A stretch of DNA of 64,000 bases from a virus. Below, one piece after another: positions 1-64,000 of the stretch. The stretch covers positions 62,001 through 126,000 of the IMG/VR virus record IMGVR_UViG_3300048592_000962; one strand, 5' to 3'. The position numbers and the translations under genes were made by a program. Position 1 is the stretch's first letter; the number at the start of each line of letters is the position of its first letter. The notes beneath the pieces were generated by a model. It had not been told where the DNA came from. It did not search any database and saw only the letters and a program-made list of their open reading frames with translations.

Positions 1-771
1 GGCACGGCGGGCTTCGTGGCGGCTCGTCTGCTCTCCAACGGTCTCGCCAACGTCGAGATGCTTCGCGGCATCCTCGACAAGGACAAGAGCGCGGCGGAGG
101 CGGGCAACACGAAGATCGCGGCGAACCTGCTCGGGATCGTGGCGACGCTCGGCCTGGCCCGGAAGGTCAAGGTCATCGGCGACAACCGCGGTGCCCTCGT
201 CACGGGCATGGGTCTCGCGCTCGCCGATCGTCTGCTCGCGAAGTTCGCGGGTGACTCGGGCTACCTCTCGGGCTTCGGCGAGTACGTCTCGCAGCCGCTC
301 GGGGAGTACGTCTCGCAGCCGCTCGGCGCCTACGTCTCGGACCCGTCGATGGGCGAGTACGTCGACCAGCCGCTCGGCGCCTTCGAGGCGGCGGCCGGCA
401 TGGGCACGCTGTACGCGGCGGCCGGCTACCACGAGGGCATCGATCCCGCCGATCAGGGCTCGGTCGACGGTCTCATGGACGTCATGGAAGCGGCGGCCGG
501 CATGGGCAGCCCGATGATGTACGCGACCGCGGGCATGGGCACGCTGTACGCAGCGGCCGGCATGGGCGCCGAGGCGGATGCGGAGCTTCAGGCGTACTAC
601 GCCAGCCAGCAGCCGCCCTTCGTCTCGACGCAGACGCCCACCGATCTCGCGCGTCCCGTCACGCACGTGATGCCCCACGACAAGCGCGTTCCGACGTCGC
701 TCGTCACGCCCGAGGGCAAGGGCTACGCGGGTGGTCTCTTCGCGCGCAACCTCTTCGCGGGGATGTTCTGA
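1..771 (+). CDS. Repeat-containing membrane/virion protein, 5' end outside window
   Basis: The reading frame is open from base 1, so the gene starts upstream. The first visible residues (GTAGFVAARLL) match the internal GFVAAR segment of the next gene, and both proteins end in a near-identical KGYAGGLFARNLF tail, so the two are paralogs. The middle is a degenerate tandem repeat of GEYVSQPL-type and AAAGMGTLY-type units (residues about 90-190). Ala/Gly-rich segments near the N-terminus could be membrane-associated. It lies just upstream of the probable major virion gene, so a virion role is inferred. No known family was recognised. Confidence 0.75.
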   Translation, partial: GTAGFVAARLLSNGLANVEMLRGILDKDKSAAEAGNTKIAANLLGIVATLGLARKVKVIGDNRGALVTGMGLALADRLLAKFAGDSGYLSGFGEYVSQPLGEYVSQPLGAYVSDPSMGEYVDQPLGAFEAAAGMGTLYAAAGYHEGIDPADQGSVDGLMDVMEAAAGMGSPMMYATAGMGTLYAAAGMGAEADAELQAYYASQQPPFVSTQTPTDLARPVTHVMPHDKRVPTSLVTPEGKGYAGGLFARNLFAGMF

Positions 772-821
772 GTCGAGGTCTCTGACCTCTCTCTGAGCAA
801 ACCAGATTTCGGAGCAAGCAC

Positions 822-1565
822 ATGGCACGTCGTCGCAGGACTCGCCGAAGCTCGCGTCACATCCGCATGAACAGCCGTCGTCGGCGTCGTCGGAGCAGCC
901 GCCTCTCGCTGAAGATGAACCGACTCGTTCGGAACATGTTCGGGGCGGACATCGCCAAGGACGTCGTGATCCCGGTTGCGGGCGGCGTCGTGGGCTTCGT
1001 CGCCGCTCGCTACCTCGGCAACATGCTGGCGGAGAAGGGGCTGATCAGCTCCGACCCTCGTGTCGGCAAGTCGCTCGCGGCGGCGGCAGGCATCCCGGCC
1101 ACCTTCTTCCTCGCGAAGAAGAGCCCGGTGGTGTCGCGCAACAGCAACATGATCGCGCTCGGCATGGGCCTGGCGGCGGCGGAGGGGTGGCTGCGAGACA
1201 TGCCTCTGCTCGGCGGCAGCCCGGCGGCGGCGGCGTTGACCACGCCGGCTCCGGCTCCGGCTCCGACGGGTGATGGCACGTCCGGCATCGGTGCCTACTA
1301 CAGCGCGCCGATGGCTGGTCTCGCCGACTACTACTCGGAGGGGATGCTCGGCGGTCTCGGGGCCGATCCGGGCAACCAGGGCGCGGTCGAGGACGTGATG
1401 GACGCGATGGAGTCCGTTTCGACGGTGACTCCGACGGACCTGGCGATGCCGGCTCCGAATCGTCCGGAGGTGGCTCCGATCGCCGAGCCGTTCGCGGCTG
1501 GCGACAAGGGGTACGCGGGCGGCTTGTTCGCGCGCAACCTCTTCTCGGGGATGTACGGATCCTGA
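822..1565 (+). CDS. Basic-N-terminus membrane/virion protein, paralog of the preceding gene
   Basis: 247 aa. GGAG lies about 8 nt before ATG. The N-terminal 35 residues are extremely Arg-rich, as in nucleic-acid-binding or membrane-topology-setting virion proteins. A Gly/Ala/Val stretch (GGVVGFVAAR, about residues 53-62) is followed by a second apolar segment near residue 110. The middle is Pro/Ala-rich, and the C-terminus GYAGGLFARNLFSGMY is almost the same as that of the preceding protein. The shared tail suggests a common partner or assembly signal. Function is inferred only from position in the candidate capsid operon. Confidence 0.8.
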   Translation: MARRRRTRRSSRHIRMNSRRRRRRSSRLSLKMNRLVRNMFGADIAKDVVIPVAGGVVGFVAARYLGNMLAEKGLISSDPRVGKSLAAAAGIPATFFLAKKSPVVSRNSNMIALGMGLAAAEGWLRDMPLLGGSPAAAALTTPAPAPAPTGDGTSGIGAYYSAPMAGLADYYSEGMLGGLGADPGNQGAVEDVMDAMESVSTVTPTDLAMPAPNRPEVAPIAEPFAAGDKGYAGGLFARNLFSGMYGS

Positions 1566-1746
1566 ACTTCTCGTACCCCGATAGCCGACGGGTGAAAGCC
1601 TCCTACCGCTGGGAGGTTTCGGGGTGCGGGACGGCCACTCAAGGTGAGTGGATCGTCTAAATCAGCGGGAAAGTCGCAGCGAGCGGATTGCGGCGAGAAC
1701 CCAGGGGAAGAAACCCAAAGGGAGCCCTGGGGGAAGAAGGAAAGCA
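1566..1746 (+). promoter_or_regulatory. Structured leader between virion genes
   Basis: This 181-nt gap has no convincing ORF but three consecutive inverted repeats. ACCCCGA (1575-1581) pairs with TCGGGGT (1619-1625), enclosing CCTCC/GGAGG (1599-1603 with 1612-1616). CCACTC/GAGTGG lies at 1635-1651. CCCAGGG (1700-1706) pairs with CCCTGGG (1725-1731), enclosing CCC/GGG at 1714-1722. The ribosome-binding stretch GGAAGAAGGAAAG precedes ATG 1747. It could be a 5' UTR that controls or stabilises the mRNA of the abundant downstream protein, or an independent small RNA. Confidence 0.5.
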
Positions 1747-2529
1747 ATGCCGAAGATCGTGGGTACCAGGGAGCGCGTTCATCAGCCGTTCTACGATTCG
1801 CTCATCCGAGTCGATGGGTCGGGTGACCTTCGCCAGGGCAACGTCGGCGTGTTCGGCGCCGTTCAGAGCCGCAGCCAGCTCTTCGTTCGTCAGGGTGCCG
1901 ACGTCGCCGTCAGCAACCTCACGACCGGTGGCTTCTTCCCGTCGGATCAGACGTTCGTCACGCTCGCGGTTCGCGTGTGGACGTACTTCCGGTTCAACGT
2001 GGAGTCGCAGCGCACGAACGCGCAGAACGTGACGGGTCCCGTCGCGTCGCTCGCGGGCGTGACGACCGACCGCATCCAGCGCGTCCACAAGCTCTACCAC
2101 CAGGCGGAGAACCAGCTCTTCTGGCAGTTCATCGCCGGTGACAAGCCGCAGCTGACGACCTTCACCGCCTACACCCCGGCGGCCGGTGGTCTCGACGGCT
2201 TCTTCGCGGACACGCGCCTGCCGCGTGCGAACAACGGCGTTCCGACCAGCGCGGCGCTCATGCGTCTCGCGCGTCCGATCCTCGTCCCGCCGCGTCAGGG
2301 CTTCCAGGTCGTGGCGATCGCCTCGCCCATCGGCCAGGCGCAGGGTGCGTCCATCATCGACCAGCTGAACGGCGCGGTCCCGAACAACGACCCGTGGGGC
2401 GCCGCCTCGACGGGTGGCACCGTGACGGGCACCGTCGGCACCGACGGTCTCACGACCACGGGCAAGGACGACATCGAGAAGGACATCAAGTACCTGATCG
2501 ATGGCATCCACTCGCGCGACGTGCTCTGA
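1747..2529 (+). CDS. Candidate major virion (capsid) protein
   Basis: 260 aa, acidic to neutral, with a beta-rich composition (alternating apolar residues, many Thr/Val/Gly). A compact segment, LVPPRQGFQVVAIASP (about residues 178-193), is typical of beta-sandwich virion subunits. I chose ATG 1747 because GGAAGAAGG lies just upstream and an upstream in-frame start would run through the hairpin-rich leader. The gene is followed at once by a strong terminator, as expected for a highly expressed structural gene. No family was assigned; major capsid is inferred from size, composition, strong translation signals and context. Confidence 0.6.
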   Translation: MPKIVGTRERVHQPFYDSLIRVDGSGDLRQGNVGVFGAVQSRSQLFVRQGADVAVSNLTTGGFFPSDQTFVTLAVRVWTYFRFNVESQRTNAQNVTGPVASLAGVTTDRIQRVHKLYHQAENQLFWQFIAGDKPQLTTFTAYTPAAGGLDGFFADTRLPRANNGVPTSAALMRLARPILVPPRQGFQVVAIASPIGQAQGASIIDQLNGAVPNNDPWGAASTGGTVTGTVGTDGLTTTGKDDIEKDIKYLIDGIHSRDVL

Positions 2530-2558
2530 GAGAGCGCGGTCGTAGCCGCAACGCCTAG

Positions 2559-2592
2559 GCCCGCACTCCGAAAGGGGTGCGGGCTTCTGCTT
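2559..2592 (+). terminator. Rho-independent terminator after candidate capsid gene
   Basis: An 11-bp stem (2559-2569 with 2574-2584, one T-G pair) is closed by a GAAA tetraloop and followed by the T-rich tract TTCTGCTTT. It would uncouple the candidate capsid gene from the downstream island. Confidence 0.8.
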
Positions 2593-2642
2593 TCCGTCGC
2601 AGGCTCTTGACGACCTTCCCGAATCGATGTAGCACCAGTCTG

Positions 2643-3863
2643 GTGCGCGACGCTGCGGCTGCTTGTCTATTGGGAGCGATTTACGGCGACGGAAGCCTCG
2701 AAGACCGAACGTCTTCGGTCAAGGTTGCGGTGAGCGCTGACATTAGAAAGCGACCCGCATGGTCCGGTCACATCATCGCCCTGTTTGAGCGCGTTCTCGG
2801 AGAGCCGCCTCTTCAATCGCGCCGCACTGCAACTCCTCATTTTGTCGAGCATTACCTTCACTTGCCGGCGGAACGGGTGTGGGACACGTTTGGTGTCACC
2901 AGCAAGTATGTGCCGGGTTATCCTCCGCGGCTCGAAGATGGCACCTCGAACCCTGATTCGCGTAAGCGTACGCCGCCGGAATGGGTCGAGATGTATGCAG
3001 GTAGATTCGCGCTTGGTCTTGTCGAGACGGACGGCTGGTTTCTTCCGCGCAGGGACAGGCGTTGCGATTCTTCTCGCTACGAGTTTGGGTTTGCGCAGAA
3101 GGACGAGATGTTAGCGTTGTGGATGTGGACACGTCTGGTTTCGATTGGTGTTCATGCGGGTTTTGGGTGGGGTCGAGGTAGCGGGACGTGGTGGACGCGA
3201 GTGAGTCGACAGGATCAGCTCAGCGTCGTCGCTGACTGGCTCGGCTCGCCATGTGCCAAGTGGGATGAGATATCACAGTTCGTAAACCCCGGCGTGTCTC
3301 CCGAGGCGCCTGACTTTGTAGCGGACCAGTGGCGCCTACTTCGAGCGCGGGAGCTGTTTGAGCGCAACAGAGTGCACGAAGAGCGGCCTGGTGAATACGA
3401 GTCGCCTTCGCGCGCTGGTGTCGGGTCATATATGCGTCGCGCAGATGCTGTTTTGACGTACGGCGAGGCGCGTTCGATTGTTCTTTCCATGCGCCATAGG
3501 CCGCGAACGCGCCTAGAATACTTGCGCGTTGCTTCCGACCATGGATTGCCGACACAGCCGGAGAAGCAGTGGCCGGAGGAGTGGTTGAGATACGGCGGTT
3601 ATCCAGGTTTTCTTGACCCGGAGTTCGTCCGCATCGAACCGCACTGGGTGTCAGCAGAGGCCGCTCGTCGCACTCTCGGCATCGGGCACTCCGTCTGGAA
3701 GAGACTTGTTGCAGACCTAAAGCCTGCCGGATCAGTCGCACACAAGATGTTCTACGACCCTTCCGTTCTCGGTGACCACCTTTTGTCCGTTGCGGACTCT
3801 AGGATGCGCCGAGCGGACGCTGTGCGGCTAGCGTCGCAGATCGGAAGTCTCTGTGCGACGTAA
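2643..3863 (+). CDS. LAGLIDADG-type homing endonuclease-like protein
   Basis: About 406 aa from GTG 2643; a GTG at 2577 would extend it but lies inside the terminator stem. Two LAGLIDADG-like motifs are visible: LLGAIYGDGSLED near the N-terminus and LGLVETDGWF about 110 residues later, each with the expected acidic residue, so a single chain could form both active-site halves. A C-terminal segment (EYLRVASDHGLPTQPEKQWP, then GGYPGFLD) resembles the short repeat found in some phage integrase-like proteins, followed by a helix-turn-helix-like region. Its 3' end overlaps the ibrA-like gene by 11 nt. Likely a free-standing mobile endonuclease; cleavage site unknown. Confidence 0.7.
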   Translation: MRDAAAACLLGAIYGDGSLEDRTSSVKVAVSADIRKRPAWSGHIIALFERVLGEPPLQSRRTATPHFVEHYLHLPAERVWDTFGVTSKYVPGYPPRLEDGTSNPDSRKRTPPEWVEMYAGRFALGLVETDGWFLPRRDRRCDSSRYEFGFAQKDEMLALWMWTRLVSIGVHAGFGWGRGSGTWWTRVSRQDQLSVVADWLGSPCAKWDEISQFVNPGVSPEAPDFVADQWRLLRARELFERNRVHEERPGEYESPSRAGVGSYMRRADAVLTYGEARSIVLSMRHRPRTRLEYLRVASDHGLPTQPEKQWPEEWLRYGGYPGFLDPEFVRIEPHWVSAEAARRTLGIGHSVWKRLVADLKPAGSVAHKMFYDPSVLGDHLLSVADSRMRRADAVRLASQIGSLCAT

Positions 3864-5070
3864 GTTGTACATCGACAGCGATGTGCTGTCCGAGGCGCGC
3901 AATCGAGTATCCGCGACGTTCGACGAGTTTGAGAAAGTCTACGTCTCGTTCTCAGGAGGCAAAGACTCAACAGTCATGCTCGACATCGTAGCCACGGAGG
4001 CGAGGCTCCGCGGAAGGCGCTTCGGACTACTGTTTGTCGATCTTGAGGCACAGTACACGGCAACCATTGCTTTCGCAGAGTCACGCTTTGCTGCGTACGC
4101 AGACGTTGCGGACCCATTCTGGGTGGCCCTTCCACTGTCGCTCAGAAATGCCGTGAGCGTGCTGGAACACAAGTGGACGTGCTGGGACCATAGGGCGAAA
4201 GACAGGTGGGTCCGAAATCCACCGCATTTCGCAATCACAGACGAATCGCATTACGACTGGTTTCGACACGGCATGGAGTTCGAGGATTTCATCGTCGAGT
4301 GGGCTAAATGGTACTCAGGTCGGTGCTTTACGGCCTGCCTTGTCGGAATACGCACTGACGAGTCTATCAACAGGTTTCGAACCATCATGTCGGACACCAA
4401 AGGCACTCACGGCGGTAAGCCGTGGTCGACACAAGTGCCCGGCACGAACGTGTACAACGTGTATCCGATATACGATTGGAGTACGGCAGACATCTGGACC
4501 TATCACGCAAAGATGCGAGTTCCGTACAACCCTGTATACGACATGATGCATGCGGCAGGCTTGTCGCCGTCTCAGATGAGGATTTGTCAGCCATATGGAG
4601 ACGATCAGCGCAGGGGCCTGTGGCTGTATCACGTACTTGAGCCGGACACATGGACGCGCGTAGTGGCCAGGGTGGCTGGAGCAAACTTTGGCGCAGAATC
4701 GTCCCGTGCCCGCGGGAACATCAATGGTGTGGGGCGCGTCCAACTTCCAGAGGGCCATACCTGGCAGAGTTACGCGACGATGTTGGTGGAGAGCATGCCG
4801 CCGCACATGGCAGAGCACTACCGAACAAAGATCGGCGTATTTCTGAGGTGGTATGCCGATAAAGGCGGGTACGCCGACGGCATTCCGGATGAGGCTGACA
4901 GGACCGACGAGGCAGAGAAGAGAGCGCCATCTTGGAGAAGGGTCTGCAAGGCCATTCTTAGGAACGACTACTGGTGCAAGTCGTTGGGGTTTTCGCAGCA
5001 CAAGTCGGGCGCCTACGAGTCATACCTGCAACGCATGAGGGATCGGAGAATGCAATGGGCGACATCGTAG
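3853..5070 (+). CDS. ibrA: PAPS-reductase-family (DUF3440) protein, IbrA-like
   Basis: 405 aa. The adenine-nucleotide PP-loop SFSGGKDSTVML is at residues 33-44, followed by LLFVDLEAQY, the pattern of the phosphoadenosine phosphosulfate reductase superfamily. Length and partner match E. coli IbrA (about 400 aa), which works with ParB-like IbrB as a co-regulator encoded on prophage-like elements. The start (GTG 3853) overlaps the upstream endonuclease frame, and the 3' end overlaps ibrB by 16 nt, so the pair is translationally coupled. Its bases look less G+C-rich than the flanking virion genes, suggesting cargo. The biochemical reaction is unknown. Confidence 0.85.
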   Translation: MRRKLYIDSDVLSEARNRVSATFDEFEKVYVSFSGGKDSTVMLDIVATEARLRGRRFGLLFVDLEAQYTATIAFAESRFAAYADVADPFWVALPLSLRNAVSVLEHKWTCWDHRAKDRWVRNPPHFAITDESHYDWFRHGMEFEDFIVEWAKWYSGRCFTACLVGIRTDESINRFRTIMSDTKGTHGGKPWSTQVPGTNVYNVYPIYDWSTADIWTYHAKMRVPYNPVYDMMHAAGLSPSQMRICQPYGDDQRRGLWLYHVLEPDTWTRVVARVAGANFGAESSRARGNINGVGRVQLPEGHTWQSYATMLVESMPPHMAEHYRTKIGVFLRWYADKGGYADGIPDEADRTDEAEKRAPSWRRVCKAILRNDYWCKSLGFSQHKSGAYESYLQRMRDRRMQWATS

Positions 5071-5690
5071 CTCGGGCACGCAAGTTGTTTGCTGAACTTG
5101 ACGCGATGGATCTCGATGAGCGCGTGGAGTCGATCAACGCGATTCGTGAGGCGCTTGCGGAGAGGTCGCCATTTGCGAGCCACCCGGTTGACCTTGTCCG
5201 ATGGGTCCGAGCGACCGATGTGGTTGCGAACAGCTACAACCCGAACACCGTGGCGCCACCAGAGATGGAGCTTCTGCGTTTGTCGATCGAGTCCGATGGT
5301 TACACGCAGCCTGTCGTCGCGAACAGAGAGGCGACCGGTTACGAGGTGGTTGACGGGTTTCACCGGTCGAAGGTTGGCAAGGAGTCCGTCTCTGTAAAGC
5401 AGGCGACGCTGGGGTACTTGCCGGTCGTTCAGATCCGTGCGTCGAGGGGAGGCGTACACGATCGGATGGCCGCAACCATTCGGCATAACAGGGCCAGGGG
5501 CAAGCACGGTGTCACGGAGATGTCAGCCATCGTGCTGGACCTGACGAGGCGAGGCTGGTCGTCGGCCAAGGTGGCGAAAGAGCTTGGGATGGATCCGGAC
5601 GAGGTTCTTCGGCTCAAACAGATTACTGGCTTGGCAGAGCTTTTTGCGGACAGGGAGTTCTCGAAGGCATGGATTCCTTCGGATGAGTAG
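5055..5690 (+). CDS. ibrB: ParB/Srx-fold nuclease-domain protein, IbrB-like
   Basis: 211 aa from ATG 5055, preceded by CGGAGA. Family hallmarks are NSYNPNTVAPPEMELL, DGYTQPVVAN, EVVDGFHR and MAATIRHNRARGKH, in the order seen in IbrB/ParB-like proteins, followed by a helix-turn-helix (AKVAKELGMDPDEVLRLKQI). In E. coli IbrB acts with IbrA; here they overlap by 16 nt and follow the endonuclease-like gene. Probable role: a DNA-binding regulatory partner. No parA gene is nearby, so plasmid partition is unlikely. Confidence 0.85.
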   Translation: MGDIVARARKLFAELDAMDLDERVESINAIREALAERSPFASHPVDLVRWVRATDVVANSYNPNTVAPPEMELLRLSIESDGYTQPVVANREATGYEVVDGFHRSKVGKESVSVKQATLGYLPVVQIRASRGGVHDRMAATIRHNRARGKHGVTEMSAIVLDLTRRGWSSAKVAKELGMDPDEVLRLKQITGLAELFADREFSKAWIPSDE

Positions 5691-5699
5691 CGTGCGCGC

Positions 5700-5740
5700 T
5701 TGACCCTGAGATCGCCTCCGTCGTACGATTGGGGTCACCA
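5700..5740 (+). promoter_or_regulatory. Promoter TTGACC-N18-TACGAT
   Basis: TTGACC (5700-5705), an 18-nt spacer, then TACGAT (5724-5729). The -10 lies in an inverted repeat (ACGATT with AATCGT about 10 nt later), so it may also be an operator. It restarts transcription after the ibrAB island, with a leader of about 75 nt before the strong GGAGGCG site at 5813. Confidence 0.6.
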
Positions 5741-5812
5741 AATCGTGTGTGGGTGAGCCGGGACTGAAGCGGGCGATGAGTTCGCGGAGGCGAGGCTCCT
5801 CTGGAGGCGAAG

Positions 5813-6736
5813 ATGAACGACGATCCGCAGTTGGCCGCCTACCTTCGTAGGATGGGTGAGCAGCACGAGAGAATGCAGGCGCAGATCGCTGCGCTATCGA
5901 AGCGTACGGGCGCGCTGCTCTCGAAGTCCGAAGAAGACCGGATGGAGATGTCTCGTCTCCAGAAGGCGCTGAAGAAGGCCAGCGATCGCATTCGCTACGT
6001 CGAGGACATCCCCGGCAAGCGCGTGCCGTACTTCATGAACTTCGAGATCAACATTCCGGGACCGACGTCCCCGTCGTTGAATCTCGCCGGTCAGCGGCTC
6101 AGCGACACCAAGCAGGTGTCGATGGATGGCCCGTTCGTGTGCACGTCCTATCAGGCGTCGTTCCTGATGAAGACCTACTCGATCGGTCCGTACGGCGACG
6201 AGGAGTCGGGGCGTCCGAACGATCCTCCGGCGGGCACGGAGGTCACCACGCCGCTCTCCGGTCGCCTGCGACCGGTGGCGAGTACGTCCGATCCGTTCGC
6301 GGGCGCCTACATCGGCCCGCGCGTCGGTCCGGTCAGCATCGCGGGTGCGCAGACGGCGCAGACGTTGCGTCCGGGCGTGATCGACTTCTTGTTCGAGATC
6401 GCGGACGAGGGCGTGGACCGGCTTCGGCAGAACCAGGTCCCGACGCCGTCGAGGTACCTGTACAGCGAGTTCGATCGCCCGTACTACCTGCCCGTCAGCG
6501 ACTTCTTCGAGCGCGGCTCCTCGATCCGATTCGCCGCCACCCTCACGCGCGACCTCGGCTACGTCGAGATCAACTCCACGTTGCTCCCGAACGGGTTCGT
6601 GGAGACGAGCGTGACGCCGCCGCCCGATCCGGCCGCGACGGGTGACGTCGGCCGGCTCGTGTGCGCGGTCGGTGGTACGCTCTACTTCAGCATGGTCGGC
6701 TACAAGATCCTCCAGGCGCAGAGCCCGGCGGTCTGA
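5813..6736 (+). CDS. Candidate virion protein with N-terminal coiled coil
   Basis: 307 aa. Residues 1-60 form a heptad-rich coiled coil (LRRMGEQHERMQAQIAALSK), followed by a beta-rich body beginning VPYFMNFEINIPG. A strong site (GGAGGCGAAG) precedes ATG, consistent with high expression. The next gene, 17 nt downstream, is of similar beta-rich type. Neither has a recognised family. The combination of coiled-coil trimer/pentamer stem and beta body would fit a spike or minor capsid protein; this is inference. Confidence 0.7.
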   Translation: MNDDPQLAAYLRRMGEQHERMQAQIAALSKRTGALLSKSEEDRMEMSRLQKALKKASDRIRYVEDIPGKRVPYFMNFEINIPGPTSPSLNLAGQRLSDTKQVSMDGPFVCTSYQASFLMKTYSIGPYGDEESGRPNDPPAGTEVTTPLSGRLRPVASTSDPFAGAYIGPRVGPVSIAGAQTAQTLRPGVIDFLFEIADEGVDRLRQNQVPTPSRYLYSEFDRPYYLPVSDFFERGSSIRFAATLTRDLGYVEINSTLLPNGFVETSVTPPPDPAATGDVGRLVCAVGGTLYFSMVGYKILQAQSPAV

Positions 6737-6753
6737 CCGGTTGAGGTCCAGTC

Positions 6754-7437
6754 ATGTCGAGCACACCCAGGGGTAACACGAGCGCTCAGCCGGGCGCGCC
6801 GTTGCCGCAGAGTCGTCCGGGAGGCAAGGTCGATCCCGTCAGGATCGTCAACGGCTTCACCGCGACGCTCCCTGGGCGCTCGCGCCTTTTCTTCCAGCGA
6901 CAGTTCTTCGCGGACTGTCCTCGTCCGATCCAGATTTCGGGCCCGCCGGGCTTCCCTCGACAGGTGCCCATCGTCAGCTTTGAGCTGCCGAAACGCCAGT
7001 CACTCGTCATCCGTCGCGTGGACTTCAAGGCGTTCGAGAGCGGCGGCATTGGGCCCAACGACATCTCCGAGGTGCCCTACGGCCGGTCGATCGGAACACT
7101 CGCGTTCCAGTTCGCAGTCGGCAATCGCGGGCTCACCGACAGCCTCACGAACCTTCCCGTGCAGGGCATCCCGGTGCAGTACACGGTCGCGCAGGTCGGC
7201 GGCCCCGTGGCGCCCATCACGCCCTCGGGCAACGTCAAGCAGGGCACGGGCGTCGCGACGCCCGATGCGCGACAGGACATGTTCGCGGGGTACGGCATGC
7301 CCGGCGACCTCGTCACCGCCACCGCCCTCGTCCTGAGGCCACCGGACTTCGACTGCCGATTCTTCCAGGTCTACATCGAAGGCTGGCTCGCGGACGAAAA
7401 GGAGCTTCAGGCGATCATCGACATGATTTCTGGCTGA
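6754..7437 (+). CDS. Beta-rich candidate capsid or spike-base protein
   Basis: 227 aa. A Pro/Gly-rich N-terminal arm of about 30 residues precedes a beta-rich body (VNGFTATLPGRSRLFFQRQF, FELPKRQSLVIRRVDF, and FFQVYIEGWLA near the end), the pattern of jelly-roll virion subunits. It sits directly after the coiled-coil candidate and before a long perfect inverted repeat that starts in its stop codon. A second capsid protein is a reasonable guess. No family was recognised. Confidence 0.7.
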   Translation: MSSTPRGNTSAQPGAPLPQSRPGGKVDPVRIVNGFTATLPGRSRLFFQRQFFADCPRPIQISGPPGFPRQVPIVSFELPKRQSLVIRRVDFKAFESGGIGPNDISEVPYGRSIGTLAFQFAVGNRGLTDSLTNLPVQGIPVQYTVAQVGGPVAPITPSGNVKQGTGVATPDARQDMFAGYGMPGDLVTATALVLRPPDFDCRFFQVYIEGWLADEKELQAIIDMISG

Positions 7438-7557
7438 CAGCGAACGAACGCGGGGCCGGTGCCCTTGGCCCGACGAACTCGACTAAACGGGAACCTCGGG
7501 CCACTGGCGCCCAGCCCATCAGCAGCAGGGGTACCGTCCTCGCGTTCGTTCGCTGTC
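7436..7557. repeat. Perfect 17-bp inverted repeat enclosing 88 nt
   Basis: GACAGCGAACGAACGCG (7436-7452) is matched exactly by its reverse complement at 7541-7557. The enclosed 88 nt contain a GGGCC/GGCCC hairpin (7453-7471) and other short G/C stems, and no ORF. It could be a structured RNA inside the virion operon, a retained mRNA processing or stability element, or the ends of a tiny mobile element. Confidence 0.75.
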
Positions 7558-7569
7558 TGAAGGTGATGC

Positions 7570-8433
7570 ATGAAGCGCCTGCTCTACCGCTCCGAGATTC
7601 GCCAGCGATTCGACAAGTCGACGCGCACCAGCTACCTGGTTTGCACCGACCCGAAGATCGACTTCTTCGAAGATCTGTACGGTTTGCCAGAGGGCGCGTT
7701 CTTCGCCGTGATGCACGACGAGGTGCCCTTCCCCGAAGAGGTTCAGGCCTTGGCGTCGCAGGCCGGCGTCGCGCCGCACGAACTCGTCGAGGGTCGTCAG
7801 CTTCTGCAAGCGGTGGTCGACGCGTTGCTCGCAAGCGCGATGGTGGATGCACCAATGCATCTTGCCGAGGTGGCGACGCCGGACGTCCGATGGGCGGACC
7901 ACGACCTGTACGTGCTGGAGCGCAAGCACCGCGAGGCAGTGGCGCGGGTGATGAATCTGCGTCGGGTGGTTGAGGGTCAGCTCCGGCTTCGGGCGAAGCT
8001 GGTGGGCGCGTCGGCTACGCCGGTGGTGGTTCGCGAGGAGATTCGGGAGGAGCCGGAGCCGGAGGTGAGGGAGGTGCAGATCGAGGGAGACTTCGAGACG
8101 TACGCTCCGACGGCCCGAGTCGTCGAAGAGGCCGTGGAGGCCGTGAAGTCCGCCCGCGAGGCGGAGCTACCCCAGCGGCTTCCGACAGGTGCGCGACGTC
8201 AACTGACGCGGATGCCTCCTGCGGCCTACGTGATTCGCGGCGATGTGATCGAGCCTCGGGTCGATCTTTGCGGGGCGATGGCCGACGCCCAAGCGGTCGG
8301 CCGAAAGGGGTCCGAGGCAGTTGTCGTCGATTGGGACGGCGAGTGGCCGGTCGTGGTTCGTCGGTACGGTGCCGATGGCCGCACGGTGTACAAGGTTGAA
8401 TCGGCGCTTCGCCGCCATGGAGGTGTTTTGTGA
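7570..8433 (+). CDS. Conserved-context protein of unknown function
   Basis: 287 aa. No family was recognised. The N-terminal half is compact (LVCTDPKIDFFEDLYGLPEG) with helices around residues 55-150. A Glu/Pro/Val-rich linker (EEIREEPEPEVREVQIEG) is followed by a small C-terminal domain. It starts just after the long inverted repeat and overlaps the next gene by 4 nt (GTGA). An assembly or minor virion protein is possible from location only. Confidence 0.7.
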   Translation: MKRLLYRSEIRQRFDKSTRTSYLVCTDPKIDFFEDLYGLPEGAFFAVMHDEVPFPEEVQALASQAGVAPHELVEGRQLLQAVVDALLASAMVDAPMHLAEVATPDVRWADHDLYVLERKHREAVARVMNLRRVVEGQLRLRAKLVGASATPVVVREEIREEPEPEVREVQIEGDFETYAPTARVVEEAVEAVKSAREAELPQRLPTGARRQLTRMPPAAYVIRGDVIEPRVDLCGAMADAQAVGRKGSEAVVVDWDGEWPVVVRRYGADGRTVYKVESALRRHGGVL

Positions 8434-8660
8434 TCAGTTTCAAGAGCTACAAGAAGGAACTCGGCAGCCTCAACGATGACGAGCTTCTGGTGCTTGCCAC
8501 ATTGGTTGACGAGGTGGCGTACCAAGTCATGATCGGAGCCAGAGAAGGCGGATCTGCTGGTGCCATCGAAGCGTACCAGAATGTGTCGTTCGCTGTGCAC
8601 GACGAGGTCGGTGACTTCATCGAAAAGCGCCACGAGCGTATCGCGAAGAAGATGAAGTAG
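8430..8660 (+). CDS. Small helical protein of unknown function
   Basis: 76 aa from a GTG that overlaps the upstream stop (GTGA). Predicted all-helical (LNDDELLVLATLVDEVAYQV) with a basic C-terminus (KRHERIAKKMK). Codon third positions are less G/C-biased than in the virion genes. No family was recognised. Confidence 0.6.
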   Translation: MISFKSYKKELGSLNDDELLVLATLVDEVAYQVMIGAREGGSAGAIEAYQNVSFAVHDEVGDFIEKRHERIAKKMK

Positions 8661-8670
8661 CAGGCCGATC

Positions 8671-9072
8671 ATGGATGTATCAGCCATACTCGACGGCCTC
8701 GCAATAGTTGGAGGCAACGTTCGGTTTTACACACATGGCAATGAACGTGTTTGCGAGATCGAAGTCGCAGGCGCGGACTACACGGGTGCATCGCCACGTT
8801 CCGAACGCGATCGGATGTACACCGAGGCGCTTCGTCGCGCCGTGAAGGACATGCTCGACAGGCTCATTCCTGCGATGAGCGCTTTCCCGGAGCAAGTGTC
8901 GCGGGCGACATTGAACGACGAGCGTCGCACTGAGATGCTACATGAACTTGCTGTCACACAGAGCGAGACGATCATTGCATGGCTCGTGGAGTACAGCGGG
9001 TACTCTGTGACGAAGGCATTCGAGTCTGCGCACGGGCACTATCTCGCCTCAACCGGATACTGGGACAGGTGA
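8671..9072 (+). CDS. Protein of unknown function
   Basis: 133 aa. ATG follows the previous stop by 10 nt. Mixed alpha/beta N-terminus (VRFYTHGNERVCEIEVAGAD), then a helical half (YTEALRRAVKDMLDRLIPAM). Codon usage is more A/T-rich than in the neighbouring structural genes, suggesting a later arrival. No motif points to an activity. Confidence 0.6.
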   Translation: MDVSAILDGLAIVGGNVRFYTHGNERVCEIEVAGADYTGASPRSERDRMYTEALRRAVKDMLDRLIPAMSAFPEQVSRATLNDERRTEMLHELAVTQSETIIAWLVEYSGYSVTKAFESAHGHYLASTGYWDR

Positions 9073-9076
9073 TCTC

Positions 9077-9346
9077 GTGAGCTACCACCGCGCACTTGGG
9101 ATGCCTTCTTTCACGCCGACAACCGCGTTCGCTCAGGCGGTCGATCCGTACTCGGGTAGGTTCAGCCCTCCCGGCGCGATCTACTCGCCGTACGGATGGG
9201 GTCCGGACTTCAACATCGGAATGCCATTCAACTACACGCATCACATCGGATACGAGAGGGTCCCGGCGCCGGCTCGTCGCACGCGGAAGATCGGTCCGAT
9301 GTACGACGTCCTCAGCGGCCTCGGTGGTACTCTTGCGGTACTCTGA
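9077..9346 (+). CDS. Small MSY-start, Tyr/Pro-rich protein
   Basis: 89 aa from GTG, beginning MSYHRALGMP. It belongs to the set of small proteins here that begin Met-Ser-Tyr. Rich in Tyr, Pro and Gly (FSPPGAIYSPYGWGPDFNIG) and basic near residue 68 (ARRTRK). The C-terminus is weakly hydrophobic (MYDVLSGLGGTLAVL). A minor virion protein is inferred from the shared start and location. Confidence 0.6.
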   Translation: MSYHRALGMPSFTPTTAFAQAVDPYSGRFSPPGAIYSPYGWGPDFNIGMPFNYTHHIGYERVPAPARRTRKIGPMYDVLSGLGGTLAVL

Positions 9347-9361
9347 CGGGCGAGGTGGCTG

Positions 9362-9955
9362 GTGGCATCGCGGCGACGAAAGACGGCAAACGGTTTCGAT
9401 CTCATCGACGACATGATCGACTCGGCGGTGGGAACCGTCTTCGACCGCGTGGGCGAGGTGGTCGAGCGAACCCTGACGCAGCAGCGGGCCAACATGTCGC
9501 CCGAACAGCTGGCTGCCGAATACACGTGTGCCGCGTGCAGAAAGAGCTTCACGGTCAAGCACATCGAGATGATGCACCCGAGCAACGGCTACTGCCTGTG
9601 CAAGGGCTGCTTCAAGTTCCTGTGGAAGGCCGGCGAAGAGAAGGTTCGCGCTCTCGGAAAGAACGCTGCCCATCGAGCTGTTCAGGAGCCGCCTGCGTCT
9701 CCTGGGCCTGGACCGTCTGCCAGCGCGTCTACCGGGCCGGCGTCGGCGGGGGCGCTTCCATGGGTGGTTCTGGGTGTTTCCGAAGACGCGAGCGTCGAGG
9801 ACATCAAGAAGGCCTATCGAAAGCTCGCTGCTGTGTGGCATCCCGATCGCGTGCCTCCTGGGGCTCCGACCGAGGAGAAGCAGCGGGCTACGGAGAAGTT
9901 CCACGAGATCACTCGTGCGCGCGACGTGATGCTGAAGGTGAGGGGCATTGATTGA
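9362..9955 (+). CDS. Zinc-finger plus C-terminal J-domain (DnaJ-like) protein
   Basis: 197 aa from GTG 9362. A CxxC...CxxC knuckle (CAAC about residue 57, CKGC about residue 81) is followed by a Pro/Ser-rich linker and a C-terminal J domain containing the diagnostic HPD (KLAAVWHPDRV). J domains recruit and stimulate Hsp70/DnaK, so this protein may direct host chaperone to virion proteins or to a replication complex. A C-terminal rather than N-terminal J domain, with no Gly/Phe or DnaJ zinc region, is unusual and argues against a simple DnaJ ortholog. Confidence 0.8.
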   Translation: MASRRRKTANGFDLIDDMIDSAVGTVFDRVGEVVERTLTQQRANMSPEQLAAEYTCAACRKSFTVKHIEMMHPSNGYCLCKGCFKFLWKAGEEKVRALGKNAAHRAVQEPPASPGPGPSASASTGPASAGALPWVVLGVSEDASVEDIKKAYRKLAAVWHPDRVPPGAPTEEKQRATEKFHEITRARDVMLKVRGID

Positions 9956-10326
9956 ATCTCTCCCCATACCGACGAGACATCCCGTTCGGCCAGGTTCCTG
10001 ACTACAAGACCTTCGTCAGGCATTCGTGGCTATTCGTCGACGAGCATGGTCACAGAGCGGTCACGAAGCCTCCGGTGATGTTCCAGATGAGATTCTCCGC
10101 CGAAGAGGCTGTAGTCGTAAGAGACTCTCTTGATTTTCTGCGCGCCTTCATCGAGAGATCTCGCGCTGCATTGTTTGTAGACGGCGCGACGCTGATACTT
10201 CAGGTGTACGACTTGGATGCGCTCCACGCTTTGGCGATGGCGGTATCCGCGAGGCACCCTGTTTCTGAGACGCATCGAAAAGTTGCCGAGAGTTTGATCT
10301 GGGCGCTGGGATTCAGGTGGGTGTGA
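9952..10326 (+). CDS. Protein of unknown function
   Basis: 124 aa from a TTG that overlaps the upstream stop (TTGA). Two halves: MFQMRFSAEEAVVVRDSLDF and an alpha/beta C-terminal half. Its 3' end overlaps the endolysin start (TGATG). No recognised family; location between the J-domain gene and the lysis cassette gives no clear role. Confidence 0.55.
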   Translation: MNLSPYRRDIPFGQVPDYKTFVRHSWLFVDEHGHRAVTKPPVMFQMRFSAEEAVVVRDSLDFLRAFIERSRAALFVDGATLILQVYDLDALHALAMAVSARHPVSETHRKVAESLIWALGFRWV

Positions 10327-11231
10327 TGCGATACGGTGACCGTGGAATCGATGTCGAGAACCTTCAGAAGGTTCTCATCTCTCGCGGCTATGAACTGCCT
10401 CAGTTCGGCGCGGATGGGCATTTGGGCGACGAGACGTGGGATGCGCTTCAGCGCTTCAGCCGCGATTCCGCTCTCGCGTGGGCTCCGGAAGTGCCGTTCG
10501 GGACGCTGGATGTGCTGATCAAGAAGAAGCCGTCGCCTCCGGTTGTGGCGCCGTTGCCGCCGGCAGCGACGGGTGAGCCGAAGGTTCCGTTTCTCGATCT
10601 GCGACACCTTCAGAAAGACCCTCATCCCAAGTCGAAGACGCAGGGGCATCGGACGGTTCGTCGTGCCCCATCGGCTGTGAACGCCATCACGATCCATCAG
10701 ACAGCCGTGAAGTTCTCGGTGACGAAGGCGCAGGTCGCAGCAGCCGGAGGAGACCGTCAGATGGCCCTCGGCCGCCGTGCGCTCAACGTCGCATGCCACG
10801 CCATGTCGTTCCACGACGGGTTCTTCGTCGCGGCGGCGCCGTTGGATTGGTACATCTACCACGGGAATGGGTTCAACCGGTTCGCGTTGGGGCTGGAGAT
10901 CGACGGTGTTTATCCGGGGCTGAAGGGTGGAAAGACCTGGAACGGAGACCCCGCGACCGAGCTGACGGATGCGTCGGTGTTGGCGGCACGAGAGGCCTTG
11001 CGCTGGCTCACGGAGAACGGCAGGAAGGCCGGCATGCCGATCGAATGGATTGACGCTCACCGGCAGTCCTCGGCGACACGTCGTTCCGATCCGGGGGAAG
11101 CTCTGTGGGAATCGGTCGTGCTCGATTACGCGGTGCCCGTGCTCGGACTGAAGACTCGCCCGAGCTACATCGTGGGAGACGGTCGCCCTGTCCCCACCGA
11201 GTGGGATCCGAACGGCGTCGGTCGCTACTGA
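10326..11231 (+). CDS. Endolysin: peptidoglycan-binding domain plus N-acetylmuramoyl-L-alanine amidase
   Basis: 301 aa. Residues 1-50 match a PG_binding_1 domain (GDRGIDVENLQKVLISRGYE, then DGHLGDETWDALQRF). After a Pro-rich linker, an Amidase_2-like domain shows AITIHQTA (zinc His), ACHAMSFHDG, LGLEIDG and the C-terminal histidine region DAHRQSS...DPGEALWESV. The first domain anchors to cell wall and the second would cut the amide bond between muramic acid and the stem peptide. It heads a typical lysis order: endolysin, holin candidate, spanin-like pair. Confidence 0.9.
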   Translation: MRYGDRGIDVENLQKVLISRGYELPQFGADGHLGDETWDALQRFSRDSALAWAPEVPFGTLDVLIKKKPSPPVVAPLPPAATGEPKVPFLDLRHLQKDPHPKSKTQGHRTVRRAPSAVNAITIHQTAVKFSVTKAQVAAAGGDRQMALGRRALNVACHAMSFHDGFFVAAAPLDWYIYHGNGFNRFALGLEIDGVYPGLKGGKTWNGDPATELTDASVLAAREALRWLTENGRKAGMPIEWIDAHRQSSATRRSDPGEALWESVVLDYAVPVLGLKTRPSYIVGDGRPVPTEWDPNGVGRY

Positions 11232-11291
11232 GACTCCGTCACAGTCGTCTGGTACGATGGTCTGACCAATCGACACTCAGCGGAGGTACCC
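11232..11291 (+). promoter_or_regulatory. Extended -10 promoter before holin candidate
   Basis: TGG-TACGAT (11250-11258) forms an extended -10 element with a weak -35. The same TACGAT hexamer occurs in the promoters near 5724 and 25712. A GGAGG site lies 6 nt before ATG 11292. Confidence 0.45.
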
Positions 11292-11651
11292 ATGGGCCCC
11301 TTGGATCTGTTCTTCGGCATCGCGCCTCTTCTTCTCGCCGGCATCATCTGGATGCTGGTTCAGCTGCTCAAGGCAGGCATCGACTACCGGCTCGGCCGAG
11401 AGAAGCGTCGAGAGAAAGTCTGGCTGACGCGCATCGTTCTACCTGCGATCCCGCCCGTGCTCGGGTTCGCCATCGCGATGTTTTTGCCGCTGCGACCGGA
11501 GTCTCTCGTCGACTTCGTGTCTCGTGCCGAGCTGAGCGACTGGCAGGCTCGTGCGGTGTACGGCGCGTGGGGCGCGGCAGTCGGCCAGTTCGCGGACTAC
11601 CTGTACAGCAAGCTCAAGTCGTTCATCCAAGACACGAGGCCTCAGCAGTGA
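11292..11651 (+). CDS. Holin candidate, two transmembrane segments
   Basis: 119 aa. Two hydrophobic helices (FFGIAPLLLAGIIWMLVQLL near the N-terminus and LPAIPPVLGFAIAMFLPL around residues 52-69) are separated by a basic loop. The C-terminal region is amphipathic and ends in a soluble tail. Size, topology and location between endolysin and spanin genes fit a class II-like holin. No family-specific motif is visible. It overlaps the next start by 4 nt. Confidence 0.7.
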   Translation: MGPLDLFFGIAPLLLAGIIWMLVQLLKAGIDYRLGREKRREKVWLTRIVLPAIPPVLGFAIAMFLPLRPESLVDFVSRAELSDWQARAVYGAWGAAVGQFADYLYSKLKSFIQDTRPQQ

Positions 11652-11977
11652 AGCGCGTCTGGGATGCGCTGAAGAAGTGGGGCGCTGCGATTCTCGCGGC
11701 GCTCCTCTTCGTCGTGGGCGCGGGCTGGCTCTGGAATCGTCGCAAGGCACGTCGCATCGCGGATGCGCTGGCGGTCGAGAAGGCAACGAAGGAGATCGAA
11801 CGCCTTCGCGCAACGCGGGCACAGCTCGTCGAGCGCCTTGGTGAGAAGGACGAGGCGATCGAGGAGATCGACGCGGCGATCGAGGACAACAAAGCCGACA
11901 TCGTCGCCGCTTACGAAGACTTCGAGGAGATGACGACCGATGAAGTGGCTGACGTGTTTCGTCGTCTTGGTCTGTAG
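11648..11977 (+). CDS. Inner-membrane spanin-like protein
   Basis: 109 aa from GTG overlapping the holin stop. An N-terminal transmembrane helix (WGAAILAALLFVVGAGWLW) is followed by basic residues and a long coiled coil (about residues 35-90), the architecture of Rz-type i-spanins. The C-terminus overlaps the next gene by 38 nt in another frame, as commonly seen for Rz/Rz1 pairs. Such proteins disrupt the outer membrane after wall degradation, suggesting a Gram-negative host. Confidence 0.65.
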   Translation: MKRVWDALKKWGAAILAALLFVVGAGWLWNRRKARRIADALAVEKATKEIERLRATRAQLVERLGEKDEAIEEIDAAIEDNKADIVAAYEDFEEMTTDEVADVFRRLGL

Positions 11978-12401
11978 CTCGGGGGCCCTTGCGCAGCCGG
12001 CGCTCCCGGCGGCAGATCTGCCGTGTGCTCCAGACGTGCTGGAGCCGCAGCGTCGAGCGGTCATTACCCACCAGGGTGCGACGGGGATTTGGTTTCACGC
12101 TGACGTTGCCCGCTGCATGGCCGAGCGCCTCTCCGTGCTTCCGCTCTACGCTGAGCGCGTGAGGCTACTGGAGCAGGCGTTGGAGCTGCGAGACCAGCGA
12201 CACGCGCTCGCCCTTCGCCAGGTGGAGGTCGTCTCGCAGAGCGAGCGCATCGCGGTGGAGGCCTTGGCGACGGCTGAGCGTCGGGCGAGGGAGTCGGAGG
12301 AGCGTGCGTCGAGGTGGTATCGGCACCCGGCGCTGTGGTTCCTCGTGGGTGTTGCGGTGACAGTTGGTGCTCAGATCGGAGTCTCCCAGCTGATCGAATA
12401 G
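11940..12401 (+). CDS. Secreted/anchored spanin-partner candidate
   Basis: 153 aa. A clear signal peptide (WLTCFVVLVCSSGALAQ, likely cut after Ala-Gln region) is followed by a region with two cysteines, a coiled coil (about residues 70-125) and a C-terminal hydrophobic helix (ALWFLVGVAVTVGAQIGV). No clean lipobox after the signal, so it is not a standard Rz1 lipoprotein. The overlap with the i-spanin-like gene suggests a joint role in outer-membrane disruption. Confidence 0.6.
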   Translation: MKWLTCFVVLVCSSGALAQPALPAADLPCAPDVLEPQRRAVITHQGATGIWFHADVARCMAERLSVLPLYAERVRLLEQALELRDQRHALALRQVEVVSQSERIAVEALATAERRARESEERASRWYRHPALWFLVGVAVTVGAQIGVSQLIE

Positions 12402-12413
12402 GAGAGGTTCCGC

Positions 12414-13772
12414 ATGCTGTTGGCAGACGCAAGGAGCGAACGAGAGGTGGAAGAGGCTCTCGCGGATGGCGATGAAGAGCTTCTTGCCGACATTGAGGAT
12501 CAGATCGACAATGCTGTCGAAGAGATCTCTCGCGACTTTGAGCACAACATAGAGCGCGAAGAATCCGATCTCAGAGAGCATGTCGAGCTGCTGGCCGAAG
12601 CGGTGCGCAAGGAGTCTCCGGTTGATCTTTCCAGCGTGCCTAACGAGTTTCTGGTGGATGAGATTTCCCAGGAGCTGGACGCGTTTGACGTAGAAGACGA
12701 TACCTGTCGCGGCAAGGTGTCCATCATGACGCTCGCGCACTCATACTACGTATGGGTTGATCCTTCTAGCTTCATTGAAAACGCAGAGTTGATTCCGCAG
12801 CACCAGGCCAATTCCTTCTACGAAAAGTTGGAAGAGGCTCTTGGCAGTTACAGCATGTCGTGGTCTCACGGGACGAACGCGCTTGAGGCTCAGTCTGCGT
12901 GGCTCGATGACTACCAAGGCGAGCCAAGTCGAGTTTGTATCGACGAGGACCGACTCACGGAAATATGCTACGACGCTGCGCGTTCGTGGATCCGAGAGCA
13001 TCTCAGGCGAGACCCATCAGCAGCTGTCGAAACATTTCTTCTCCAGCTCGCATCGTTTGACGCTCGGGTGTCGCGTCGGCTTCGAGATTCGTTGCCACCA
13101 GAGGCCGACATGCTGGAGTTGGCAGGCAACTGGTCGATGGCTGACGGCGACGAGGATAGAGAGCTTGTCGTTCAGGAGATCAACGACTACCTCGACGCGA
13201 TCACTGGGCCGCCAGGCGAAGAAATCGAGCGCTTTGACAGAGGCGACATTCGAGAAATGGGAATCTATCGCGGTACCTTGTACGAGAACGCCCCGTGGAT
13301 CCTCACGAAGCTTGCGCCGAGTCAACTGCGTGCTGAGGGCGTGATGATGAAGCACTGCGTCGGCGATCGAAGCATGGGCTACATCAAGCGTGTATCGGAT
13401 GGCGACATCGAGATTTGGAGTCTTCGCCGAGAGTCCGACAACAAACCAAGGTTTACGCTCGAAGTCGACAGCGCTGTGTACGACGAAGACGCGTCCCCCA
13501 GAGAGAGGGCCGGAAGCATCTTGCAGCTCAAGGGAACTGCCAATCGGCTCCCCGGGTACGACCGAAAGATGTCCCTTTCCGAGATGGGACAACCTACGAA
13601 GCCGGACGAGATCGTCTTTTGGGCCCGTGTGTTCGAGGGGCTCGGGATCGATCCGTATGCGGTGGATGACCTGGATCTGAATTCCGTCGAACCGGAGGAG
13701 ATCAAGTCTAATCGTGGCGCTCGGCGACAGGCTCGTTCTTTTGACGAGCCGAGTAGACCGCGACGAACCTAG
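12414..13772 (+). CDS. PcfJ-like protein
   Basis: 452 aa. The N-terminal two thirds is acidic and helical with no recognised motif. The PcfJ-like block begins near residue 309 with MKHCVGDRSMGYIKRV, IWSLRRESDN, FTLEV and LQLKGTANRLPGYD, the conserved Cys-Val-Gly and NRxP pattern of that family. PcfJ-like genes are found on conjugative plasmids and phages; the activity is unknown. A related block occurs in the protein at 62256-63812. Codon usage is less G/C-rich than in the lysis genes. Confidence 0.7.
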   Translation: MLLADARSEREVEEALADGDEELLADIEDQIDNAVEEISRDFEHNIEREESDLREHVELLAEAVRKESPVDLSSVPNEFLVDEISQELDAFDVEDDTCRGKVSIMTLAHSYYVWVDPSSFIENAELIPQHQANSFYEKLEEALGSYSMSWSHGTNALEAQSAWLDDYQGEPSRVCIDEDRLTEICYDAARSWIREHLRRDPSAAVETFLLQLASFDARVSRRLRDSLPPEADMLELAGNWSMADGDEDRELVVQEINDYLDAITGPPGEEIERFDRGDIREMGIYRGTLYENAPWILTKLAPSQLRAEGVMMKHCVGDRSMGYIKRVSDGDIEIWSLRRESDNKPRFTLEVDSAVYDEDASPRERAGSILQLKGTANRLPGYDRKMSLSEMGQPTKPDEIVFWARVFEGLGIDPYAVDDLDLNSVEPEEIKSNRGARRQARSFDEPSRPRRT

Positions 13773-13776
13773 CAGG

Positions 13777-14088
13777 TCAGCGACCCGTTTCGAGCTTGAG
13801 CCCGAGCCTCGTCGCTGCCCTGCGCCACCTGTTCTGGTACTCCGGGGTGAGCGCGCCCCATGCGTTCACGTTCACCGAGTCCTGGAGTTCCATTACCTCA
13901 CGAAACAACATCGCTGCCGGCTCCTCCACCTCTTCCAGCGCCGTCGTGATGCCGAGCATCTCACAGGAAGCGACCGAAAGCTTCAACGTGTCTCCGTTGC
14001 TGTGGGCTAGCCAAAGAGCACCATCCGCCTCTTTTGCAAGGAGCCCATCGGCCAGTAGTTCGCTGTAGCCTGGCTTCACTCGCTTCAT
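13777..14088 (-). CDS. Small soluble protein of unknown function
   Basis: 103 aa, convergent with the PcfJ-like gene and 5 nt from its stop. Start ATG 14088 follows GGAGAGCGAGAGT. Mixed helices and strands (LADGLLAKEADGALWLAHSN); basic C-terminus. No family was recognised. Confidence 0.6.
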   Translation of the reverse strand: MKRVKPGYSELLADGLLAKEADGALWLAHSNGDTLKLSVASCEMLGITTALEEVEEPAAMLFREVMELQDSVNVNAWGALTPEYQNRWRRAATRLGLKLETGR

Positions 14089-14110
14089 ACTCTCGCTCTC
14101 CTATTTTTGA

Positions 14111-14127
14111 GAGTCCGCAGCGGACTC
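14111..14127 (-). other. Hairpin between two minus-strand genes
   Basis: GAGTCCG (14111-14117) and CGGACTC (14121-14127) form a perfect 7-bp stem with a 3-nt loop, beginning in the stop codon of the upstream small membrane gene and ending before the next ribosome site. It lacks a T-run in the reading direction, so it is more likely an mRNA-stability or attenuation hairpin than a terminator. Confidence 0.4.
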
Positions 14128-14317
14128 AACTGCCGTTTCTTAGCAGCCGCAGAGCAACAAACAAGCCCCCCGCCACCAGCAGGACGGTGCTAGCTCCGAT
14201 CTTCGTCCCCGCATTCGCGTCGCCCATGCTGCCGCAGCAGGGTCCGCCGCAGCCGCAGTCGCCGCCCTGGAGGGGGTACCTGGCCGATCGCATTCCGTTG
14301 ATCTTCGTGTACGACAT
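14126..14317 (-). CDS. Small MSY-start, Cys-rich tail-anchored membrane protein
   Basis: 63 aa, beginning MSYTKINGMRS. A Cys/Gly cluster (GDCGCGGPCCGSMG) is followed by one hydrophobic helix (ASTVLLVAGGLFVALRLL) and a short basic end. The N-terminal MSY and single C-terminal helix place it in the putative virion-membrane set described in the findings. The Cys cluster could bind metal or form disulfides. Confidence 0.65.
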   Translation of the reverse strand: MSYTKINGMRSARYPLQGGDCGCGGPCCGSMGDANAGTKIGASTVLLVAGGLFVALRLLRNGS

Positions 14318-14339
14318 GCCGGGATGATACCGTTGTGGG

Positions 14340-15116
14340 GTGACCCTCCTCAAGGTGGCATTGGGATACGTCGCATCGTCGTACGTGAAGGACCGCGTGG
14401 TGCGACCGCGGTCGTTGGGGCAGCTGGCGCGGAAGGCGGCAGATCGACGGGGCAAGCCGTTGCTGTTCATCCACGACAACGGCGTCATGCACCACCTCAT
14501 GGGCTGCCCCGTTCGAGCGGAAGTTCAGACCGGCACGGCGTTCCCGCTGCGCGCCCCGAGCAAGTCCTTTGGAGCGATCCTCGCGGTGGGGGTCCTGGAG
14601 CGCGCAAAGCGTCCGGCTGTCGTACTGCGGGAGTGGTATCGGGTTGCGGACGCGGTGTTTGTGGTGGTTCCTAGCTGGTGGTCGCCGCACGCATGGATCG
14701 ACCCGAGCGTGCGGTGGCTCATCGACCCTGGTCTGACCCGCGCGAGCCCTTTGTGGACGAACCAGCAGCGCCCCTGCTTGCTTGATGTGTCTGACAGTCG
14801 GTATGGTACGCAGCGATGCGCCCCGACGAAGACGAAGACCTTCCCGAGCAGACCGAGTCCGAACCTGCCGCAGACGAGCCCGACACGGGAGACGATGGCG
14901 TCGACGATGACGGAGGCGATGACGAGTCCGCCGGGGAGCCCGTGGAGTCAGGAGCCGTCGTCGATCGAGACGGGGGAGCTGGAGGAGTCCGACTTTCCTT
15001 CCTTGGTTCCCGCGAACGCTCAGTCGGAGGGCTCAGTCGCGAGCCCGCCTTTCGACTCGTGGAGCTACGCGAAGGACATCATGGTCATATCGTCGGAAGA
15101 GTTCGACGAGAGCTGA
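14340..15116 (+). CDS. Methyltransferase-like fragment fused to Ser/Thr/Pro-rich tail
   Basis: 258 aa from GTG 14340. Residues about 75-125 (ILAVGVLERAKRPAVVLREW, VFVVVPSWWSPHAW, VRWLIDPG) resemble the second half of class I SAM-dependent methyltransferases, but no N-terminal glycine-rich SAM motif is visible, so it is truncated or divergent. The C-terminal 100 residues are Ser/Thr/Pro/Glu-rich and end acidic (SSEEFDES). Third codon positions are strongly G/C-rich in this frame all the way to the stop, which favours it over the overlapping frame starting at 14816. Confidence 0.55.
   Translation: MTLLKVALGYVASSYVKDRVVRPRSLGQLARKAADRRGKPLLFIHDNGVMHHLMGCPVRAEVQTGTAFPLRAPSKSFGAILAVGVLERAKRPAVVLREWYRVADAVFVVVPSWWSPHAWIDPSVRWLIDPGLTRASPLWTNQQRPCLLDVSDSRYGTQRCAPTKTKTFPSRPSPNLPQTSPTRETMASTMTEAMTSPPGSPWSQEPSSIETGELEESDFPSLVPANAQSEGSVASPPFDSWSYAKDIMVISSEEFDES
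14782..14807 (+). promoter_or_regulatory. Promoter-like sequence with TGTCTGACA motif
   Basis: TTGCTT (14779-14784 region) is followed about 18 nt later by TATGGT (14802-14807), with TGTCTGACA at 14788-14796 between them. An ATG lies 9 nt after the -10, but in a frame with weaker coding bias than the overlapping gene. It may drive the downstream genes, or be fortuitous. Confidence 0.35.
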
Positions 15117-15406
15117 TCGCGGCGATCTACAACCACGCCACGGCGAAGAAGTACGCTCAGTACGAGGCGCGCCAGATGCCGCAGGACGGGTCGCTACTGC
15201 TTCTTCTTCGGCCACAGGGGACGACGGCTCTGGTGCTGGTCGCCGGCACCGCACGCCCCGCCCCAGCATCGGTGGCCTCTCGTGCTCGCCGGCTTCTGCC
15301 TCACGTGCTTCCACAGGTCGCTCCGCAGCAGAAGCGCCGCACGAGCCGAGTACCGTCGACACAGCAGCCTCGGAAGCGCACGAGTCGAGCGCCGGCCCGC
15401 CGGTAG
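15113..15406 (+). CDS. Small basic protein with a probable CTG start
   Basis: 97 aa if translation begins at CTG 15113, which overlaps the upstream TGA exactly as ATGA/GTGA/TTGA do elsewhere here. Third positions become strongly G/C-rich in this frame immediately after 15113, while the same frame just upstream is not coding-like. A hydrophobic stretch (GSLLLLLRPQG, ALVLVAG) is followed by a very basic tail. A GTG at 15059 is an alternative start; a frameshifted fusion to the upstream gene is another. Function unknown. Confidence 0.4.
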   Translation: MIAAIYNHATAKKYAQYEARQMPQDGSLLLLLRPQGTTALVLVAGTARPAPASVASRARRLLPHVLPQVAPQQKRRTSRVPSTQQPRKRTSRAPARR

Positions 15407-15439
15407 GCTTTTGCTCCGCTCCGGGGTAACCTAGCGCTC

Positions 15440-16126
15440 ATGCTCTCTCAGATGGCACCGTACACGCCCAGTTTGTACCGCCCCGGCTCGGCGGCTCGAT
15501 ACCGTCGGTACCCGCGTCGAGTGGTCGCGAAGATCCCAGGCACGGGGTACTCAGTCGGCAAGATGCTGTGGGCGGAACAAGAGCTGAACCTCGACGGTTC
15601 GTCTCGTCCTCAGCCGTACGGCCAGTACGCGGCGGTGCCCCTTCGCGGGCTCGGCGCAGCCGTTCTGACGGCGCAGCAGGCGAATGCCGAGATGGGCTGG
15701 ACGCCGAAGAAGCTGAAGGCCTACTGGGACGCCCGAGCGCGAATGTGCCAGGGGTACGCCGACGAGGGGCAGTGCTTGGCCCGAGTCGCTCGGCACGTTC
15801 CCGTCACGTTCGCAGGCCTCGGTCAGTCGACGGGTTCGGCCACCCAGAACGTGATGACGCTGCTCGACGTGACGGCGGGTTTGATCCGAGACCCGGAGAC
15901 GACCCTTCGCACGAGGGGCCCGGCGATCGTGGCTGCCGCAGATCGACACGTCGTCAATCCGCTGTTCTCCCGAGTCGGCGATGCGCTCGCCCCGTACTTG
16001 ATCAAGTACGCGCTCCCCTCATTCGCTGTGCTGTACGTGCTCGGCGGTGTGAGCGCGTATTACTCCTATCGGACAGCGAAGAAGCTGAACGCGAACAAGA
16101 GAAGGCGCCGCAGTTCGCGTCGCTGA
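15440..16126 (+). CDS. Tail-anchored basic membrane protein, candidate virion component
   Basis: 228 aa. The N-terminus is Tyr/Arg-rich (APYTPSLYRPGSAARYRRYP). Two Cys near residues 98 and 107 (MCQGYADEGQCLARV). A single C-terminal hydrophobic helix (PSFAVLYVLGGVSAYYSY) is followed by a strongly basic end (NANKRRRRSSRR). Same overall plan as the proteins ending at 33100, 34848 and 35389. A membrane-embedded virion protein is inferred. Confidence 0.7.
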   Translation: MLSQMAPYTPSLYRPGSAARYRRYPRRVVAKIPGTGYSVGKMLWAEQELNLDGSSRPQPYGQYAAVPLRGLGAAVLTAQQANAEMGWTPKKLKAYWDARARMCQGYADEGQCLARVARHVPVTFAGLGQSTGSATQNVMTLLDVTAGLIRDPETTLRTRGPAIVAAADRHVVNPLFSRVGDALAPYLIKYALPSFAVLYVLGGVSAYYSYRTAKKLNANKRRRRSSRR

Positions 16127-16142
16127 AAGAAGAAGGCTGGGC

Positions 16143-16715
16143 ATGACGATTTCGAAGCGCGACGCGTTCGTGATGACGGCGGAGCAGGCTGCTGCTGGCC
16201 GTAAGATGTGGCAGCAGTCTGGTCAGGTGGGACGGCTCGTTCAGTCGACGATGAGCGCCGAAGACACGGCACCGAAGACCTGGATCCTCTGGGTGAACGC
16301 GCCATCTCCGAACTTCGACACGCTGGAGTGCGAGTTGTACACGGTGGGTCGCGCGTCCGATCCGACCGAGGGCATCGCGATGCTGGTCGGAATGTGCCCG
16401 AAGTGCGGGAACCACTTCTCTGTTCGAGAAGACAACAAGCAGATGCACGTCGACTGGGTGACGTACCGCGAGGCTTCGCGGTTTCTTCGGATGAACTTCG
16501 GGCGGCACATGCGCACCACGATGGGGCGCGACCCAAGGGATGATGACAAGATCCCGGTGGTTTCTTCTCCGGAACGGTGGGCGTGTGATTACTGCCGCGA
16601 GTGGTGTGTGCGCGTCGACCGCTCTGTCGCACGGAACGACTACTCCGGCGTGAACAAGATCATCGTCGACCAGAACGTTCCGATCATCGGGTCAGGCAAG
16701 AAGGACAGCGACTGA
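16143..16715 (+). CDS. Protein with two CxxC zinc knuckles
   Basis: 190 aa. CPKCGNHFSV (about residue 84) and CDYCREWCV (about residue 145) are typical zinc-ribbon halves. The segment between them is basic (SRFLRMNFGRHMRTTMGRDP). No catalytic motif was seen. The 3' end overlaps the following MSY-start gene by one base (TGATG). Nucleic-acid or protein binding is plausible. Confidence 0.7.
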   Translation: MTISKRDAFVMTAEQAAAGRKMWQQSGQVGRLVQSTMSAEDTAPKTWILWVNAPSPNFDTLECELYTVGRASDPTEGIAMLVGMCPKCGNHFSVREDNKQMHVDWVTYREASRFLRMNFGRHMRTTMGRDPRDDDKIPVVSSPERWACDYCREWCVRVDRSVARNDYSGVNKIIVDQNVPIIGSGKKDSD

Positions 16716-17089
16716 TGAGCTACCATCTTCCCGCTCAGCGTCGGCCGTTGGCCGATTCGGTTCACCCGGCCTACAGCCTTCAGCCGCTGCCGCCGAGCCC
16801 CACGACTCCGCTGGCGCAGGCACCTGCGCCAACGCAGGCGGCCGGCATGGACCCAATGACGAAGAAGATTCTGATCGGAATCGCTGTCGCAGTCGTCATC
16901 GCCGCCATCCTGTACTGGCTGGATCAGCAGAGCGGCGGCGCCTCGCGTCCGGTGAAGCGCAATCGGGGCACTGCGAAGAAGATGAGCACCGGGGAACTCG
17001 CCAAGAACCTCTACTCGCGCCTGGAGCGACGCGGCGGCGTTTCCGATACGACGATGCGCTCCCTGCGCGCTCTCAGCAAGAATGCGTGA
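16715..17089 (+). CDS. MSY-start single-pass membrane protein
   Basis: 124 aa, beginning MSYHLPAQRRPLADSV. A Pro-rich arm of about 45 residues precedes a transmembrane helix (KKILIGIAVAVVIAAILYWL, about residues 50-69) and a basic C-terminal domain (RPVKRNRGTAKK, then helices). It shares the MSY start and one-helix plan with several other small proteins. Likely a virion or host-membrane protein; exact role unknown. Confidence 0.7.
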   Translation: MSYHLPAQRRPLADSVHPAYSLQPLPPSPTTPLAQAPAPTQAAGMDPMTKKILIGIAVAVVIAAILYWLDQQSGGASRPVKRNRGTAKKMSTGELAKNLYSRLERRGGVSDTTMRSLRALSKNA

Positions 17090-17511
17090 GCACCACTGTC
17101 CGAGACGAGTGGATTCGAGGTCTTTCTGACCCCGTCCTTCTGATTGTCGCCGGCACGCGGTTTGGCGTCTCAGAGTCCTATGTCTGGCGGCTCCTGGACA
17201 GGTATGCGGAGCGCGTTGCCCGCCCCAACCTGGTGATTCACGGAGCGTGCAGCGGCGTCGACAGCTTCGCGGACTCGTGGGCGAAGTCCCGTGGCATTCT
17301 CGTGGACCCGCACCCAGCGAAGTGGCAAAAGGTGCCGGGTGGTAAGATCGACAGGTCTCAGGGTCCACGAAGGAACTCGAAGATGGCCGCTCTCGGGACT
17401 CACTGCCTGGTGATTCGGTACAGTGATTCCAAGGGCTCGATCGACATGGAGAAGAAGGCTAGGGCTCGGGGGCTCGTGGTTCACACGGTGCTTTTGAAGG
17501 ACAGACCATGA
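17086..17511 (+). CDS. SLOG-superfamily (DUF2493/YspA-like) nucleotide-binding protein
   Basis: 141 aa from GTG overlapping the previous stop. LLIVAGTRFG (residues 19-28), VIHGACSGVDSFADSWAKSRG and the downstream Gly/Arg-Asn segment match the Rossmann-like SLOG fold of DUF2493 proteins, which sense or process nucleotide-derived ligands. Such proteins are frequent in phages and near conflict systems. Here it is the second gene before the 36-nt array, so an association is possible but not shown. Confidence 0.75.
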   Translation: MSTTVRDEWIRGLSDPVLLIVAGTRFGVSESYVWRLLDRYAERVARPNLVIHGACSGVDSFADSWAKSRGILVDPHPAKWQKVPGGKIDRSQGPRRNSKMAALGTHCLVIRYSDSKGSIDMEKKARARGLVVHTVLLKDRP

Positions 17512-17765
17512 CCGATACCAAGCAAGCGAAGCAGCGGCTGGTTGATGCGATCGACGCCTTGATGGGCGAAGGGATGTCCGCGGAGGACGTGGTCGACGCC
17601 CTGGTCTCGGCCATTTCGAGGCGGCAGGCAACGGCGCAAGGGATCTCCGACCGACGGCGACGAGAAGAACTCCTGCTCTTTCAGTCGGATGCAATCACCG
17701 TCCTTCGCGACGCGATTCGGCGGCTCGGAATCGCGCGTCGTTCCGCAAGAAGCATCGCGGGATAG
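17508..17765 (+). CDS. Small helical protein adjoining the 36-nt array
   Basis: 85 aa, ATG overlapping the SLOG gene stop (ATGA). Predicted fully helical (LVDAIDALMGEGMSAEDVVD) with a basic C-terminal half (RRRREELL, RRLGIARRSARSIAG). It is the last gene before the array, whose promoter-like sequence begins about 11 nt after the stop. No Nop-domain or nuclease signature is visible. Function unknown. Confidence 0.6.
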   Translation: MTDTKQAKQRLVDAIDALMGEGMSAEDVVDALVSAISRRQATAQGISDRRRREELLLFQSDAITVLRDAIRRLGIARRSARSIAG

Positions 17766-17775
17766 CAGTTCGAGC

Positions 17776-17803
17776 TTGCACGTGGACAAAGTCCGTCTAT
17801 CGT
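17776..17803 (+). promoter_or_regulatory. Promoter-like sequence leading into the 36-nt array
   Basis: TTGCAC (17776-17781), a 16-nt spacer, and TATCGT (17798-17803), with TATAAC at 17803-17808 as an alternative -10. It directly abuts the first recognisable array unit and points into it, suggesting the array is transcribed on the + strand. Confidence 0.5.
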
Positions 17804-18378
17804 ATAACAGCCGAGCACACGCCGTCACCCGCTGACAAGCGCTAGCCAGATTGCAGGCCACAACCGAGACCGCGCCGCGAGCCGCCGCACGATCGACCAC
17901 CGTAATCACCTTGCGAGCCATACGAGGCCCGACACCCGGCGACTACGCGCGAACCGTCAAATACTCGTCACCCGGTGAGCCTTCGTGAGCCCTTCGACCC
18001 ACTTCACTCAGCGGACCATCGCGAGCCGTATCACGCACTTCACCCGAATGGTGTGCGCGAACCGCCCTCTCTGCGAAAACCGAACAGCTTCCGTGAGCCG
18101 TGACCTATCCCTTCTCGTCGTGTCCCCGCGAACCGTCAGTTCTACGTCATCCGAACAGTTTTCGTGAGCCGTATCCCGTGCCTCACCCATCTGCGTGTCG
18201 CGAGCCGTACCACGAACTTCTTCCAAATCGCGTCCGCGAGCCGTGCGAACACCGCCACCCAGCGACCAAACGCGAGCCGTGTCCTCCCCTGCACTCAGAT
18301 TGTCCGGGCGCGCCGCCACTGTCTCGTCACCCGTATGCTCTTCGCGCGCTTGCGTCTGTCGGACACTCCACGTAGTGT
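17804..18378 (+). repeat. 36-nt-period two-block repeat array (TIGR-array-like)
   Basis: Up to 16 units of 36 nt (one of 35). Each well-kept unit has block 1, CGYGARCCGT, starting at 17948, 17984, 18020, 18056, 18092, 18127, 18163, 18199, 18235 and 18271; about 8 variable bases; block 2, roughly CNTCACCCR; then about 9 variable bases. Degenerate units continue on both sides (17804-17947 and 18307-18378). The period, the two conserved blocks and two short variable segments per unit match published TIGR guide-RNA arrays, which are processed to 36-nt RNAs. The frame reading Arg-Glu-Pro per unit contains stops and a frameshift, so it is not an intact gene. No Tas protein was recognised nearby. 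Confidence 0.65.
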
Positions 18379-18391
18379 CTGACACACGCGC
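18343..18391 (+). promoter_or_regulatory. Promoter of glycosyltransferase operon
   Basis: TTGCGT (18350-18355), a 17-nt spacer, TAGTGT (18373-18378), then TGTCTGACA at 18376-18384 and ATG at 18392. The expected transcript leader is only about 7 nt. It overlaps the last degenerate array units, so array and operon transcription may interfere. Confidence 0.5.
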
Positions 18392-19717
18392 ATGGACGAC
18401 ATCAAGTACGACGACCGCAGCGACGACGAGCTGGCCTCGTTGGAGCAGAGCTTCAAGGCGCCTGGCGGCCCGCGAAACTACGTTGCTGCCCCGGCGCCGG
18501 GCTGGGACACCCGTGGGATCTGGCACTGCTTCGACTCCGGCTCCCGCAGCGGCTACACCGCCCACGCGGTCGGCTTGCACTGGGCGCTGAACGAGGAGCT
18601 GAAGATCCCAACGCAGCTCGTTCCGCATCGCAGCCTCGACGTCGACATCGAGCGTTTCCCTGCCGATCGCCAGGACATGCTCTTCGAGTGGCACAAGCAG
18701 GCGGTCGGCCTCCCCGAGCTACTCGTCGTCAGCTTCCCGCCCGAGACGGCGGAAGAGATGTCGGGGGTGCATGGGCGCATTGTCCCCTACTGCGCGTTCG
18801 AGGGCGACAAGGTCAGCTCGCTCTGCGCCCAGCTCTGCAACGGGCCTGCCTTCGCGGAGGTGTGGGTCGTATCTGACTTCGTTCGGAGAGCGCTCCTGAC
18901 TGGAGGCGTTGCACCGGAGCGCGTGCGCACGGTGACACCGCTGCTCTGTGGTGGCCCGTACCGCATGCCGGCATTCGATGCGATCGCGGAGGCGCGTCAG
19001 CGGCGCTCCGAACAGGGCGAGCCCTTCCGATTCGGCGTGATGGGTACCTGGCACAGCCGCAAGGGGTTTCACCAGCTGGTCCGGGCGTACTGGTCTCGCT
19101 TCTCTCGCTCGGACGAAGTGGAACTCGTCGTGCGCACGAGCAATTTCGGTCGCCGCCGCACGATCAAGGAGTTCGAGGGTTTTGTCACGGGACAGCTTCG
19201 AGAGATCGCCGAAGAGATGGGCCACAAGAACTGGCCCGATGCGCGCACCACCGCACGAATCAAGCTCCTCACGGGCACGGCGCTGACCGACGTCGAGGTT
19301 GTCGAGTGGATTTCATCGCTCGATTGCTACGTGAATCCTTCCTACGGTGAAGGGCTCGGCATCCCGCAGCACTGGGCGAAGGCCTGTGACGTTCCGATCG
19401 TGACGAGCGACTGGGGTGCCGTCGGTGATCTCTGTCTCTTCACCGGCGGAGACTTCGTGTTCGAATCGAAACTGATGCCGGTCGACCCGGAGATCCCAAA
19501 GGTCTCTCTGATGTTCGACCGTCGAACCCAGTGGGGCGGATACGAAACGGCTCAACTCGCGCACGCCATGAGCAACGCATTCGAGGCCGGACGACGCACC
19601 ACTCGACACTCGTCGGCCGACCTGGTCAGGCAGAAGTTCGGCGTCGCTGCGGCTTCAACGTCAGCGTACATCGCGTGCACCTCCGTCTCCGAGTCGCTTG
19701 CGAGGATTGCGGGATGA
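18392..19717 (+). CDS. Glycosyltransferase, GT4-like
   Basis: 441 aa. The C-terminal half has the GT-B signature: FRFGVMGTWHSRKGFHQLVR (start of the nucleotide-sugar domain), then VEWISSLDCYVNPSYGEGLG with the E-x7-E-like acidic region used by GT4 retaining enzymes. The N-terminal half carries acceptor-side motifs (WHCFDSGSRSGYTAHAV). Likely transfers sugar to a phage or host surface polymer, virion protein or DNA base. First gene of a cassette with two further glycosyltransferases and a methyltransferase. Confidence 0.8.
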   Translation: MDDIKYDDRSDDELASLEQSFKAPGGPRNYVAAPAPGWDTRGIWHCFDSGSRSGYTAHAVGLHWALNEELKIPTQLVPHRSLDVDIERFPADRQDMLFEWHKQAVGLPELLVVSFPPETAEEMSGVHGRIVPYCAFEGDKVSSLCAQLCNGPAFAEVWVVSDFVRRALLTGGVAPERVRTVTPLLCGGPYRMPAFDAIAEARQRRSEQGEPFRFGVMGTWHSRKGFHQLVRAYWSRFSRSDEVELVVRTSNFGRRRTIKEFEGFVTGQLREIAEEMGHKNWPDARTTARIKLLTGTALTDVEVVEWISSLDCYVNPSYGEGLGIPQHWAKACDVPIVTSDWGAVGDLCLFTGGDFVFESKLMPVDPEIPKVSLMFDRRTQWGGYETAQLAHAMSNAFEAGRRTTRHSSADLVRQKFGVAAASTSAYIACTSVSESLARIAG

Positions 19718-20802
19718 GCGCAATCGTCGACATCGTGGGTCACTTCGGAACCGAGTTCTCATACGCGACTGTGGCGAGCAACGTCGCTCGCGCACTCGAA
19801 GAGCGTGGACTTCTCGGCGTGGCGTCGAATCTCGATCCCAAGTGGCACCCAAAGCACAAGTGGCTGGCAGATCAGACCATGCGAGGGCGCGGAACTCACG
19901 TCGTTCTATTCACTCCGCCGCACCACTACATCGACGCGTACTCTCAGTCGTATGGCCGAGACCGGTCTGCCATCTTCATGAGTCCAAACACCGACACCTT
20001 GTCGGACGAACACGCGCTGACGTGCAGCCAGTTCAGCTTGGTACTGTGCCCGTCCGCGTGGTGTCGGCGCGTGGTTGAGCGCGCGGTGCCGGAAGCGGAC
20101 ACGGCGGTGGTCCCTCTGGGCGTGGACGCGGAGCTGTGGTCTCAGGAGCTGTCGGACGCTCGATTCAATCGGCTTTCCGAGGGCGAGAAGCCTGTTCTGC
20201 TACATCTGAGCAGCGATCAGTTCTGGCCGGGTCGCAAGGGGACAGAGGAGCTTCTGAAGGCATGGAGCATCTCGTCGGCGCGTGATGTCGCGACGCTTCT
20301 TCTGCACGTGCCGCCCGCGCTTCTCGTACCGGCGACCTATTTGCTTCGGCACCTCGACCTGGAAGATTCCGTCGAGGTGATCTCGGGAGAGCTTCGCGGC
20401 GGCGCGTCGTCGATGCGCAACCTTTTCGGCCGGGCCGATCTGCTGGTGGCTCCCTCTCGCTGCGAAGGCTTCGGGATCATGCTCCTCTCCGCCATCTACG
20501 CCGGGCTTCCGCTGCTGTCGACGTTCAACACCGGGCACGCAGACTTCCTGGCGCAGGCACCAGGGGGTTGGTTCGGGGTTCCTACGAGGGACGCGGGCCC
20601 TCTCCCTGGTGAAACGGGACAAGCTCCGATCGTGGAGCCCGAGGCGTTGGCTGCCTCTCTGAACGTCGCGGTTGCTCAACACGCTCTGCTGCGCCTGATG
20701 TGGACGAACAGCTGGCGTGGTGACGAGGCGCTGACGTGGTCACCGCGAGCGCGCGAATGGGCCAGAGTAATCGAACGTTGGACGACGGAGGAAGCATGCT
20801 GA
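19714..20802 (+). CDS. Glycosyltransferase, GT4-like
   Basis: 362 aa, ATGA overlap with the preceding glycosyltransferase. GT-B fold features: IVDIVGHFGTEFSYATVA at the N-terminus, VLLHLSSDQFWPGRKGTEEL opening the second domain, and LLVAPSRCEGFGIMLLSAI, the conserved acidic Glu region. Donor and acceptor cannot be read from the sequence. It probably acts on the same glycan as its neighbours. Confidence 0.8.
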   Translation: MSAIVDIVGHFGTEFSYATVASNVARALEERGLLGVASNLDPKWHPKHKWLADQTMRGRGTHVVLFTPPHHYIDAYSQSYGRDRSAIFMSPNTDTLSDEHALTCSQFSLVLCPSAWCRRVVERAVPEADTAVVPLGVDAELWSQELSDARFNRLSEGEKPVLLHLSSDQFWPGRKGTEELLKAWSISSARDVATLLLHVPPALLVPATYLLRHLDLEDSVEVISGELRGGASSMRNLFGRADLLVAPSRCEGFGIMLLSAIYAGLPLLSTFNTGHADFLAQAPGGWFGVPTRDAGPLPGETGQAPIVEPEALAASLNVAVAQHALLRLMWTNSWRGDEALTWSPRAREWARVIERWTTEEAC

Positions 20803-21122
20803 ATATCGGTTCGATGGGAGCGGCGCTGAGAGAAATCGGAAGCGGTTTCGTGCAGGTGGTCACCCGCATGAAGGACTTCAACATGATCGAAGTCCCATCC
20901 TCGCCACAAGAGCAGACGAAAACGGTGACGATGCACCCCGTCGACCAGCTCTTCGCTTTCACAGCTGTCGGGTTTCGCGAGCTGGGCGAAACCGACGTGT
21001 GGGAGTTTCGCGTGATGGAACAGACTCCAGGAGGACCCGTGCCGTCTCTGCTCTACATGCGTGGTTCCGACATCTTCTGGGTCAAAGCTGCATCTAGGGT
21101 GCAGGTAGGCGCCGGTGGCTGA
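20796..21122 (+). CDS. Small protein of unknown function
   Basis: 108 aa. ATG 20796 is preceded by GGAGGAAGC and overlaps the glycosyltransferase stop. The N-terminal 25 residues look amphipathic (MGAALREIGSGFVQVV); the rest is beta-rich (KTVTMHPVDQLFAFTAVGFR). Its 3' end overlaps the next gene by 8 nt. No family was recognised. Confidence 0.65.
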   Translation: MLNIGSMGAALREIGSGFVQVVTRMKDFNMIEVPSSPQEQTKTVTMHPVDQLFAFTAVGFRELGETDVWEFRVMEQTPGGPVPSLLYMRGSDIFWVKAASRVQVGAGG

Positions 21123-21312
21123 GGACAAGGAAACGAATTCCGTCCGCCTTTCCGCTCGCATCAAGCCGAGCGCATACGAGCGGCTGGAGAGATTTGCCTC
21201 GGCCAAGGGATGGTACCTGCCAAGCGGCAAACCGAACATCAGTCGCGCGCTGAACGAGGTTCTCGCTCAGCTCGATCGACTCATACAGCGTGCAGGGAGG
21301 AAGCAGCGATGA
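21115..21312 (+). CDS. Small ribbon-helix-helix-like DNA-binding protein
   Basis: 65 aa from GTG. SVRLSARIKPSAYERLERFA resembles the beta strand plus first helix of ribbon-helix-helix regulators, followed by an insert with Gly/Pro and a second helix (ISRALNEVLAQLDRLI). Basic C-terminus. A local repressor role is plausible. It overlaps the next gene by 4 nt. Confidence 0.6.
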   Translation: MAEDKETNSVRLSARIKPSAYERLERFASAKGWYLPSGKPNISRALNEVLAQLDRLIQRAGRKQR

Positions 21313-21806
21313 CGGATGAGAAGAAGAACGACGCTTTGGTAGTCAGCACACCGGCTGCGGCACAGGCCTTGGCTCGACGAATCGCAGGAGGCGCGCCGCC
21401 GAACGAGGCTACCTTCTGGTGCATGACCTGCGGGTTCAACGGCAAGTACCCCAGGGGCATGACGCTTCAGTTCGACGACGACGAGATGGCTGGCCTCGGC
21501 GGTGATCCGTATAAGTGGGCCGACCACCAGCCCTGCCCCGAATGCGATTCGATGACTCTGGTGCCCTGGGATGCCCTCGGCGACAAGTCGTTCACCATCA
21601 AGGGCGCCGCGAAGGAATCGCGTCAGCAGGAGTACCGCGAGCAAGCGGAGGTTCAGGCGGAGGTCTTCGGGAAGAAGATCGCCGAGGTCATGGTCGGCTC
21701 CGTGCTCGACGGCGGCATGAAGGACCCGACGGACCAGACCGACGATGAACGCGAGAACTACCCAGACGCGTCCGAGGTCGACACCTCCGACCTGAAGGCG
21801 CGCTGA
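21309..21806 (+). CDS. Zinc-ribbon protein of unknown function
   Basis: 165 aa. CMTCGFNGKYPRG and CPECDSMTLVPW (about residues 38 and 75) form a two-knuckle zinc ribbon. A helical, Glu/Gln-rich stretch follows (SRQQEYREQAEVQAEVFGKK) and an acidic C-terminus. ATGA overlap with the preceding gene. Function unknown. Confidence 0.65.
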   Translation: MTDEKKNDALVVSTPAAAQALARRIAGGAPPNEATFWCMTCGFNGKYPRGMTLQFDDDEMAGLGGDPYKWADHQPCPECDSMTLVPWDALGDKSFTIKGAAKESRQQEYREQAEVQAEVFGKKIAEVMVGSVLDGGMKDPTDQTDDERENYPDASEVDTSDLKAR

Positions 21807-21808
21807 CC

Positions 21809-22456
21809 ATGTTCGACCGATCGCGACTCGAAGAGCTGAACGCCGACCACCATCGGCGCATGGCCCAGATGCCATCTCGTGGCAGCAACGACACGAGGGA
21901 TTCCCAGTCTCGCAGCAAGCTCATCGCGGCCGTCCACGGGTGCATCTCGCGACACCGAATGGCTCTCCTGCCGGGGGAGCAGTTTCGCGTGCTCGAACTG
22001 GGGGCAGGATACGCAGGAGACCGGCCGACGCTCATCACGGAGTTCGGGGCCCACTACACTGGTATCGAGGCAGTGAAGCACGTTGCCGAGGCGGCAAGCG
22101 CGAACCTGCCGTCTGGCGAGCCGATTCTGCACATGGCGATCGAGGAGCTGCCTCCCGAGTGGGAAGGGAGGTTCCACCTCGTGTACAGCCGGCACGTGAT
22201 GGAGCACGTCCTCGACGTGGATCTCGCCCTTTCCAACATCAAGCGGGCGCTGGCTCCAAACGGGATCGTCGCGTCGGTCACTCCGCACTACTTCCCCGAT
22301 CCGGAGCCAGCTCATGTGACGCAGCTCAGGATCGAAGAGTGGCTTCACGCGTACAAGCGAGCAGGGCTGACGTCCGTGTACGCGACGATCGAGCACTTCG
22401 CGTGCGAGGAGGCGCACATTCTTGCGGTGAGAGACACGTGGGAGCTTCAGCCGTGA
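21809..22456 (+). CDS. Class I SAM-dependent methyltransferase
   Basis: 215 aa. Motif I (FRVLELGAGYAGDRPTLI, about residues 58-75), an acidic end of strand 2 (YTGIEAVK), motif IV-like LVYSRHVMEHVLDVD and LAPNGIVASVTP are all present and in order, giving a complete small methyltransferase. MEHV is the pattern of Methyltransf_11/23 types. Placed among glycosyltransferases, it probably methylates a sugar or a linked metabolite. Confidence 0.8.
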   Translation: MFDRSRLEELNADHHRRMAQMPSRGSNDTRDSQSRSKLIAAVHGCISRHRMALLPGEQFRVLELGAGYAGDRPTLITEFGAHYTGIEAVKHVAEAASANLPSGEPILHMAIEELPPEWEGRFHLVYSRHVMEHVLDVDLALSNIKRALAPNGIVASVTPHYFPDPEPAHVTQLRIEEWLHAYKRAGLTSVYATIEHFACEEAHILAVRDTWELQP

Positions 22457-23307
22457 TCGTTGTAACGGCGAACCAGGCGCCGACGCTCATGAACATTCTT
22501 GAGCAGTCGTCCTCATGGAAACTGCGATGGGTTCCCACTGCTGATCACGAAGGCGTCAGCGAGATGAAGCTGATGCGAGTGCCGCGATACGATCCCTCGG
22601 ACAGTCCGGTCGCGGCTTTGGTGTGTGCCCCGCATCAGATCGACATCATGAGGACGCGGTTCCCTCGCGCCAAGGTGGTGTGGGTAGCGCACAACGGCTA
22701 CGTGAGGCCAGAGAACCACATGTTCTCGCGAGTCGACGCCTGCCTGGCCTTCAGCGAGAGAGTGGCTTCGCTACATGAGGCGTCGACTGGCGTGAAGACC
22801 TACTTCATCAGCCCCTGGTACGTGCCGTTGCAGTCATGGAAATGGGCGCCGAACCTGTTCGTGACGATTCGCAGTCGGCCTTCGCATCGCATCGACGACA
22901 CGCCTTCGGTTGCGGCGTTTGCGTTGAAGGGGCTTCGTCACGTGTTGTACGGTCAAGATCAGGCCGGTGGATTCATCGACGGGGAGAAGAAGTACGGCGT
23001 ACTGTCCTCGTGCTCCGCGTACGGATCGTTTCTGCATCGCTGCGCCGGATTCGGGCTGGCTGAGCATGAGGCGATGTCTGTTGGCGCTCCGATCCTGGGC
23101 AGCTTCTGGGGCGACATGGAACGCGAGGCACGACTGTACAGCCTGGAGCACAGCATCGACCGTCTGCCGATGCTCGCGAAGATCTTGGCTGAAGACGAGA
23201 GCTTCGCGAAAATCTGCTCTCAGCAGAGCCTCGACTACATCGCCGAGCGCCGGACGAAGGAACGCATGGACCGCAGCATCACGATGTTCCTCGACGCGAT
23301 GGCTTGA
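22453..23307 (+). CDS. Glycosyltransferase-like protein
   Basis: 284 aa from GTG overlapping the methyltransferase stop. VVWVAHNGYVRPENHMFSRV, DACLAFSERVASLHEASTGV and the C-terminal YGSFLHRCAGFGLAEHEAM fit a divergent GT-B glycosyltransferase; the His/Glu-containing last motif corresponds to the donor-binding end. Last gene of the cassette, followed by a bidirectional terminator. Confidence 0.6.
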   Translation: MIVVTANQAPTLMNILEQSSSWKLRWVPTADHEGVSEMKLMRVPRYDPSDSPVAALVCAPHQIDIMRTRFPRAKVVWVAHNGYVRPENHMFSRVDACLAFSERVASLHEASTGVKTYFISPWYVPLQSWKWAPNLFVTIRSRPSHRIDDTPSVAAFALKGLRHVLYGQDQAGGFIDGEKKYGVLSSCSAYGSFLHRCAGFGLAEHEAMSVGAPILGSFWGDMEREARLYSLEHSIDRLPMLAKILAEDESFAKICSQQSLDYIAERRTKERMDRSITMFLDAMA

Positions 23308-23339
23308 CGAGCTTGCTCTCTGAAGTAGAGTACAGTCTC

Positions 23340-23434
23340 TTGCCTTCGGGCAACCGATCCTTCGCGAAACTCCAAAACTCCACCCCCTCGTCTTGAAACG
23401 CCGGCCACCCTCCCCCCGTGGTCGGCGTTTCGCT
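23340..23434. terminator. Bidirectional terminator between convergent operons
   Basis: A 13-bp stem with one mismatch (AAACGCCGGCCAC at 23396-23408 with GTGGTCGGCGTTT at 23418-23430) is followed by CGCTTTT on the + side; the reverse strand sees an equivalent structure. A small TTGCC-TTCG-GGCAA hairpin lies at 23340-23353. It separates the + glycan cassette from the - membrane genes. Confidence 0.75.
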
Positions 23435-23436
23435 TT

Positions 23437-23862
23437 TCAGACGCGAGCCGGCGCCGTCCACACCGCGTTCGCGGCGAACCCGATGGCCGCGCCGAATACC
23501 GCGCCGAGCAGAATGCGACCCGTGACGCCGCCCACGGCGCCGGCCGCGGCGCCGCCCAGAACTGCGGCGACAGCAGCCGTGTTGAGCCCGTCGTTGAGCC
23601 GCTGGCGCCACGCCTGCGCGAAGTCGGTGCTGCTGCACGCAGCCTCGGTCAGAGGACCGACGCCCAGGCCTCTGTACGGGTCTCGACCGTACCGCATCAC
23701 TGCTGGTGTACCTGTCGCGAAGCTCCCGTGCTCGACGTAGGGAGCCAACGGGAGCCCCGCTTCGAGGAGCGGTTGCACCGAGGGTAGGCGGCCGGTCGGC
23801 GTCGTCATGAAGCTGATCTGTCCCGGTACCCACTTCGCTTGCCCCATCCCTCCGTAGCTCAT
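23437..23862 (-). CDS. MSY-start glycine-zipper membrane protein
   Basis: 141 aa from ATG 23862, beginning MSYGGMGQAKWVPGQ; the longer open frame upstream is unlikely because it runs into the next gene. The C-terminal 60 residues are a Gly/Ala-rich zipper (AAVAAVLGGAAAGAVGGVTG, ILLGAVFGAAIGFAANAV) able to form a membrane hairpin. Two Cys/Ser near residue 85. It shares the MSY start with the putative virion-membrane set. Confidence 0.7.
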   Translation of the reverse strand: MSYGGMGQAKWVPGQISFMTTPTGRLPSVQPLLEAGLPLAPYVEHGSFATGTPAVMRYGRDPYRGLGVGPLTEAACSSTDFAQAWRQRLNDGLNTAAVAAVLGGAAAGAVGGVTGRILLGAVFGAAIGFAANAVWTAPARV

Positions 23863-24851
23863 CGTCGCCTCCTGTTCGCGGTCAGCTTCCCAGCTTCGCA
23901 CACATCGGTCGGAACGGGGAGCCAGACGCCACGGGCGTTTCGATAGAACGCCGCTTCGCAAAGCAGTAGCTCGCCCTTCACCATGACTTCCGGGCGATCC
24001 ACCGCGTTGCGATCTCGAAGGGCCCAAGGGAAGCCCCAAATCACCTCGTCCTTGCCCCCAAAGAGACGGAGCCAGTCCGACGCGATCGTGTCCGCCTCAG
24101 AATCGATCATCAACTCTTCGGCGTAGTCGCTGCCATCCCAGTATTCGATCACAGCGTCAGGAACCAGCTTCTCGACGGCTCTGATGAAATCGGCCAAGTC
24201 ACCTTCTGGAACACGAGACCGACCGACATCTCGAAACGAACCAAGAAATCTGGCATACAGCTCGATCAGCTCTGCCGCAGCGTCCATGTCGTACTGAGTG
24301 CCGAATTCTGCGATCGCCTTGATTTGCTCGGACACCTCGTCCGCCAGCAACTGCTCGATGAGTTTCGTGGGGATCTCGTCCGACTCTTCGTCCCACTCGA
24401 TCTGCTCTACCAGTGAGTCCTCATTGACCATTGACTCAGCCGCTCGGTACTGAGGTTCTAGGTCATGCACACGAAAGGCGACCTGCTCCGCGACGTCGAG
24501 CAGGTAGCTCAGACGAAATGCGACCGCCGGGTTCTTTTGCGCAATGACCCCGTGTTCCCCGTGGAACCCCGACGTGTAGACGTTGCACGGGGTCATGAAG
24601 ATGTATTCGTCGTCTCCTGCGATCTCGTCACGCGGAAAAATGAGCCCTTGTCCGCCTCCCCACTTCTCCCTTGCCTGCGCACGAGGGAGAATCGAGGCCG
24701 CGTCGCGCATCAGATCCATCAGCGCAAACTCGCCTTCGTCGTAACCGGACACCGACGTCAGCACGTGAAAGACAAGCGGATCGTCCTCTGTGAAGGGAAT
24801 CTTCCGCGTGTCGTCGTAGGTGTACCCGACCCATTCGACGTCGCCGCTCAT
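23859..24851 (-). CDS. Acidic protein of unknown function
   Basis: 330 aa. Overlaps neighbours at both ends (ATGA). Aromatic and acidic N-terminus (VEWVGYTYDDTRKIPFTEDD), a helical middle (LIEQLLADEVSEQIKAIAEF) and an Arg-rich end. No zinc, nucleotide-binding or catalytic motif was recognised. Confidence 0.6.
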   Translation of the reverse strand: MSGDVEWVGYTYDDTRKIPFTEDDPLVFHVLTSVSGYDEGEFALMDLMRDAASILPRAQAREKWGGGQGLIFPRDEIAGDDEYIFMTPCNVYTSGFHGEHGVIAQKNPAVAFRLSYLLDVAEQVAFRVHDLEPQYRAAESMVNEDSLVEQIEWDEESDEIPTKLIEQLLADEVSEQIKAIAEFGTQYDMDAAAELIELYARFLGSFRDVGRSRVPEGDLADFIRAVEKLVPDAVIEYWDGSDYAEELMIDSEADTIASDWLRLFGGKDEVIWGFPWALRDRNAVDRPEVMVKGELLLCEAAFYRNARGVWLPVPTDVCEAGKLTANRRRR

Positions 24852-25699
24852 CGGCTTCCCTTCCTGGCCATGTCATGGAGCACGAGCATGACCTGCTCGA
24901 TCACCTGGTCGCTATCCCAGTAGTCGTCCGCGAACTCCACGGGCTCAGTTTGTGCGGGGTGCTTGAAGTGACCGAAGACCAATCTCTTTGCCGCGTCCTT
25001 CACCTGGTTGCGATACCAGCCTCTCGTTATCAGTCGCGGCGATTTTCCGTAGTTGTCCTGCTTGGCAATCAGCCACGCTTCGCTGATCCACTTGACCTCT
25101 TCCGCGCCGTGGCTCTTCACGAGGGCCCGAGCCTCTGCCTTCGACACGGGAGGCGCGTACCTGGCGTTGGACTTCAGTCCTTGCGTTCGAATCAGATACT
25201 TCACGGCGTCAGCCAGTCTCTCGAAGTCTCGCGGCTCCGCGGTGGTCCATGGGACAGCGCGGAAGAAGCTGTACCCGTCGTAGACGGTTCCGACGCCCTT
25301 GCCCTCGATCGTGACGAAGCCGCGATCGATGACCGCACGTAGCGCCCTGCCTTCCACTCGTATCTCCAGCTCGTCTGCCGGAACGAGACGCACGGTCTTG
25401 CGGCCACGTCGGCTCGATCTCTGCTTGGTCGTCCGCCTGCGCTCGTTGGCAATGAGTTCCCGAGCCGAAACCTTCTTCCCTGCGAACACGTTCCCCAGCA
25501 CGGCTCCAACGGACACGCCGACAACGAACCCGGCTGCCATCGTCAAGAGCTGGGTCTTCACGTACTCCCGCATGTCGACCGTCGGCACGGCGACCCAGCC
25601 CCGCTCTCTCTTCGGAGAAGAAAGCTCGTGCAGCAGCGTCGGCGCGACATCGGAAGGGAGGCTCGCGACGGGAGGGGCCTGTCCCAGGTGGTAGGTCAT
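24848..25699 (-). CDS. MTY-start single-pass membrane protein with basic domain
   Basis: 283 aa, beginning MTYHLGQAPPVASLPS. One hydrophobic helix (TMAAGFVVGVSVGAVLGNVF, about residues 52-71) is followed by a basic stretch (ERRRTTKQRSSRRGRK) and a soluble C-terminal domain of about 180 residues. The N-terminus (S/T-Y-x-LGQ) resembles that of the protein starting at 33097. Probably leaderless: TACGAT lies 7 nt before the start. Confidence 0.65.
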   Translation of the reverse strand: MTYHLGQAPPVASLPSDVAPTLLHELSSPKRERGWVAVPTVDMREYVKTQLLTMAAGFVVGVSVGAVLGNVFAGKKVSARELIANERRRTTKQRSSRRGRKTVRLVPADELEIRVEGRALRAVIDRGFVTIEGKGVGTVYDGYSFFRAVPWTTAEPRDFERLADAVKYLIRTQGLKSNARYAPPVSKAEARALVKSHGAEEVKWISEAWLIAKQDNYGKSPRLITRGWYRNQVKDAAKRLVFGHFKHPAQTEPVEFADDYWDSDQVIEQVMLVLHDMARKGSR

Positions 25700-25767
25700 G
25701 GCTCCGATCGTACCTCATCCCAACCCCGTTGCAGTCCGGGGCTCAGGCAGGCATTGTCTGACACACC
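25700..25767. promoter_or_regulatory. Divergent promoters in a 68-bp gap
   Basis: Minus strand: CTGCAA (25734-25729), 16-nt spacer, TACGAT (25712-25707), giving a start at or next to ATG 25699. Plus strand: TTGCAG (25729-25734), 17-nt spacer, CATTGT (25752-25757), with TGTCTGACA at 25755-25763 just before ATG 25768. The -35 elements overlap, so the two genes probably compete or are co-regulated. Confidence 0.5.
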
Positions 25768-26649
25768 ATGGACGACCGCCAGTTCGACGCCTACAGCAGC
25801 TCCGTCTCTGCACTCGCCAACCACCCGCACTACCCGGTGGGGCACGTGCTGCTCAAGAATCGTCGCCTGTTTGCCTCGATGGGCATCGAAGACCCCTTGG
25901 GACAGAAGCTCGGCAAGGGCACCTTCGGGCACGCCTTCAAGGTACCGCTACTCGGAGACAGCGTTCTGAAGCTGACCCGCGATCCGACCGAAATGCAGGC
26001 TGCCTTCCTTCTTCGTGGCAAGAAGAGCCGGCGCATCGTGCACGTGTACGACGTGTGGGCGATCCCTGGTACCTTCCACAAGGACCTACGCGGCTGGTAC
26101 CTGATCCACAGGGAATACCTGCACCCTCTGTCGAAGCGCGACAAGAATCTGATCGAGAACCTGTTCGCACTCTTCGACGACGAGAGTCTCGACCTGGTGA
26201 TCCCTCGCTCACAGAAGCAGCACGCCACGCTGGCCAAGTGGCGCGGCTACATCCGGGACATGCTCGGCGGAGAGGGTCCGGTCAGCGGAGAGGGTGAGGA
26301 CGGAGTCCTTCGGTTCGGTGCCACGCACCTGAAGAAGGAAGTGCAGCGCGCGATGATCCTGTTGATTCAGATCGGAGAGGCCGTCGAGGAGATGCGCCGT
26401 GCAGGCATCGACTGGGAAGACATCCACTCGGACAACATGTTGCGCAACGCAAAGGGTGACCTCGTGATTGGGGACATCGGGTTGGGCATGATGCAGGAGG
26501 ACTTCGAGCAACAGGTCCCCTGGCTCACCCACGAGGTGGCTACGGCGTACGTCGCTGCTAACCGCCCTCGCCCTCATCCTCCAGAACATCAGCCGGAGAC
26601 GGCAAGCGATCCTCGGCGCCAAGAGCAAGAAGCGACTCAAACGACCTGA
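25768..26649 (+). CDS. Protein-kinase-fold protein
   Basis: 293 aa. A glycine loop (LGKGTFGHAF, about residues 48-57) with VLKLTRDP following as the lysine strand, and a catalytic-loop-like DWEDIHSDNMLRNAKGDLV then IGDIGLG (DxG metal site) about residues 215-240. This is a complete small kinase-like fold with HSDN in place of HRD. The C-terminal tail (PRPHPPEHQPE) overlaps the convergent gene by 92 nt. It resembles the protein at 36348 in the VLKLT-DP motif. Substrate unknown. Confidence 0.65.
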   Translation: MDDRQFDAYSSSVSALANHPHYPVGHVLLKNRRLFASMGIEDPLGQKLGKGTFGHAFKVPLLGDSVLKLTRDPTEMQAAFLLRGKKSRRIVHVYDVWAIPGTFHKDLRGWYLIHREYLHPLSKRDKNLIENLFALFDDESLDLVIPRSQKQHATLAKWRGYIRDMLGGEGPVSGEGEDGVLRFGATHLKKEVQRAMILLIQIGEAVEEMRRAGIDWEDIHSDNMLRNAKGDLVIGDIGLGMMQEDFEQQVPWLTHEVATAYVAANRPRPHPPEHQPETASDPRRQEQEATQTT

Positions 26650-27475
26650 GAAACGGCATCTCGTCGTTCAGAGCCCTCTCGAAGGTCGTCCGCATCACGT
26701 GTTCCGCCATCGCTTCCGCTGACTCGTGAACGCGCCTCATGAGCTTGTCGTGAAAACTTGACCTTAGCTCATCCGCAACGTAAGTCACCATCGCTGCCTC
26801 GCCGGTCTTCTTCAAGAACCGGTCGAAACCCTTCTTGATAGCCCGGTCCACCGTATCGCTCAGCGGCTGGCCCGGAGCCATCATCGCGGCAAAAATCCCG
26901 TCGATCTTGCTTTTCAGAATGCGCGCGAGTTTCGATTTGTCGTTGAGCTTTCCCCACGTGTCCAAGCCAATCTCGCTGTCGACAACGCCGTCGATGCACT
27001 TGGACACCACCGTGCGGATGCGATCACGAATGGCACCTTCATCGAGCAGTCGGTCCCTGTTGATGTGCCTTCGGATGATCGCACGGCTCATGGCGCGCAG
27101 CCCGTCGACCAGGTCTTCTGAGACTACTTCGCTTGCTGGACGCGACGCTCCTGGACGCGAGGTTCCAATCGACCCGACAACCGCGTCGTCCACGGGTTCG
27201 TGGGTAAATGGGTCTCGACGCTTGCCGTCGACCATCTCCAGTAGGCTGCGAATGTCGCGACGCAGAATCTCGTTCGTCTCGTGGATGCGCTCGTGGTATT
27301 CGCGAACGCGAATGTCTCCGCCGCGAAGCTCCTGCTGAATACGGTAATGGCTTTCGTCGATGGACTTGAGTCTTGGCTCCAGCTGCTCCAGGAAAAGCGT
27401 CCACTGGGCCACGTATTCGCGGAACTCCGTCTCCGTCATGTCGACGGGATGCTTCTTCTTCGCGGGTCTGGTCAC
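26558..27475 (-). CDS. Coiled-coil, helical protein of unknown function
   Basis: 305 aa from GTG 27475 (GTGA overlap with the helicase stop). Residues 15-85 form a coiled coil (YVAQWTLFLEQLEPRLKSID). A helical domain follows (about residues 130-270) and an acidic end (DVLEDEGEGG). No nuclease or binding motif was seen. Because it is translationally coupled to the helicase, it may be a partner protein. Confidence 0.6.
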   Translation of the reverse strand: MTRPAKKKHPVDMTETEFREYVAQWTLFLEQLEPRLKSIDESHYRIQQELRGGDIRVREYHERIHETNEILRRDIRSLLEMVDGKRRDPFTHEPVDDAVVGSIGTSRPGASRPASEVVSEDLVDGLRAMSRAIIRRHINRDRLLDEGAIRDRIRTVVSKCIDGVVDSEIGLDTWGKLNDKSKLARILKSKIDGIFAAMMAPGQPLSDTVDRAIKKGFDRFLKKTGEAAMVTYVADELRSSFHDKLMRRVHESAEAMAEHVMRTTFERALNDEMPFLRSFESLLALGAEDRLPSPADVLEDEGEGG

Positions 27476-29481
27476 AGCTTGAATCCCATCTGCTGGCCGA
27501 TCGGCGTCTTGTCGACCGGAGCTGGTTGCACGTACCCGGTCACGGGGACGTCTGCCTCCGTGATGAACATGGACGGCTCGCATGGCCGATCTTCTTCGCG
27601 CTTCAGCGGGTAGCTCATCCAAAGCTCGTCGCGGGCACGGGTCGCGGCGACGTAGAACACGCGACGCTCCTCGATCAGATCTGCGCGCGACGACGGGAAC
27701 AGTCCCTGCACCAGCTGAGGCAGGTAGACGACGCCCCACTCGGCCCCCTTGGCTTTGTGCACCGTCGAGACCGTCACCGCGTTGACCTTCCTCCCACGGT
27801 GCATCTTGTCGATCTTATCCAGCATCGACACCAGCTCCTGTGTCGTCTGAAACGAATCAGCGAGACCCATGAAGGTCTCCACCGTCTTCTTCGGAGACTG
27901 ATCCTCGCTCTCCTCGGCCTCCGTCTTCTTCGTGTCGAGCAGCTCCGTGCTCTCGACGATCGACCGAACAACGACCGATGCCGACTTCTTCGCTCCGATG
28001 CGGTCCCTCACCGTCTGAATGAACCGCACCCACGAACCCAGGCACATGTGCTGCCAATCCGTCAGCTGCGCATTCGACAAGGCGCGAGTCCCTGCGGCCA
28101 GGTGATCGTCGTCCGGCTGCACGCACGCGAGAACCTTCTCGGTGAGCGCCTTTCCTCCACGGAAGGTCGGGACGCTGAAGTTTGCGGCGAGGTCCTTGTC
28201 GCTGGACGTGCCGAGCGCAGCGCGCAGCATGCCAGCGATCATCCGAGCTTCCTTCGTCTCGAAGAACGACGAGCCGCTGACGAGTCGATACGGAATGTTT
28301 GCCCGAGCCAGAGCCATCTCGACCGAGCAGGTCATGAAGTTCATGCGTACGAGGACGGCCTGGTCTCGGAACTGAGCTGAGTTGGAGTCGTAGCGAGCCT
28401 GGATCGTCTCTGCGATTGCGTCCGCCTCCTCCACGGAGGTCATGAACGCGTGCGCGTGCACCACGCCGTGGACCTTGCGCTCGCAGGTCATCTCCATCGG
28501 GAGATCGTCCTCGTCGCACAACACCGAGTTGGCCGGCATGTTGCCGATGATGTTGTTGGCCACCTGGATGACCTCCAGGCAGGACCGGTAGTTGCGGTGC
28601 ATGAACACCGTCTTCGCGCCAGCCCAGATCTTGTCGAACTCCAGGATGTGTCGCGGATTCGAGCCGCGGAAGCCGTAGATCGACTGCGCAGGATCGCCGA
28701 CGACGACATAGCACCGGTGCTGGTCCGCAAGAGCCTCCGCGATGAAGGCCTGCGTCATGTTCTCGTCCTGCGCCTCGTCTTGGAGGATGTGCTTCCACCT
28801 GGCCGACCACCGCTCGCGCACGGAAGAGTTCTCGCGCAGCAGCATCGCGCTCTCGTAAAGCATGTCGTCGAAGCCGACGAAGGTCTGCAAGCCACCCATG
28901 TGAAAGATGCCTTCGTCGCGACGAATCTTCTCAGTCAGCAAGAAGACGGAAATCAAGTCGTCCGCCGAGATGCTCTCCGCATCCGGCTCCGCCGACGTCC
29001 GCAGAGCGATCTCCCTGACCTTCGGATGCTCCAGCCCGAGTCGCGACATCGCATCGTCCACGGGGACCATCTCCGACTTCACTCTGGAGGAGAACCGAGC
29101 CAGAGCCTTCTTGCGCGGCTCCAGGCCCAGGCGTCGAAACGCCTCCTGGCTCGCCTTCGTCCAGAGGAGTCCGGTGGTGTCGATGTTGCCCTGGCCGATC
29201 TCACGCTTGTAGATCTCCAGCGCCAGCGAGTGAAACGTCCTCACCGACCCGTCGACCTGGTGCGACGGCAGTCGCTTCGAGATCCTCTTGCTCATCTCGT
29301 CGCGAGCGATGCGCGAGAACGAGATCAGAAGAATCCGATCCGGACTGATGCCTCGCTTCTCCACGAGGTGCGCCACACGCTCCACGAGCGCCGTCGTCTT
29401 CCCTGCGCCGGCAACAGCACCGACGCGCAGCGGGCCGTCGCCGTGGTTGACGACTTCTTCTTGCTCCGGGTTCAAGCTCAC
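27472..29481 (-). CDS. UvrD/PcrA/Rep-type superfamily 1A DNA helicase
   Basis: 669 aa. LNPEQEEVV (Q motif), Walker A GAVAGAGKTT (residues 18-27), Walker B LQDEAQDENMTQ, motif III VVGDPAQSIYGFRGS, motif V TVHKAKGAEWGVVYLP and motif VI FYVAATRARDELWMS are all present and in order, so the enzyme should be active. It would unwind DNA 3' to 5' in replication, recombination or repair. Length matches PcrA-type enzymes. Translationally coupled to the downstream coiled-coil gene. Confidence 0.92.
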   Translation of the reverse strand: MSLNPEQEEVVNHGDGPLRVGAVAGAGKTTALVERVAHLVEKRGISPDRILLISFSRIARDEMSKRISKRLPSHQVDGSVRTFHSLALEIYKREIGQGNIDTTGLLWTKASQEAFRRLGLEPRKKALARFSSRVKSEMVPVDDAMSRLGLEHPKVREIALRTSAEPDAESISADDLISVFLLTEKIRRDEGIFHMGGLQTFVGFDDMLYESAMLLRENSSVRERWSARWKHILQDEAQDENMTQAFIAEALADQHRCYVVVGDPAQSIYGFRGSNPRHILEFDKIWAGAKTVFMHRNYRSCLEVIQVANNIIGNMPANSVLCDEDDLPMEMTCERKVHGVVHAHAFMTSVEEADAIAETIQARYDSNSAQFRDQAVLVRMNFMTCSVEMALARANIPYRLVSGSSFFETKEARMIAGMLRAALGTSSDKDLAANFSVPTFRGGKALTEKVLACVQPDDDHLAAGTRALSNAQLTDWQHMCLGSWVRFIQTVRDRIGAKKSASVVVRSIVESTELLDTKKTEAEESEDQSPKKTVETFMGLADSFQTTQELVSMLDKIDKMHRGRKVNAVTVSTVHKAKGAEWGVVYLPQLVQGLFPSSRADLIEERRVFYVAATRARDELWMSYPLKREEDRPCEPSMFITEADVPVTGYVQPAPVDKTPIGQQMGFKL

Positions 29482-29717
29482 AGAGTCTCCTCGTACTTCA
29501 TCGCCTCAAGGCCGCGTACGGCTTCATCCACGCACTCAGTGCACACCTGGAAACGTGACCGGTCGCCCAACATGTACGCGTGATCGATGTCCGTGAGCAC
29601 GAACTCGAACACATCCAACGGGCGCCCACATAGCGCGTGCTTCTGCGGCTCACGTGGCGACCGAATGCACTTGACGTGCCCTGGTCGCTCCGGAGCCTCG
29701 GGCTGCCTCACGTTCAT
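29478..29717 (-). CDS. Small Cys-containing protein
   Basis: 79 aa. VKCIRSP, ALCGRPLDVFEFV and VCTECVDEAV give a CxxC plus isolated Cys pattern compatible with a zinc knuckle. Overlaps both neighbours by 4 nt. No family was recognised. Confidence 0.6.
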   Translation of the reverse strand: MNVRQPEAPERPGHVKCIRSPREPQKHALCGRPLDVFEFVLTDIDHAYMLGDRSRFQVCTECVDEAVRGLEAMKYEETL

Positions 29718-31555
29718 GCCTCTTTCGCCCTGCTCTTCGCCTTCGCGAGCTGCTTCTTCATCTCGGCCATCTCCTCTTTCAGCTCGGTCAGCTCGCGCTC
29801 GACGTCGTCGTCCTCGAACCGCGCACGGATCTGCTCTCGGCCCCCTTCCGCGTCTTCGGCCATGGCCCCCGCCGCCGCACCCAGCTTGGCGAGCTTCATG
29901 AGGTGCTTCCGCATCTTGTTCATGCGCGGGCCGACCAGCTCTTTCGTGGACGCCGCCATCTGAAGCTTGCAGACGGTTGCGATCGCGTCCGAGTGCGGCA
30001 GAAGATTCGTGTGCTCGGCGCCCGTCTGAAGAAGCACCGCCATGAGGAACTTCGCCAACTCTTTGCCGTCCGGGCTCTGGAGAGCGACCTGCACCATGGG
30101 GGAGTCCGCGAACATCTCCTTCGCGAGATCGACGAAGATCTCACCGGCCTCGTTGGCCGCCGCCAACTTCAGACCCAAGCCAACCGCGTCCGTGATGTCC
30201 CTGCCCTGCTTCTTCAACGTCTCACTCATCTTGTTCTCCCTGTGAAAATGGGAAGTTGCGATCATCGCCGGTACGGCATCGCGGACATCCTCGTGTGACT
30301 GGAATCGCCCGGTAATCATGTTCAGACGACGAATGGTAGCGTCGACTTCAATCGTCTGCTGCGCCAACGCATTCATTGCGTTCAGCTCATCGCTGACGTC
30401 TTTGACGTGAGCCTCCACAGTCGGGATGTCCATGAAGCCGTAAGCATCAATGTCGTGGTACCTTGACGAGCGGTGCAGCAACATGATGGCGGCCTGCTCA
30501 CGTGCGATGCGTGCCAACTCGCGCAGCACGTAGCAAGCCTTTCGCGCCGCCTCCTCCGTGTTGGCAGACATGAACCCATCGAGCATGGCCGCTAGGTCCT
30601 GGTAGTCCTGCGATCTGTCGCCGAGGTGTTCTGAGCGAAAGGAGAGCGTGTCTTCCAGCAGATGATCGAGCCGTTGGTGGATTGCTCGGCGCAGATCTCT
30701 GGCTTCGCCCTGTTGCGCATGAGGCTTTACCTGATGCTCTGCGGCATGCGCTGCCATATCCGCAAGATCGGCGTACATCTTCGAATCACTGTCGCCCATC
30801 GCTGACCTTTCCTGCCTGCGCTTCTGGATCCGCTTAGCGACATCCTTGGCGACATTCTTGGCGAGTTCCATCTGTCTATCAGACGGAGGTAGCTGCGGGA
30901 TCGTCCACGTGCTCGGGGCCGCAGGCTCGTTATACCTGATGTGCAGCTCGCCCACCGATACGTGGTGGTGCCCGTGCGCTTCTGCCAGCGTGACCAGGTG
31001 CTTGAGCAAGCGGAGAACCGCGCTCTGCTCGTCCTCGTCAGCTTGGGGGAACATGCTCGACGCGAGCGGACCTCCGAGCCACTTGAGTGCTGCGTCGATG
31101 GTCGCTATGACGTCCTTGGCGCTTACGGGCTCCTCTTTGCAAATCAGCCAAAGCGCGTCGCACGCCTCGTGATACAACGAGGTCATCCCAAGAGACTGAT
31201 TCTCGCCGCGTCGAATGGCTAAAACAGACGCCAGTAGGCGCACCACGCTACCCAACTGAGCCGCGGATAGATAAACAGGCGGGGCCTTCTCCTCGCGAAT
31301 CTTGGCGATCTTGCCGTCGTACCAGTCATTGAACGTCCCGTGGTTGGCTGGCTCCACGCCGTTGCGGAAACACTGGTCGCACAGCATCGCGCGAGACACG
31401 CCGGCAACCATCCATCCAGACGGAATGTACTTGTGCGGGTATTGCGAAATCTGCTTGTTGGACTTTGCAATAGCGCCGCACCCCGTGCAGACACTATCGG
31501 CGCCATTTTCAGACGTGGGGGCGTATGGAGCCTCGAAGACGTAGCCTGGTTTCAC
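29714..31555 (-). CDS. Large helical protein with N-terminal zinc knuckles
   Basis: 613 aa from GTG 31555, which overlaps the TGA of the small upstream gene; the longer frame from 31615 would overlap that gene. N-terminal CTGCGAI and CDQCFRNG form a zinc ribbon (about residues 21-66). The rest is mostly helical, with a coiled coil near the C-terminus (ERELTELKEEMAEMKKQLAK). The codon style in the first two thirds is less G/C-rich than in the last third, so this may be a fusion. Function unknown. Confidence 0.6.
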   Translation of the reverse strand: MKPGYVFEAPYAPTSENGADSVCTGCGAIAKSNKQISQYPHKYIPSGWMVAGVSRAMLCDQCFRNGVEPANHGTFNDWYDGKIAKIREEKAPPVYLSAAQLGSVVRLLASVLAIRRGENQSLGMTSLYHEACDALWLICKEEPVSAKDVIATIDAALKWLGGPLASSMFPQADEDEQSAVLRLLKHLVTLAEAHGHHHVSVGELHIRYNEPAAPSTWTIPQLPPSDRQMELAKNVAKDVAKRIQKRRQERSAMGDSDSKMYADLADMAAHAAEHQVKPHAQQGEARDLRRAIHQRLDHLLEDTLSFRSEHLGDRSQDYQDLAAMLDGFMSANTEEAARKACYVLRELARIAREQAAIMLLHRSSRYHDIDAYGFMDIPTVEAHVKDVSDELNAMNALAQQTIEVDATIRRLNMITGRFQSHEDVRDAVPAMIATSHFHRENKMSETLKKQGRDITDAVGLGLKLAAANEAGEIFVDLAKEMFADSPMVQVALQSPDGKELAKFLMAVLLQTGAEHTNLLPHSDAIATVCKLQMAASTKELVGPRMNKMRKHLMKLAKLGAAAGAMAEDAEGGREQIRARFEDDDVERELTELKEEMAEMKKQLAKAKSRAKEA

Positions 31556-31749
31556 GGCATGCCTCGGTCGTCGAGATCGATGGCCATCAGCAGGCACAGT
31601 GAGGCCATGGAGCATACTGCGCTCTCAAGCCATGAGCCGCGGAACGCTGCGGCCACGGACCAGCCCAACGAGCCTCCGAGAGCGAACAACTTGGCTCGAC
31701 GCCACATGGACGGCACGCTGACACGATAGTTCTTGTCTGACAAGTACAT
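31552..31749 (-). CDS. Small membrane protein (start uncertain)
   Basis: 65 aa if translated from ATG 31749, but that start lies within the TTGTCAGACAAG regulatory palindrome; ATG or GTG codons further in (for example MWRRAKLFALG) are also possible. Two hydrophobic segments (LFALGGSLGWSVAAAF and CSMASLCLLMAIDL). It ends by coupling (GTGA) to the large helical gene. Confidence 0.45.
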   Translation of the reverse strand: MYLSDKNYRVSVPSMWRRAKLFALGGSLGWSVAAAFRGSWLESAVCSMASLCLLMAIDLDDRGMP

Positions 31750-31761
31750 TCGACGTACCCT
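31733..31761 (+). promoter_or_regulatory. Leaderless promoter with TTGTCTGACAA palindrome
   Basis: TTGTCT (31733-31738), a 17-nt spacer and TACCCT (31756-31761). The predicted start falls at ATG 31768. The -35 is part of TTGTC-T-GACAA, a perfect palindrome that also contains the recurring TGTCTGACA motif. Confidence 0.6.
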
Positions 31762-31767
31762 CGGCGC

Positions 31768-32124
31768 ATGTCCGAAGAGCTGGAGTTTCAGTTGGGCGCA
31801 GACGTACAACAGCAGATGGCAGCGGTGGCCGAGGCGGTGAAGCTGTGGGCAGCAAGCGACTACCGTCGTGTGGAGGTCGTCGAGTCGTTTTCTGTGACGC
31901 AGACCGGGGGCCTGGTGGTTCGAAAGCCGGGGGAGGTGGTTCGGCTCACGTACGCGCTCTTCAGCTGCACGACGGGTGCGCAAGTTGGTACGATCCGCTT
32001 CGTGATCCGCGCACACCTCGACATGCAGGCCGTGTGGTGGGAAGCCAACGGCAGCGGCAACGACGTGCTGAAGGCCGCGAACGTGCCGGTGCGGAAGACA
32101 AACGAATCGGGAGCGGTGACGTGA
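31768..32124 (+). CDS. Small alpha/beta protein of unknown function
   Basis: 118 aa, probably translated from a leaderless mRNA. N-terminal helix (LGADVQQQMAAVAEAVKLW), then a beta-rich half with many aromatic residues (LTYALFSCTTGAQVGTIRFV). GTGA overlap with the next gene. No family was recognised. Confidence 0.6.
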   Translation: MSEELEFQLGADVQQQMAAVAEAVKLWAASDYRRVEVVESFSVTQTGGLVVRKPGEVVRLTYALFSCTTGAQVGTIRFVIRAHLDMQAVWWEANGSGNDVLKAANVPVRKTNESGAVT

Positions 32125-32309
32125 GCACGATGAAGTCCGCCGACCTGCTGCACCTCCACCGGGGCGGCAACGAGACCACCTTGTGCGGCATCCCCTTGCA
32201 ACGAGCGTCGTCATCGCTTCGGCTGCTGTACTGGGAAACCAGTCAGCGGGAGGGTGTCTGCGCTACGTGCGCTCGGATCGGACACGACATGCGTCAGGTG
32301 CCGCTGTGA
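32121..32309 (+). CDS. Small His/Cys zinc-finger-like protein
   Basis: 62 aa from GTG. LHLHRGGNETTLCGIPL and VCATCARIGHDM provide two Cys/His pairs typical of a compact zinc knuckle; similar short proteins are common in high-G+C phages. Overlaps both neighbours by 4 nt. Confidence 0.65.
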   Translation: MSTMKSADLLHLHRGGNETTLCGIPLQRASSSLRLLYWETSQREGVCATCARIGHDMRQVPL

Positions 32310-32674
32310 AGAAGGTTGGTCTGCTGTTCCATCGAAGCGGGCGTCCTCCTGTCGTTTCGCACGCGGACGTCGCCCGGACACCCTCTGCGAGGGCCCACGG
32401 GCTACGCAGCCGATCTGGACTCTCCCCCTACGAGTCGATGCTCTTCGTCTGGAATGGCTTGACCGATGATCCGTTCACGATGGTCGGCATCCCCTTCCCA
32501 CTCGACTTCGTGTTTCTGGACCGAGGCTCGCGAATCGTCGACATCCGGCATCGCGTGCCCCCTGGCACACCTCGCGTGTTCGCGAGAAGGCTGTTTCAGT
32601 ACGCGATCGAGCTGCCTGCGGGGTTCTGCGACACGCACGGCATTTCTGTTGGCGATTGGGTCTCCACCACGTAG
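32306..32674 (+). CDS. DUF192-family protein
   Basis: 122 aa. GLRSRSGLSPYESMLFVWNG, IPFPLDFVFLDRGSRIVDIRH and AIELPAGFCDTHGISVGDWV follow the conserved DUF192 order: a Met-Leu-Phe strand, a Pro-Leu-Asp motif with Phe-Leu-Asp, and a final Glu-Leu-Pro-Ala-Gly...Gly-Asp. Cellular DUF192 proteins are often exported; this one lacks a signal peptide. Function of the family is not established. Confidence 0.75.
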   Translation: MKKVGLLFHRSGRPPVVSHADVARTPSARAHGLRSRSGLSPYESMLFVWNGLTDDPFTMVGIPFPLDFVFLDRGSRIVDIRHRVPPGTPRVFARRLFQYAIELPAGFCDTHGISVGDWVSTT

Positions 32675-32725
32675 GGCGCGTGGCTGGAGTTGCGGCGGCG
32701 CACGGTGTAGCCTAACGGCAACGCC

Positions 32726-33100
32726 ATGTCGCATCCGCGCTCCCTCGGGCAGATAGCCTTCAAGCCCAGCACCGCAGCGGCGCTCGCGAGAGCCTCGTCG
32801 GCGCTGAAACCTTCGTTGCTGACCGCGCTTGCGCCTGCATACGAGACAGGGGCATCCGAGCGCACGGCCGAAGAGCAGGCGCAGCTCCAGTCTCGCTTCA
32901 ACGAGGCGGGCGCAACGATCGATGCGGCGCTTCGACAAGCGGCAGAGCAGGAGGCGGCAGAACAGGCTCGTGCACAGGCCGAGGCTGCGACGCCGTTCTA
33001 TTTGAAGAAGTACGGTCCGCTACCGCTGTGGGCTTGGGCAACGGGCGGCGTTGCGGCCATCGGGGTCGGCGCGTTCCTGCTGCGACGGAGGAGATCGTGA
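32726..33100 (+). CDS. MSH-start tail-anchored membrane protein
   Basis: 124 aa, beginning MSHPRSLGQIAFKPS. Helical Ala/Gln/Glu-rich middle (QEAAEQARAQAEAATPFYLK), then LPLWAWATGGVAAIGVGAFL and a basic tail (LRRRRS). The KYGPLPLWAWATGG end is closely similar to KPLGPLPVWGWGAVG of the next protein, so the two tail anchors are related. Confidence 0.75.
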   Translation: MSHPRSLGQIAFKPSTAAALARASSALKPSLLTALAPAYETGASERTAEEQAQLQSRFNEAGATIDAALRQAAEQEAAEQARAQAEAATPFYLKKYGPLPLWAWATGGVAAIGVGAFLLRRRRS

Positions 33101-34848
33101 GCTACTCGCTTGGCCAGGTTACACCGGTGACGGTGACGAGCGGGGTGGGGGCGCAGATCGCAGCTGCGGCTGCTCAGGTGACGCAGCAGGTCTCGAAGAA
33201 CCGCATCATCGTGCCCGCCGACTGCGCGTCGATCCGAAGCAGCGGCGACACCCTCACCTCATTCGACGCCGCCAAGGAACTCCGCGCGGGCGAGTGGTTC
33301 ATCTGGGCCATCCCGCTGTCTCAGACACTCACGCCAGCACAGGCCTCCGCGCTCACAGGCGCCTTCGAGGGCGCGTTCTTCCCATTCGCGGCACAGTACC
33401 CCGTCAACGTCACCACTCCGTGCGAGCGGGCTATTCGCGATGCGCACGCCAAGAAGTGCAACCGCGAGTCCAAGGCGACATACATCCCTCACAAACAAGA
33501 CAACGCCAAGGTCACCGTCGAAGTCCAGAAGCACAACGAGGAGTCCGCTGGCCCTGCCAAGTATTGGGTCAGCCTTCTGCATCAGTTCACTGGGCCAGGT
33601 CACGACGGAAAGAAATTCTTCGGGTCCACCTATCCTGGTTTCATTGGATACCGAAACGTCGACGGCTCTCCGATGTTCGTCGTCGCGTTCCAGATGAATC
33701 CAGATCCGAAGGTCGACCTGTACGACCAGTCCGGCGCCGTCGCGAGCGGCAACGTGGCACGAGGATCGAAGCCGGTTGTGCGCGCGCTCGTTGCGCAGAA
33801 CCTGTTTACGAACGCACTCAAGCGTGCGGCGGTTCTGTCGAACCTTCCCGGACTGCTGTTCGGAGATCGACCCATCTCGGCGCTGATGAAGCTGAACAGG
33901 GTCACTGTTGAGCTTCGGTTCAAGGGGTCGCTAAAGCAGGCCGTCCGCGCGGGGTCGATGCCGCCGAATCCGATGTCCGCGCCAGATCGGGTGCTCACGG
34001 AAGTGCGAGATCTGCCGACGGACTACCGACTCAACGCAGAGACGGTTCAAATCTTCGACTCTGCCATCGACCAGGCTGCTGCTTTTGTGAACCACGGAAT
34101 CTCGCTCTTCGCGAGTTTGATTGGCGCACTTTTCGCGCAGATCAACGTTCTGTCGAAGACGAACTCCTACGTCAAGGTCGCGTACGCGCAGGCGCAAACC
34201 GTCAACGGTCGACTCGGCGCGGGCAGTGCGGCGGTCGATTCGGCCGCGCAGGTCGATGCGCAAATGCGGGCAGCTGCAAAGGCTCAACTGGAGAACACGA
34301 ACCACTATCTCGCGCTCAGAACCGTGCAGGACCTCCGGCGCCAGCTCGCACGTCTGATCCAAGAGGTGTCCGGCGCGGATGCGTACCTGACACAGACCGT
34401 CGCTGGACTTCAGCAGCTTGCGGTGGCTGCTCGTGACTCGGACGTCTTGATCCGAAAGGGTCTCGACGAGGCCATCGCGCGAGCGCGGACCCATTCGAAG
34501 ATGCACGCGAGCGTGCGTCGGTCCATGGAGTGCGCCGCAATCCGCAAGGCCCGGCGTGAGCAGGAAACGTATCCGGAGCGCCTCGCGGTGATGGCAGAGA
34601 CGCTGGCCGCAGGAGCTGTCGCGTGGGCGGCGAAACGGCCGCAAGCCGACGCGGCGCTGGCCACGTACCGGGCACTGGATGCGTATCTGCAAGAGGTGGA
34701 GAGGCAGATCCCTCTGGCTTGGTGGGCAAAGCCGCTGGGGCCACTTCCGGTCTGGGGGTGGGGCGCAGTCGGCGTTGCCACCTTCTTCGGTGGCGCTGTG
34801 ATGGTGCGAAGGTCTCGAAAGCGGAAGCAACTTTCCGCGAAGACGTGA
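33097..34848 (+). CDS. MSY-start tail-anchored large virion-membrane candidate
   Basis: 583 aa from GTG 33097 (GTGA overlap), beginning MSYSLGQVTPVTV. A beta-rich N-terminal half, a long helical region (about residues 320-520) and one C-terminal transmembrane segment (LPVWGWGAVGVATFFGGAVM) followed by a basic end (RRSRKRKQL). Its anchor matches that of the preceding protein. Best guess: a membrane-associated virion or DNA-delivery protein. Confidence 0.7.
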   Translation: MSYSLGQVTPVTVTSGVGAQIAAAAAQVTQQVSKNRIIVPADCASIRSSGDTLTSFDAAKELRAGEWFIWAIPLSQTLTPAQASALTGAFEGAFFPFAAQYPVNVTTPCERAIRDAHAKKCNRESKATYIPHKQDNAKVTVEVQKHNEESAGPAKYWVSLLHQFTGPGHDGKKFFGSTYPGFIGYRNVDGSPMFVVAFQMNPDPKVDLYDQSGAVASGNVARGSKPVVRALVAQNLFTNALKRAAVLSNLPGLLFGDRPISALMKLNRVTVELRFKGSLKQAVRAGSMPPNPMSAPDRVLTEVRDLPTDYRLNAETVQIFDSAIDQAAAFVNHGISLFASLIGALFAQINVLSKTNSYVKVAYAQAQTVNGRLGAGSAAVDSAAQVDAQMRAAAKAQLENTNHYLALRTVQDLRRQLARLIQEVSGADAYLTQTVAGLQQLAVAARDSDVLIRKGLDEAIARARTHSKMHASVRRSMECAAIRKARREQETYPERLAVMAETLAAGAVAWAAKRPQADAALATYRALDAYLQEVERQIPLAWWAKPLGPLPVWGWGAVGVATFFGGAVMVRRSRKRKQLSAKT

Positions 34849-34858
34849 GGAGAAACCC

Positions 34859-35389
34859 GTGTCGTACGCTCTCTACGGACTTGGCGCGGCTGTCGCGCCG
34901 ACACCTCGCGTTGCGCCTGGCATGCAGCGCGGCTCGTTCACCATCCGCGTGATGCATCCATCGCGGACGCCCGTGCAGCGACGACCGATCGTGGTCGAGC
35001 TGAAGAGAAACGGCGTGGTCGTCGAGAAGAAGCCCTTGCCGGCAACGGGTGGGCGAGTCGTGCTGAGCATGCCGCGCGAGCCGGGGACGTACGAGTACGC
35101 GGTGATCGAGACGACGACTCGCAAGGTTCTGACGACTGGCGCCGTCAACTTCTACGCGTCGCACCTCACGCAACACAAAGAGAAGGACGTGTTCCTCCCG
35201 ACGAACATCGCCTATACGCGCACTGACAGAAAACGTCGTCGAAAGGCGCGCAGAGAAGCGCGTCGCGACCGGCGCGACCGCAGACGAGGTGTCGGCGGGC
35301 TCGGTGATGCAAACGGACTGACGTGGCAGACTGCCGCCCTCGGAGCTGCAATCGGGTTCGGCGTCTGGTGGGCGATCAAACAGAACTGA
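34859..35389 (+). CDS. MSY-start tail-anchored protein with beta domain
   Basis: 176 aa from GTG, beginning MSYALYGLGAAV. A beta-rich domain (RGSFTIRVMHPSRTPVQRRP to LTTGAVNFYASH) is followed by a very basic linker (RKRRRKARREARRDRRDRRR) and a C-terminal hydrophobic helix (TAALGAAIGFGVWWAIKQN). Same architecture as the surrounding genes. Confidence 0.7.
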   Translation: MSYALYGLGAAVAPTPRVAPGMQRGSFTIRVMHPSRTPVQRRPIVVELKRNGVVVEKKPLPATGGRVVLSMPREPGTYEYAVIETTTRKVLTTGAVNFYASHLTQHKEKDVFLPTNIAYTRTDRKRRRKARREARRDRRDRRRGVGGLGDANGLTWQTAALGAAIGFGVWWAIKQN

Positions 35390-35398
35390 GGTGACACC

Positions 35399-35779
35399 GT
35401 GAAGTCGATCGAGTTCAAGAGAGGTCGCGTTGCGATCCGAGGCCACCACAACGACAGCACCTACGTCGAGGTGAAGTGGGACGGGGACAAGTACAAGCTA
35501 CTGATTGACGCTGGATCTGGCGACAGAATCCACGTCGCTCGTGACGGAGACATTGTCTTCGTGATGAGCTACAGCGTCGGCATGGACCACATCAGCGTGA
35601 TGGAGTTCAACATGCGAAAGATCATGCTCGTCAAGGAGGCCGAAGAGGCCGTGTACGCAGGAGACGACGTGGTCTGGCTGCAATCAGCGTCCGAGGAACT
35701 CATGGACCACTTGCGCAAGCCGTGGCACGAGTACACCGATCAGAACCTACTGCGATCGCTGCTCAACCTCTACGGCTGA
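35399..35779 (+). CDS. Soluble protein of unknown function
   Basis: 126 aa from GTG. Beta-strand rich (YVEVKWDGDKYKLLIDAGSG) with a helical C-terminus. Overlaps the next ATG by one base. No hydrophobic anchor and no known family. The only non-anchored protein in this part of the cluster besides the next one. Confidence 0.6.
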   Translation: MKSIEFKRGRVAIRGHHNDSTYVEVKWDGDKYKLLIDAGSGDRIHVARDGDIVFVMSYSVGMDHISVMEFNMRKIMLVKEAEEAVYAGDDVVWLQSASEELMDHLRKPWHEYTDQNLLRSLLNLYG

Positions 35780-36120
35780 TGGACCAAGCGCTGCACAGCG
35801 AATTCGATCGCGTCATCAACATGACGGCGCGGCAAATTCGTGCGTGGCACAGGGACCCCTTGAGCAAGACCGCGTCCTTGGCTCACATACGAGCCGAGCT
35901 GCCGCTTCTGGCGCGCATGAAGGAGACGCCCGCGTCTCGCTGGACCCCTGCGATGTGGGACAAGGCGCTGCGGGCGATCAACTTCGTGAAACGACACGAA
36001 GCGCAGATGAAGGTGCAGGGGCAGAGGTACGGCACGGGTCGCTACCACTACACGCCGAAGCGTGTCGTCGCTCTGCTCAACTGGGGTCGCATTCCTCCTG
36101 GTGTGAAGCTGGATTTCTGA
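35779..36120 (+). CDS. Helical, basic protein of unknown function
   Basis: 113 aa. Segments such as TARQIRAWHRDPLSKTASLA, MWDKALRAINFVKRHEAQ and HYTPKRVVALLNWGRIPPG look like a compact helical nucleic-acid-binding fold that is recurrent in phage genomes, but I cannot name a family. TGATGG overlap with the preceding gene. Confidence 0.6.
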   Translation: MDQALHSEFDRVINMTARQIRAWHRDPLSKTASLAHIRAELPLLARMKETPASRWTPAMWDKALRAINFVKRHEAQMKVQGQRYGTGRYHYTPKRVVALLNWGRIPPGVKLDF

Positions 36121-36127
36121 GGACCGT

Positions 36128-36346
36128 ATGAGCTACTCCGGACCCGTTCAGAGTACCGACAGCATCTGCTTTCCTCGTGATGCGCTTCTTCGGATCCAGC
36201 CGCGAGCAGCCGGGCCCATGCGGACACTGATCACAACCTCCGGCCCCGCGCACGAGGTCCCCGTGCCCCTGGACCGTGGGCTCCTCGTCATCGATCCTCG
36301 ATTCGATCGCTTGCCCGTCGGACCCGGCTGGGAGCCTAGGTTCTGA
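36128..36346 (+). CDS. Small MSY-start protein
   Basis: 72 aa, beginning MSYSGPVQSTDSI. Pro-rich and without a transmembrane segment (VPVPLDRGLLVIDPRFDRLP). It shares the MSY start with neighbouring anchored proteins and may be a soluble virion component. Confidence 0.55.
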   Translation: MSYSGPVQSTDSICFPRDALLRIQPRAAGPMRTLITTSGPAHEVPVPLDRGLLVIDPRFDRLPVGPGWEPRF

Positions 36347-36347
36347 C

Positions 36348-37262
36348 GTGACCGACACGTACGACATCGCGAAGGAGTTCAACGGCGCCTGGTCGTCGCT
36401 GCCTCAAGGGGCAGCCATCCACGTGCTCCGGTCGCGCTACGACCGAATCCTTCGCCACGTCGAGCCGAAGATGCTGCCTCCGCTGGAGCGCCTCGAATCC
36501 GCGCTGCTCGGCACGGGCGGCATGGGCACGGTCTTCGGACTCACGCGCGCGTCGGAGCTGAGCGGATGGGTGCTCAAGCTGACGGTCGACCCTGGGGAGG
36601 CGGCCGTAGCTGCGCTCATCTGCCAGGCGCCCGAGAGAGAGATTCCAGGGCTCGTCCCCGTGCATCAGGTCCTCGACCTGGACATCGACGTGATCGACAG
36701 CGCGATGGACCCTGAGGACCCTCCTAGGTCCCGCGTGTTCGCCATCTGGCGAAGGCTCGTCGTTCCCGTCTACGACTTCACCGACAAGGTGATGGAGGAC
36801 GACTTGATGACGTACGAGCCCCTCGCCAGCGCCGCGATGGAGTACGCCGAGTACGTCAACATGAAAGCGGAGTCCGCGTGCGACGCCTTCGCTCGTACAG
36901 CGCCGACCGTCACAGAAAAGTACGTGCAAAATCCGTCGTGGATAGCACACGTTGACCGCCTACTGCGCGACGAGGCTGACGATGACGACGACTTCGGGAA
37001 GGCCGGCAACTCGCTCGCGGTGCACCTGGCGACCTACATCAGAGCGTTGCTGCAAGCGGATTCGTACGGCGTTCCTACGCTTGGAGAGCAGCTGCTGTCA
37101 TTTCTGGAGCGCTACGACATCGTGCTCTGTGACATTGCGGCGAGAAATGTTGGGCTGATGTTTCGCACAGAGAGATCGAAGCCCCAGCTTGCGATCTACG
37201 ACTTCGGCGTGCCTCGGTTCCTTACGAAAGCGCACGACCAGGTAGTCATCACTCGGGTTTGA
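36348..37262 (+). CDS. Protein-kinase-fold protein
   Basis: 304 aa from GTG 36348. LLGTGGMGTVFGLTR (glycine loop, about residues 54-68) is followed by VLKLTVDPGE (lysine strand). Near the C-terminus IVLCDIAARNVGL and LAIYDFGVPRF give a catalytic-loop-like Asp...Asn and a DFG metal motif. The canonical HRD is CDI here. Paralogous in motif style to the kinase-like protein at 25768. The 3' end overlaps the convergent gene by 14 nt. Confidence 0.65.
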   Translation: MTDTYDIAKEFNGAWSSLPQGAAIHVLRSRYDRILRHVEPKMLPPLERLESALLGTGGMGTVFGLTRASELSGWVLKLTVDPGEAAVAALICQAPEREIPGLVPVHQVLDLDIDVIDSAMDPEDPPRSRVFAIWRRLVVPVYDFTDKVMEDDLMTYEPLASAAMEYAEYVNMKAESACDAFARTAPTVTEKYVQNPSWIAHVDRLLRDEADDDDDFGKAGNSLAVHLATYIRALLQADSYGVPTLGEQLLSFLERYDIVLCDIAARNVGLMFRTERSKPQLAIYDFGVPRFLTKAHDQVVITRV

Positions 37263-37611
37263 CGTCGCGACGCATTGCGTCGACCTTCAGCCACGCTGCC
37301 CAAAGGTGGCTCAGCATCTTGCTGACGTTTGGACCCGATCCGCTGGCAAACAGCATCTTCGAGGAGAAGTCCATCACTTCTTCCTCGCGATGCATCACCT
37401 TGATGATGATCTGTGGGATCGGGCTCACCGTCGCCGCAAACAAAACTGCGGGCCCCAAATGCTCTGCCGCGCCCGTCGGACTTACTCCGATGATCGTCGC
37501 ATCCGCTCCGTTGCACTGCTTGCACGAGCAGATCACTCGCACCAGGTCGCGCGCCTCTGGAAAATCCTCCCGAACACTGCGCTCCACCTCGTCTATCGAG
37601 AAGGTGTACAT
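37249..37611 (-). CDS. Protein of unknown function with Cys pair
   Basis: 120 aa from ATG 37611, chosen because AGGGAGGAAAG lies immediately upstream. ICSCKQCNGADATIIGV contains a CxxC-like pair; the rest is mixed alpha/beta (VLFAATVSPIPQIIIKVMHR). First gene of the long - strand train in reverse order. No family recognised. Confidence 0.6.
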   Translation of the reverse strand: MYTFSIDEVERSVREDFPEARDLVRVICSCKQCNGADATIIGVSPTGAAEHLGPAVLFAATVSPIPQIIIKVMHREEEVMDFSSKMLFASGSGPNVSKMLSHLWAAWLKVDAMRRDVKPE

Positions 37612-37627
37612 CTTTCCTCCCTGCGCT

Positions 37628-38188
37628 TTAGCTGCTTGTTCGAGAACAATTGCTACCTCCACCAGACCAAATCTCGTCGGGAAGAATCGTTCGGTACCTG
37701 ACTTCCTTGTCACGTACGCATCTCGCCATCGCCTCAGAACCGTCGCGAACCCACTGCTGTCGTCCCCAGCGGCGAATCAGCGACTCCACGCGACCAATCT
37801 CTCGGGCGCTCATGCCGCTTGCCTCGGCCACCTCGTCCAGTAGATCGGCCATCGGAACTCGGCACTCAAGGTATCGTTGGGCAAAACGTCGCTCTACCAA
37901 CCATGCAGCTGCCTCCAGCCGAAACCTAAGCGACTTGGGAAGCCCGTTGAAGAACACCTCGATATCAAGCGTGGTCGTCACGAATGGGAGCGTGACTACG
38001 TGCGCAAGTTCGTGAAGAAACGGCTCCACGTGCTCGATACGAAACATCGAATCCGGTGCGGTGTCAGATTCTGCCCAAAGCTCATGGCGAACAGCGTCGG
38101 CAAACGCTTGTACTTGCAGCAGCGTGACACCGGTTTGTATGCCGGGTCTCAACGCCTCGAAAGCGAGACCGTCAACAAGTATCGTCAT
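37628..38188 (-). CDS. Putative metalloprotease-like protein (HExxH)
   Basis: 186 aa. FLHELAHVVTLPF contains a HELAH zinc-binding signature (about residue 58), typical of gluzincin-type metallopeptidases or anti-restriction-like ImmA/IrrE folds. An all-helical C-terminal half follows (RFRLEAAAWLVERRF, AREIGRVESLIRRWG). A third zinc ligand is not obvious. Activity uncertain. Confidence 0.55.
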   Translation of the reverse strand: MTILVDGLAFEALRPGIQTGVTLLQVQAFADAVRHELWAESDTAPDSMFRIEHVEPFLHELAHVVTLPFVTTTLDIEVFFNGLPKSLRFRLEAAAWLVERRFAQRYLECRVPMADLLDEVAEASGMSAREIGRVESLIRRWGRQQWVRDGSEAMARCVRDKEVRYRTILPDEIWSGGGSNCSRTSS

Positions 38189-38214
38189 GATGGACCCACA
38201 GAGACGCGATCTTC

Positions 38215-38487
38215 TCAGAAACTTGTTGGATCGGATACCTTCGAACCGTACGACGTCATGCGTTCTCGTCTCATAAACTCGACAATATCATGGAGGAGAT
38301 GCTCAACGCCGAGCGGTGGGTTCCCAGGAAAAGTTGCCCACCTCCAAAACATGCCGTCCTTCTCGTGCGAGACGGCGCGAAACGTTTCGGTCTTCTTCCA
38401 CAGCAACATGCCGGTTGTACGACGCAGTAGCGCAGTCCATTTGACGTCGCCTTCCCGCTGGCGTTCGACGTATAAAATCTCGTACAT
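38215..38487 (-). CDS. Small protein of unknown function
   Basis: 90 aa from ATG 38487, overlapping the upstream stop (ATGA). Beta-rich N-terminus (MYEILYVERQREGDVKWTAL) and a helical end (VEHLLHDIVEFMRRERM). No family recognised. Confidence 0.6.
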   Translation of the reverse strand: MYEILYVERQREGDVKWTALLRRTTGMLLWKKTETFRAVSHEKDGMFWRWATFPGNPPLGVEHLLHDIVEFMRRERMTSYGSKVSDPTSF

Positions 38488-38867
38488 CACTCGTCTTTCC
38501 AGATTGGGCGCTCCGCCGCACGCGCGATCCGACGCAAGATGGTGTGGCCTGCCCGGAGGCCGCGTCCGACGAACAACAGAGCCAAGGTCAGCACGCCGCC
38601 TGCGCCGCGACGGTAGAGCGGAATGCGTTGCCGACTTAGCCACGCGTGCCGTGCGACCGTGGAAATAAACATCGCGAACGTGAGCGCGAGCTTTGCCTCA
38701 AAGTACAGTCGCTCGGAGGGCCAAAGTACCCGCAAAGCCCACAGCGTCGACAGGTCAGGAAGCCAGCCCACGATGGTCAGCGCTGCTCGGGCCAGCAGCG
38801 ACGGAAGGTCGAGTCTTCGCTTCGGCGGCGCGGCTCCCACGCTCAGTCGACCATACGGGTCAATCAT
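38487..38867 (-). CDS. Multi-pass membrane protein, DPYGR family
   Basis: 126 aa. N-terminus DPYGRLSVGAAPPKRRLDLP, then hydrophobic segments (SLLARAALTIVGWL, LALTFAMFISTVARHAWL, GGVLTLALLFVGRGLRAG). The N-terminal motif recurs in the protein at 59270-59635, so the two are paralogs. Possibly a superinfection-exclusion or other host-membrane protein; function unknown. Confidence 0.65.
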   Translation of the reverse strand: MIDPYGRLSVGAAPPKRRLDLPSLLARAALTIVGWLPDLSTLWALRVLWPSERLYFEAKLALTFAMFISTVARHAWLSRQRIPLYRRGAGGVLTLALLFVGRGLRAGHTILRRIARAAERPIWKDE

Positions 38868-38870
38868 CGA

Positions 38871-39248
38871 TCAAAACCCGAAGTAGGACAGCTCGTCGAA
38901 GGTCAGCGTGAACACGTGAGCCGGATCGAGGTTGTCGACGATGAGACGAAGGTTGTCCCTCTCGTCGCGATCCTTCCTGAGCGCGTCGACTTCTCCGCGA
39001 ACCTGAGCTGCGATGCCCACGTTCATGTTGAAGTCACCTTCGCCCGACCCCGCCCGGATGGTTTCGAGATGCAGGAGCACGTCCGCTGCCGACGACATCC
39101 CTGCCTTCTCGGCTGCCGCCCGAATGCGACCCTCGCGCTCCAAGATCTTGGCGTCGACCTCTGCCAGCATGGCCTTCGCTCGCGCGATGATCATCTCACC
39201 GCTCTTCTCGAACTTCAGGCTCTCGAAACGACACCACGCCTTACGCAT
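38871..39248 (-). CDS. Coiled-coil protein of unknown function
   Basis: 125 aa. Strong heptad pattern (IIARAKAMLAEVDAKILERE) through most of its length and a C-terminal beta tail (LDPAHVFTLTFDELSYFGF). The ATG overlaps the stop of a tiny Cys-rich frame upstream (ATGCGTAA). Confidence 0.6.
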   Translation of the reverse strand: MRKAWCRFESLKFEKSGEMIIARAKAMLAEVDAKILEREGRIRAAAEKAGMSSAADVLLHLETIRAGSGEGDFNMNVGIAAQVRGEVDALRKDRDERDNLRLIVDNLDPAHVFTLTFDELSYFGF

Positions 39249-39327
39249 TTGCTCCCTCTTTCCGCGCCCTCTTGTTGGCGCAATGGATACAGCGCCTACC
39301 GCAGGAGGCGCATTGCTCTCGGACCAC
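39241..39327 (-). CDS. Micro-ORF with CxxC zinc-ribbon motif
   Basis: 28 aa from GTG 39327. CASCGRRCIHCANKRARKEG has two CxxC-type pairs, and the stop overlaps the next gene's ATG by a few bases, as in other coupled genes here. Short enough that it could be chance, but the Cys pattern and coupling argue for a real product. Confidence 0.4.
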   Translation of the reverse strand: MVREQCASCGRRCIHCANKRARKEGANA

Positions 39328-39378
39328 GCGAGCCGATCGCCCCCATCACGATGGAGAGCGCCGTCTCGGCCACTGTCA

Positions 39379-39609
39379 TCACGAACCCAGGCCGAGGCCG
39401 CGAAGAACCGCCAACTTGACCGCCGCCTTCAAGGACGGGAGCGACTCTTCCTTCTGAAGCCTCACGAGCGCCTCGCGGACGTGGTCGGGGATCTTCAATC
39501 CCATCGTCTTCCCCTCATCCCGCCACGCCGAAAGCGCGGCCGTGAAGTCCACCGCCTTGCTCGCCTTCAGCTTCGCTTCCAGCCTCTTCTCGATCTGCCT
39601 GAGCATCAT
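39379..39609 (-). CDS. Small helical protein of unknown function
   Basis: 76 aa from tandem ATGs; the first overlaps the YkgJ-like stop (ATGA). Helical and basic (MMLRQIEKRLEAKLKASKAV, DHVREALVRLQKEESL, KAAVKLAVLRGLGLG). A composite TGTCTGAC...TTCGACG motif lies just upstream in the overlapping gene. Confidence 0.6.
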   Translation of the reverse strand: MMLRQIEKRLEAKLKASKAVDFTAALSAWRDEGKTMGLKIPDHVREALVRLQKEESLPSLKAAVKLAVLRGLGLGS

Positions 39610-39980
39610 GGTGCGTCGAACGTACCCTGCGTCAGACACCTCGTCAAGCTCAACTCCCTCCTCGACTCCAGGCAGGGGCGACTCCCCGGCTTGAACGACC
39701 GGCACACACCGGGGCGATGCTCGTAAATCGCGCAGCGAACACGCTTGCCCAAGGACCCCATGAGAGCGGTACACACAACGTAGCCGAGCCTCGTCTCCTT
39801 GGTCTTCAGCGACGAGAACCCATGGCGACGAAGAAGCATGCGGGCCGGGATCAGCTTTGCTTCGTGCGGCTCGACATCGACGTATGTATCGAGATCGTAC
39901 TCGGAGACGCAGCAGGCGCCGCACTTGACGCAGTCATCTCCGGTGACCTTGCGCGTGTCGATACCGGTTTTCTTTTCCAC
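39606..39980 (-). CDS. YkgJ-like Cys-cluster protein
   Basis: 124 aa. DDCVKCGACCVSEYD, VVCTALMG, VRCAIYEHRPGVCRSF and SRPCLE follow the YkgJ/zinc-iron-chelating domain pattern (CxxCxxCC plus Cys residues downstream), common in phages and bacteria. The family probably binds a metal or Fe-S cluster; function is not established. Overlaps the upstream gene by 47 nt. Confidence 0.8.
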   Translation of the reverse strand: MEKKTGIDTRKVTGDDCVKCGACCVSEYDLDTYVDVEPHEAKLIPARMLLRRHGFSSLKTKETRLGYVVCTALMGSLGKRVRCAIYEHRPGVCRSFKPGSRPCLESRRELSLTRCLTQGTFDAP

Positions 39981-40281
39981 TCAAGAACCCCTCGATGATC
40001 GCCCGCCACAGGCCGAGATGAGGGCGTCGATTCTCTGTGAACAGGCTGTCGTCGATGGCGTGCTGACACCTGACATCGCCGTTGGTCCAGTACGTCACGA
40101 TGTAAATCGTGCGATCGGCTCCGCGAGTCTCCGCTGCGTACAAAACGTTCCGCGTCCACGAGCGCTCGCCATGCCGAGCCTCGTGCTCCCAGTCGAAAGG
40201 AACGAAGTTCCACTCCCTGTACGCGCGGCGAACCTCTGCGAAGTTCGCGTGCAGATCAGGACTCGGTGGGACTCTGTACAT
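39934..40281 (-). CDS. Protein of unknown function
   Basis: 115 aa. Aromatic-rich (YREWNFVPFDWEHEARHGER, IYIVTYWTNGDVRCQHAI), with a Gly-Leu-Trp helix near the end. Overlaps both neighbours. No recognised family. Confidence 0.6.
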   Translation of the reverse strand: MYRVPPSPDLHANFAEVRRAYREWNFVPFDWEHEARHGERSWTRNVLYAAETRGADRTIYIVTYWTNGDVRCQHAIDDSLFTENRRPHLGLWRAIIEGFLSGKENRYRHAQGHRR

Positions 40282-40873
40282 TCCGCGACGTCGTCGTGTC
40301 AGGATGGCTCCACTCGGCCGTAGTCTTCTCGCGAATCAACGGTCGCTGCGAGACCGTGTCGATCTGCTCATACGGCACATACAGCGGATGCTCCGGCGAT
40401 CCTTTCTTCGTCCAACGAAGAACGAACAGCCTCTTGCCGAGGCCGTGCGCGTCGAGCATCAGTTGAACCATCTCGTCGCGTGGGTGAACGCTCGTCGTAT
40501 ACCGGATCGTGCTTCCGTTTGCGCCCCAGGCCGCAATCGTCATCCCGCAACGACGCGCCGCGGAAACGATGGCGTTCGTGTTCTCTCGTCCAACGATGTC
40601 GACGCCGGACCTGCTGGCGGCCTTCATGGCCGACGGATCCGTCGCCCGATACGCGAACAGGTTCGTGACGAGGATGCCACCGAACGAAGCCCTGCGCGCG
40701 AAGCCCATGCACTTGCGGATCGTGGCGTCGTCGACGAGAGCGTCGGCCGTGCTGGGGTTGAGCATGATCCAGCCGAGCACGGGGAGCGCCGGATCCCAGA
40801 CGCGCGCCAGCTCGTACCGGTACAGGCCGCAATCAGAAATCGTTGCGGCGCGAACTACGACAGGGTCGGTCAC
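40256..40873 (-). CDS. DUF1643-family protein
   Basis: 205 aa. LGWIMLNPSTADALVDDATI, GGILVTNLFAYRATDP, VDIVGRENTNAIV and IAAWGANG are the defining successive motifs of DUF1643, found in phages and mobile elements; activity is not known. GTG start overlaps the micro-ORF stop (GTGA). The C-terminal 40 residues after HPLYVPYEQ are Thr/Ser-rich and likely disordered. Confidence 0.85.
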   Translation of the reverse strand: MTDPVVVRAATISDCGLYRYELARVWDPALPVLGWIMLNPSTADALVDDATIRKCMGFARRASFGGILVTNLFAYRATDPSAMKAASRSGVDIVGRENTNAIVSAARRCGMTIAAWGANGSTIRYTTSVHPRDEMVQLMLDAHGLGKRLFVLRWTKKGSPEHPLYVPYEQIDTVSQRPLIREKTTAEWSHPDTTTSRNVQSPTES

Positions 40874-40956
40874 CGGCCACGCTCCCCTCGAATCCGCGAC
40901 CGACCAATCGGATAGCAGAGCAGCCCCAGCACCGCGAACAAGTACGTGTACCTCAA
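40870..40956 (-). CDS. Tiny single-pass membrane protein
   Basis: 28 aa from TTG 40956, which overlaps the stop of the upstream gene (TTGA), and ending with GTGA overlap to the DUF1643 gene. One hydrophobic helix (YTYLFAVLGLLCYPIG) and a basic tail (RSRIRGERGR). The double coupling suggests it is translated. Confidence 0.45.
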   Translation of the reverse strand: MRYTYLFAVLGLLCYPIGRSRIRGERGR

Positions 40957-41213
40957 CTCGAACCCTCCTCGACGACAGCCGGCTCCATCAGCCGGCGCAC
41001 GTCCTCTGGCCGCACCATCCACCGAGCACGGCTGTTGACCCACCGGCGCACCGCGGGGAGCCTGCCGCTGTCGATCCACCGTCGTACCGTGCGCGGCTTC
41101 AGGCCGAACTTCTTCGCAACCGTCGTCGTCGACACCATGTCGGGGATGGCCGCGCTCACGTTGGGCTCGACGGGATCCCATCCATGGCCGCACTTCGGGC
41201 ACTCGATCTTCAT
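40953..41213 (-). CDS. Zinc knuckle plus MerR-type helix-turn-helix (excisionase-like)
   Basis: 86 aa. N-terminal CPKCGHGWDP knuckle, then VSTTTVAKKFGLKPRTVRRW followed by DSGRLPAVRRW and MVRPEDVRRLME, the pattern of HTH_17/excisionase folds. A small DNA-binding regulator; no integrase was seen in the window to pair with. Confidence 0.75.
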   Translation of the reverse strand: MKIECPKCGHGWDPVEPNVSAAIPDMVSTTTVAKKFGLKPRTVRRWIDSGRLPAVRRWVNSRARWMVRPEDVRRLMEPAVVEEGSS

Positions 41214-41241
41214 CTGGTCAGTGTACCTCAGCGACGATCGA

Positions 41242-42123
41242 CTACTCCTCGTCCTTCACGTGCTCCGAGACGCCGTCCGCGCCCAACGAGCGCCAATCGG
41301 GCCACCGGCGCTCGCGGTTGATCTTGTGCTTCTCCAGCATCTTCAGGACGATCGCTTCGCCATCCGCTCCTGCGGAGCGCCATGCGCCATCCATCGCGAG
41401 GAAGATCACATCGACCCACTCAGTCAGGTCCGAGGGGTTAGCTTCGATCTCCTTCAGCTCCCGCCGAATGTGCTCGATCACTCCGCTGTACCGATCACCA
41501 GGGCCGAACGTCTCGCGCGACCAGTCCGCCTTGTCGTTGAAAAACGAGATGAAGCAGAACCCAGGCTGATCGTGCTCTTGAATCTCCACGACGTGCCCGA
41601 CGTAAGAAGGATCCAGGATTCCAGTCCAAACCTTCGACGCCCACGGGCGGTCCTGAATGCCCATCTTGACGGCAATGCTCCGCGTGCGGGCAAACGCGTT
41701 GCTGAACGTCATGCCGTCGAACGACCATACGAACCGAAGACCGGGCGTCTTCGTGTCCTGGTCGAGCGACGCCAAGACAGAGGGCGTGGCACGCGCGAGA
41801 CCAGATCCCTTGAACCAGCCGAACGCGTCCTCGGAAACCTCGACCTCGAACACCTTGTCCGCAGCCGTGTCAAGACCTGGGATGCAAAGATCTCGCGCAG
41901 ACTGTTTCGCGGCTTCACGCTCTTCGGGCAGAAGAAAGTTGGCCACAGATGGCGCGCACTCCGCAAAAGAGTACGAGTTGGTCATGCGCTCTGCGAAGAG
42001 CGGGCCGGGTACGCGCGCTCGCGTTTTGCTGCGCTGCATCTCCGCCGCAAGCCACGAAAGTGTGATCGGGTTGGGCGGAGTGATCGGATAGGCAAGAATG
42101 CCCACGAGCCATCGAGACCCCAT
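41242..42123 (-). CDS. DUF550-family dATP/dGTP diphosphohydrolase-like protein
   Basis: 293 aa. The C-terminal 100 residues carry WSRETFGPGDRYSGVIEHIR, RELKEIEANPSDLTEWVDVI, LAMDGAWRSAG and NRERRWPDW, matching DUF550 (dATP/dGTP diphosphohydrolase domain); ELKEIE and EWVD supply the metal-binding Glu/Asp of all-alpha NTP pyrophosphatases. The N-terminal 170 residues are unrecognised. Likely adjusts nucleotide pools, with thyA and ndk nearby on the same strand. Confidence 0.8.
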   Translation of the reverse strand: MGSRWLVGILAYPITPPNPITLSWLAAEMQRSKTRARVPGPLFAERMTNSYSFAECAPSVANFLLPEEREAAKQSARDLCIPGLDTAADKVFEVEVSEDAFGWFKGSGLARATPSVLASLDQDTKTPGLRFVWSFDGMTFSNAFARTRSIAVKMGIQDRPWASKVWTGILDPSYVGHVVEIQEHDQPGFCFISFFNDKADWSRETFGPGDRYSGVIEHIRRELKEIEANPSDLTEWVDVIFLAMDGAWRSAGADGEAIVLKMLEKHKINRERRWPDWRSLGADGVSEHVKDEE

Positions 42124-42126
42124 GCG

Positions 42127-42687
42127 TCAGCTCCCCTTCCTGACGAGTGTGCACTTGTGCGCATCCTCGCTGAACTCGAAACCCGTATCGTTCGCCCGAA
42201 GCTTCAGCGACCGCATGCCGTTTGACCACTTGTGCTCCCCGATGACCGTCGCATCGCGCTGCTCGGGCCCAAGCGCGTCGCAGGAGACGATGTCGCCGAT
42301 CTCGATTGCATAGACCTGGTGCTCTTGCACATCTGCGACGCCCCAGAACTTCGGTTCGAAACCGATCTCCTTGGTCCACTGAGCGAACAGCTCCACGATG
42401 CGGTCGTCCAGGGTCTTCTCTTGCTCCTTGGTCACTTCGGAGAACATGCCGTCCACGAGGTCTCCGTATTCGTCCGCAAGATCGTCGACGATTCCTTCGA
42501 GGATGCGAAGACCCCAGCCGCGAGCGAGATTGTCGACAACAATCGGAACTTGAACCCCAGTCCACACCGTGCCCTCGACGACGTCATGCTCCTGACGCGC
42601 GTCGGCAAGTGCGTCTTCTCGGGTCTTGCACCCGTTGTCGACGAATCGCTCTTCATCGGTGGACCAAACGTAGATCACTTCGCTCAT
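42127..42687 (-). CDS. Acidic protein of unknown function
   Basis: 186 aa from ATG 42687, preceded by GGAGGAAGCG. Segments SEVIYVWSTDEERFVDNGCK and LDDRIVELFAQWTKEIGFEP; the C-terminal half may be a small beta barrel (YAIEIGDIVSCDALGP). No family recognised. Confidence 0.6.
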   Translation of the reverse strand: MSEVIYVWSTDEERFVDNGCKTREDALADARQEHDVVEGTVWTGVQVPIVVDNLARGWGLRILEGIVDDLADEYGDLVDGMFSEVTKEQEKTLDDRIVELFAQWTKEIGFEPKFWGVADVQEHQVYAIEIGDIVSCDALGPEQRDATVIGEHKWSNGMRSLKLRANDTGFEFSEDAHKCTLVRKGS

Positions 42688-42722
42688 CGCTTCCTCCGTT
42701 ACAACGCGCCCCTCGCCACGAA

Positions 42723-43010
42723 TCACCACTCGCGCCCGCGAGCGCGCTCCAACGCATCCTGAAGCTCGCGAGCCGCCGCTTCCTCGCGCTGCTGCCGCTC
42801 TTCGAGGGCCACGTCGTACTCTTTCACGTCCTCCAAGTCGGCGTGCTTCCGATGGTAGTCGCGAACGACGGTCAGAAGCTCACGCTCGGCGGCCATGCGT
42901 GCGGTCGTTGCGTACGTCAGGCGCTGGGAAGCGACCAAGGCCTCGGCCGCTGCGACGGCACGACGGGCACCCCTCATCGTCCACAGAATGAAGTCCTCAC
43001 CACGAAACAT
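42723..43010 (-). CDS. Coiled-coil protein of unknown function
   Basis: 95 aa. Helical throughout with basic and Glu-rich heptads (ARRAVAAAEALVASQRLTYA, EERQQREEAAARELQDALER). Start overlaps the ndk 3' end by 14 nt. No motif. Confidence 0.6.
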   Translation of the reverse strand: MFRGEDFILWTMRGARRAVAAAEALVASQRLTYATTARMAAERELLTVVRDYHRKHADLEDVKEYDVALEERQQREEAAARELQDALERARGREW

Positions 43011-43482
43011 GTTCGCTCCGCGGACGGCCGAAGGCGGAGATCATGCGGTCGCCGCGAATGAACTCGCGGATCAATCGAATCTCCCGAGCCGCCGACTCGA
43101 CCGAGTCTGACCCATGCACCGCGTTCCGCATCAGCGGCCCCTTGTGGTCCCCGAACATGCAGCGGAGCGTGTGCATCGGCGCCTTCTGCGGATCCGTTGG
43201 CCCCATCAACTCCCGCCACGACGCCACCACATTGGGGCCCGACATCACGACTGAGTAGATGATGTCCGAAGACATGAACGCCTTGAGGTCCTCGAAAAAC
43301 GGCTTGCCAGCGTGTTCCGAGTAAAAGACGTCGACCGCCACCGGCGTCCATCTGCCGGCGTGCACCGAGATGATGGTGTGCTTGGAAGCGATGATTCGCA
43401 AGATCTCGGGAGCGAACCCCGAACGAACCGCATCCGGCTTGATCAGCGCCAACGTCAGCTCTGCTTCTTCACCCATTGCCAT
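42997..43482 (-). CDS. ndk: Nucleoside diphosphate kinase
   Basis: 161 aa. ELTLALIKPDAV (Lys for phosphate binding), VVMSGPNVVASWRELMGPTD, and RNAVHGSDSVESAAREI with the catalytic His are all conserved. It interconverts NTPs and NDPs. Length and motifs match typical Ndk, with a modest insert near residues 45-60. Fits the phage nucleotide-metabolism set with thyA and the DUF550 gene. Confidence 0.9.
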   Translation of the reverse strand: MAMGEEAELTLALIKPDAVRSGFAPEILRIIASKHTIISVHAGRWTPVAVDVFYSEHAGKPFFEDLKAFMSSDIIYSVVMSGPNVVASWRELMGPTDPQKAPMHTLRCMFGDHKGPLMRNAVHGSDSVESAAREIRLIREFIRGDRMISAFGRPRSEHVSW

Positions 43483-43753
43483 CACCCTCGTCCTTCTCGA
43501 ATGGCTTTCTGAGAACGTCTTTCACGCGGGTCAAACCCACGTGCCCACAATCGAGGCACCGGTACTGCACTCGGTACTGCAAAACTCGGCGCCCACCAGT
43601 GCCGCACTGAGACTTGGTCAGAGGTTTCGTGACCCCCGTGCGCACGAGATTCGTCCCGCACGAAATGCGCCGTTGCATTTCGAAGAAATTCCGGCGGCAC
43701 TTCGAGCATCGAAGAGTCAAAGGCTGACCGGTGCCCGCATTGGTTCCAGGCAC
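43469..43753 (-). CDS. Zinc-ribbon protein
   Basis: 94 aa. CSKCRRNFFE, an isolated Cys (RISCGTNLV, KSQCGTGG) and CLDCGHVGL form a multi-Cys zinc ribbon similar to transcription-factor or phage ribbon proteins. Acidic C-terminus. Overlaps the ndk start by 14 nt. Confidence 0.65.
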   Translation of the reverse strand: MPGTNAGTGQPLTLRCSKCRRNFFEMQRRISCGTNLVRTGVTKPLTKSQCGTGGRRVLQYRVQYRCLDCGHVGLTRVKDVLRKPFEKDEGDGNG

Positions 43754-44028
43754 TACGCGCCCGCTTTCCGTGGACGCTTCGCCAGCGTCGGTTCGTTGTA
43801 CTGAGCCACAGAGCCGACCGGAACGACTCTGACGGCAGCTTCTCGAACCACGTCAGCAGGAACGGCGATGTCCGTTCCGCGGATCCTCTCGATCCGCGCC
43901 GCCTCTTCCTCTGTATAGAGACCAGCGTCGTCGACGCGGACCGTGTATCCGCTACCCTTCGGCCTCCACCACAGAGCATCATCTCCCTGCGGCGACTCGC
44001 GACACAGGATGTAGTAGAGCTTCTTCAC
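43753..44028 (-). CDS. Small protein of unknown function
   Basis: 91 aa from GTG 44028 (GTGA overlap with the membrane gene stop). Starts MKKLYYILCRESP; alpha/beta with a basic end (LAKRPRKAGA). No family recognised. Confidence 0.6.
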   Translation of the reverse strand: MKKLYYILCRESPQGDDALWWRPKGSGYTVRVDDAGLYTEEEAARIERIRGTDIAVPADVVREAAVRVVPVGSVAQYNEPTLAKRPRKAGA

Positions 44029-44258
44029 CTCGGACCACCTCCGTTCTTGCGCCACACGAGAAACGTGCTTCCCACGCCGAACAGTGCGGCATAGCCGAGC
44101 ATGATGTACTCCGGCAAGCCAAGCCACCCCGGATTGTAGATCGAGAAGGCGATGCCGAAACCGAAGGTGACTCCCATCAGCCACGCAGTGAATACGTTGC
44201 GTGCAGGATACCGATGGCCCCACCACTCTGACTGCTCTTGCTCGTCTTTGCTGTCCAT
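44025..44258 (-). CDS. Small two-helix membrane protein
   Basis: 77 aa. Two hydrophobic helices (FTAWLMGVTFGFGIAFSIYN and YIMLGYAALFGVGSTFLVW). Acidic N-terminus, basic C-terminus. Could be a host-envelope-modifying protein. Confidence 0.65.
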   Translation of the reverse strand: MDSKDEQEQSEWWGHRYPARNVFTAWLMGVTFGFGIAFSIYNPGWLGLPEYIMLGYAALFGVGSTFLVWRKNGGGPR

Positions 44259-44259
44259 G

Positions 44260-44652
44260 TTACCCGTGCGTCGGTTCGCCGTTGATCGAGCAATCCATGC
44301 AGTCGCACGGCGGCTGGTCGAACACCTCGTCCCACCCGAGCGCGAGCTTCACCTCAACGGTCCCGTCGACGTAGTCGAACGAATGTCTTCCGTGTCCCAC
44401 TCCTTGCGCCTTGCGTCTGTAGACTGCGGAGCGAGTGGTCCAGATCGCAGCGCCGGAGGCTGCTTTGTCCGCGACGACCTCGAACCTGCGAAGACGAGCG
44501 GTTGAGGTCACCGCTCGCCGCACAGCTTCCTGGATACCCAGCCTGTCCGAAGCTGGCGTGGGCACGAAGAATCGGACGAGCTTCACCGTCTCGATGCCGT
44601 CTGCACGCGTCCACCGAACCTGCGCGCACATGCGAACACGGTCGTCGGGCAT
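44260..44652 (-). CDS. Protein of unknown function with Cys pair
   Basis: 130 aa. Alpha/beta with a C-terminal CDCMDCSINGEP cluster that may bind metal. Starts one base after the upstream stop region (TGATG). No recognised family. Confidence 0.6.
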   Translation of the reverse strand: MPDDRVRMCAQVRWTRADGIETVKLVRFFVPTPASDRLGIQEAVRRAVTSTARLRRFEVVADKAASGAAIWTTRSAVYRRKAQGVGHGRHSFDYVDGTVEVKLALGWDEVFDQPPCDCMDCSINGEPTHG

Positions 44653-45026
44653 CACCTCTTCTCCATCGCGCGGTCGAGAGCCACCTCTGCCTGGGCGAAC
44701 GCCTTGCGTCGCTCCCGAAGCCTGAGCGCCTCGCGACGAATGATGTCTACTGCCTTCGCCGAGTCATCGTCGTCCAACAGGTCGGCCAGCAGGTCGGCCT
44801 CGTGCAGCACCGCCCCCTCCTGGGACTGCACCATGCGGAACGCCTTCTGATACTGGATTGCCGCCTCGATCTGCTCCGTCGTCCGCTCGACAACCCACCC
44901 CGAATCGGACACCACCGTCCACCGCCTATCCTTCCCGCGGCCGACACCCTTGGTAACCCTTGCGTCCCCCACCTCGCCGTCGTCGTCCATCACGGCGACG
45001 ACGCTTCCAACATCGAACGCCCTCAT
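44652..45026 (-). CDS. Acidic coiled-coil protein
   Basis: 124 aa from ATG 45026 (ATGA-type overlap). A beta-hairpin N-terminus (VVAVMDDDGEVGDARVTKGV, SH3-like) and a helical C-terminal half with an acidic run (LLADLLDDDDSAKAV). Function unknown. Confidence 0.6.
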   Translation of the reverse strand: MRAFDVGSVVAVMDDDGEVGDARVTKGVGRGKDRRWTVVSDSGWVVERTTEQIEAAIQYQKAFRMVQSQEGAVLHEADLLADLLDDDDSAKAVDIIRREALRLRERRKAFAQAEVALDRAMEKR

Positions 45027-45553
45027 CGAGTAGCTCCACGCCCGTGAGGGGACGTGACCACGACCCGGCTCGCCGGAACAATGTGGAAACCCCACGTGTG
45101 AAGAAGCGCAACGAGGACGTACGTGTCGTTGTGCTTGTCCGACTGAAACGTGTCCATGACCACGGCATCCATCCGAGTGGCGTCCGCGCCACCGCCCAGA
45201 ACGTCCTGATCCAGCTCGTGAGACATGTCCACGATGCAGATGTCGCCCGTGCCGGGGCGCAGCGCCGTGTTCGGCTCGCTCGGATCCGATGGACGAAGGA
45301 TGGCGTCAAGGCGAGCGGTCACGTCCACAAGCTCTCCGTGAGCCCGGAGCGCGCCTGGATCGCGATATCGCTGACTCTCTGCCGTCAACTCCTCGGCGCG
45401 CAGATGCGTAACGCCGCGCAGCGCCCCAATCTCGCGCCGCATCCTGTCCGACTCGGCGACCGCGGCATCTCGCTCGGCCTCCAAGCGTGCGCACCGCACG
45501 ATGTACTCGTCGCGAGCTTCACCCGCCTCCGCCGCGATCTTCGGATCGATCAT
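45023..45553 (-). CDS. Protein with N-terminal coiled coil
   Basis: 176 aa from ATG 45553 (GGAG upstream). Residues 1-75 form a coiled coil (ARDEYIVRCARLEAERDAAV); the C-terminal half is alpha/beta (DICIVDMSHELDQDVLGGGA, DTYVLVALLHTWGFHIVPAS). No family recognised. Confidence 0.6.
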   Translation of the reverse strand: MIDPKIAAEAGEARDEYIVRCARLEAERDAAVAESDRMRREIGALRGVTHLRAEELTAESQRYRDPGALRAHGELVDVTARLDAILRPSDPSEPNTALRPGTGDICIVDMSHELDQDVLGGGADATRMDAVVMDTFQSDKHNDTYVLVALLHTWGFHIVPASRVVVTSPHGRGATR

Positions 45554-45563
45554 TTCTTGTCTC

Positions 45564-45983
45564 CTAAACCAGAGTAATAAGGCGTGAGCGCGACGCATCT
45601 TTCAGAGCGAGCATTGCGTCTCTATCCTTCTGCAACTCCATCTTCCAATGATTGACAGCCGCGCCACGAAGCTCGAACCGGTTCGCACGACGAATCTTCA
45701 ACAGTAGACCACGAGCGAATCTAACTCGCGCCCGTGTCACAAACAGGTGATCTACCCAGGCACAATTCGAGTCATCTCCAGGCCAGCGGTGGAAATCATC
45801 CGCTTCTATGGACGCCTGGAGCACTGCGGCTTTCGACAGCTCCTGGCCAACCCGTGTTCTCCGCGCATTCTCGGCACGACGCGCCGCGCGGATTTGACGT
45901 CGCCGCTCTGCGACCTCCACCTCTTTGATCCAGATTAGGTGGCGTCCCAGCCTGGGATGCTCCCGAGGCCATTCACGCCTCAT
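45564..45983 (-). CDS. Basic protein of unknown function
   Basis: 139 aa from ATG 45983. Arg-rich (AERRRQIRAARRAENARRTR), helical; one Trp-rich patch (DFHRWPGDDSNCAWVDHLFV). Overlaps the MazG-like stop by 11 nt. Possibly nucleic-acid binding. Confidence 0.55.
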   Translation of the reverse strand: MRREWPREHPRLGRHLIWIKEVEVAERRRQIRAARRAENARRTRVGQELSKAAVLQASIEADDFHRWPGDDSNCAWVDHLFVTRARVRFARGLLLKIRRANRFELRGAAVNHWKMELQKDRDAMLALKDASRSRLITLV

Positions 45984-46278
45984 CGTCATCACCGTCAACT
46001 GCGTGCTTGTTGTTCCCGACTTCTTCGTGCCAACGAAAGAACAGCTCCAGTTTCTGTTCAGAGCGCAGCATGACCGCAGCCTCGTCCAGACCATGCACGG
46101 AGATGACAAACGCGCAGGCCGCGAACACGTCTGCGATCTCCTCCTGAAGACGCCGCGGCAACGGTGGTCCCCCATCCGGATGCTCATCCGTCGTGAAGTA
46201 CGCGAGGCGCTTTCCGCAGACCTGCTGCAACTCGCCGCACTCCTCGATCAACTTCGCGAGTCCATCGGCTGCCATCAT
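45973..46278 (-). CDS. MazG-like nucleotide pyrophosphohydrolase
   Basis: 101 aa from ATG 46278. LIEECGELQQVCGKRLAYF and RLQEEIADVFAACAF supply the E-x-x-E/E-x-x-D metal pattern of the all-alpha MazG superfamily. Such phage enzymes hydrolyse (d)NTPs. Very short but contains both motif halves. Confidence 0.65.
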   Translation of the reverse strand: MMAADGLAKLIEECGELQQVCGKRLAYFTTDEHPDGGPPLPRRLQEEIADVFAACAFVISVHGLDEAAVMLRSEQKLELFFRWHEEVGNNKHAVDGDDDEA

Positions 46279-46496
46279 CACGAGCCTCCCCTTCTGAACC
46301 GATCCCACCGCTTCCGACGCCACAGCGCGGCATCTTCCGCCTCTGCCCATGCTCGACGCGCCTGAACTAGCTCTGCCGTCGTCTCCTGCTGCCCTCTGCG
46401 TGCGTCGGCGATGTCTGAGGTCAGCTCCCGCTGACGTTGGCCCGCACGGAGAAGCTGGTCCGTGAGCGATCGCTGGTAGTGCCTTGCGTCACCCAT
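46278..46496 (-). CDS. Small coiled-coil protein
   Basis: 72 aa from ATG 46496 overlapping the upstream TGA. Helical heptads (LTDQLLRAGQRQRELTSDIA). Ends in a basic RRKRWDRFRRGGS tail. Function unknown. Confidence 0.55.
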   Translation of the reverse strand: MGDARHYQRSLTDQLLRAGQRQRELTSDIADARRGQQETTAELVQARRAWAEAEDAALWRRKRWDRFRRGGS

Positions 46497-46701
46497 GGAA
46501 GGCGCCCCCGTCGTCAGCCCAGCGGTCGAGAGCATCTCGCATCTCACGACGTTCACGAAAAAGCGCGAAGACCTCCGTGGGGTCAAGCCATCCCATCCAG
46601 AAGAGACACATCAAGGCGACGCGTCGAACCTCTTCGGGCGAACGCTTTGCGTATGGCAGCAGCATCGGCAGAGCCGGCCCAGTTACGTCGTCCGTTGCCA
46701 T
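46489..46701 (-). CDS. Small helical protein of unknown function
   Basis: 70 aa. Helical with a hydrophobic core segment (VRRVALMCLFWMGWL) and acidic C-terminus. Overlaps neighbour by 8 nt. No family recognised. Confidence 0.55.
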   Translation of the reverse strand: MATDDVTGPALPMLLPYAKRSPEEVRRVALMCLFWMGWLDPTEVFALFRERREMRDALDRWADDGGAFHG

Positions 46702-46702
46702 C

Positions 46703-47020
46703 TCAGTCCTTCTCGCCCAGCTCGCTCACGTCCCAGTCTCCGATCAGCTTCACCGCGCCAATCTCGATGACGTCGCCTGGGATGATTCGCGACTTGATGT
46801 ACCTCACGAGGTTCACGAACGTGCCGCTGGGGGCGCCGAGATCGAGGATGAAGACGTCGTGCGGTCCCTCTGCCTCGATGACCGCATGCATGCGCGACAC
46901 ACCGGGGTACTGCAACCGAAGCTCGTTCGAGGCAAGGCTTCCGATTCTGATGGACTCTCTATCGAACGTCTCCGTTCGAATGAGATCGTCGCCCACGTAC
47001 ACCTGAAATGTGAGCTTCAT
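46703..47020 (-). CDS. FHA-domain protein
   Basis: 105 aa from ATG 47020 (ATGA overlap). IRIGSLASNELRLQYPGVSR, MHAVIEAEG, then LGAPSGTFVN are the Gly-Arg-like, Ser-Arg-x-His and Asn residues of an FHA domain, which binds phosphothreonine peptides. It occupies almost the whole protein. With two kinase-fold proteins elsewhere in the window, a phosphorylation-based interaction is possible. Confidence 0.8.
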   Translation of the reverse strand: MKLTFQVYVGDDLIRTETFDRESIRIGSLASNELRLQYPGVSRMHAVIEAEGPHDVFILDLGAPSGTFVNLVRYIKSRIIPGDVIEIGAVKLIGDWDVSELGEKD

Positions 47021-47469
47021 TGCGATGCCAAAATCTTGTCGAGTTCGTTGAGCACCCACTGACGACTCAAGCGATCGTGCGCAGAGCTGTCCACGTGTCG
47101 GCGAAGTTCGTGCATAGCATTGAGCCGCCGAGCGTGGACGACCAGCTCTCCTGCGGCCCCAGAAGCTATCAACACTTCGGACAGCAGTGTCTGCCAGACT
47201 TCGGGGTCGCTCAGTGTTGTGCCGCGAGATTTCAGGTTGAACCCGTAATGCTTCGCGACCACCTTGCTCACCATGTCGCGGAAGGTCTCCCAGGGCTCCG
47301 GGTGAAGCTCCACGGCGCGGTCGAGCCCCATGGCTGCAACAACCTCGACCGGCAGTGAGGTCTCGTCTCTGCCGTCGGAGCGTCCGATCACCAGAAGTCC
47401 TTCGTGCTCGTTCATCTGGAACCCGCACGGGAGCGCCTCCGAAAAGCCTTTCTTCACTCGCTGCTGCAT
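47017..47469 (-). CDS. Protein of unknown function
   Basis: 150 aa from ATG 47469, with AAGGGGTG upstream; GTG 47478 is an alternative. Mixed alpha/beta (EGLLVIGRSDGRDETSLPVE) with a helical C-terminus. Coupled to the FHA gene. No family recognised. Confidence 0.55.
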   Translation of the reverse strand: MQQRVKKGFSEALPCGFQMNEHEGLLVIGRSDGRDETSLPVEVVAAMGLDRAVELHPEPWETFRDMVSKVVAKHYGFNLKSRGTTLSDPEVWQTLLSEVLIASGAAGELVVHARRLNAMHELRRHVDSSAHDRLSRQWVLNELDKILASQ

Positions 47470-47474
47470 CTCGT

Positions 47475-47942
47475 TCACCCCTTGGAAAGGATCTCGTCGA
47501 GCCAGTTGGCCACGCTGGAGCACGGGACATCGTCGTCGGGATGGGCTTTCCGCATCGAGTCTCGCATCTCCCTCAGGTCGTGCTCGATGCGCTCCTTGCG
47601 TGCCACCATCGCAGCCCACGTCGCATGCGCGTCCGCAACAGCCTTCGATACGCCGTGCTCGCCGAGGTAGTGGCCGCCATCGCGATGGATCACCGCGAGC
47701 AGGTCGTCGCGCTCGAACTCAGCTTTGCGCAGGAGGTCGCGCAATCGCGCAAGCTCGGTCCGCAGCGCGGTAGTCTCTGGGCTTGATTCGCCAGTCAGCT
47801 CATCGCGCTCCTGATCTGAGAGCGCGGACCAGAACGGCTGGACGTTGTCCGAGACCAACTCCGCGAACTCCTCGTCACCGCGCTCTCTCGCTTGGCGCGC
47901 AACACGTTCGAGGAACAGGTACAGATCGAGACGGTGGGTCAC
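47475..47942 (-). CDS. Coiled-coil protein of unknown function
   Basis: 155 aa from GTG 47942 (GTGA overlap). Helical through most of its length (LFLERVARQARERGDEEFAE, RKERIEHDLREMRDSMRKA). One buried His-Gly patch (VIHRDGGHYLGEHG). No family recognised. Confidence 0.55.
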   Translation of the reverse strand: MTHRLDLYLFLERVARQARERGDEEFAELVSDNVQPFWSALSDQERDELTGESSPETTALRTELARLRDLLRKAEFERDDLLAVIHRDGGHYLGEHGVSKAVADAHATWAAMVARKERIEHDLREMRDSMRKAHPDDDVPCSSVANWLDEILSKG

Positions 47943-48175
47943 GAAACCTTCTCCAGAGCGTACGTGCGCACGAGCTTCACGCGAGTTCCCGACGCGTAAT
48001 CTTCCGCGTCCATCGCCGCGGTGAAGCCCATGTGGATGAACCGGTTTCCGCCGGTCACCGTCGGCCGCCCGTCGCTCCCGACGCTTCTCCACACGTGTGT
48101 CCCGTCGCGACGCCGCACGCACTCGTAGATCGAATCGCTGCTGTATTGCCGCCCGAGCACCGCTGCATCAGACAT
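47939..48175 (-). CDS. Small protein of unknown function
   Basis: 78 aa from the third of three consecutive ATGs, which has the best spacing to CCAGGAGG. Compact beta-rich (YECVRRRDGTHVWRSVGSDG). No family recognised. Confidence 0.55.
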   Translation of the reverse strand: MSDAAVLGRQYSSDSIYECVRRRDGTHVWRSVGSDGRPTVTGGNRFIHMGFTAAMDAEDYASGTRVKLVRTYALEKVS

Positions 48176-48848
48176 CATCATCCTCCTGGCTGCGCATCGT
48201 GCCCCACGGCTTCCAAACGATCGGGTCAGAAGGCCGATACAACGTCTCGTGGTACTTCGCCTGCACGTAGGTCTGGGCGTGACCCCAGCAATCGGCCTCG
48301 AACTCTTCGAGCAGGAACGGTTCCTCCAAGTCGAGGAGCGTCAGGTCTCGTAAAGCCGGGTCGTCCATGGTCTCTTTGAGCACCATTACGCTCGGGAACT
48401 TGGACCCCTTCTCGCCGTAGACGACCACGGTTCTCGTGGGGCGCGCCGGCTTATGCGTTTGTTGTTCCGACGCGCCCGTCGCGCACGCGGCGCCAGACGG
48501 AGGTGGAACGCGACTGCGAACGGCGCAGTCCTTGGCTTCAAGAAGAAGGCGAAGGCAGTGAGAGAGATCGTCCTCCATGTACAGCCACGCCGCGCGGAAC
48601 GCGTGCATCCTGTGCCTCGCCGTGTTCCACTCAGCGGCTGCCGCCGTATCGTGAAGCGGTTCGGGCCCCAGTTTTTCGACGATGCGCGTCCAACACGCCT
48701 TCGCTTCGTCCGTGAAGACCCGCTGCTCGGACAAACCCGCAATCAAGTACGCCAAGTCGGCGAACGAGGACGAAAGCTCGCGAAGATGCGGCGGCAGGTG
48801 ACTCCAGGCGAAGTAGCGGAGAATGGGCGGTGCCAAGTTGTCGCTCAT
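48168..48848 (-). CDS. Protein of unknown function
   Basis: 226 aa from ATG 48848 (ATGA overlap). Helical N-terminal two thirds (LSSSFADLAYLIAGLSEQRV), then an alpha/beta segment (RTVVVYGEKGSKFPSVMVLK) and an acidic tail. Function unknown. Confidence 0.6.
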   Translation of the reverse strand: MSDNLAPPILRYFAWSHLPPHLRELSSSFADLAYLIAGLSEQRVFTDEAKACWTRIVEKLGPEPLHDTAAAAEWNTARHRMHAFRAAWLYMEDDLSHCLRLLLEAKDCAVRSRVPPPSGAACATGASEQQTHKPARPTRTVVVYGEKGSKFPSVMVLKETMDDPALRDLTLLDLEEPFLLEEFEADCWGHAQTYVQAKYHETLYRPSDPIVWKPWGTMRSQEDDDV

Positions 48849-49273
48849 CTTCTGATTACCTTCTGGAGCTGCGCGAGAGCGGGCGGCGGCCCTTCTCCGG
48901 CGGGACACACGTAGAACACGGGGACGTCGCTCAAGCGGATGGCCAGAAAGCGCAGCGCCCTCGTTGTCGCCTCTTTAGCCGACCGCGCACGGATGCCAGT
49001 CACCGAAGGTTTGTCCGTGTCGGTCGCGAACCATGCTTCCCACCACCCTGCCCCGTCGAAAGCAGGCCTGTCGCCTTGCTCTTGCTGCCCCATCTCGCCG
49101 CCCCTCTTCGCAAGAAGTGCCGTCTCTCCGGCTGTCACGCCCTTGGGGCTGACGTTGCCCTCACCTCCTAAGGCGAGATCCACCGCGAGCTGCGCCCGTT
49201 TGAAGCGGACGGTCGGGCTCGCACCGCGTCTGTACCGCGAGACCACGCTAGCAGGGTCGTCGGCAGCGGTCAA
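48845..49273 (-). CDS. Protein of unknown function (start uncertain)
   Basis: Up to 142 aa. The TTG at 49273 lies inside a likely -35 box (TTGACC, 17-nt spacer, TAGCGT), so the true start may be a downstream GTG near 49180 or 49120. The C-terminal half is alpha/beta (ATTRALRFLAIRLSDVPVFY). No family recognised. Confidence 0.5.
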   Translation of the reverse strand: MTAADDPASVVSRYRRGASPTVRFKRAQLAVDLALGGEGNVSPKGVTAGETALLAKRGGEMGQQEQGDRPAFDGAGWWEAWFATDTDKPSVTGIRARSAKEATTRALRFLAIRLSDVPVFYVCPAGEGPPPALAQLQKVIRR

Positions 49274-49369
49274 TAGATACCTTTAGATACCTTTACGACA
49301 GGTCACATAATATCGATTATGTATTTTCTTTTTGACCCGTTGGGAATATTGACGTAGCTTGTCTCTCGT
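49270..49369. promoter_or_regulatory. Divergent operator-promoter region
   Basis: A/T-rich for this genome. Inverted repeat ACATAAT-ATCG-ATTATGT (49305-49322) and a direct repeat AGATACCTTT (twice, 49275-49294). Plus strand: TTGACC (49332-49337), 17-nt spacer, TAGCTT (49355-49360), predicted start at ATG 49370. Minus strand: TTGACC with TAGCGT 17 nt later, running into 48845-49273. The palindrome is a likely binding site for the HTH protein encoded at 50269. Confidence 0.65.
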
Positions 49370-50272
49370 ATGTCGACACCCAGGAAGGCCCCCAAGCCGT
49401 CGCGTGGCAGACCTCGAAAGGAGGCGGTGCCCTATGAGGCGCCCACGGCAGACGAGATGAGGCACGGGGCGTTCCTGCGCTGCGTTCAGTGTGAGAAGGA
49501 GTGGCCGCTACGCCTGGCCGTGCCGAAAGCGAGACGCTGCGCAAACTGCGCTCGGGAATCTTGGCGCTCCAAGAAGACTGACCCGGTAGAGCGCGAGCCG
49601 GCCGACTGGCCGCGCAAGCCCAAGAATGACTACGTGCCGCCAACAGCGGATGATCGCAAGCACGGCAACTTTCTGCACTGTGTCGAGTGTGAACGAGATT
49701 GGCCTCTTCAGTTTACCGTGCCCAGCCTCGATCGCTGCGTAAACTGCGCGCGAGGCTGGTGGCGTGCCCAGAAGACCGAGCGAACCGGTCATCGATGGAG
49801 CAAGTACGGACTAACGCCAACCGACGTTCTTGAAATGCTTTCCGAGCAAAGCAGCAGGTGTGCGATCTGCTCGAAAGCTATTACGGCAGAAAAATGCCAC
49901 GTTGACCACGACCATTCGACCGGAGCAATCCGCGGACTACTCTGCAAGCGGTGTAACTGCTCGATCGGGCACTTCGATGAGGACCCCGTCATCCTTCGCA
50001 TGGCCGCTACGTACATCGAGCGCCACCGCAACAAGCCATCGCCTACACGTCCTCGCGTCATGCGGACGGTGCCCAAAATCCCTTTGCGTCCAAAGAAGCC
50101 TTTCCATTTCGTGACCCGAGATGGCGAACGTATCGACCTAAAGGATCCGACCACGCGCGAGCGGCTGGCCACGGACACCGTGCTGCGACGCGAAATGGAT
50201 GCGTTCTGGGCTCACAAGTTCTCCGACAAATCCAAGAGCGGCCGGTCGCCTAACGGAGACGATGAGTCATGA
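49370..50272 (+). CDS. Endonuclease VII-type HNH nuclease with duplicated zinc modules
   Basis: 300 aa. Two repeated Cys modules (FLRCVQCEKEWPLRLAVPKA...CANCARESW and FLHCVECERDWPLQFTVPSL...CVNCARGWW) precede a recombination endonuclease VII domain: CAICSKAITAEKCHVDHDHS and GLLCKRCNCSIGHF (about residues 160-203), with the HVDHDH catalytic His/Asp and zinc Cys. Such nucleases resolve branched DNA. Encoded with its HTH regulator and its own operator, as an independent module. Confidence 0.85.
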   Translation: MSTPRKAPKPSRGRPRKEAVPYEAPTADEMRHGAFLRCVQCEKEWPLRLAVPKARRCANCARESWRSKKTDPVEREPADWPRKPKNDYVPPTADDRKHGNFLHCVECERDWPLQFTVPSLDRCVNCARGWWRAQKTERTGHRWSKYGLTPTDVLEMLSEQSSRCAICSKAITAEKCHVDHDHSTGAIRGLLCKRCNCSIGHFDEDPVILRMAATYIERHRNKPSPTRPRVMRTVPKIPLRPKKPFHFVTRDGERIDLKDPTTRERLATDTVLRREMDAFWAHKFSDKSKSGRSPNGDDES

Positions 50273-50781
50273 CTCATAACGAAGTGTCTTCGCTGCGTTC
50301 TCGCCTGAAGATGTCGCGCGCCCAGTTCGCGCGGCTGACGGGGGTCGACGTTCGCACCGTGTCGCGCTGGGAGTCGCCAAACGGTCCCCGGCCGACGGGC
50401 GCAGGGGCCGCCGTGATCCGTGCGATCGTCGAGGCGATCGCGCTGCGCCCCCACGTGGAGGACAAGAACCTCCTGATTGAATCGATTCGTCGCGACGTCG
50501 AAATCGGCGGACTCTCCTACCTCCTCGTCCGCCTTCTCCAAGAGCGCCGCGTCGAGCACAAGCCCCCAGAAGAACAGGTGAGAGCCCGCATACAGCAGCA
50601 GAGCCAGGAAGCTTTGGCTCGGATGATCGTTGCGCTGACGGAAAGCGGCGTGTCGATTGAGCGCAAGAAAGATGTCCCGTACTTCTTCGCGGACGGTGAG
50701 AAGATCGTGCGCCTGCTGAACAACGAGCGAACGCTCGGGCGCATCGCGGGCGGTCAGTTCGTCGCCGACCCAGAGACGTGA
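50269..50781 (+). CDS. HTH (XRE-like) regulator
   Basis: 170 aa, ATGA overlap with the endonuclease gene. LRSRLKMSRAQFARLTGVDV then RTVSRWE is an XRE-type helix-turn-helix at residues 9-35. The remaining 130 residues are helical with a C-terminal alpha/beta piece. Probably represses the divergent promoters at 49.3 kb. Confidence 0.75.
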   Translation: MTHNEVSSLRSRLKMSRAQFARLTGVDVRTVSRWESPNGPRPTGAGAAVIRAIVEAIALRPHVEDKNLLIESIRRDVEIGGLSYLLVRLLQERRVEHKPPEEQVRARIQQQSQEALARMIVALTESGVSIERKKDVPYFFADGEKIVRLLNNERTLGRIAGGQFVADPET

Positions 50782-50842
50782 GCGGTCTCGAAGCGCCAAC
50801 GTTCGACCGGGATGACCTTGTGTGGAGACTTCTTCGACTTCT

Positions 50843-51421
50843 TCACGTGTCGTCCTTTCCAGAGGCTCGTTCCGCGGCGCCATCGACAAGAACCAAATGT
50901 CCAGCCGGCTCGTAGCAAAACACCGCCGAAGCAATGTCTGCGGTCCGCGCAACGATCCGGTACCTCGCCATCAAACAGGCGACAAGGCCGCCGTCACGAA
51001 GTTGACGATTTTCGAGCTGAATGCGGCTGTCCGACGGGAGCAAGTATTCGCGTGGGAACGCTCCCCCAAACAGCTCAAGCTCCGGATACAAGTCCGGAGG
51101 CTTCAACATGGATGGCCATCCGTCTCCGTAGAAAACAACAACATGGCCGTCGCCCTGCCGAGACTCGGTCGGTGGCGGCATCATGGCGTGATTCTCGTCC
51201 CACGCCCGTTGCTCCACGACAAGCGCGTGGCTTCGGAACTGCACGTGATATCCGTAGCCCTCGAACGCCTTCGCTACTTCGCGCTCGAACAGGTTCGTGA
51301 GCACGGCGGCGCGGAACATTTCTCGGGCCGGCCAATGCTCCGCGCGTAGCCCGTTGAGTCGCACTCCGTCGACCGCGTCGCGAACAATTGCGCGGGCCGC
51401 CTCGTAGGACATCCGTGTCAC
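50843..51421 (-). CDS. Protein of unknown function
   Basis: 192 aa. N-terminal helices (EHWPAREMFRAAVLTNLFER) then beta-rich (YGYHVQFRSHALVVEQ, GHVVVFYGDGW). Convergent with the HTH gene. It begins MTRMSYEAAR, but has no membrane helix and is not counted in the MSY-membrane set. Confidence 0.6.
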   Translation of the reverse strand: MTRMSYEAARAIVRDAVDGVRLNGLRAEHWPAREMFRAAVLTNLFEREVAKAFEGYGYHVQFRSHALVVEQRAWDENHAMMPPPTESRQGDGHVVVFYGDGWPSMLKPPDLYPELELFGGAFPREYLLPSDSRIQLENRQLRDGGLVACLMARYRIVARTADIASAVFCYEPAGHLVLVDGAAERASGKDDT

Positions 51422-51446
51422 GGCTCGTGTCTTCCTGTCGGAGTCT

Positions 51447-51881
51447 TCATGACTCAGATTCGCAGTCGTCGGTCATCGCCAGATCGTCAAGTAGGTCGCG
51501 GTCTTCCTCGAAGTGCTCGATGATCATCGCGCGAGCCGCGTCCACGTCTCCGCTGTCGAGCGCAGAAAGAATCAGCTGCTCTTGGCTGTTGAGGACCGAG
51601 TGGTATTCCTCCAGCTGAGGATCGGACTCGACCGGGGGAAGCGCCGGCTGGTCCGCGAGCGTTGGCGGCTTGCTCAGCAGCTCATCGGTCTTGCGCTGCC
51701 ACGCGATGCGGGCGAAGAGCGTTGCGGCAAACGAGCCGATGCTGATCCACGCGCACGTCGCGATCACAGGCGCCGCCGATCCGTCGCGAAGCGCCAACGC
51801 AAAGACCACCGGCGGTCCGATCTGCAACGCGATAAACCACCATGCGAACCGCGTCATGGTCTGAACCCGCCTCTCCAGCAT
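51447..51881 (-). CDS. Small two-helix membrane protein with acidic tail
   Basis: 144 aa from ATG 51881 (ATG 51857 is an alternative). Two hydrophobic helices (WWFIALQIGPPVVFALALRD, CAWISIGSFAATLFARIAW) and a long acidic, helical C-terminal domain. Function unknown. Confidence 0.6.
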   Translation of the reverse strand: MLERRVQTMTRFAWWFIALQIGPPVVFALALRDGSAAPVIATCAWISIGSFAATLFARIAWQRKTDELLSKPPTLADQPALPPVESDPQLEEYHSVLNSQEQLILSALDSGDVDAARAMIIEHFEEDRDLLDDLAMTDDCESES

Positions 51882-51903
51882 CTTGCGCAGGCAGTCACCG
51901 CAA

Positions 51904-52167
51904 TCACTTCGCCACCTTCTTCGGCTTTTCGATCTTCGCGACAGTCGTTGTTTTGACGCGGAGTCGCGTGCCGATCTCACGACCCCCTGCGTACATGCCC
52001 GCGACCACGGGGGCGCCCGGAACCGCGTACGCGCGGGACGCACCAGGCTTTCCGACGATCGTGAACACGCGAGCCCACAAGCGGTTCTCCCCCGGAGGAT
52101 CGCCTTCTCGTGGTCCAACGACCTCGTACACCGCTTCTCCCTCGGTCCTCATACTCTCGACGGCCAT
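51904..52167 (-). CDS. Small basic protein of unknown function
   Basis: 87 aa. Beta-rich (AVYEVVGPREGDPPGENRLW, WARVFTIVGKPGASRAYAVP) with a Lys-rich end (KIEKPKKVAK). No family recognised. Confidence 0.55.
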   Translation of the reverse strand: MAVESMRTEGEAVYEVVGPREGDPPGENRLWARVFTIVGKPGASRAYAVPGAPVVAGMYAGGREIGTRLRVKTTTVAKIEKPKKVAK

Positions 52168-52220
52168 CGTTCACTCCCCTTGTAGGCGCTGATGCGCGCC
52201 GGACTCGACGGACTTGCGTT

Positions 52221-52649
52221 TCACTCTTCGATCTCCCCGCCGCTGAGCAGCGTCTCCAACTCGTTCGCGATCTTCTGCACCTCCAGCGCATGACCCGCCA
52301 AGTCACCGCCGAGGTTAGGGACGCTGAACTTACGCAGCGACTCCGCGCGTTCGACCAGCCTCTTCTGGTACAGCGTGATGCGAGCGACGATCGGCTCGGC
52401 GCCAACATCTCTTTGCTCATGCTCTCGAAACGGCTTCCACTCGAACTCGTACTCCGGCAGCCAGTGGTCGCACACGGGACAGTGCAGATACGGCGACTTG
52501 ATGTGCTCTGAGTCGGGACCGAAGCCCTTTGTTCGATGAAAGTCTGCACGGGTGGCTCGCAGTTCTGATCTGCAACTGGTGCAGACAGCGTCGCCCACCT
52601 CTCGGGGCTGCAAGTGCCGCTCTCGCTTGACGAGGATGGTGACGGCCAT
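52221..52649 (-). CDS. Zinc-ribbon protein of unknown function
   Basis: 142 aa. CTSCRSELRA and CPVCDHWLPE (about residues 23 and 57) form a zinc ribbon, followed by a helical half. It lies 3 nt after the thyA stop, so the two are probably co-translated. Function unknown. Confidence 0.65.
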   Translation of the reverse strand: MAVTILVKRERHLQPREVGDAVCTSCRSELRATRADFHRTKGFGPDSEHIKSPYLHCPVCDHWLPEYEFEWKPFREHEQRDVGAEPIVARITLYQKRLVERAESLRKFSVPNLGGDLAGHALEVQKIANELETLLSGGEIEE

Positions 52650-52651
52650 GA

Positions 52652-53686
52652 CTACACCGCCACAGGCGCTGAGATCCGCGGATGCGGATCGTACCCCTCC
52701 AACCGAACATCCTCGAAGCGCATCGAGAACAAGTCCGTGGCATTCGACTCGATGACCACCAGCGGCAAGCGCCGAGGCTCACGGCCCATCTGCTCCATCG
52801 CCTGCTCCACGTGGTTGTTGTAGAGGTGCACGTCGCCGAACGAGTGGACGAACTCGCCGGGCATGAGTCCCGAGACGTGTGCGAGCATCTCGGTGAGCAG
52901 CGCGTAGCTCGCGATGTTGAAGGGCACCCCGAGGAACACGTCCGCACTCCGCTGGTAGAGATGGCAGCTGAGCTTGTCGTCCTGGACGTAGACCTGGAAC
53001 AGGGTGTGGCACGGGGGAAGCGCCACCTGGTCCGCCTCGCGAGGGTTCCAGCCGCTGACGATGAGGCGACGGCTGTTCGGATTGCGACGAATCTCTGCGA
53101 CGAGCCAGGCCAACTGGTCGAACCCGTCCTTGGCGTACGAGCCATCCTCCAGCTTCGTCGCACCGAAGTTCCTCCACTGGTGCCCGTAGACGGGGCCGAG
53201 GTCACCGGGCTCGCGGCCGAAGCGAGCGCATTGCTCCGGGGTGGCCCACTCGTCCCAGATCGAGACGCCTGCGTCTTGGAGGGGCTTCACGTGCGTCTCG
53301 CCCCGAATGAACCAGAGCAGCTCGTGGAGGATCGACTTGAAGTGCATGCGCTTCGTCGTCAGCAGCGGGAAGCCCTGCGACAGGTCGAACCGGAGCTGCG
53401 CGCCGAACAAGCTGCGGGTCCCGGTGCCCGTGCGATCGCCGCGCCGCGCCCCGCGCTCCATGATCTGCTTCACCAAGTCGAGGTACTGAGCATCCACGTG
53501 GCCCATCTGTATTTCCTCCGCGCACTCGATCTCGATGCCAAAATGGCGACCAAGCTCCACGAGCGCCTCTTTCTTTCCCGCACGCACGCCACTGCTGAAA
53601 TCGTCGTGGTGATCCCAGTGGGCAGCGCTGATGCGCTCGTACTCTACCACGAGTCGATCGCGCAACCGCTTCTGCATCTCAAGCAT
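52652..53686 (-). CDS. thyA: Thymidylate synthase with N-terminal extension
   Basis: 344 aa. [54 protein letters not shown], and the catalytic Cys in [13 protein letters not shown] are all present, with NIASYALL and HLYNNHVEQ downstream. It converts dUMP to dTMP with methylene-tetrahydrofolate. The usual protein is about 264 aa; here about 70 extra residues form a helical N-terminal extension before the ThyA start ([16 protein letters not shown]). Confidence 0.92.
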
Positions 53687-53692
53687 GCACCC

Positions 53693-54013
53693 TCAGAAGG
53701 TAGTCGGGGTAGAACTGGACTCGATCTCTCTGGTCGACGTCCAGTCCACGTCACGTGTACCGTGAATCGTGAAGATGTTCTCCAGAGAGCGCCTTAGTAG
53801 GCGCTGCGCGCGCCACGAAGACGCTGCCTGCGGTTCATTCTCGTTCACAAGCGCCTCAACGCGAACGACGATCCCTCTGTCGCGCTCGTACGCAAACACT
53901 TTGCCGACAACTCGCTCTTGCCGACGCCATAGCCACCACCCGACCTGGTAGGCCATGTGTGCGCGGAAGTACCCCCCTCCGAGCCTTTCTGCCTTTAGAT
54001 GCAGCAGCTTCAT
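53693..54013 (-). CDS. Protein of unknown function
   Basis: 106 aa from ATG 54013 (ATGA overlap). Starts MKLLHLKAERLGGGYFRAHM; beta-rich with basic and aromatic residues (GWWLWRRQERVVGKVFAYER). A DNA-binding fold is possible. No family recognised. Confidence 0.6.
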   Translation of the reverse strand: MKLLHLKAERLGGGYFRAHMAYQVGWWLWRRQERVVGKVFAYERDRGIVVRVEALVNENEPQAASSWRAQRLLRRSLENIFTIHGTRDVDWTSTREIESSSTPTTF

Positions 54014-54312
54014 CGCTTGAGCGCCCGGCGCTGATGCGCCTCCAGCGACGGGTCGATGTCGACCCAGGCGAGCTTCCAGATCGGAAGCCCCACAACCTCT
54101 GCGAGATGCCTGACGCTCGCAAGCATCCGCTCCTGCGCATGCTCGTAACTCGTCATCGAGGTGGTCATGTAAACCGCCGACTCCAGCAGGCCGTGGTCCG
54201 TCAAATCCCACGGGGGCGCGGAGAACAACCTGAAGCCAATGAACTTCAGCTCCAGCGTCTCTCTGTTCAACTCGTGCGACATGCACAGCCAACAGTGGTA
54301 GGCCCTATCCAT
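54010..54312 (-). CDS. Small protein with Cys-x-x-Cys-like pair
   Basis: 100 aa. CWLCMSHELNRETLELKF at the N-terminus, then mixed alpha/beta. Basic end (EAHQRRALKR). No family recognised. Confidence 0.55.
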   Translation of the reverse strand: MDRAYHCWLCMSHELNRETLELKFIGFRLFSAPPWDLTDHGLLESAVYMTTSMTSYEHAQERMLASVRHLAEVVGLPIWKLAWVDIDPSLEAHQRRALKR

Positions 54313-54333
54313 GGCTCTCCTTCGCAGCTCGCA

Positions 54334-54573
54334 TCACATGTCTCGTGTCGCGACCCATCCATAAACCTCACCCTGCACCACGCGCAGAGCGAGCCCCTTG
54401 CGCCTCAGCGCATTCAGAATGCGACCAGCTGGACGCGCGTATGCTGCGGCAGTACGAGGCGCCCTGCTCTTGTGTGCCCACATGGTTGCGCCGAGTTGGC
54501 CTGTGTGCTGTGGGCGGTCGCACGAAAGCAGAGACAGCATCTCACGCTCTGCCGGAGTCAGATCCGTAGTCAC
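54334..54573 (-). CDS. Winged-helix-like small protein
   Basis: 79 aa from GTG overlapping the upstream TGA. LTPAEREMLSLLS, a basic segment (WAHKSRAPRTAAAYARPAGR), and ILNALRRKGLALRVVQGEVY fit a small winged helix-turn-helix. Likely DNA binding. Confidence 0.55.
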   Translation of the reverse strand: MTTDLTPAEREMLSLLSCDRPQHTGQLGATMWAHKSRAPRTAAAYARPAGRILNALRRKGLALRVVQGEVYGWVATRDM

Positions 54574-55025
54574 ATGGGCTCCGTGTCGTGGAGAACCGAC
54601 ATGCGAACACGCACCGAGCTTCTGGTCGTCAGAAGCTCTGACCACTCTTCGTCGGTCGGAGAGAAGATACGCGTGATGCGCGTCTCCTGATCTCTCACCC
54701 AGACAGTCAGCTGACCGTCCGACGACCCGCCGACCAGAAACTGCACTGGATGCGCACCCACTTCCGGAGGTGGATTGAAAGACAGTGTTCGCTTCCCGCT
54801 CTTCTGCGGAAGAGCATCCGAGTCTGGCGCACCATACTTCGGAAAGCCGCCGACATGCTGTGAATAGAACCACCACGCCAAGGACTGCACAGGCATCCAC
54901 GCCAGAAACGTGTCAGCGCCAGATGTTATGAACCGCATCACCCACCATGTCGACCCGTCGACGACACAGCGGACCGTGCAGTCGATTACAGCGAATACTT
55001 CCTCGCGCCTATGGTCGTTGGTCAT
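54570..55025 (-). CDS. Beta-rich protein of unknown function
   Basis: 151 aa from ATG 55025 (ATGA overlap). FAVIDCTVRCVVDGSTWWVM, MPVQSLAWWFYSQHVGGFPK, FLVGGSSDGQLTVWVRDQET. The strand pattern suggests a small beta sandwich. No family recognised. Confidence 0.6.
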   Translation of the reverse strand: MTNDHRREEVFAVIDCTVRCVVDGSTWWVMRFITSGADTFLAWMPVQSLAWWFYSQHVGGFPKYGAPDSDALPQKSGKRTLSFNPPPEVGAHPVQFLVGGSSDGQLTVWVRDQETRITRIFSPTDEEWSELLTTRSSVRVRMSVLHDTEPM

Positions 55026-55297
55026 ATCAAGTCCAGCATGTCGCGCAGAACCTCTTCGAGCCACGGGGCGACGATGTCCGTGGCTTCTTTCTGCGCGTCG
55101 TCGAGTGCGACGCTTGAAAGAGGCTTGTGAAAGATCTCCATCGGATGACACGTCATGTGCCACCCGGTGCGCCCCTGCACCGTGTGCACGGCGATGCGAA
55201 GCCCCGGCTTCGGTCCGAAGTGACGATGCGTTGCCGTAACCGACCCGTCGCGGCTGTCGTTCGACGTAACCTGCCACTCCTCGAAGCTACTACTCAC
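55022..55297 (-). CDS. Small protein of unknown function
   Basis: 91 aa from GTG 55297. Beta-rich first half (EEWQVTSNDSRDGSVTATHR) and helical C-terminus (DDAQKEATDIVAPWLEEVLR). No family recognised. Confidence 0.55.
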   Translation of the reverse strand: MSSSFEEWQVTSNDSRDGSVTATHRHFGPKPGLRIAVHTVQGRTGWHMTCHPMEIFHKPLSSVALDDAQKEATDIVAPWLEEVLRDMLDLI

Positions 55298-55751
55298 GTG
55301 GCTTTCTCCGAATCTCGAAGCCGTAGCGATCGAGCGCGAGTGCGAGATCGTCAAATGACCAAGCCTTGCGCTGTCGGATGTCGGTCTTCCAGTCGATGAT
55401 GAGGTCCCAGATCTGCGACTTGTCCAACGCGCTCAGCTCTTCTTCGCTGCGCCGAAAGGACGCCGCGGTTACACCGGAGTCAGAGACGCCTGGGTGAAGC
55501 GCTGACTCCGGCGGAACCCGTCCCTCGCCCCTCTCCGCAAGCTGAGCAAAACACCGACGCTCGACGGCACGGATGCAGTTCTTGCACGTGTTCTCGGCCG
55601 AGCGAGTCTGCCCCAGAACCACCTCGAATCCCACGGGGCCTCGGGCCTGCCCGCAGAGCCCCGCACGACGTAGAGCTGCGCCAGACGCCGGCTTCGCATC
55701 GAAGGCGTGATAGCGCTTGCCGACCAGCGTCCAGACGTGATCAGCGCTCAC
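55290..55751 (-). CDS. Protein with Cys cluster
   Basis: 153 aa from GTG 55751 (GTGA overlap). LRRAGLCGQARG, CKNCIRAVERRCF give a zinc-like cluster around residues 35-65; the C-terminal half is helical (LSALDKSQIWDLIIDWKTDI). Function unknown. Confidence 0.6.
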   Translation of the reverse strand: MSADHVWTLVGKRYHAFDAKPASGAALRRAGLCGQARGPVGFEVVLGQTRSAENTCKNCIRAVERRCFAQLAERGEGRVPPESALHPGVSDSGVTAASFRRSEEELSALDKSQIWDLIIDWKTDIRQRKAWSFDDLALALDRYGFEIRRKPRE

Positions 55752-56041
55752 GACTTCGGCCTCCACGTGCGCTCGGTGAATCCAATGCGATTTTGAAGAA
55801 GCTCTGCCGCCGCCTTCTTGGGCAAGTCAGACCACGGGATTGGCTGAACAACGATGGGCTTCCGAGGGCCACAGTAGCCCCCCTCCCATCCACCGCTCTG
55901 CGCGTCACGCGTGGCTCGTGCGATGGCCTCTCCGAACGTCAAAAAACAGACGTACCCCTCGGGCCTCTCACCAAACTCGACCTCGATGTACTCCACAACG
56001 AACGCGGTCGCTGAAGACGTGGTATCTACCTGGTCTGCCAC
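55748..56041 (-). CDS. Small protein of unknown function
   Basis: 97 aa. FVVEYIEVEFGERPEGYVCF then a helix and Trp/Gly-rich middle (SGGWEGGYCGPRKPIVVQPI). Small alpha/beta fold. Overlaps the next gene by 4 nt. Confidence 0.55.
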   Translation of the reverse strand: MADQVDTTSSATAFVVEYIEVEFGERPEGYVCFLTFGEAIARATRDAQSGGWEGGYCGPRKPIVVQPIPWSDLPKKAAAELLQNRIGFTERTWRPKS

Positions 56042-56044
56042 CGT

Positions 56045-56878
56045 TCACCTCGCTCGCCATGTTTCGAGATCGCGACCGAGAAGCACCTCCGCCTCTCGAC
56101 GACCGAAGCCTCCACGTTCGGCGAGCCGCTCCGGCGTCTGGCTGCGACCGTACTTGGCCGCGTACGCCTCGTAGACCAGCAGGTGCTCTGCCCACGAAAT
56201 GACTCCGTGTCTGCGGCGATCCTCTGGTGCACCTTGAGGTCCGTCGCCCTGCACCGGTACGATTGCGTACAACTCCATGTCCTTCGTGAGCTTCTTGATG
56301 GCGTTCTCGTACTGCGACCTCGCGGGATAGATCTCAAGATTGTCCCCGATCCGATCGATGCATGCGCTCACAACCAGGGAAGCGCCCTCAATGTACCGGC
56401 GCGACCTAGCGACGATGTGCATGTTCGAGCGACGATCTGCCCACGACTGCGCCAACATTGCCTGAAGGCCTTCCAGGTTGTCCGTCTGGTCACAGAGCTT
56501 CACCAGACAGGCCTCGTGCGAAGCCTTCGACATCTTCTCGGCCTGCAACTTCTTCCTGGCCTCGCGCGGCCAAGAAGGATCGTCGGTCAACTCCTCCACG
56601 ATCAGCACCGTGGGCTCGCGAAAACCTTGATCAACCAGATCGCAGAACGTGTAGCCGCAGTCCTCCATGACGTCGTGGAGGTACGCCGCAGCCACCGTAT
56701 CAGGCGTTCGGTTGTACTGAAGGCTCTGGAACCCCAAGTTGTGCGCCACCGCGGAGGCGACACGGGCCACGTGCATGAAGTACGGCTCCTGATTCCCGTC
56801 CCTCTTCTGATCCTTGTGAGCCATCGCCGCAAACCACGCGGCGTGCGTGACGTAGTCAATATGACTGATGTGACTCAT
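56045..56878 (-). CDS. HD-domain phosphohydrolase (RelA/SpoT-like)
   Basis: 277 aa. AAMAHKDQKRDGNQEPYFMH, TVAAAYLHDVMEDCGYTF and a later VKLCDQTDNLEGLQAM are the HD-domain metal ligands and downstream Asp of the RelA/SpoT hydrolase family. No synthetase domain. It may hydrolyse an alarmone or another nucleotide; phage HD hydrolases of this size are known. Confidence 0.8.
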   Translation of the reverse strand: MSHISHIDYVTHAAWFAAMAHKDQKRDGNQEPYFMHVARVASAVAHNLGFQSLQYNRTPDTVAAAYLHDVMEDCGYTFCDLVDQGFREPTVLIVEELTDDPSWPREARKKLQAEKMSKASHEACLVKLCDQTDNLEGLQAMLAQSWADRRSNMHIVARSRRYIEGASLVVSACIDRIGDNLEIYPARSQYENAIKKLTKDMELYAIVPVQGDGPQGAPEDRRRHGVISWAEHLLVYEAYAAKYGRSQTPERLAERGGFGRREAEVLLGRDLETWRAR

Positions 56879-57498
56879 CCGGAAGCCTCCGAAGCGGCAT
56901 CGGCCGCGTCCAACAGTTGTCGGGCTCGCCGACAGGCAGCCCAGGCGTACACCACGCGAGGTGCCGTGACGTAGAAGCTCGACGCCAGCTCTCCCACGTC
57001 CGACAGCCCGGCCTCTTCCAGCTTTTCGAGGAACGGCCGAAGGCTGTATTCGTCCTCTGGCAGGTCAAACTCGATTGCCTCGCGAAGCGCTGCGGCAACC
57101 TCGTGCTCCCCGTCCGCAGATATCGTCTGGGCCTGATCCTCAACAATCTCCGCTGCGACCTCCGGCGAAAACGAGCGCGCCAGACGATGGCTCTCATTCA
57201 TCCCGATCGAAGCCTTTTGAGAGATGTACCCCAAGCTCGGCTGATCCTTGCCGATCCACTGCAACTTCTCGCGCAGAGACCCCTTGCAGTAAGCGAACAC
57301 CACCGTATCCATGTCGCCAGTCAGAATCAGGTAGTCGAGAGCGCCGGAGACGATCTCCATCGCGTACTCACTGGTCCACCCGCCGTCCTTGTGGCGACGA
57401 CAGATCAGAACCGACGTGTCCGTCCTCGACCGAATCTCATGTTCCGCGAACGTCTTCATCGCATCTTCGATGAGATCTTCTTCGGTCTTCCTCGCCAT
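56875..57498 (-). CDS. Helical protein of unknown function
   Basis: 207 aa, ATG after a weak GGAGGCAGG site. Helical, acidic (LIEDAMKTFAEHEIRSRTD, VAAALREAIEFDLPEDEYSL). Overlaps the HD gene by 4 nt. It heads an apparent operon with its own TGTCTGACG-containing promoter region. Confidence 0.6.
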   Translation of the reverse strand: MARKTEEDLIEDAMKTFAEHEIRSRTDTSVLICRRHKDGGWTSEYAMEIVSGALDYLILTGDMDTVVFAYCKGSLREKLQWIGKDQPSLGYISQKASIGMNESHRLARSFSPEVAAEIVEDQAQTISADGEHEVAAALREAIEFDLPEDEYSLRPFLEKLEEAGLSDVGELASSFYVTAPRVVYAWAACRRARQLLDAADAASEASG

Positions 57499-57514
57499 CC
57501 TGCCTCCGAGCCCG

Positions 57515-57550
57515 ACCCTATCACAAGTGTCTGACGCGGCGCAAGGTGCG
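57515..57550 (-). promoter_or_regulatory. Promoter region with TGTCTGACG motif
   Basis: On the minus strand TTGCGC, a 17-nt spacer containing GTCAGACAC, then an A/T-rich -10-like GATAGG lie upstream of ATG 57498. The TGTCTGACG element on the + strand (57528-57536) and the adjoining TTCGACG match the motif described in the findings. Confidence 0.4.
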
Positions 57551-57557
57551 TCGAACG

Positions 57558-57848
57558 TTATTTAGTCTCGACGTACACCGTGTCGGCTCCGATGCAATAT
57601 CCCGGCTTGATGAACCCGGCAGCGTGCAGGCTTTCCAGGGTCCGACGTGCCCCAAGAATTCGAGGTGCCTTCTTGCTGAATGGCAGACGATACCACGGTG
57701 GGGCGCTCGGGTTCGTCGCTTCGTACCGACGGATGGCGAGTGATATGTCGCCGATTCCTCCAAGTCGGCGGATGAGATCGAGCGCTTCACGCTGCGACTT
57801 GGACAGCACGCCGTAGCGCGTACTCGGTGGAGATGATTCTTGCTCCAT
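57558..57848 (-). CDS. Winged-helix-like protein
   Basis: 96 aa from ATG 57848 (GTG 57812 is an alternative that avoids the 62-nt overlap). GVLSKSQREALDLIRRLGGI and RRTLESLHAAGFIKPGYCIG suggest a winged helix with a C-terminal beta hairpin. Likely a DNA-binding regulator. Confidence 0.55.
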   Translation of the reverse strand: MEQESSPPSTRYGVLSKSQREALDLIRRLGGIGDISLAIRRYEATNPSAPPWYRLPFSKKAPRILGARRTLESLHAAGFIKPGYCIGADTVYVETK

Positions 57849-58149
57849 TGCGCGTGTCCTTCTGTTCCCACACACCGCTGTCGACTTCCTCGTGTTCTCC
57901 CTTGCCGCCATCGTTTCCGTAGGACGGGAAGGTTGCAACGAACGCGTGCCCGCACGGGCCGAGCTTCGGTGGCTTGCGGTTCGAACCAAACAAGCGTACC
58001 GCGGCATCGCGGTACGCGGTGGTTTGCGGAGCGGGAGTACGGAATGTAACGCGGACGGGAACTGGAATGTCAGAGACTAAGGACCAGATCCAGACCACCC
58101 TCCAAACGCAAAACACGCCCGATGGGCCCCAGTCCACGCTACTCGGCAT
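57787..58149 (-). CDS. Protein of unknown function
   Basis: 120 aa from ATG 58149. Beta-rich, Pro/Thr-containing (VRVTFRTPAPQTTAYRDAAV, KPPKLGPCGHAFVATFPSYG). Overlaps the downstream gene by 62 nt, so one of the two starts may be wrong. No family recognised. Confidence 0.5.
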   Translation of the reverse strand: MPSSVDWGPSGVFCVWRVVWIWSLVSDIPVPVRVTFRTPAPQTTAYRDAAVRLFGSNRKPPKLGPCGHAFVATFPSYGNDGGKGEHEEVDSGVWEQKDTRNGARIISTEYALRRAVQVAA

Positions 58150-58158
58150 TGCTATCCG

Positions 58159-58566
58159 TCATGTCTGCACCGACTTTTGCCGTCTCCGGACCTCAGCCCG
58201 AGCCTCGCATTGCTTGCGATACTCCTCTTCGAGCATCTTGCTTGCTTCGTTCGCGTCGACGAATGCCAGCGCCTGTACCTCCTCCGGAGGATCCTCGTCG
58301 AACGCATCGAACCAAGACATCCCGCAGCAGAACTCCGGGTCGACAGACACTCCGGCGCCATGGCGGTCGAGAAGCTCTGCCATCAGGTGGGCACATCGTC
58401 CGCAATGCTTCCACGATGACCAGCTGCCGTCGTAGAGAACTTTCGTCTTGATGTAGAGTTGCCCAGGCGAGATGTCGCGCCGACATCCCGAGCAGACATG
58501 GCGTGTCTTGGCGCGAGCGATGTCACGAGACTCGACATCGTTGTAGCCATCGGCTTCTTCACACAT
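58159..58566 (-). CDS. Zinc-finger-like protein
   Basis: 135 aa from ATG 58566 (ATG TGT GA overlap). CSGCRRDISPGQLYI, HCGRCAHLM and CCGMSWF provide multiple Cys/His for a zinc fold. Helical C-terminal tail. Function unknown. Confidence 0.6.
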   Translation of the reverse strand: MCEEADGYNDVESRDIARAKTRHVCSGCRRDISPGQLYIKTKVLYDGSWSSWKHCGRCAHLMAELLDRHGAGVSVDPEFCCGMSWFDAFDEDPPEEVQALAFVDANEASKMLEEEYRKQCEARAEVRRRQKSVQT

Positions 58567-58828
58567 CTGGCTTCCCCGATCCGGTGTTCTTGTCGAAGTG
58601 AGCAAGGATGAGCTTCTCAGCCTCGGGGTCGGCTCGGACCATTGCGACGACACGCAACAGCGCCGTGCGATTTCCGCGCAGCCAGGCCGGAAGAAACTCC
58701 TTCAGGAACCAAGTCGAATCCAGCAGCGCCTGCGAGATGTCACGCTGCGCCTTGCGCGCCTCCGCTTGCGCCGTCTGCATTGCTGCTCGGCGATTGAACG
58801 GATGATTCGGCTTCGGCTTGTACGTCAC
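58559..58828 (-). CDS. Basic helical protein of unknown function
   Basis: 89 aa. Helical (AQAEARKAQRDISQALLDST, LLRVVAMVRADPEAEKLILA). Overlaps the next gene by about 89 nt, so one of the two starts may be misassigned. No family recognised. Confidence 0.5.
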   Translation of the reverse strand: MTYKPKPNHPFNRRAAMQTAQAEARKAQRDISQALLDSTWFLKEFLPAWLRGNRTALLRVVAMVRADPEAEKLILAHFDKNTGSGKPDV

Positions 58829-59273
58829 TCATGACCTCGCGAAGGATGACTGGAATCTGATCGCGCAGATGCTCTTCGAGCTGATCTGCGAAGTATTCGT
58901 ATTCGCTCGAACCCTCGAACCCCTTCTCGCGTAACCGCTCGTGCTGCTCCATCCACTTCGTACGAAGAGCGCCGACGCTTTCGATGAAGGCGACCAGAAC
59001 CACCTTCCACTTGTCAGACCACTTGTATGCGGCCTCTTTGGCCGCACGCTGCGCGTCCAGCTGCGCCATTCGCTTGCGCCTCGCCAGCGCTACGCGACGA
59101 AAATAGCCCTCCGCGATCACGAAGAACATCAGCGCCATGAACAAGCCGACGCCGGCCAAGCCCCACTCGTACTTCTCGCTCCCGTGTCCGAACACCAGAC
59201 CCGAGCCGAAGAAAGCGCCGTAGATGATCGGTCGAAGCATGTAGCGCTCGTCGAACTCTTGCTCGTCGATCAT
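58740..59273 (-). CDS. Membrane protein with cytoplasmic helical domain
   Basis: 177 aa from ATG 59273. Two hydrophobic segments (IIYGAFFGSGLVFGHG and GLAGVGLFMALMFFVIAEGY) precede a long basic then helical domain (ALARRKRMAQLDAQRAAKEA) and an Ala/Ser-rich tail. Function unknown. Confidence 0.55.
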   Translation of the reverse strand: MIDEQEFDERYMLRPIIYGAFFGSGLVFGHGSEKYEWGLAGVGLFMALMFFVIAEGYFRRVALARRKRMAQLDAQRAAKEAAYKWSDKWKVVLVAFIESVGALRTKWMEQHERLREKGFEGSSEYEYFADQLEEHLRDQIPVILREVMSDVQAEAESSVQSPSSNADGASGGAQGAA

Positions 59274-59635
59274 GACTCCCTCCACAAATCATCTTCCGCT
59301 GCTCGCAGCACAGTCCGACACGATGCGATCAACAAACCGGAAACGCCTCGGCGCCACATCGGCGACGTCGAGTTGTGGTGGTGCACAACCTGAACGAAGG
59401 CCGCTAGGCCAACAGCCAACATCGTGACCCCCGTAGCGGCTCCCGACCCGTCGGTGAATGGCCGCTCGGCCCAAACCCACCACAGCAGAAGCACGAGGGC
59501 AGCGTCCGTGAGCAGCGCGAAGACGAAGATCGCGATGCGAGCGAGGAGGGAGACTACATTCAACCTCCGCCTCGGAGGCGCCTTGCCGTGATGAACCCTT
59601 CCGTACGGATCCGCATTCTTCACGCCATCACCCAT
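59270..59635 (-). CDS. Multi-pass membrane protein, DPYGR family
   Basis: 121 aa. N-terminal DPYGRVHHGKAPPRRRLNVV matches DPYGRLSVGAAPPKRRLDLP of the protein at 38487-38867. Hydrophobic segments (IAIFVFALLTDAALVLLLWW, TMLAVGLAAFVQVV, GVSGLLIASCRTVL). A duplicated small membrane family; role unknown. Confidence 0.65.
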   Translation of the reverse strand: MGDGVKNADPYGRVHHGKAPPRRRLNVVSLLARIAIFVFALLTDAALVLLLWWVWAERPFTDGSGAATGVTMLAVGLAAFVQVVHHHNSTSPMWRRGVSGLLIASCRTVLRAAEDDLWRES

Positions 59636-59681
59636 TCTTTCGGCTTACGTCCGTCGCTCATGGCCTCGACGGCCTGTCCGT

Positions 59682-59861
59682 TCATTCATCAAAGCCCTTT
59701 GTGACTGCGAAGCTCACGATCACAATCCACACCGTCGTCGCGACCGCCGCAATGAAAGCATCCGGATTGCTCGTGGTCGCATACACTGCGCCAGTGACGA
59801 GCATCGGTGCGGAAACGACGCCGATCAGAAACAGCCGGAACAACACCTGCGTCATCTTCAT
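59682..59861 (-). CDS. Small two-helix membrane protein
   Basis: 59 aa from ATG 59861. Two hydrophobic helices (VLFRLFLIGVVSAPMLVTGA and FIAAVATTVWIVIVSFAV) with a short Thr/Ser loop. Could be a holin-like or host-membrane protein. Its start overlaps the upstream stop. Confidence 0.6.
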   Translation of the reverse strand: MKMTQVLFRLFLIGVVSAPMLVTGAVYATTSNPDAFIAAVATTVWIVIVSFAVTKGFDE

Positions 59862-60205
59862 GACTTCGCCTCCGTTGCCCTCGCCGCACATACCGTGCAC
59901 GTCACCGTGCCGCGTGTCGGAGACGAGCGAGAAGAAACCCACTTGCCGCAGAGGGTCCATGCTCCCTCGACCATCTCCGCCTTGGTCGGCGGGTGCGCCT
60001 GCCGCTGCAAGGCACAAAACCTCACGTCGACTACGAACCCCCACAGCTCTGGTACCTGCGACGCATCGGGCTGCAACTCCTCGCGAGCCACGCGAAAAGA
60101 CACTCCGTCGACGCGCCGAACAACGACTGTCGGCTCCCCCACGTCCATGAGCACCAAGCCCCGGCCACCCCCCCAGGCGACCGGAGCCCCGCGCTCGAAG
60201 CTCAC
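59858..60205 (-). CDS. Protein of unknown function with C-terminal Cys pair
   Basis: 115 aa. Beta-rich N-terminal half (VLMDVGEPTVVVRRVDGVSF) and GTVTCTVCAARATEAKS at the end. Overlaps the coiled-coil gene by 4 nt. No family recognised. Confidence 0.55.
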   Translation of the reverse strand: MSFERGAPVAWGGGRGLVLMDVGEPTVVVRRVDGVSFRVAREELQPDASQVPELWGFVVDVRFCALQRQAHPPTKAEMVEGAWTLCGKWVSSRSSPTRGTVTCTVCAARATEAKS

Positions 60206-60777
60206 GGCAGCTCCGACAGCATCTTCGCGAGGCTACGCTTGGCCTTGCGGTAGTCGTCCATCGCCTGCGCGAGCTTGGCCGCCTGCGTCCCGAGCATCGA
60301 CTTCACGTGGTTCAGCGCCTTGTCGCGACGCTCGGCCGACAGCTTGATCTGGGCGGCGTGCTGCTGTCGCGCGGCCTCCAGCTCGGCGTCGAGACGAGCC
60401 ACGTCCTCGTCGTGCTCGCGATTGGCCTTCTCGATCTCCGCCTGGAACCGCACCTCCATCAAGCGCAGCTCCTTCATCGTCGACTGCGACTCGCCCAGGG
60501 CCCGGTGCAGTTCGTTCAACTGCCCCTTGCGGTTCTGAACCAGGGTGTGCGCCTTCTCCAGGGCGGCCTCGCCAACCTCGCGCGTCTCCGAACCCACCTC
60601 TGCCACGGTCTCGCTCATGCGCTCCTCCTCTTCTTGTTCGAGGCTCTCGCGTTGCCTCACAATGAACATTCTTGCCTGACCATCGTCATCGAGAACCGTC
60701 ACATGTCGAACGTGCTTCGCCGCACGAATCGCGGATGACGGATCTGCCAGAAACTCTCGCTTCGTGATCGTCGACAC
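60202..60777 (-). CDS. Phd/YefM-like antitoxin domain fused to coiled coil
   Basis: 191 aa from GTG 60777. N-terminal STITKREFLADPSSAIRAAK and HVTVLDDDGQARMFIVRQRE resemble a Phd/YefM antitoxin-type DNA-binding domain (about 50 residues), followed by a very regular coiled coil to the end. No matching toxin gene is adjacent. The fusion is unusual; it may act as a structural or anti-defence protein. Confidence 0.5.
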   Translation of the reverse strand: MSTITKREFLADPSSAIRAAKHVRHVTVLDDDGQARMFIVRQRESLEQEEEERMSETVAEVGSETREVGEAALEKAHTLVQNRKGQLNELHRALGESQSTMKELRLMEVRFQAEIEKANREHDEDVARLDAELEAARQQHAAQIKLSAERRDKALNHVKSMLGTQAAKLAQAMDDYRKAKRSLAKMLSELP

Positions 60778-60784
60778 GCGCGGC

Positions 60785-61018
60785 TCAGCGAAAGGCGTCC
60801 GGCAGAAGCTCTTCCGCGTTGTCGCGTCGACCGAAAGCCGCCGACTTGAGCAGTCTGCTGGTGGTCTCCATCGCGTCGAAGAGCAAGCCGTCCGGTACGT
60901 CGAGAACGACACAGCGTTGAAGCCCGTCGGATGTCTTCCACTTGGTGGTCACCAGCCAACCGCCCTTCACCGTTCGATGGAACTTCGTTTCGACGGTGCT
61001 CGGAACGCCTTGAGTCAT
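60785..61018 (-). CDS. Small protein of unknown function
   Basis: 77 aa. Short beta-rich domain (FHRTVKGGWLVTTKWKTSDG) and helical end. GTGA-like coupling to the next gene. No family recognised. Confidence 0.55.
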   Translation of the reverse strand: MTQGVPSTVETKFHRTVKGGWLVTTKWKTSDGLQRCVVLDVPDGLLFDAMETTSRLLKSAAFGRRDNAEELLPDAFR

Positions 61019-61239
61019 TTCGACGGTCTCCAGTGCACGCCCAGGTGCTTCTTGGGAATCGACAGCGGTTTCCCGAGACCTCGCCCGAAGGTGACGCGCG
61101 TGCCTACGTCGTACGCCGTGACGACCTCGACGCGCACGATTCGAGGGCGACGACCAACGCGAGCCTTCCCCGGCCGAAAGTTTCTGTACGGGTCCGCCTC
61201 GATGAACACGTCCCCGATCTTGACCTCCGCCGCATCCAT
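61015..61239 (-). CDS. Small beta-rich protein of unknown function
   Basis: 74 aa from ATG 61239, directly after the composite TGTCTGAC...TTCGACG element. VKIGDVFIEADPYRNFRPGK, then RVEVVTAYDVGTRVTF: a small beta barrel, possibly SH3-like. Function unknown. Confidence 0.6.
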   Translation of the reverse strand: MDAAEVKIGDVFIEADPYRNFRPGKARVGRRPRIVRVEVVTAYDVGTRVTFGRGLGKPLSIPKKHLGVHWRPSK

Positions 61240-61258
61240 AGTCCGTCGAAGGTACCGC

Positions 61259-61287
61259 TTGTCAGACAAGGCGTCAAGCGATACCAT
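61259..61287 (+). promoter_or_regulatory. Leaderless promoter with TTGTCAGACAA palindrome
   Basis: TTGTCA (61259-61264), a 17-nt spacer and TACCAT (61282-61287). The predicted start is at ATG 61295. The -35 is embedded in the TTGTC-A-GACAA palindrome, the same element as at 31733. Confidence 0.6.
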
Positions 61288-61294
61288 GCGGCGC

Positions 61295-61792
61295 ATGAAT
61301 CTCTACGAGTTGGTCGATTCGTTCCGTGCGATCGGATCGGTGCTGGATGACCCGGAGTCGGACGAAGCGGAGATCGACAGCGCTCTCACCCTGTTCGACG
61401 ACGTCAAGGGCGAGCTGAACACCAAGGTCGACACCATCTGCCGCATCTTCCGCGGCATCGACGGCGACATCGAGAAGCTCAAGCGCGAGGAAGAGCGGCT
61501 GCGCAAACGGCGCCAGGCCCTGGAGAACCGTCGCGAACGTCTGCGCGAGTGGGTGAGGCTGACGATGGCGGTGCTCGACGTGCCGAAGATCAAGACGGAG
61601 CTGTTCACGGTTTCGCTCGTCAAGGGACGGGACAACCTCGTGGTCATCGACGAAGCTGCGGTGCCGGAGGAGTACAAGAAGACCACCGTCTCGATCCGCA
61701 AGGCCGAGATGAACGCCGACTTCCGCGCCCACGGCGTCATCCCGCCCGGCACCGAGGTCCAACCTGGTGAGCCCGAACTCAGGATCCGCTGA
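61295..61792 (+). CDS. Siphovirus Gp157-family protein
   Basis: 165 aa from a predicted leaderless ATG 61295. LYELVDSFRAIGSVLDDPES, helices with RIFRGIDGDIEKLKREEERL, LEWVRLTMAVLDVPKIKTEL and KKTTVSIRKAEMNADFRAHG fit the Gp157 family (early phage proteins that may confer resistance to bacteriophage or act in recombination). Coupled to the next gene (TGATG). Confidence 0.75.
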   Translation: MNLYELVDSFRAIGSVLDDPESDEAEIDSALTLFDDVKGELNTKVDTICRIFRGIDGDIEKLKREEERLRKRRQALENRRERLREWVRLTMAVLDVPKIKTELFTVSLVKGRDNLVVIDEAAVPEEYKKTTVSIRKAEMNADFRAHGVIPPGTEVQPGEPELRIR

Positions 61793-62229
61793 TGCGCAAG
61801 CCGCCCCCACCGCTCAAGCGCGTTGGCTACTGGAAGTCGACGAAGGACGCTCCGAATCCGATCGCTTCGACCGCCACGGAGCTGACGCTCGCGTACCTCA
61901 GCAAGCTGAGCCCCAAGGCCGCCGAGGCGCTCGCGTCACTCGCGGTCGGCATCACCGAAGCCGACCTTCTCGACCCCCGAGCCCTGGTCGACGCCAACTG
62001 GCATCCGCTGGAGAAACAGCTCGTGCTCGCGCACCTGAAGCGCGGGAAGGTCCATCAGGCGTGGATGGGCTTCTCGAACTGCCGATTCTGCGGATGCGAG
62101 AACGGCACGCGCGACATGTCCGACGGGGTCTACGTGTGGCCCGAAGGATTCGCGCACTATCTGCTCGTGCACCACGTACGACCTCCACAGGAGTTCGTGG
62201 CACACGTGCTTCGGCAGGCGAAGCGTTAG
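61792..62229 (+). CDS. Conserved Cys/His protein of unknown function
   Basis: 145 aa. SNCRFCGCENGTRDMSDGVY then VWPEGFAHYLLVHHVRPPQE is a recurrent phage module with Cys-x-x-Cys and His residues that may bind zinc. Overlaps the Gp157 gene. No activity known. Confidence 0.7.
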   Translation: MRKPPPPLKRVGYWKSTKDAPNPIASTATELTLAYLSKLSPKAAEALASLAVGITEADLLDPRALVDANWHPLEKQLVLAHLKRGKVHQAWMGFSNCRFCGCENGTRDMSDGVYVWPEGFAHYLLVHHVRPPQEFVAHVLRQAKR

Positions 62230-62255
62230 AACCTCTGGACACGCTTCCAGCCGGG

Positions 62256-63812
62256 TCACCTGCTCCACCGATCGCCGTCGATCATCCCGAGCGCCAGCGG
62301 ATCGAACAAGAACAGCGCGCCGCTGGAGTCGCCAGCTCTCACGTTCTCCACCGTCTCGGGGAACTGCGTAGACGAGTCGAACTCAGCGTTACTAAGCCTG
62401 GTGTTGTCGTTCATCTTCGCGACTCTAAAGTCCGTGCCGAAGAGCAATGTTCCGGTGAAATCCGTGTACTGAATGTCGGCGCCAGCGAACGACATGCCTG
62501 ACAAGTCGAGTCCCGCGAAATTTACGTTGGCCGTCTTGGTGTTGCTTAGATCTATGGACCTAAACTGGTCCGAGTCAGGCTCAAAGCCGTAGTAGTCAGA
62601 AACAAAGTCGAGCCCAGGCTGAAGGTTGAACGCCAGCCACTGCCTCTCCGGAGGCTGACCATGCTTCTTAGCCATCAAGTCGCGCTTCGTCTCTTGCTCG
62701 TGATCTTCGTACTCCGCGATGTAGAACGTCAACTGTATGACAGCGCTTGCGTCGACGATCGGTAGCGATCGAATCGTCTGAAGCGTCATCTGCGCAATCG
62801 CAAGCGTGACATCGTACACTTCCTCGTGCTCCAGCGGAGGGTCGTTCTGCTTTCCTTTCTGAAGCACGTACGAGATGAACTCCTCAGATCCGATGTCCGA
62901 GTTGCCGTGACCGTAGATCTGAATAACGAGCCCCTCTCTCTGCGTATCCAGTTTCAGCTCGCCCGTCGATCTCCTCCTGGTCATGGCGCCGCCGACCTCG
63001 ATCGTCACGTACGGCACGTCGTCGGGGTCGCGAATCGAGTAGATCACTGACTCCTCGTTCGCCACGGCTTCGCAGTAGGTGCCGACGCAGTGCGACATGG
63101 CCTTGCCCTCGTCCTTGAGAGCCTTCGGTGTCGTGAGCCGCTGCGCCGTCCATCCGGACTCGAACCTCAACACCACCTCTCCCCGCTCCACAGCTCCCTT
63201 CGCTACGAAGTCCGCCGATGCCTGCAACACCTCCTCGGCGGACATCTTCATGATGTCAACACCGTTTTTCTTCGCCCACTGAGCGATGAGGCTGAGACGT
63301 CTTGCAAGCTGATCGTACACGTGCTCGCGACGTTCCTCCGCGCGATCAACCGCGCCAACATCTGCCGAGTCGAGATTGAAGATCGCATTGGCCTGACGCG
63401 ACATCTCCCTGGCCACCCAGGGAATAAGCTTGTCTACATCGCTCTTTAGCCGCATCACGCCGCCCGCAAACCCACGGTCATCGGTCATGATGTGCAACAT
63501 GAACTTCAGTGCGACAACCAGCTCCTTCGTCGACTGAGCCTCGCGCAGCTGTGCCGCGGACAGATGCCGCTGCCTTGGTGACAGCAAAGCTGGGAAAAGA
63601 TGGCCGTCACTCGAAAATGACTTGTTCAGGACCACTTTTGCTGTTGACGCCGGAGTGCGCCACAGAAGAGAGCCTTGAAGATCTTTGTTCGGATCGTCGA
63701 TGCCAAGTGCTGGCATGACAATGCCGATCGTATCCCATACGACCCACGGCTGACGTTCCATGTACGTCTTGACTACGAAATCCAGCTTCGATAGCGGCGG
63801 GTTCTTCAGCAT
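62256..63812 (-). CDS. PcfJ-like protein with C-terminal pentapeptide repeats
   Basis: 518 aa from ATG 63812. The PcfJ-like block is MSHCVGTYCEAVANEESVIY, SIRDPDDVPYVTIEVGGAM. A C-terminal run of pentapeptide repeats (NTKTANVNFAGLDLSGMSFA, DIQYTDFTGTLLFG) forms a probable quadrilateral beta-helix, as in DNA-mimic or gyrase-protecting proteins. Related in the first block to the protein at 12414. Overlaps the next - gene's TTGA. Function unknown. Confidence 0.7.
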   Translation of the reverse strand: MLKNPPLSKLDFVVKTYMERQPWVVWDTIGIVMPALGIDDPNKDLQGSLLWRTPASTAKVVLNKSFSSDGHLFPALLSPRQRHLSAAQLREAQSTKELVVALKFMLHIMTDDRGFAGGVMRLKSDVDKLIPWVAREMSRQANAIFNLDSADVGAVDRAEERREHVYDQLARRLSLIAQWAKKNGVDIMKMSAEEVLQASADFVAKGAVERGEVVLRFESGWTAQRLTTPKALKDEGKAMSHCVGTYCEAVANEESVIYSIRDPDDVPYVTIEVGGAMTRRRSTGELKLDTQREGLVIQIYGHGNSDIGSEEFISYVLQKGKQNDPPLEHEEVYDVTLAIAQMTLQTIRSLPIVDASAVIQLTFYIAEYEDHEQETKRDLMAKKHGQPPERQWLAFNLQPGLDFVSDYYGFEPDSDQFRSIDLSNTKTANVNFAGLDLSGMSFAGADIQYTDFTGTLLFGTDFRVAKMNDNTRLSNAEFDSSTQFPETVENVRAGDSSGALFLFDPLALGMIDGDRWSR

Positions 63813-63814
63813 GA

Positions 63815-64000
63815 TCAAAGCTCCAGTGGCTCCACTTCGCTCAGCGGATTCGGGTCAGCCCATTCCGTTTCGACCCACTCACCGTCCTCGTCGTCGTGTT
63901 CCTCGATGTGCAAGGCAAGCTCGATGTCGACACCATCCGATGGGTCAACCCACTCCTCGCCGTTCCACAAGTAGATGCCGCTGCTGTCGATGGGCTCTCT
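63815..64000 (-). CDS. Acidic protein, 5' end outside window
   Basis: Open frame runs off the right edge; 61 residues are visible. Very acidic (IEEHDDEDGEWVETEWADPN), ending EVEPLEL. The TGA overlaps the possible TTG start of the PcfJ/pentapeptide gene. No family recognised. Confidence 0.5.
   Translation of the reverse strand, partial: REPIDSSGIYLWNGEEWVDPSDGVDIELALHIEEHDDEDGEWVETEWADPNPLSEVEPLEL

What the first reader, a model, noticed from the sequence alone, without database searches (positions are those of the whole stretch)
17804..18378. A 36-nt-period two-block array that matches the architecture of TIGR guide-RNA arrays
Block 1 (CGYGARCCGT) recurs at 17948, 17984, 18020, 18056, 18092, 18127, 18163, 18199, 18235 and 18271; block 2 (about CNTCACCCR) lies 8 nt after each, with about 8-9 variable bases after each block. 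Degenerate units extend the array to about 16 units. TIGR arrays (tandem interspaced guide RNA, with Nop-domain Tas proteins; phages and small bacteria) are processed to 36-nt RNAs with two short spacers per unit, which this matches in period and layout. Protein coding is weakened by an in-frame TAA (about 17903), a TGA (about 18101) and a 35-nt unit that shifts frame. Against: block variation (C/T, G/A) falls where codon third positions of an Arg-Glu-Pro repeat would be, so a decayed coding repeat is possible.
Basis: partly seen in the sequence, partly recalled or inferred. Interest (0 to 1): 0.95.

Follow-up and report, generated by a model that had tools for sequence, protein, structure and literature searches.

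The report
Remote TIGR guide-RNA array in phage
The repeat is a real TIGR guide-RNA array (a recently described CRISPR-like but unrelated system) in a large phage genome; its partner protein gene lies 54 kb away next to a second array, so the guide sets of one phage can be scattered far from the protein that uses them.

Summary
Window 17805-18350 is a dual-repeat TIGR array on the + strand: about 14 units of 36 nt (edge CGYGARCCR, 9-nt spacer A, loop CNTCACCCR, 9-nt spacer B), truncated edges at both ends, hairpin straight after. Independent tests agree. (1) The variable edge bases covary between NEIGHBOURING edges (A always followed by T), as reported for tigRNA and not expected of synonymous codons. 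(2) Two more arrays with the same repeats lie elsewhere in the 159,872-bp virus contig; a model made from those alone finds array 1. (3) One Tas gene sits beside one of them: 316 aa, PDB profile match to TasR 4e-24; predicted fold matches TasR/TasH first. (4) IMG/VR contigs fished by edge sequence carry Tas genes in 9 of 13 TIGR-type cases, 0 of 29 look-alikes. (5) Nearly every Tas relative has a 36-nt dual-repeat array beside it. The Tas is a TasA (no nuclease), with ParB-like genes nearby. Not shown: transcription, 36-nt products, targets. New member of a known kind; what goes beyond the published description is an array 54 kb from, and on the opposite strand to, its tas gene.

The parts
17805..18350 (+). 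TIGR array 1 (the finding): about 14 guide units of 36 nt (one of 35), edge CGYGARCCR / spacer A 9 nt / loop CNTCACCCR / spacer B 9 nt. Its partner parts lie outside the window (contig = window + 62000): tasA contig 24390-25340 (-), array 2 contig 24377 down to about 23794 (-), array 3 contig 19602 down to 19379 (-), ParB-like gene contig 22218-23081 (-)
17809..17831 (+). 5' end of the array: truncated edge (AGCCG, 17809-17813), spacer A AGCACACGC, first loop CGTCACCCG (17823-17831)
   Evidence: sequence; matrix score 7.4 bits at 17805
17840..17947 (+). units with edges CGCTAGCCA (17840), CGCGAGCCG (17876), TGCGAGCCA (17912)
17948..18306 (+). core units with ten exact edges at 17948, 17984, 18020, 18056, 18092 (35 nt), 18127, 18163, 18199, 18235, 18271; R6 of edge i pairs with Y3 of edge i+1 in every unit (A-T after 17948, 18056 and 18127)
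18307..18350 (+). last unit (edge GGCGCGCCG, loop CGTCACCCG) and 3' truncated edge CGCG at 18343
18357..18384 (+). 11-bp hairpin TGTCGGACACT-CCACGT-AGTGTCTGACA right after the truncated edge; terminator-like position but no T run
   Evidence: z = -2.3; one search finds no canonical terminator

Best explanation
This is a dual-repeat TIGR array of a phage TIGR-TasA system. Its + strand transcript would be cut in the middle of each edge into 36-nt tigRNAs (half edge, spacer A, loop, spacer B, half edge). Two pairs between the halves of successive edges (C7-G2 and R6-Y3) close each guide, and a dimer of the TasA encoded about 54 kb away binds it. Spacers A and B then pair with opposite strands of an adjacent 18-bp DNA site. 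As this TasA has no nuclease domain it would bind and bend the site, not cut it, and so block expression, replication or inheritance of a competing element or a host locus. Shown here: array anatomy, orientation, covariation, the Tas gene, shared repeats between array 1 and the tasA-linked array. Inferred from the published TIGR work: processing, loading, targeting. Pure inference: use of array 1 in trans, and the purpose. The confidence given is for the identity as a TIGR array; use in trans I put at about 0.7.
For: Layout 9+9+9+9 at period 36, as the TIGR paper describes. Truncated edges at both ends and a hairpin at the 3' end. Edge covariation: in array 1 the three A's at R6 are followed by the three T's at Y3 of the next edge, 14 of 14 units paired; in the whole contig all 36 internal junctions pair. 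Over about 250 junctions from this contig and IMG/VR arrays, A is followed by T 7/7, Fisher 1.1e-6, against p = 1 within the same edge, at i+2 and at i-1. The paper reports just this additional edge pair with covariation, between different edges of one tigRNA. Two further arrays with the same edge and loop in the contig; a matrix trained on them finds array 1. Tas gene: phmmer against PDB TasR 2.6e-10 and TasH 1.4e-7; profile 4e-24 and 2.8e-17; Foldseek ranks 1-11 all TasR/TasH, then IS621/ISCro4; PHROG 4285 5.8e-38. The TasR match starts at TasR residue 123 and query residue 32, so there is no room for RuvC or HNH. Edge-pattern hits in IMG/VR: Tas genes only in contigs with TIGR-type units. 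Tas relatives lie beside 36-nt dual-repeat arrays in nearly all cases.
Against: No transcript or small-RNA data. No sigma-70 promoter found upstream and no canonical T-run terminator. Array 1 is more degenerate than arrays 2 and 3 (unit 18092, edges 17840 and 18307), so it may be ageing. Loop position 2 (box D) is G, T or C here, less regular than in published arrays. No target found in its own genome or in three other TIGR-bearing phage contigs above shuffled pairings. Distance and opposite strand to tasA mean that use in trans is not demonstrated.
Confidence: 0.95

Rival explanations
1. A decaying array: a true TIGR array by origin, left behind 54 kb from tasA and no longer processed or used.
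For: More edge and loop substitutions than arrays 2 and 3, one 35-nt unit with a broken loop; remote from tasA; no promoter found.
Against: Both edge pairs are intact in all 14 junctions, with three A-U in place of G-C, which argues for selection on the RNA. Remote arrays also occur in another phage contig, G003, with arrays spread over 2.7-97 kb and Tas at 88 kb.
Confidence: 0.2
2. A coding repeat: a 12-residue Arg-Glu-Pro repeat protein, intact or decayed.
For: Edge variation C/T and G/A falls on third positions of CGY GAR CC; look-alike tandem repeats with the same motif do exist in IMG/VR.
Against: In-frame TAA and TGA and a frame-shifting unit. Variation is coupled between neighbouring units, not free as for synonymous sites; look-alike repeats often show the A-then-C combination that the TIGR arrays do not show. 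The same repeat recurs next to a Tas gene.
Confidence: 0.02
3. A CRISPR array, chance repeat or other tandem repeat without a guide function.
For: None beyond periodicity.
Against: Two alternating short repeats and two short spacers per 36 nt do not fit CRISPR; a Tas gene is present; the array matches an independently trained matrix in one register.
Confidence: 0.01

Closest known systems
TIGR-Tas systems, dual-repeat type (Faure et al. 2025, PMC12045711)
   Same: 36-nt unit, two alternating 9-nt repeats, 9-nt spacers, box C (CCR) at the end of both repeats, edge-edge covarying pair, truncated end edges, 3' hairpin, Tas with TasR/TasH fold, phage genome
   Different: Box D reads CG (edge) and CG/CT/CC (loop) instead of UG; array 1 is 54 kb from tas and on the other strand, beyond the 5-kb neighbourhood examined in that study
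TIGR-TasA with tasParB (same paper)
   Same: Nuclease-less TasA with a ParB-like gene close by and arrays around it
   Different: Here tasA and the ParB-like gene are separated by array 2 and two small ORFs; membership of the tasParB family was not tested
IS110 transposases with bridge RNA; box C/D snoRNP
   Same: Nop-like RNA-binding fold (IS621/ISCro4 are the next Foldseek hits)
   Different: No DEDD transposase domain found; guides come in arrays; no match to Pfam Nop

Membership tests
TIGR-Tas (dual-repeat) | Two alternating 8-12-nt repeats separated by 9-nt spacers | tested here: met
   9+9+9+9, period 36 (one unit 35)
[quoted passage not shown]
   both repeats end in CCR; box D is CG in edges, mostly CG or CT in loops, so weaker for loops
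TIGR-Tas (dual-repeat) | Covarying pair between successive edges | tested here: met
   A followed by T 7/7, Fisher 1.1e-6, controls p = 1; 14/14 junctions in array 1
TIGR-Tas (dual-repeat) | Truncated edges at the ends and a rho-independent terminator | tested here: inconclusive
   truncated edges and an 11-bp hairpin, but no T run
TIGR-Tas (dual-repeat) | Tas protein with Nop domain in the same genome | tested here: met
   contig 24390-25340 (-)
TIGR-Tas (dual-repeat) | Array upstream or downstream of tas (searched within 5 kb in the paper) | tested here: not met
   array 1 is 54 kb away; arrays 2 and 3 with the same repeats are 13 nt and about 4.8 kb from tasA, so the system as a whole meets it. 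The distance limit belongs to the published search, not to the mechanism
TIGR-Tas (dual-repeat) | Processing to 36-nt tigRNAs bound by Tas; tandem-spacer DNA targeting | not testable with these tools
   needs small-RNA sequencing and binding assays
TasH / TasR nucleases | N-terminal HNH or RuvC domain | tested here: not met
   no such domain, only 31 residues before the Nop match; hence TasA
Box C/D Nop (Pfam PF01798) | Match to the Pfam Nop model | tested here: not met
Coding tandem repeat | Open reading frame through the repeats | tested here: not met
   TAA 17903, TGA 18101, 35-nt unit

The most novel reading that the evidence does not exclude
Phage TIGR systems can be distributed: a single TasA is served in trans by several arrays scattered over the genome on either strand (three here, about seventeen chains of units in IMG/VR contig G003), so that guide sets may sit in operons with different timing. 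Array 1 would be such a set, placed among co-directional genes upstream of phage glycosyltransferase genes. Searches limited to 5 kb around tas would miss it.
Probability: 0.5. Interest if true: 0.62.

Novelty: new member of a known kind. Interest (0 to 1): 0.55.

Why it matters
TIGR-Tas was described in 2025 and its natural role is open. This contig gives a compact case: one nuclease-less TasA, three arrays and about 36 guides in a single phage. Remote arrays mean that surveys centred on tas genes under-count guides, and the search for natural targets, which the authors name as a key open question, should start from all arrays. The edge-pair covariation is a simple sequence-only test for TIGR arrays where no Tas gene is in view, as in this window.

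Tried and rejected
Pfam Nop model on the contig: nothing. Rfam on the window: nothing. No tRNA in the window. Targets: 18-bp tandem sites (A followed by the reverse complement of B, gaps 0-2) in its own genome: none with 2 or fewer mismatches, and no significant depletion (9 against 13.9 +- 3.7 at 3 or fewer mismatches); in contigs G002, G003 and G015 nothing beyond shuffled A/B pairings. Collection-wide 18-mer searches were not run: by the size of the collections about one or more chance hits per guide is expected, so they could not discriminate (my estimate). Relatives of two neighbour genes of array 1 and of two other large proteins in IMG/VR: none, so conservation of array 1 in close relatives could not be tested. 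Many edge-pattern hits proved to be 12-nt-type or other tandem repeats (e.g. CGCGAACCGCGC) and served as negative controls.

Full report
What was checked. The ten block-1 positions are exact. They are the only + strand edge motifs in the 159,872-bp virus contig at 35/36-nt spacing. The array is regular at 36 nt with one 35-nt unit. Taking the conserved purine after CC into each repeat gives edge CGYGARCCR, spacer A of 9, loop CNTCACCCR, spacer B of 9. The 5' end is a truncated edge and the 3' end a truncated edge followed by an 11-bp hairpin at 18357-18384 without a T run.

The rest of the contig. The window is contig 62001-126000. The rest was fetched piece by piece. Two more arrays with the same edge lie on the - strand: array 2 from 24377 down to about 23794 and array 3 from 19602 to 19379. 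A matrix of edge and loop built from arrays 2 and 3 only (21 units) scores thirteen units of array 1 at 12.8-24.6 bits in one register; simulated genomes give isolated maxima of 15.7-20.7. So array 1 is of the same kind by a test that did not use it.

The protein. Array 2 begins 13 nt after the stop of a 316-aa gene, contig 24390-25340 (-). By sequence it matches the PDB entries of TasR (9mty, 2.6e-10) and TasH (21kl, 1.4e-7); with a ten-member profile 4e-24 and 2.8e-17. AlphaFold2 gives pLDDT 74, pTM 0.70, and Foldseek against the PDB ranks TasR and TasH chains 1 to 11, then IS110-family IS621 and ISCro4. Only 31 residues precede the Nop match and no nuclease family is hit, hence TasA. It carries a DnaJ-like CxxCxGxG insertion at about 215-255 (Pfam E 0.011, below cut-off). 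It is the only Tas hit among all open frames of 60 codons or more of the contig. A ParB-like gene is at contig 22218-23081 and a second ParB_N protein at 33967-34311; the TIGR paper reports ParB-like genes in operons with tasA.

Covariation. The TIGR paper reports, besides the box C/D pair, an additional pair between different edges of a processed tigRNA that covaries. Here position R6 of edge i and Y3 of edge i+1 are A-T after 17948, 18056 and 18127 and G-C elsewhere: 14 of 14 junctions pair. If the three A's and three T's of array 1 were placed at random among 14 junctions, full coincidence has probability 1/364 (arithmetic). Array 2 adds a fourth A-T (24054/24014). Pooled with IMG/VR arrays: A then T 7, A then C 0, G then T 31, G then C 213, Fisher 1.1e-6, while the same test within an edge, to the second next edge, or to the previous edge gives p = 1 (its filter left out the 18056/18092 pair, which also fits). 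Synonymous codon choice would not tie one unit to the next.

Outside evidence. An edge-only pattern of three copies hit 52 stretches in IMG/VR. They fall into TIGR-type units (a second, shifted repeat ending in CC after 9-10 variable bases, A-C edge pairs absent) and other tandem repeats, where A-C is common. By record I class 13 contigs as TIGR type, by eye; Tas genes were found in 9 (G002, G003, G006, G015, G017, G026 and G032; also those of L046 and L059) and in 0 of the 29 others. G002 and G015 share the same arrays, so they are not independent. Conversely, relatives found through the protein nearly all show a 36-nt dual-repeat array beside the gene, with edges such as AGCGAGCCA and loops such as AGAAACCCA (L097 is unclear, its best lag being 33). 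In contig G003 arrays lie from 2.7 to 97 kb with a Tas at 88 kb, so arrays remote from tas are not unique to this phage.

How it probably works. From the published mechanism: transcription, cutting in mid-edge to 36-nt guides, binding by a Tas dimer, pairing of spacers A and B with opposite strands of an 18-bp site. Without a nuclease, this TasA should bind and bend DNA and act by obstruction. Use of array 1 in trans is inferred from shared repeats and intact edge pairs. Targets are unknown: none in its own genome or in three other contigs beyond shuffled guide pairings.

Verdict. TIGR array confirmed at high confidence; new member of a known kind, with a remote array as the feature that goes beyond the published description (the paper's array search took 5 kb around tas; its supplements were not read).

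Noticed in passing
contig 25340-24390 (-), outside the window: tasA residues 215-255; also L017 and L035 Tas proteins: CxxC-type zinc-ribbon-like insertions occur at different places in several TasA relatives; the word zinc does not occur in the TIGR paper's main text.
   Followed up: partly
contig 24054-24014 (-), array 2, outside the window: A 40-nt unit whose spacer A holds a run of nine C (TTCCCCCCCCCTA), as if lengthened by slippage; the edge pair across it is still A-T.
   Followed up: no
contig arrays 2 and 3, units 23978 and 19458, outside the window: Identical spacer B (AACTGCGAG) in two different arrays, and several near-identical spacers (e.g. TTCTACATA/TTCTACGTG), which hints at array growth by duplication.
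   Followed up: partly
window 17840-18342, array 1: Spacer A starts with T in 9 of 13 units of array 1, not so in arrays 2 and 3; unexplained.
   Followed up: no
contig 127265-130486 (-), outside the window: SNF2-type helicase gene interrupted by an intein with a LAGLIDADG-like domain.
   Followed up: no
IMGVR_UViG_3300021560_000014 (G003, 105,936 bp; L088-L093): About seventeen chains of TIGR units scattered over the contig with one Tas gene found: a phage unusually rich in TIGR guides.
   Followed up: partly
window 18392-20802: Two consecutive glycosyltransferase-like genes directly downstream of array 1.
   Followed up: no
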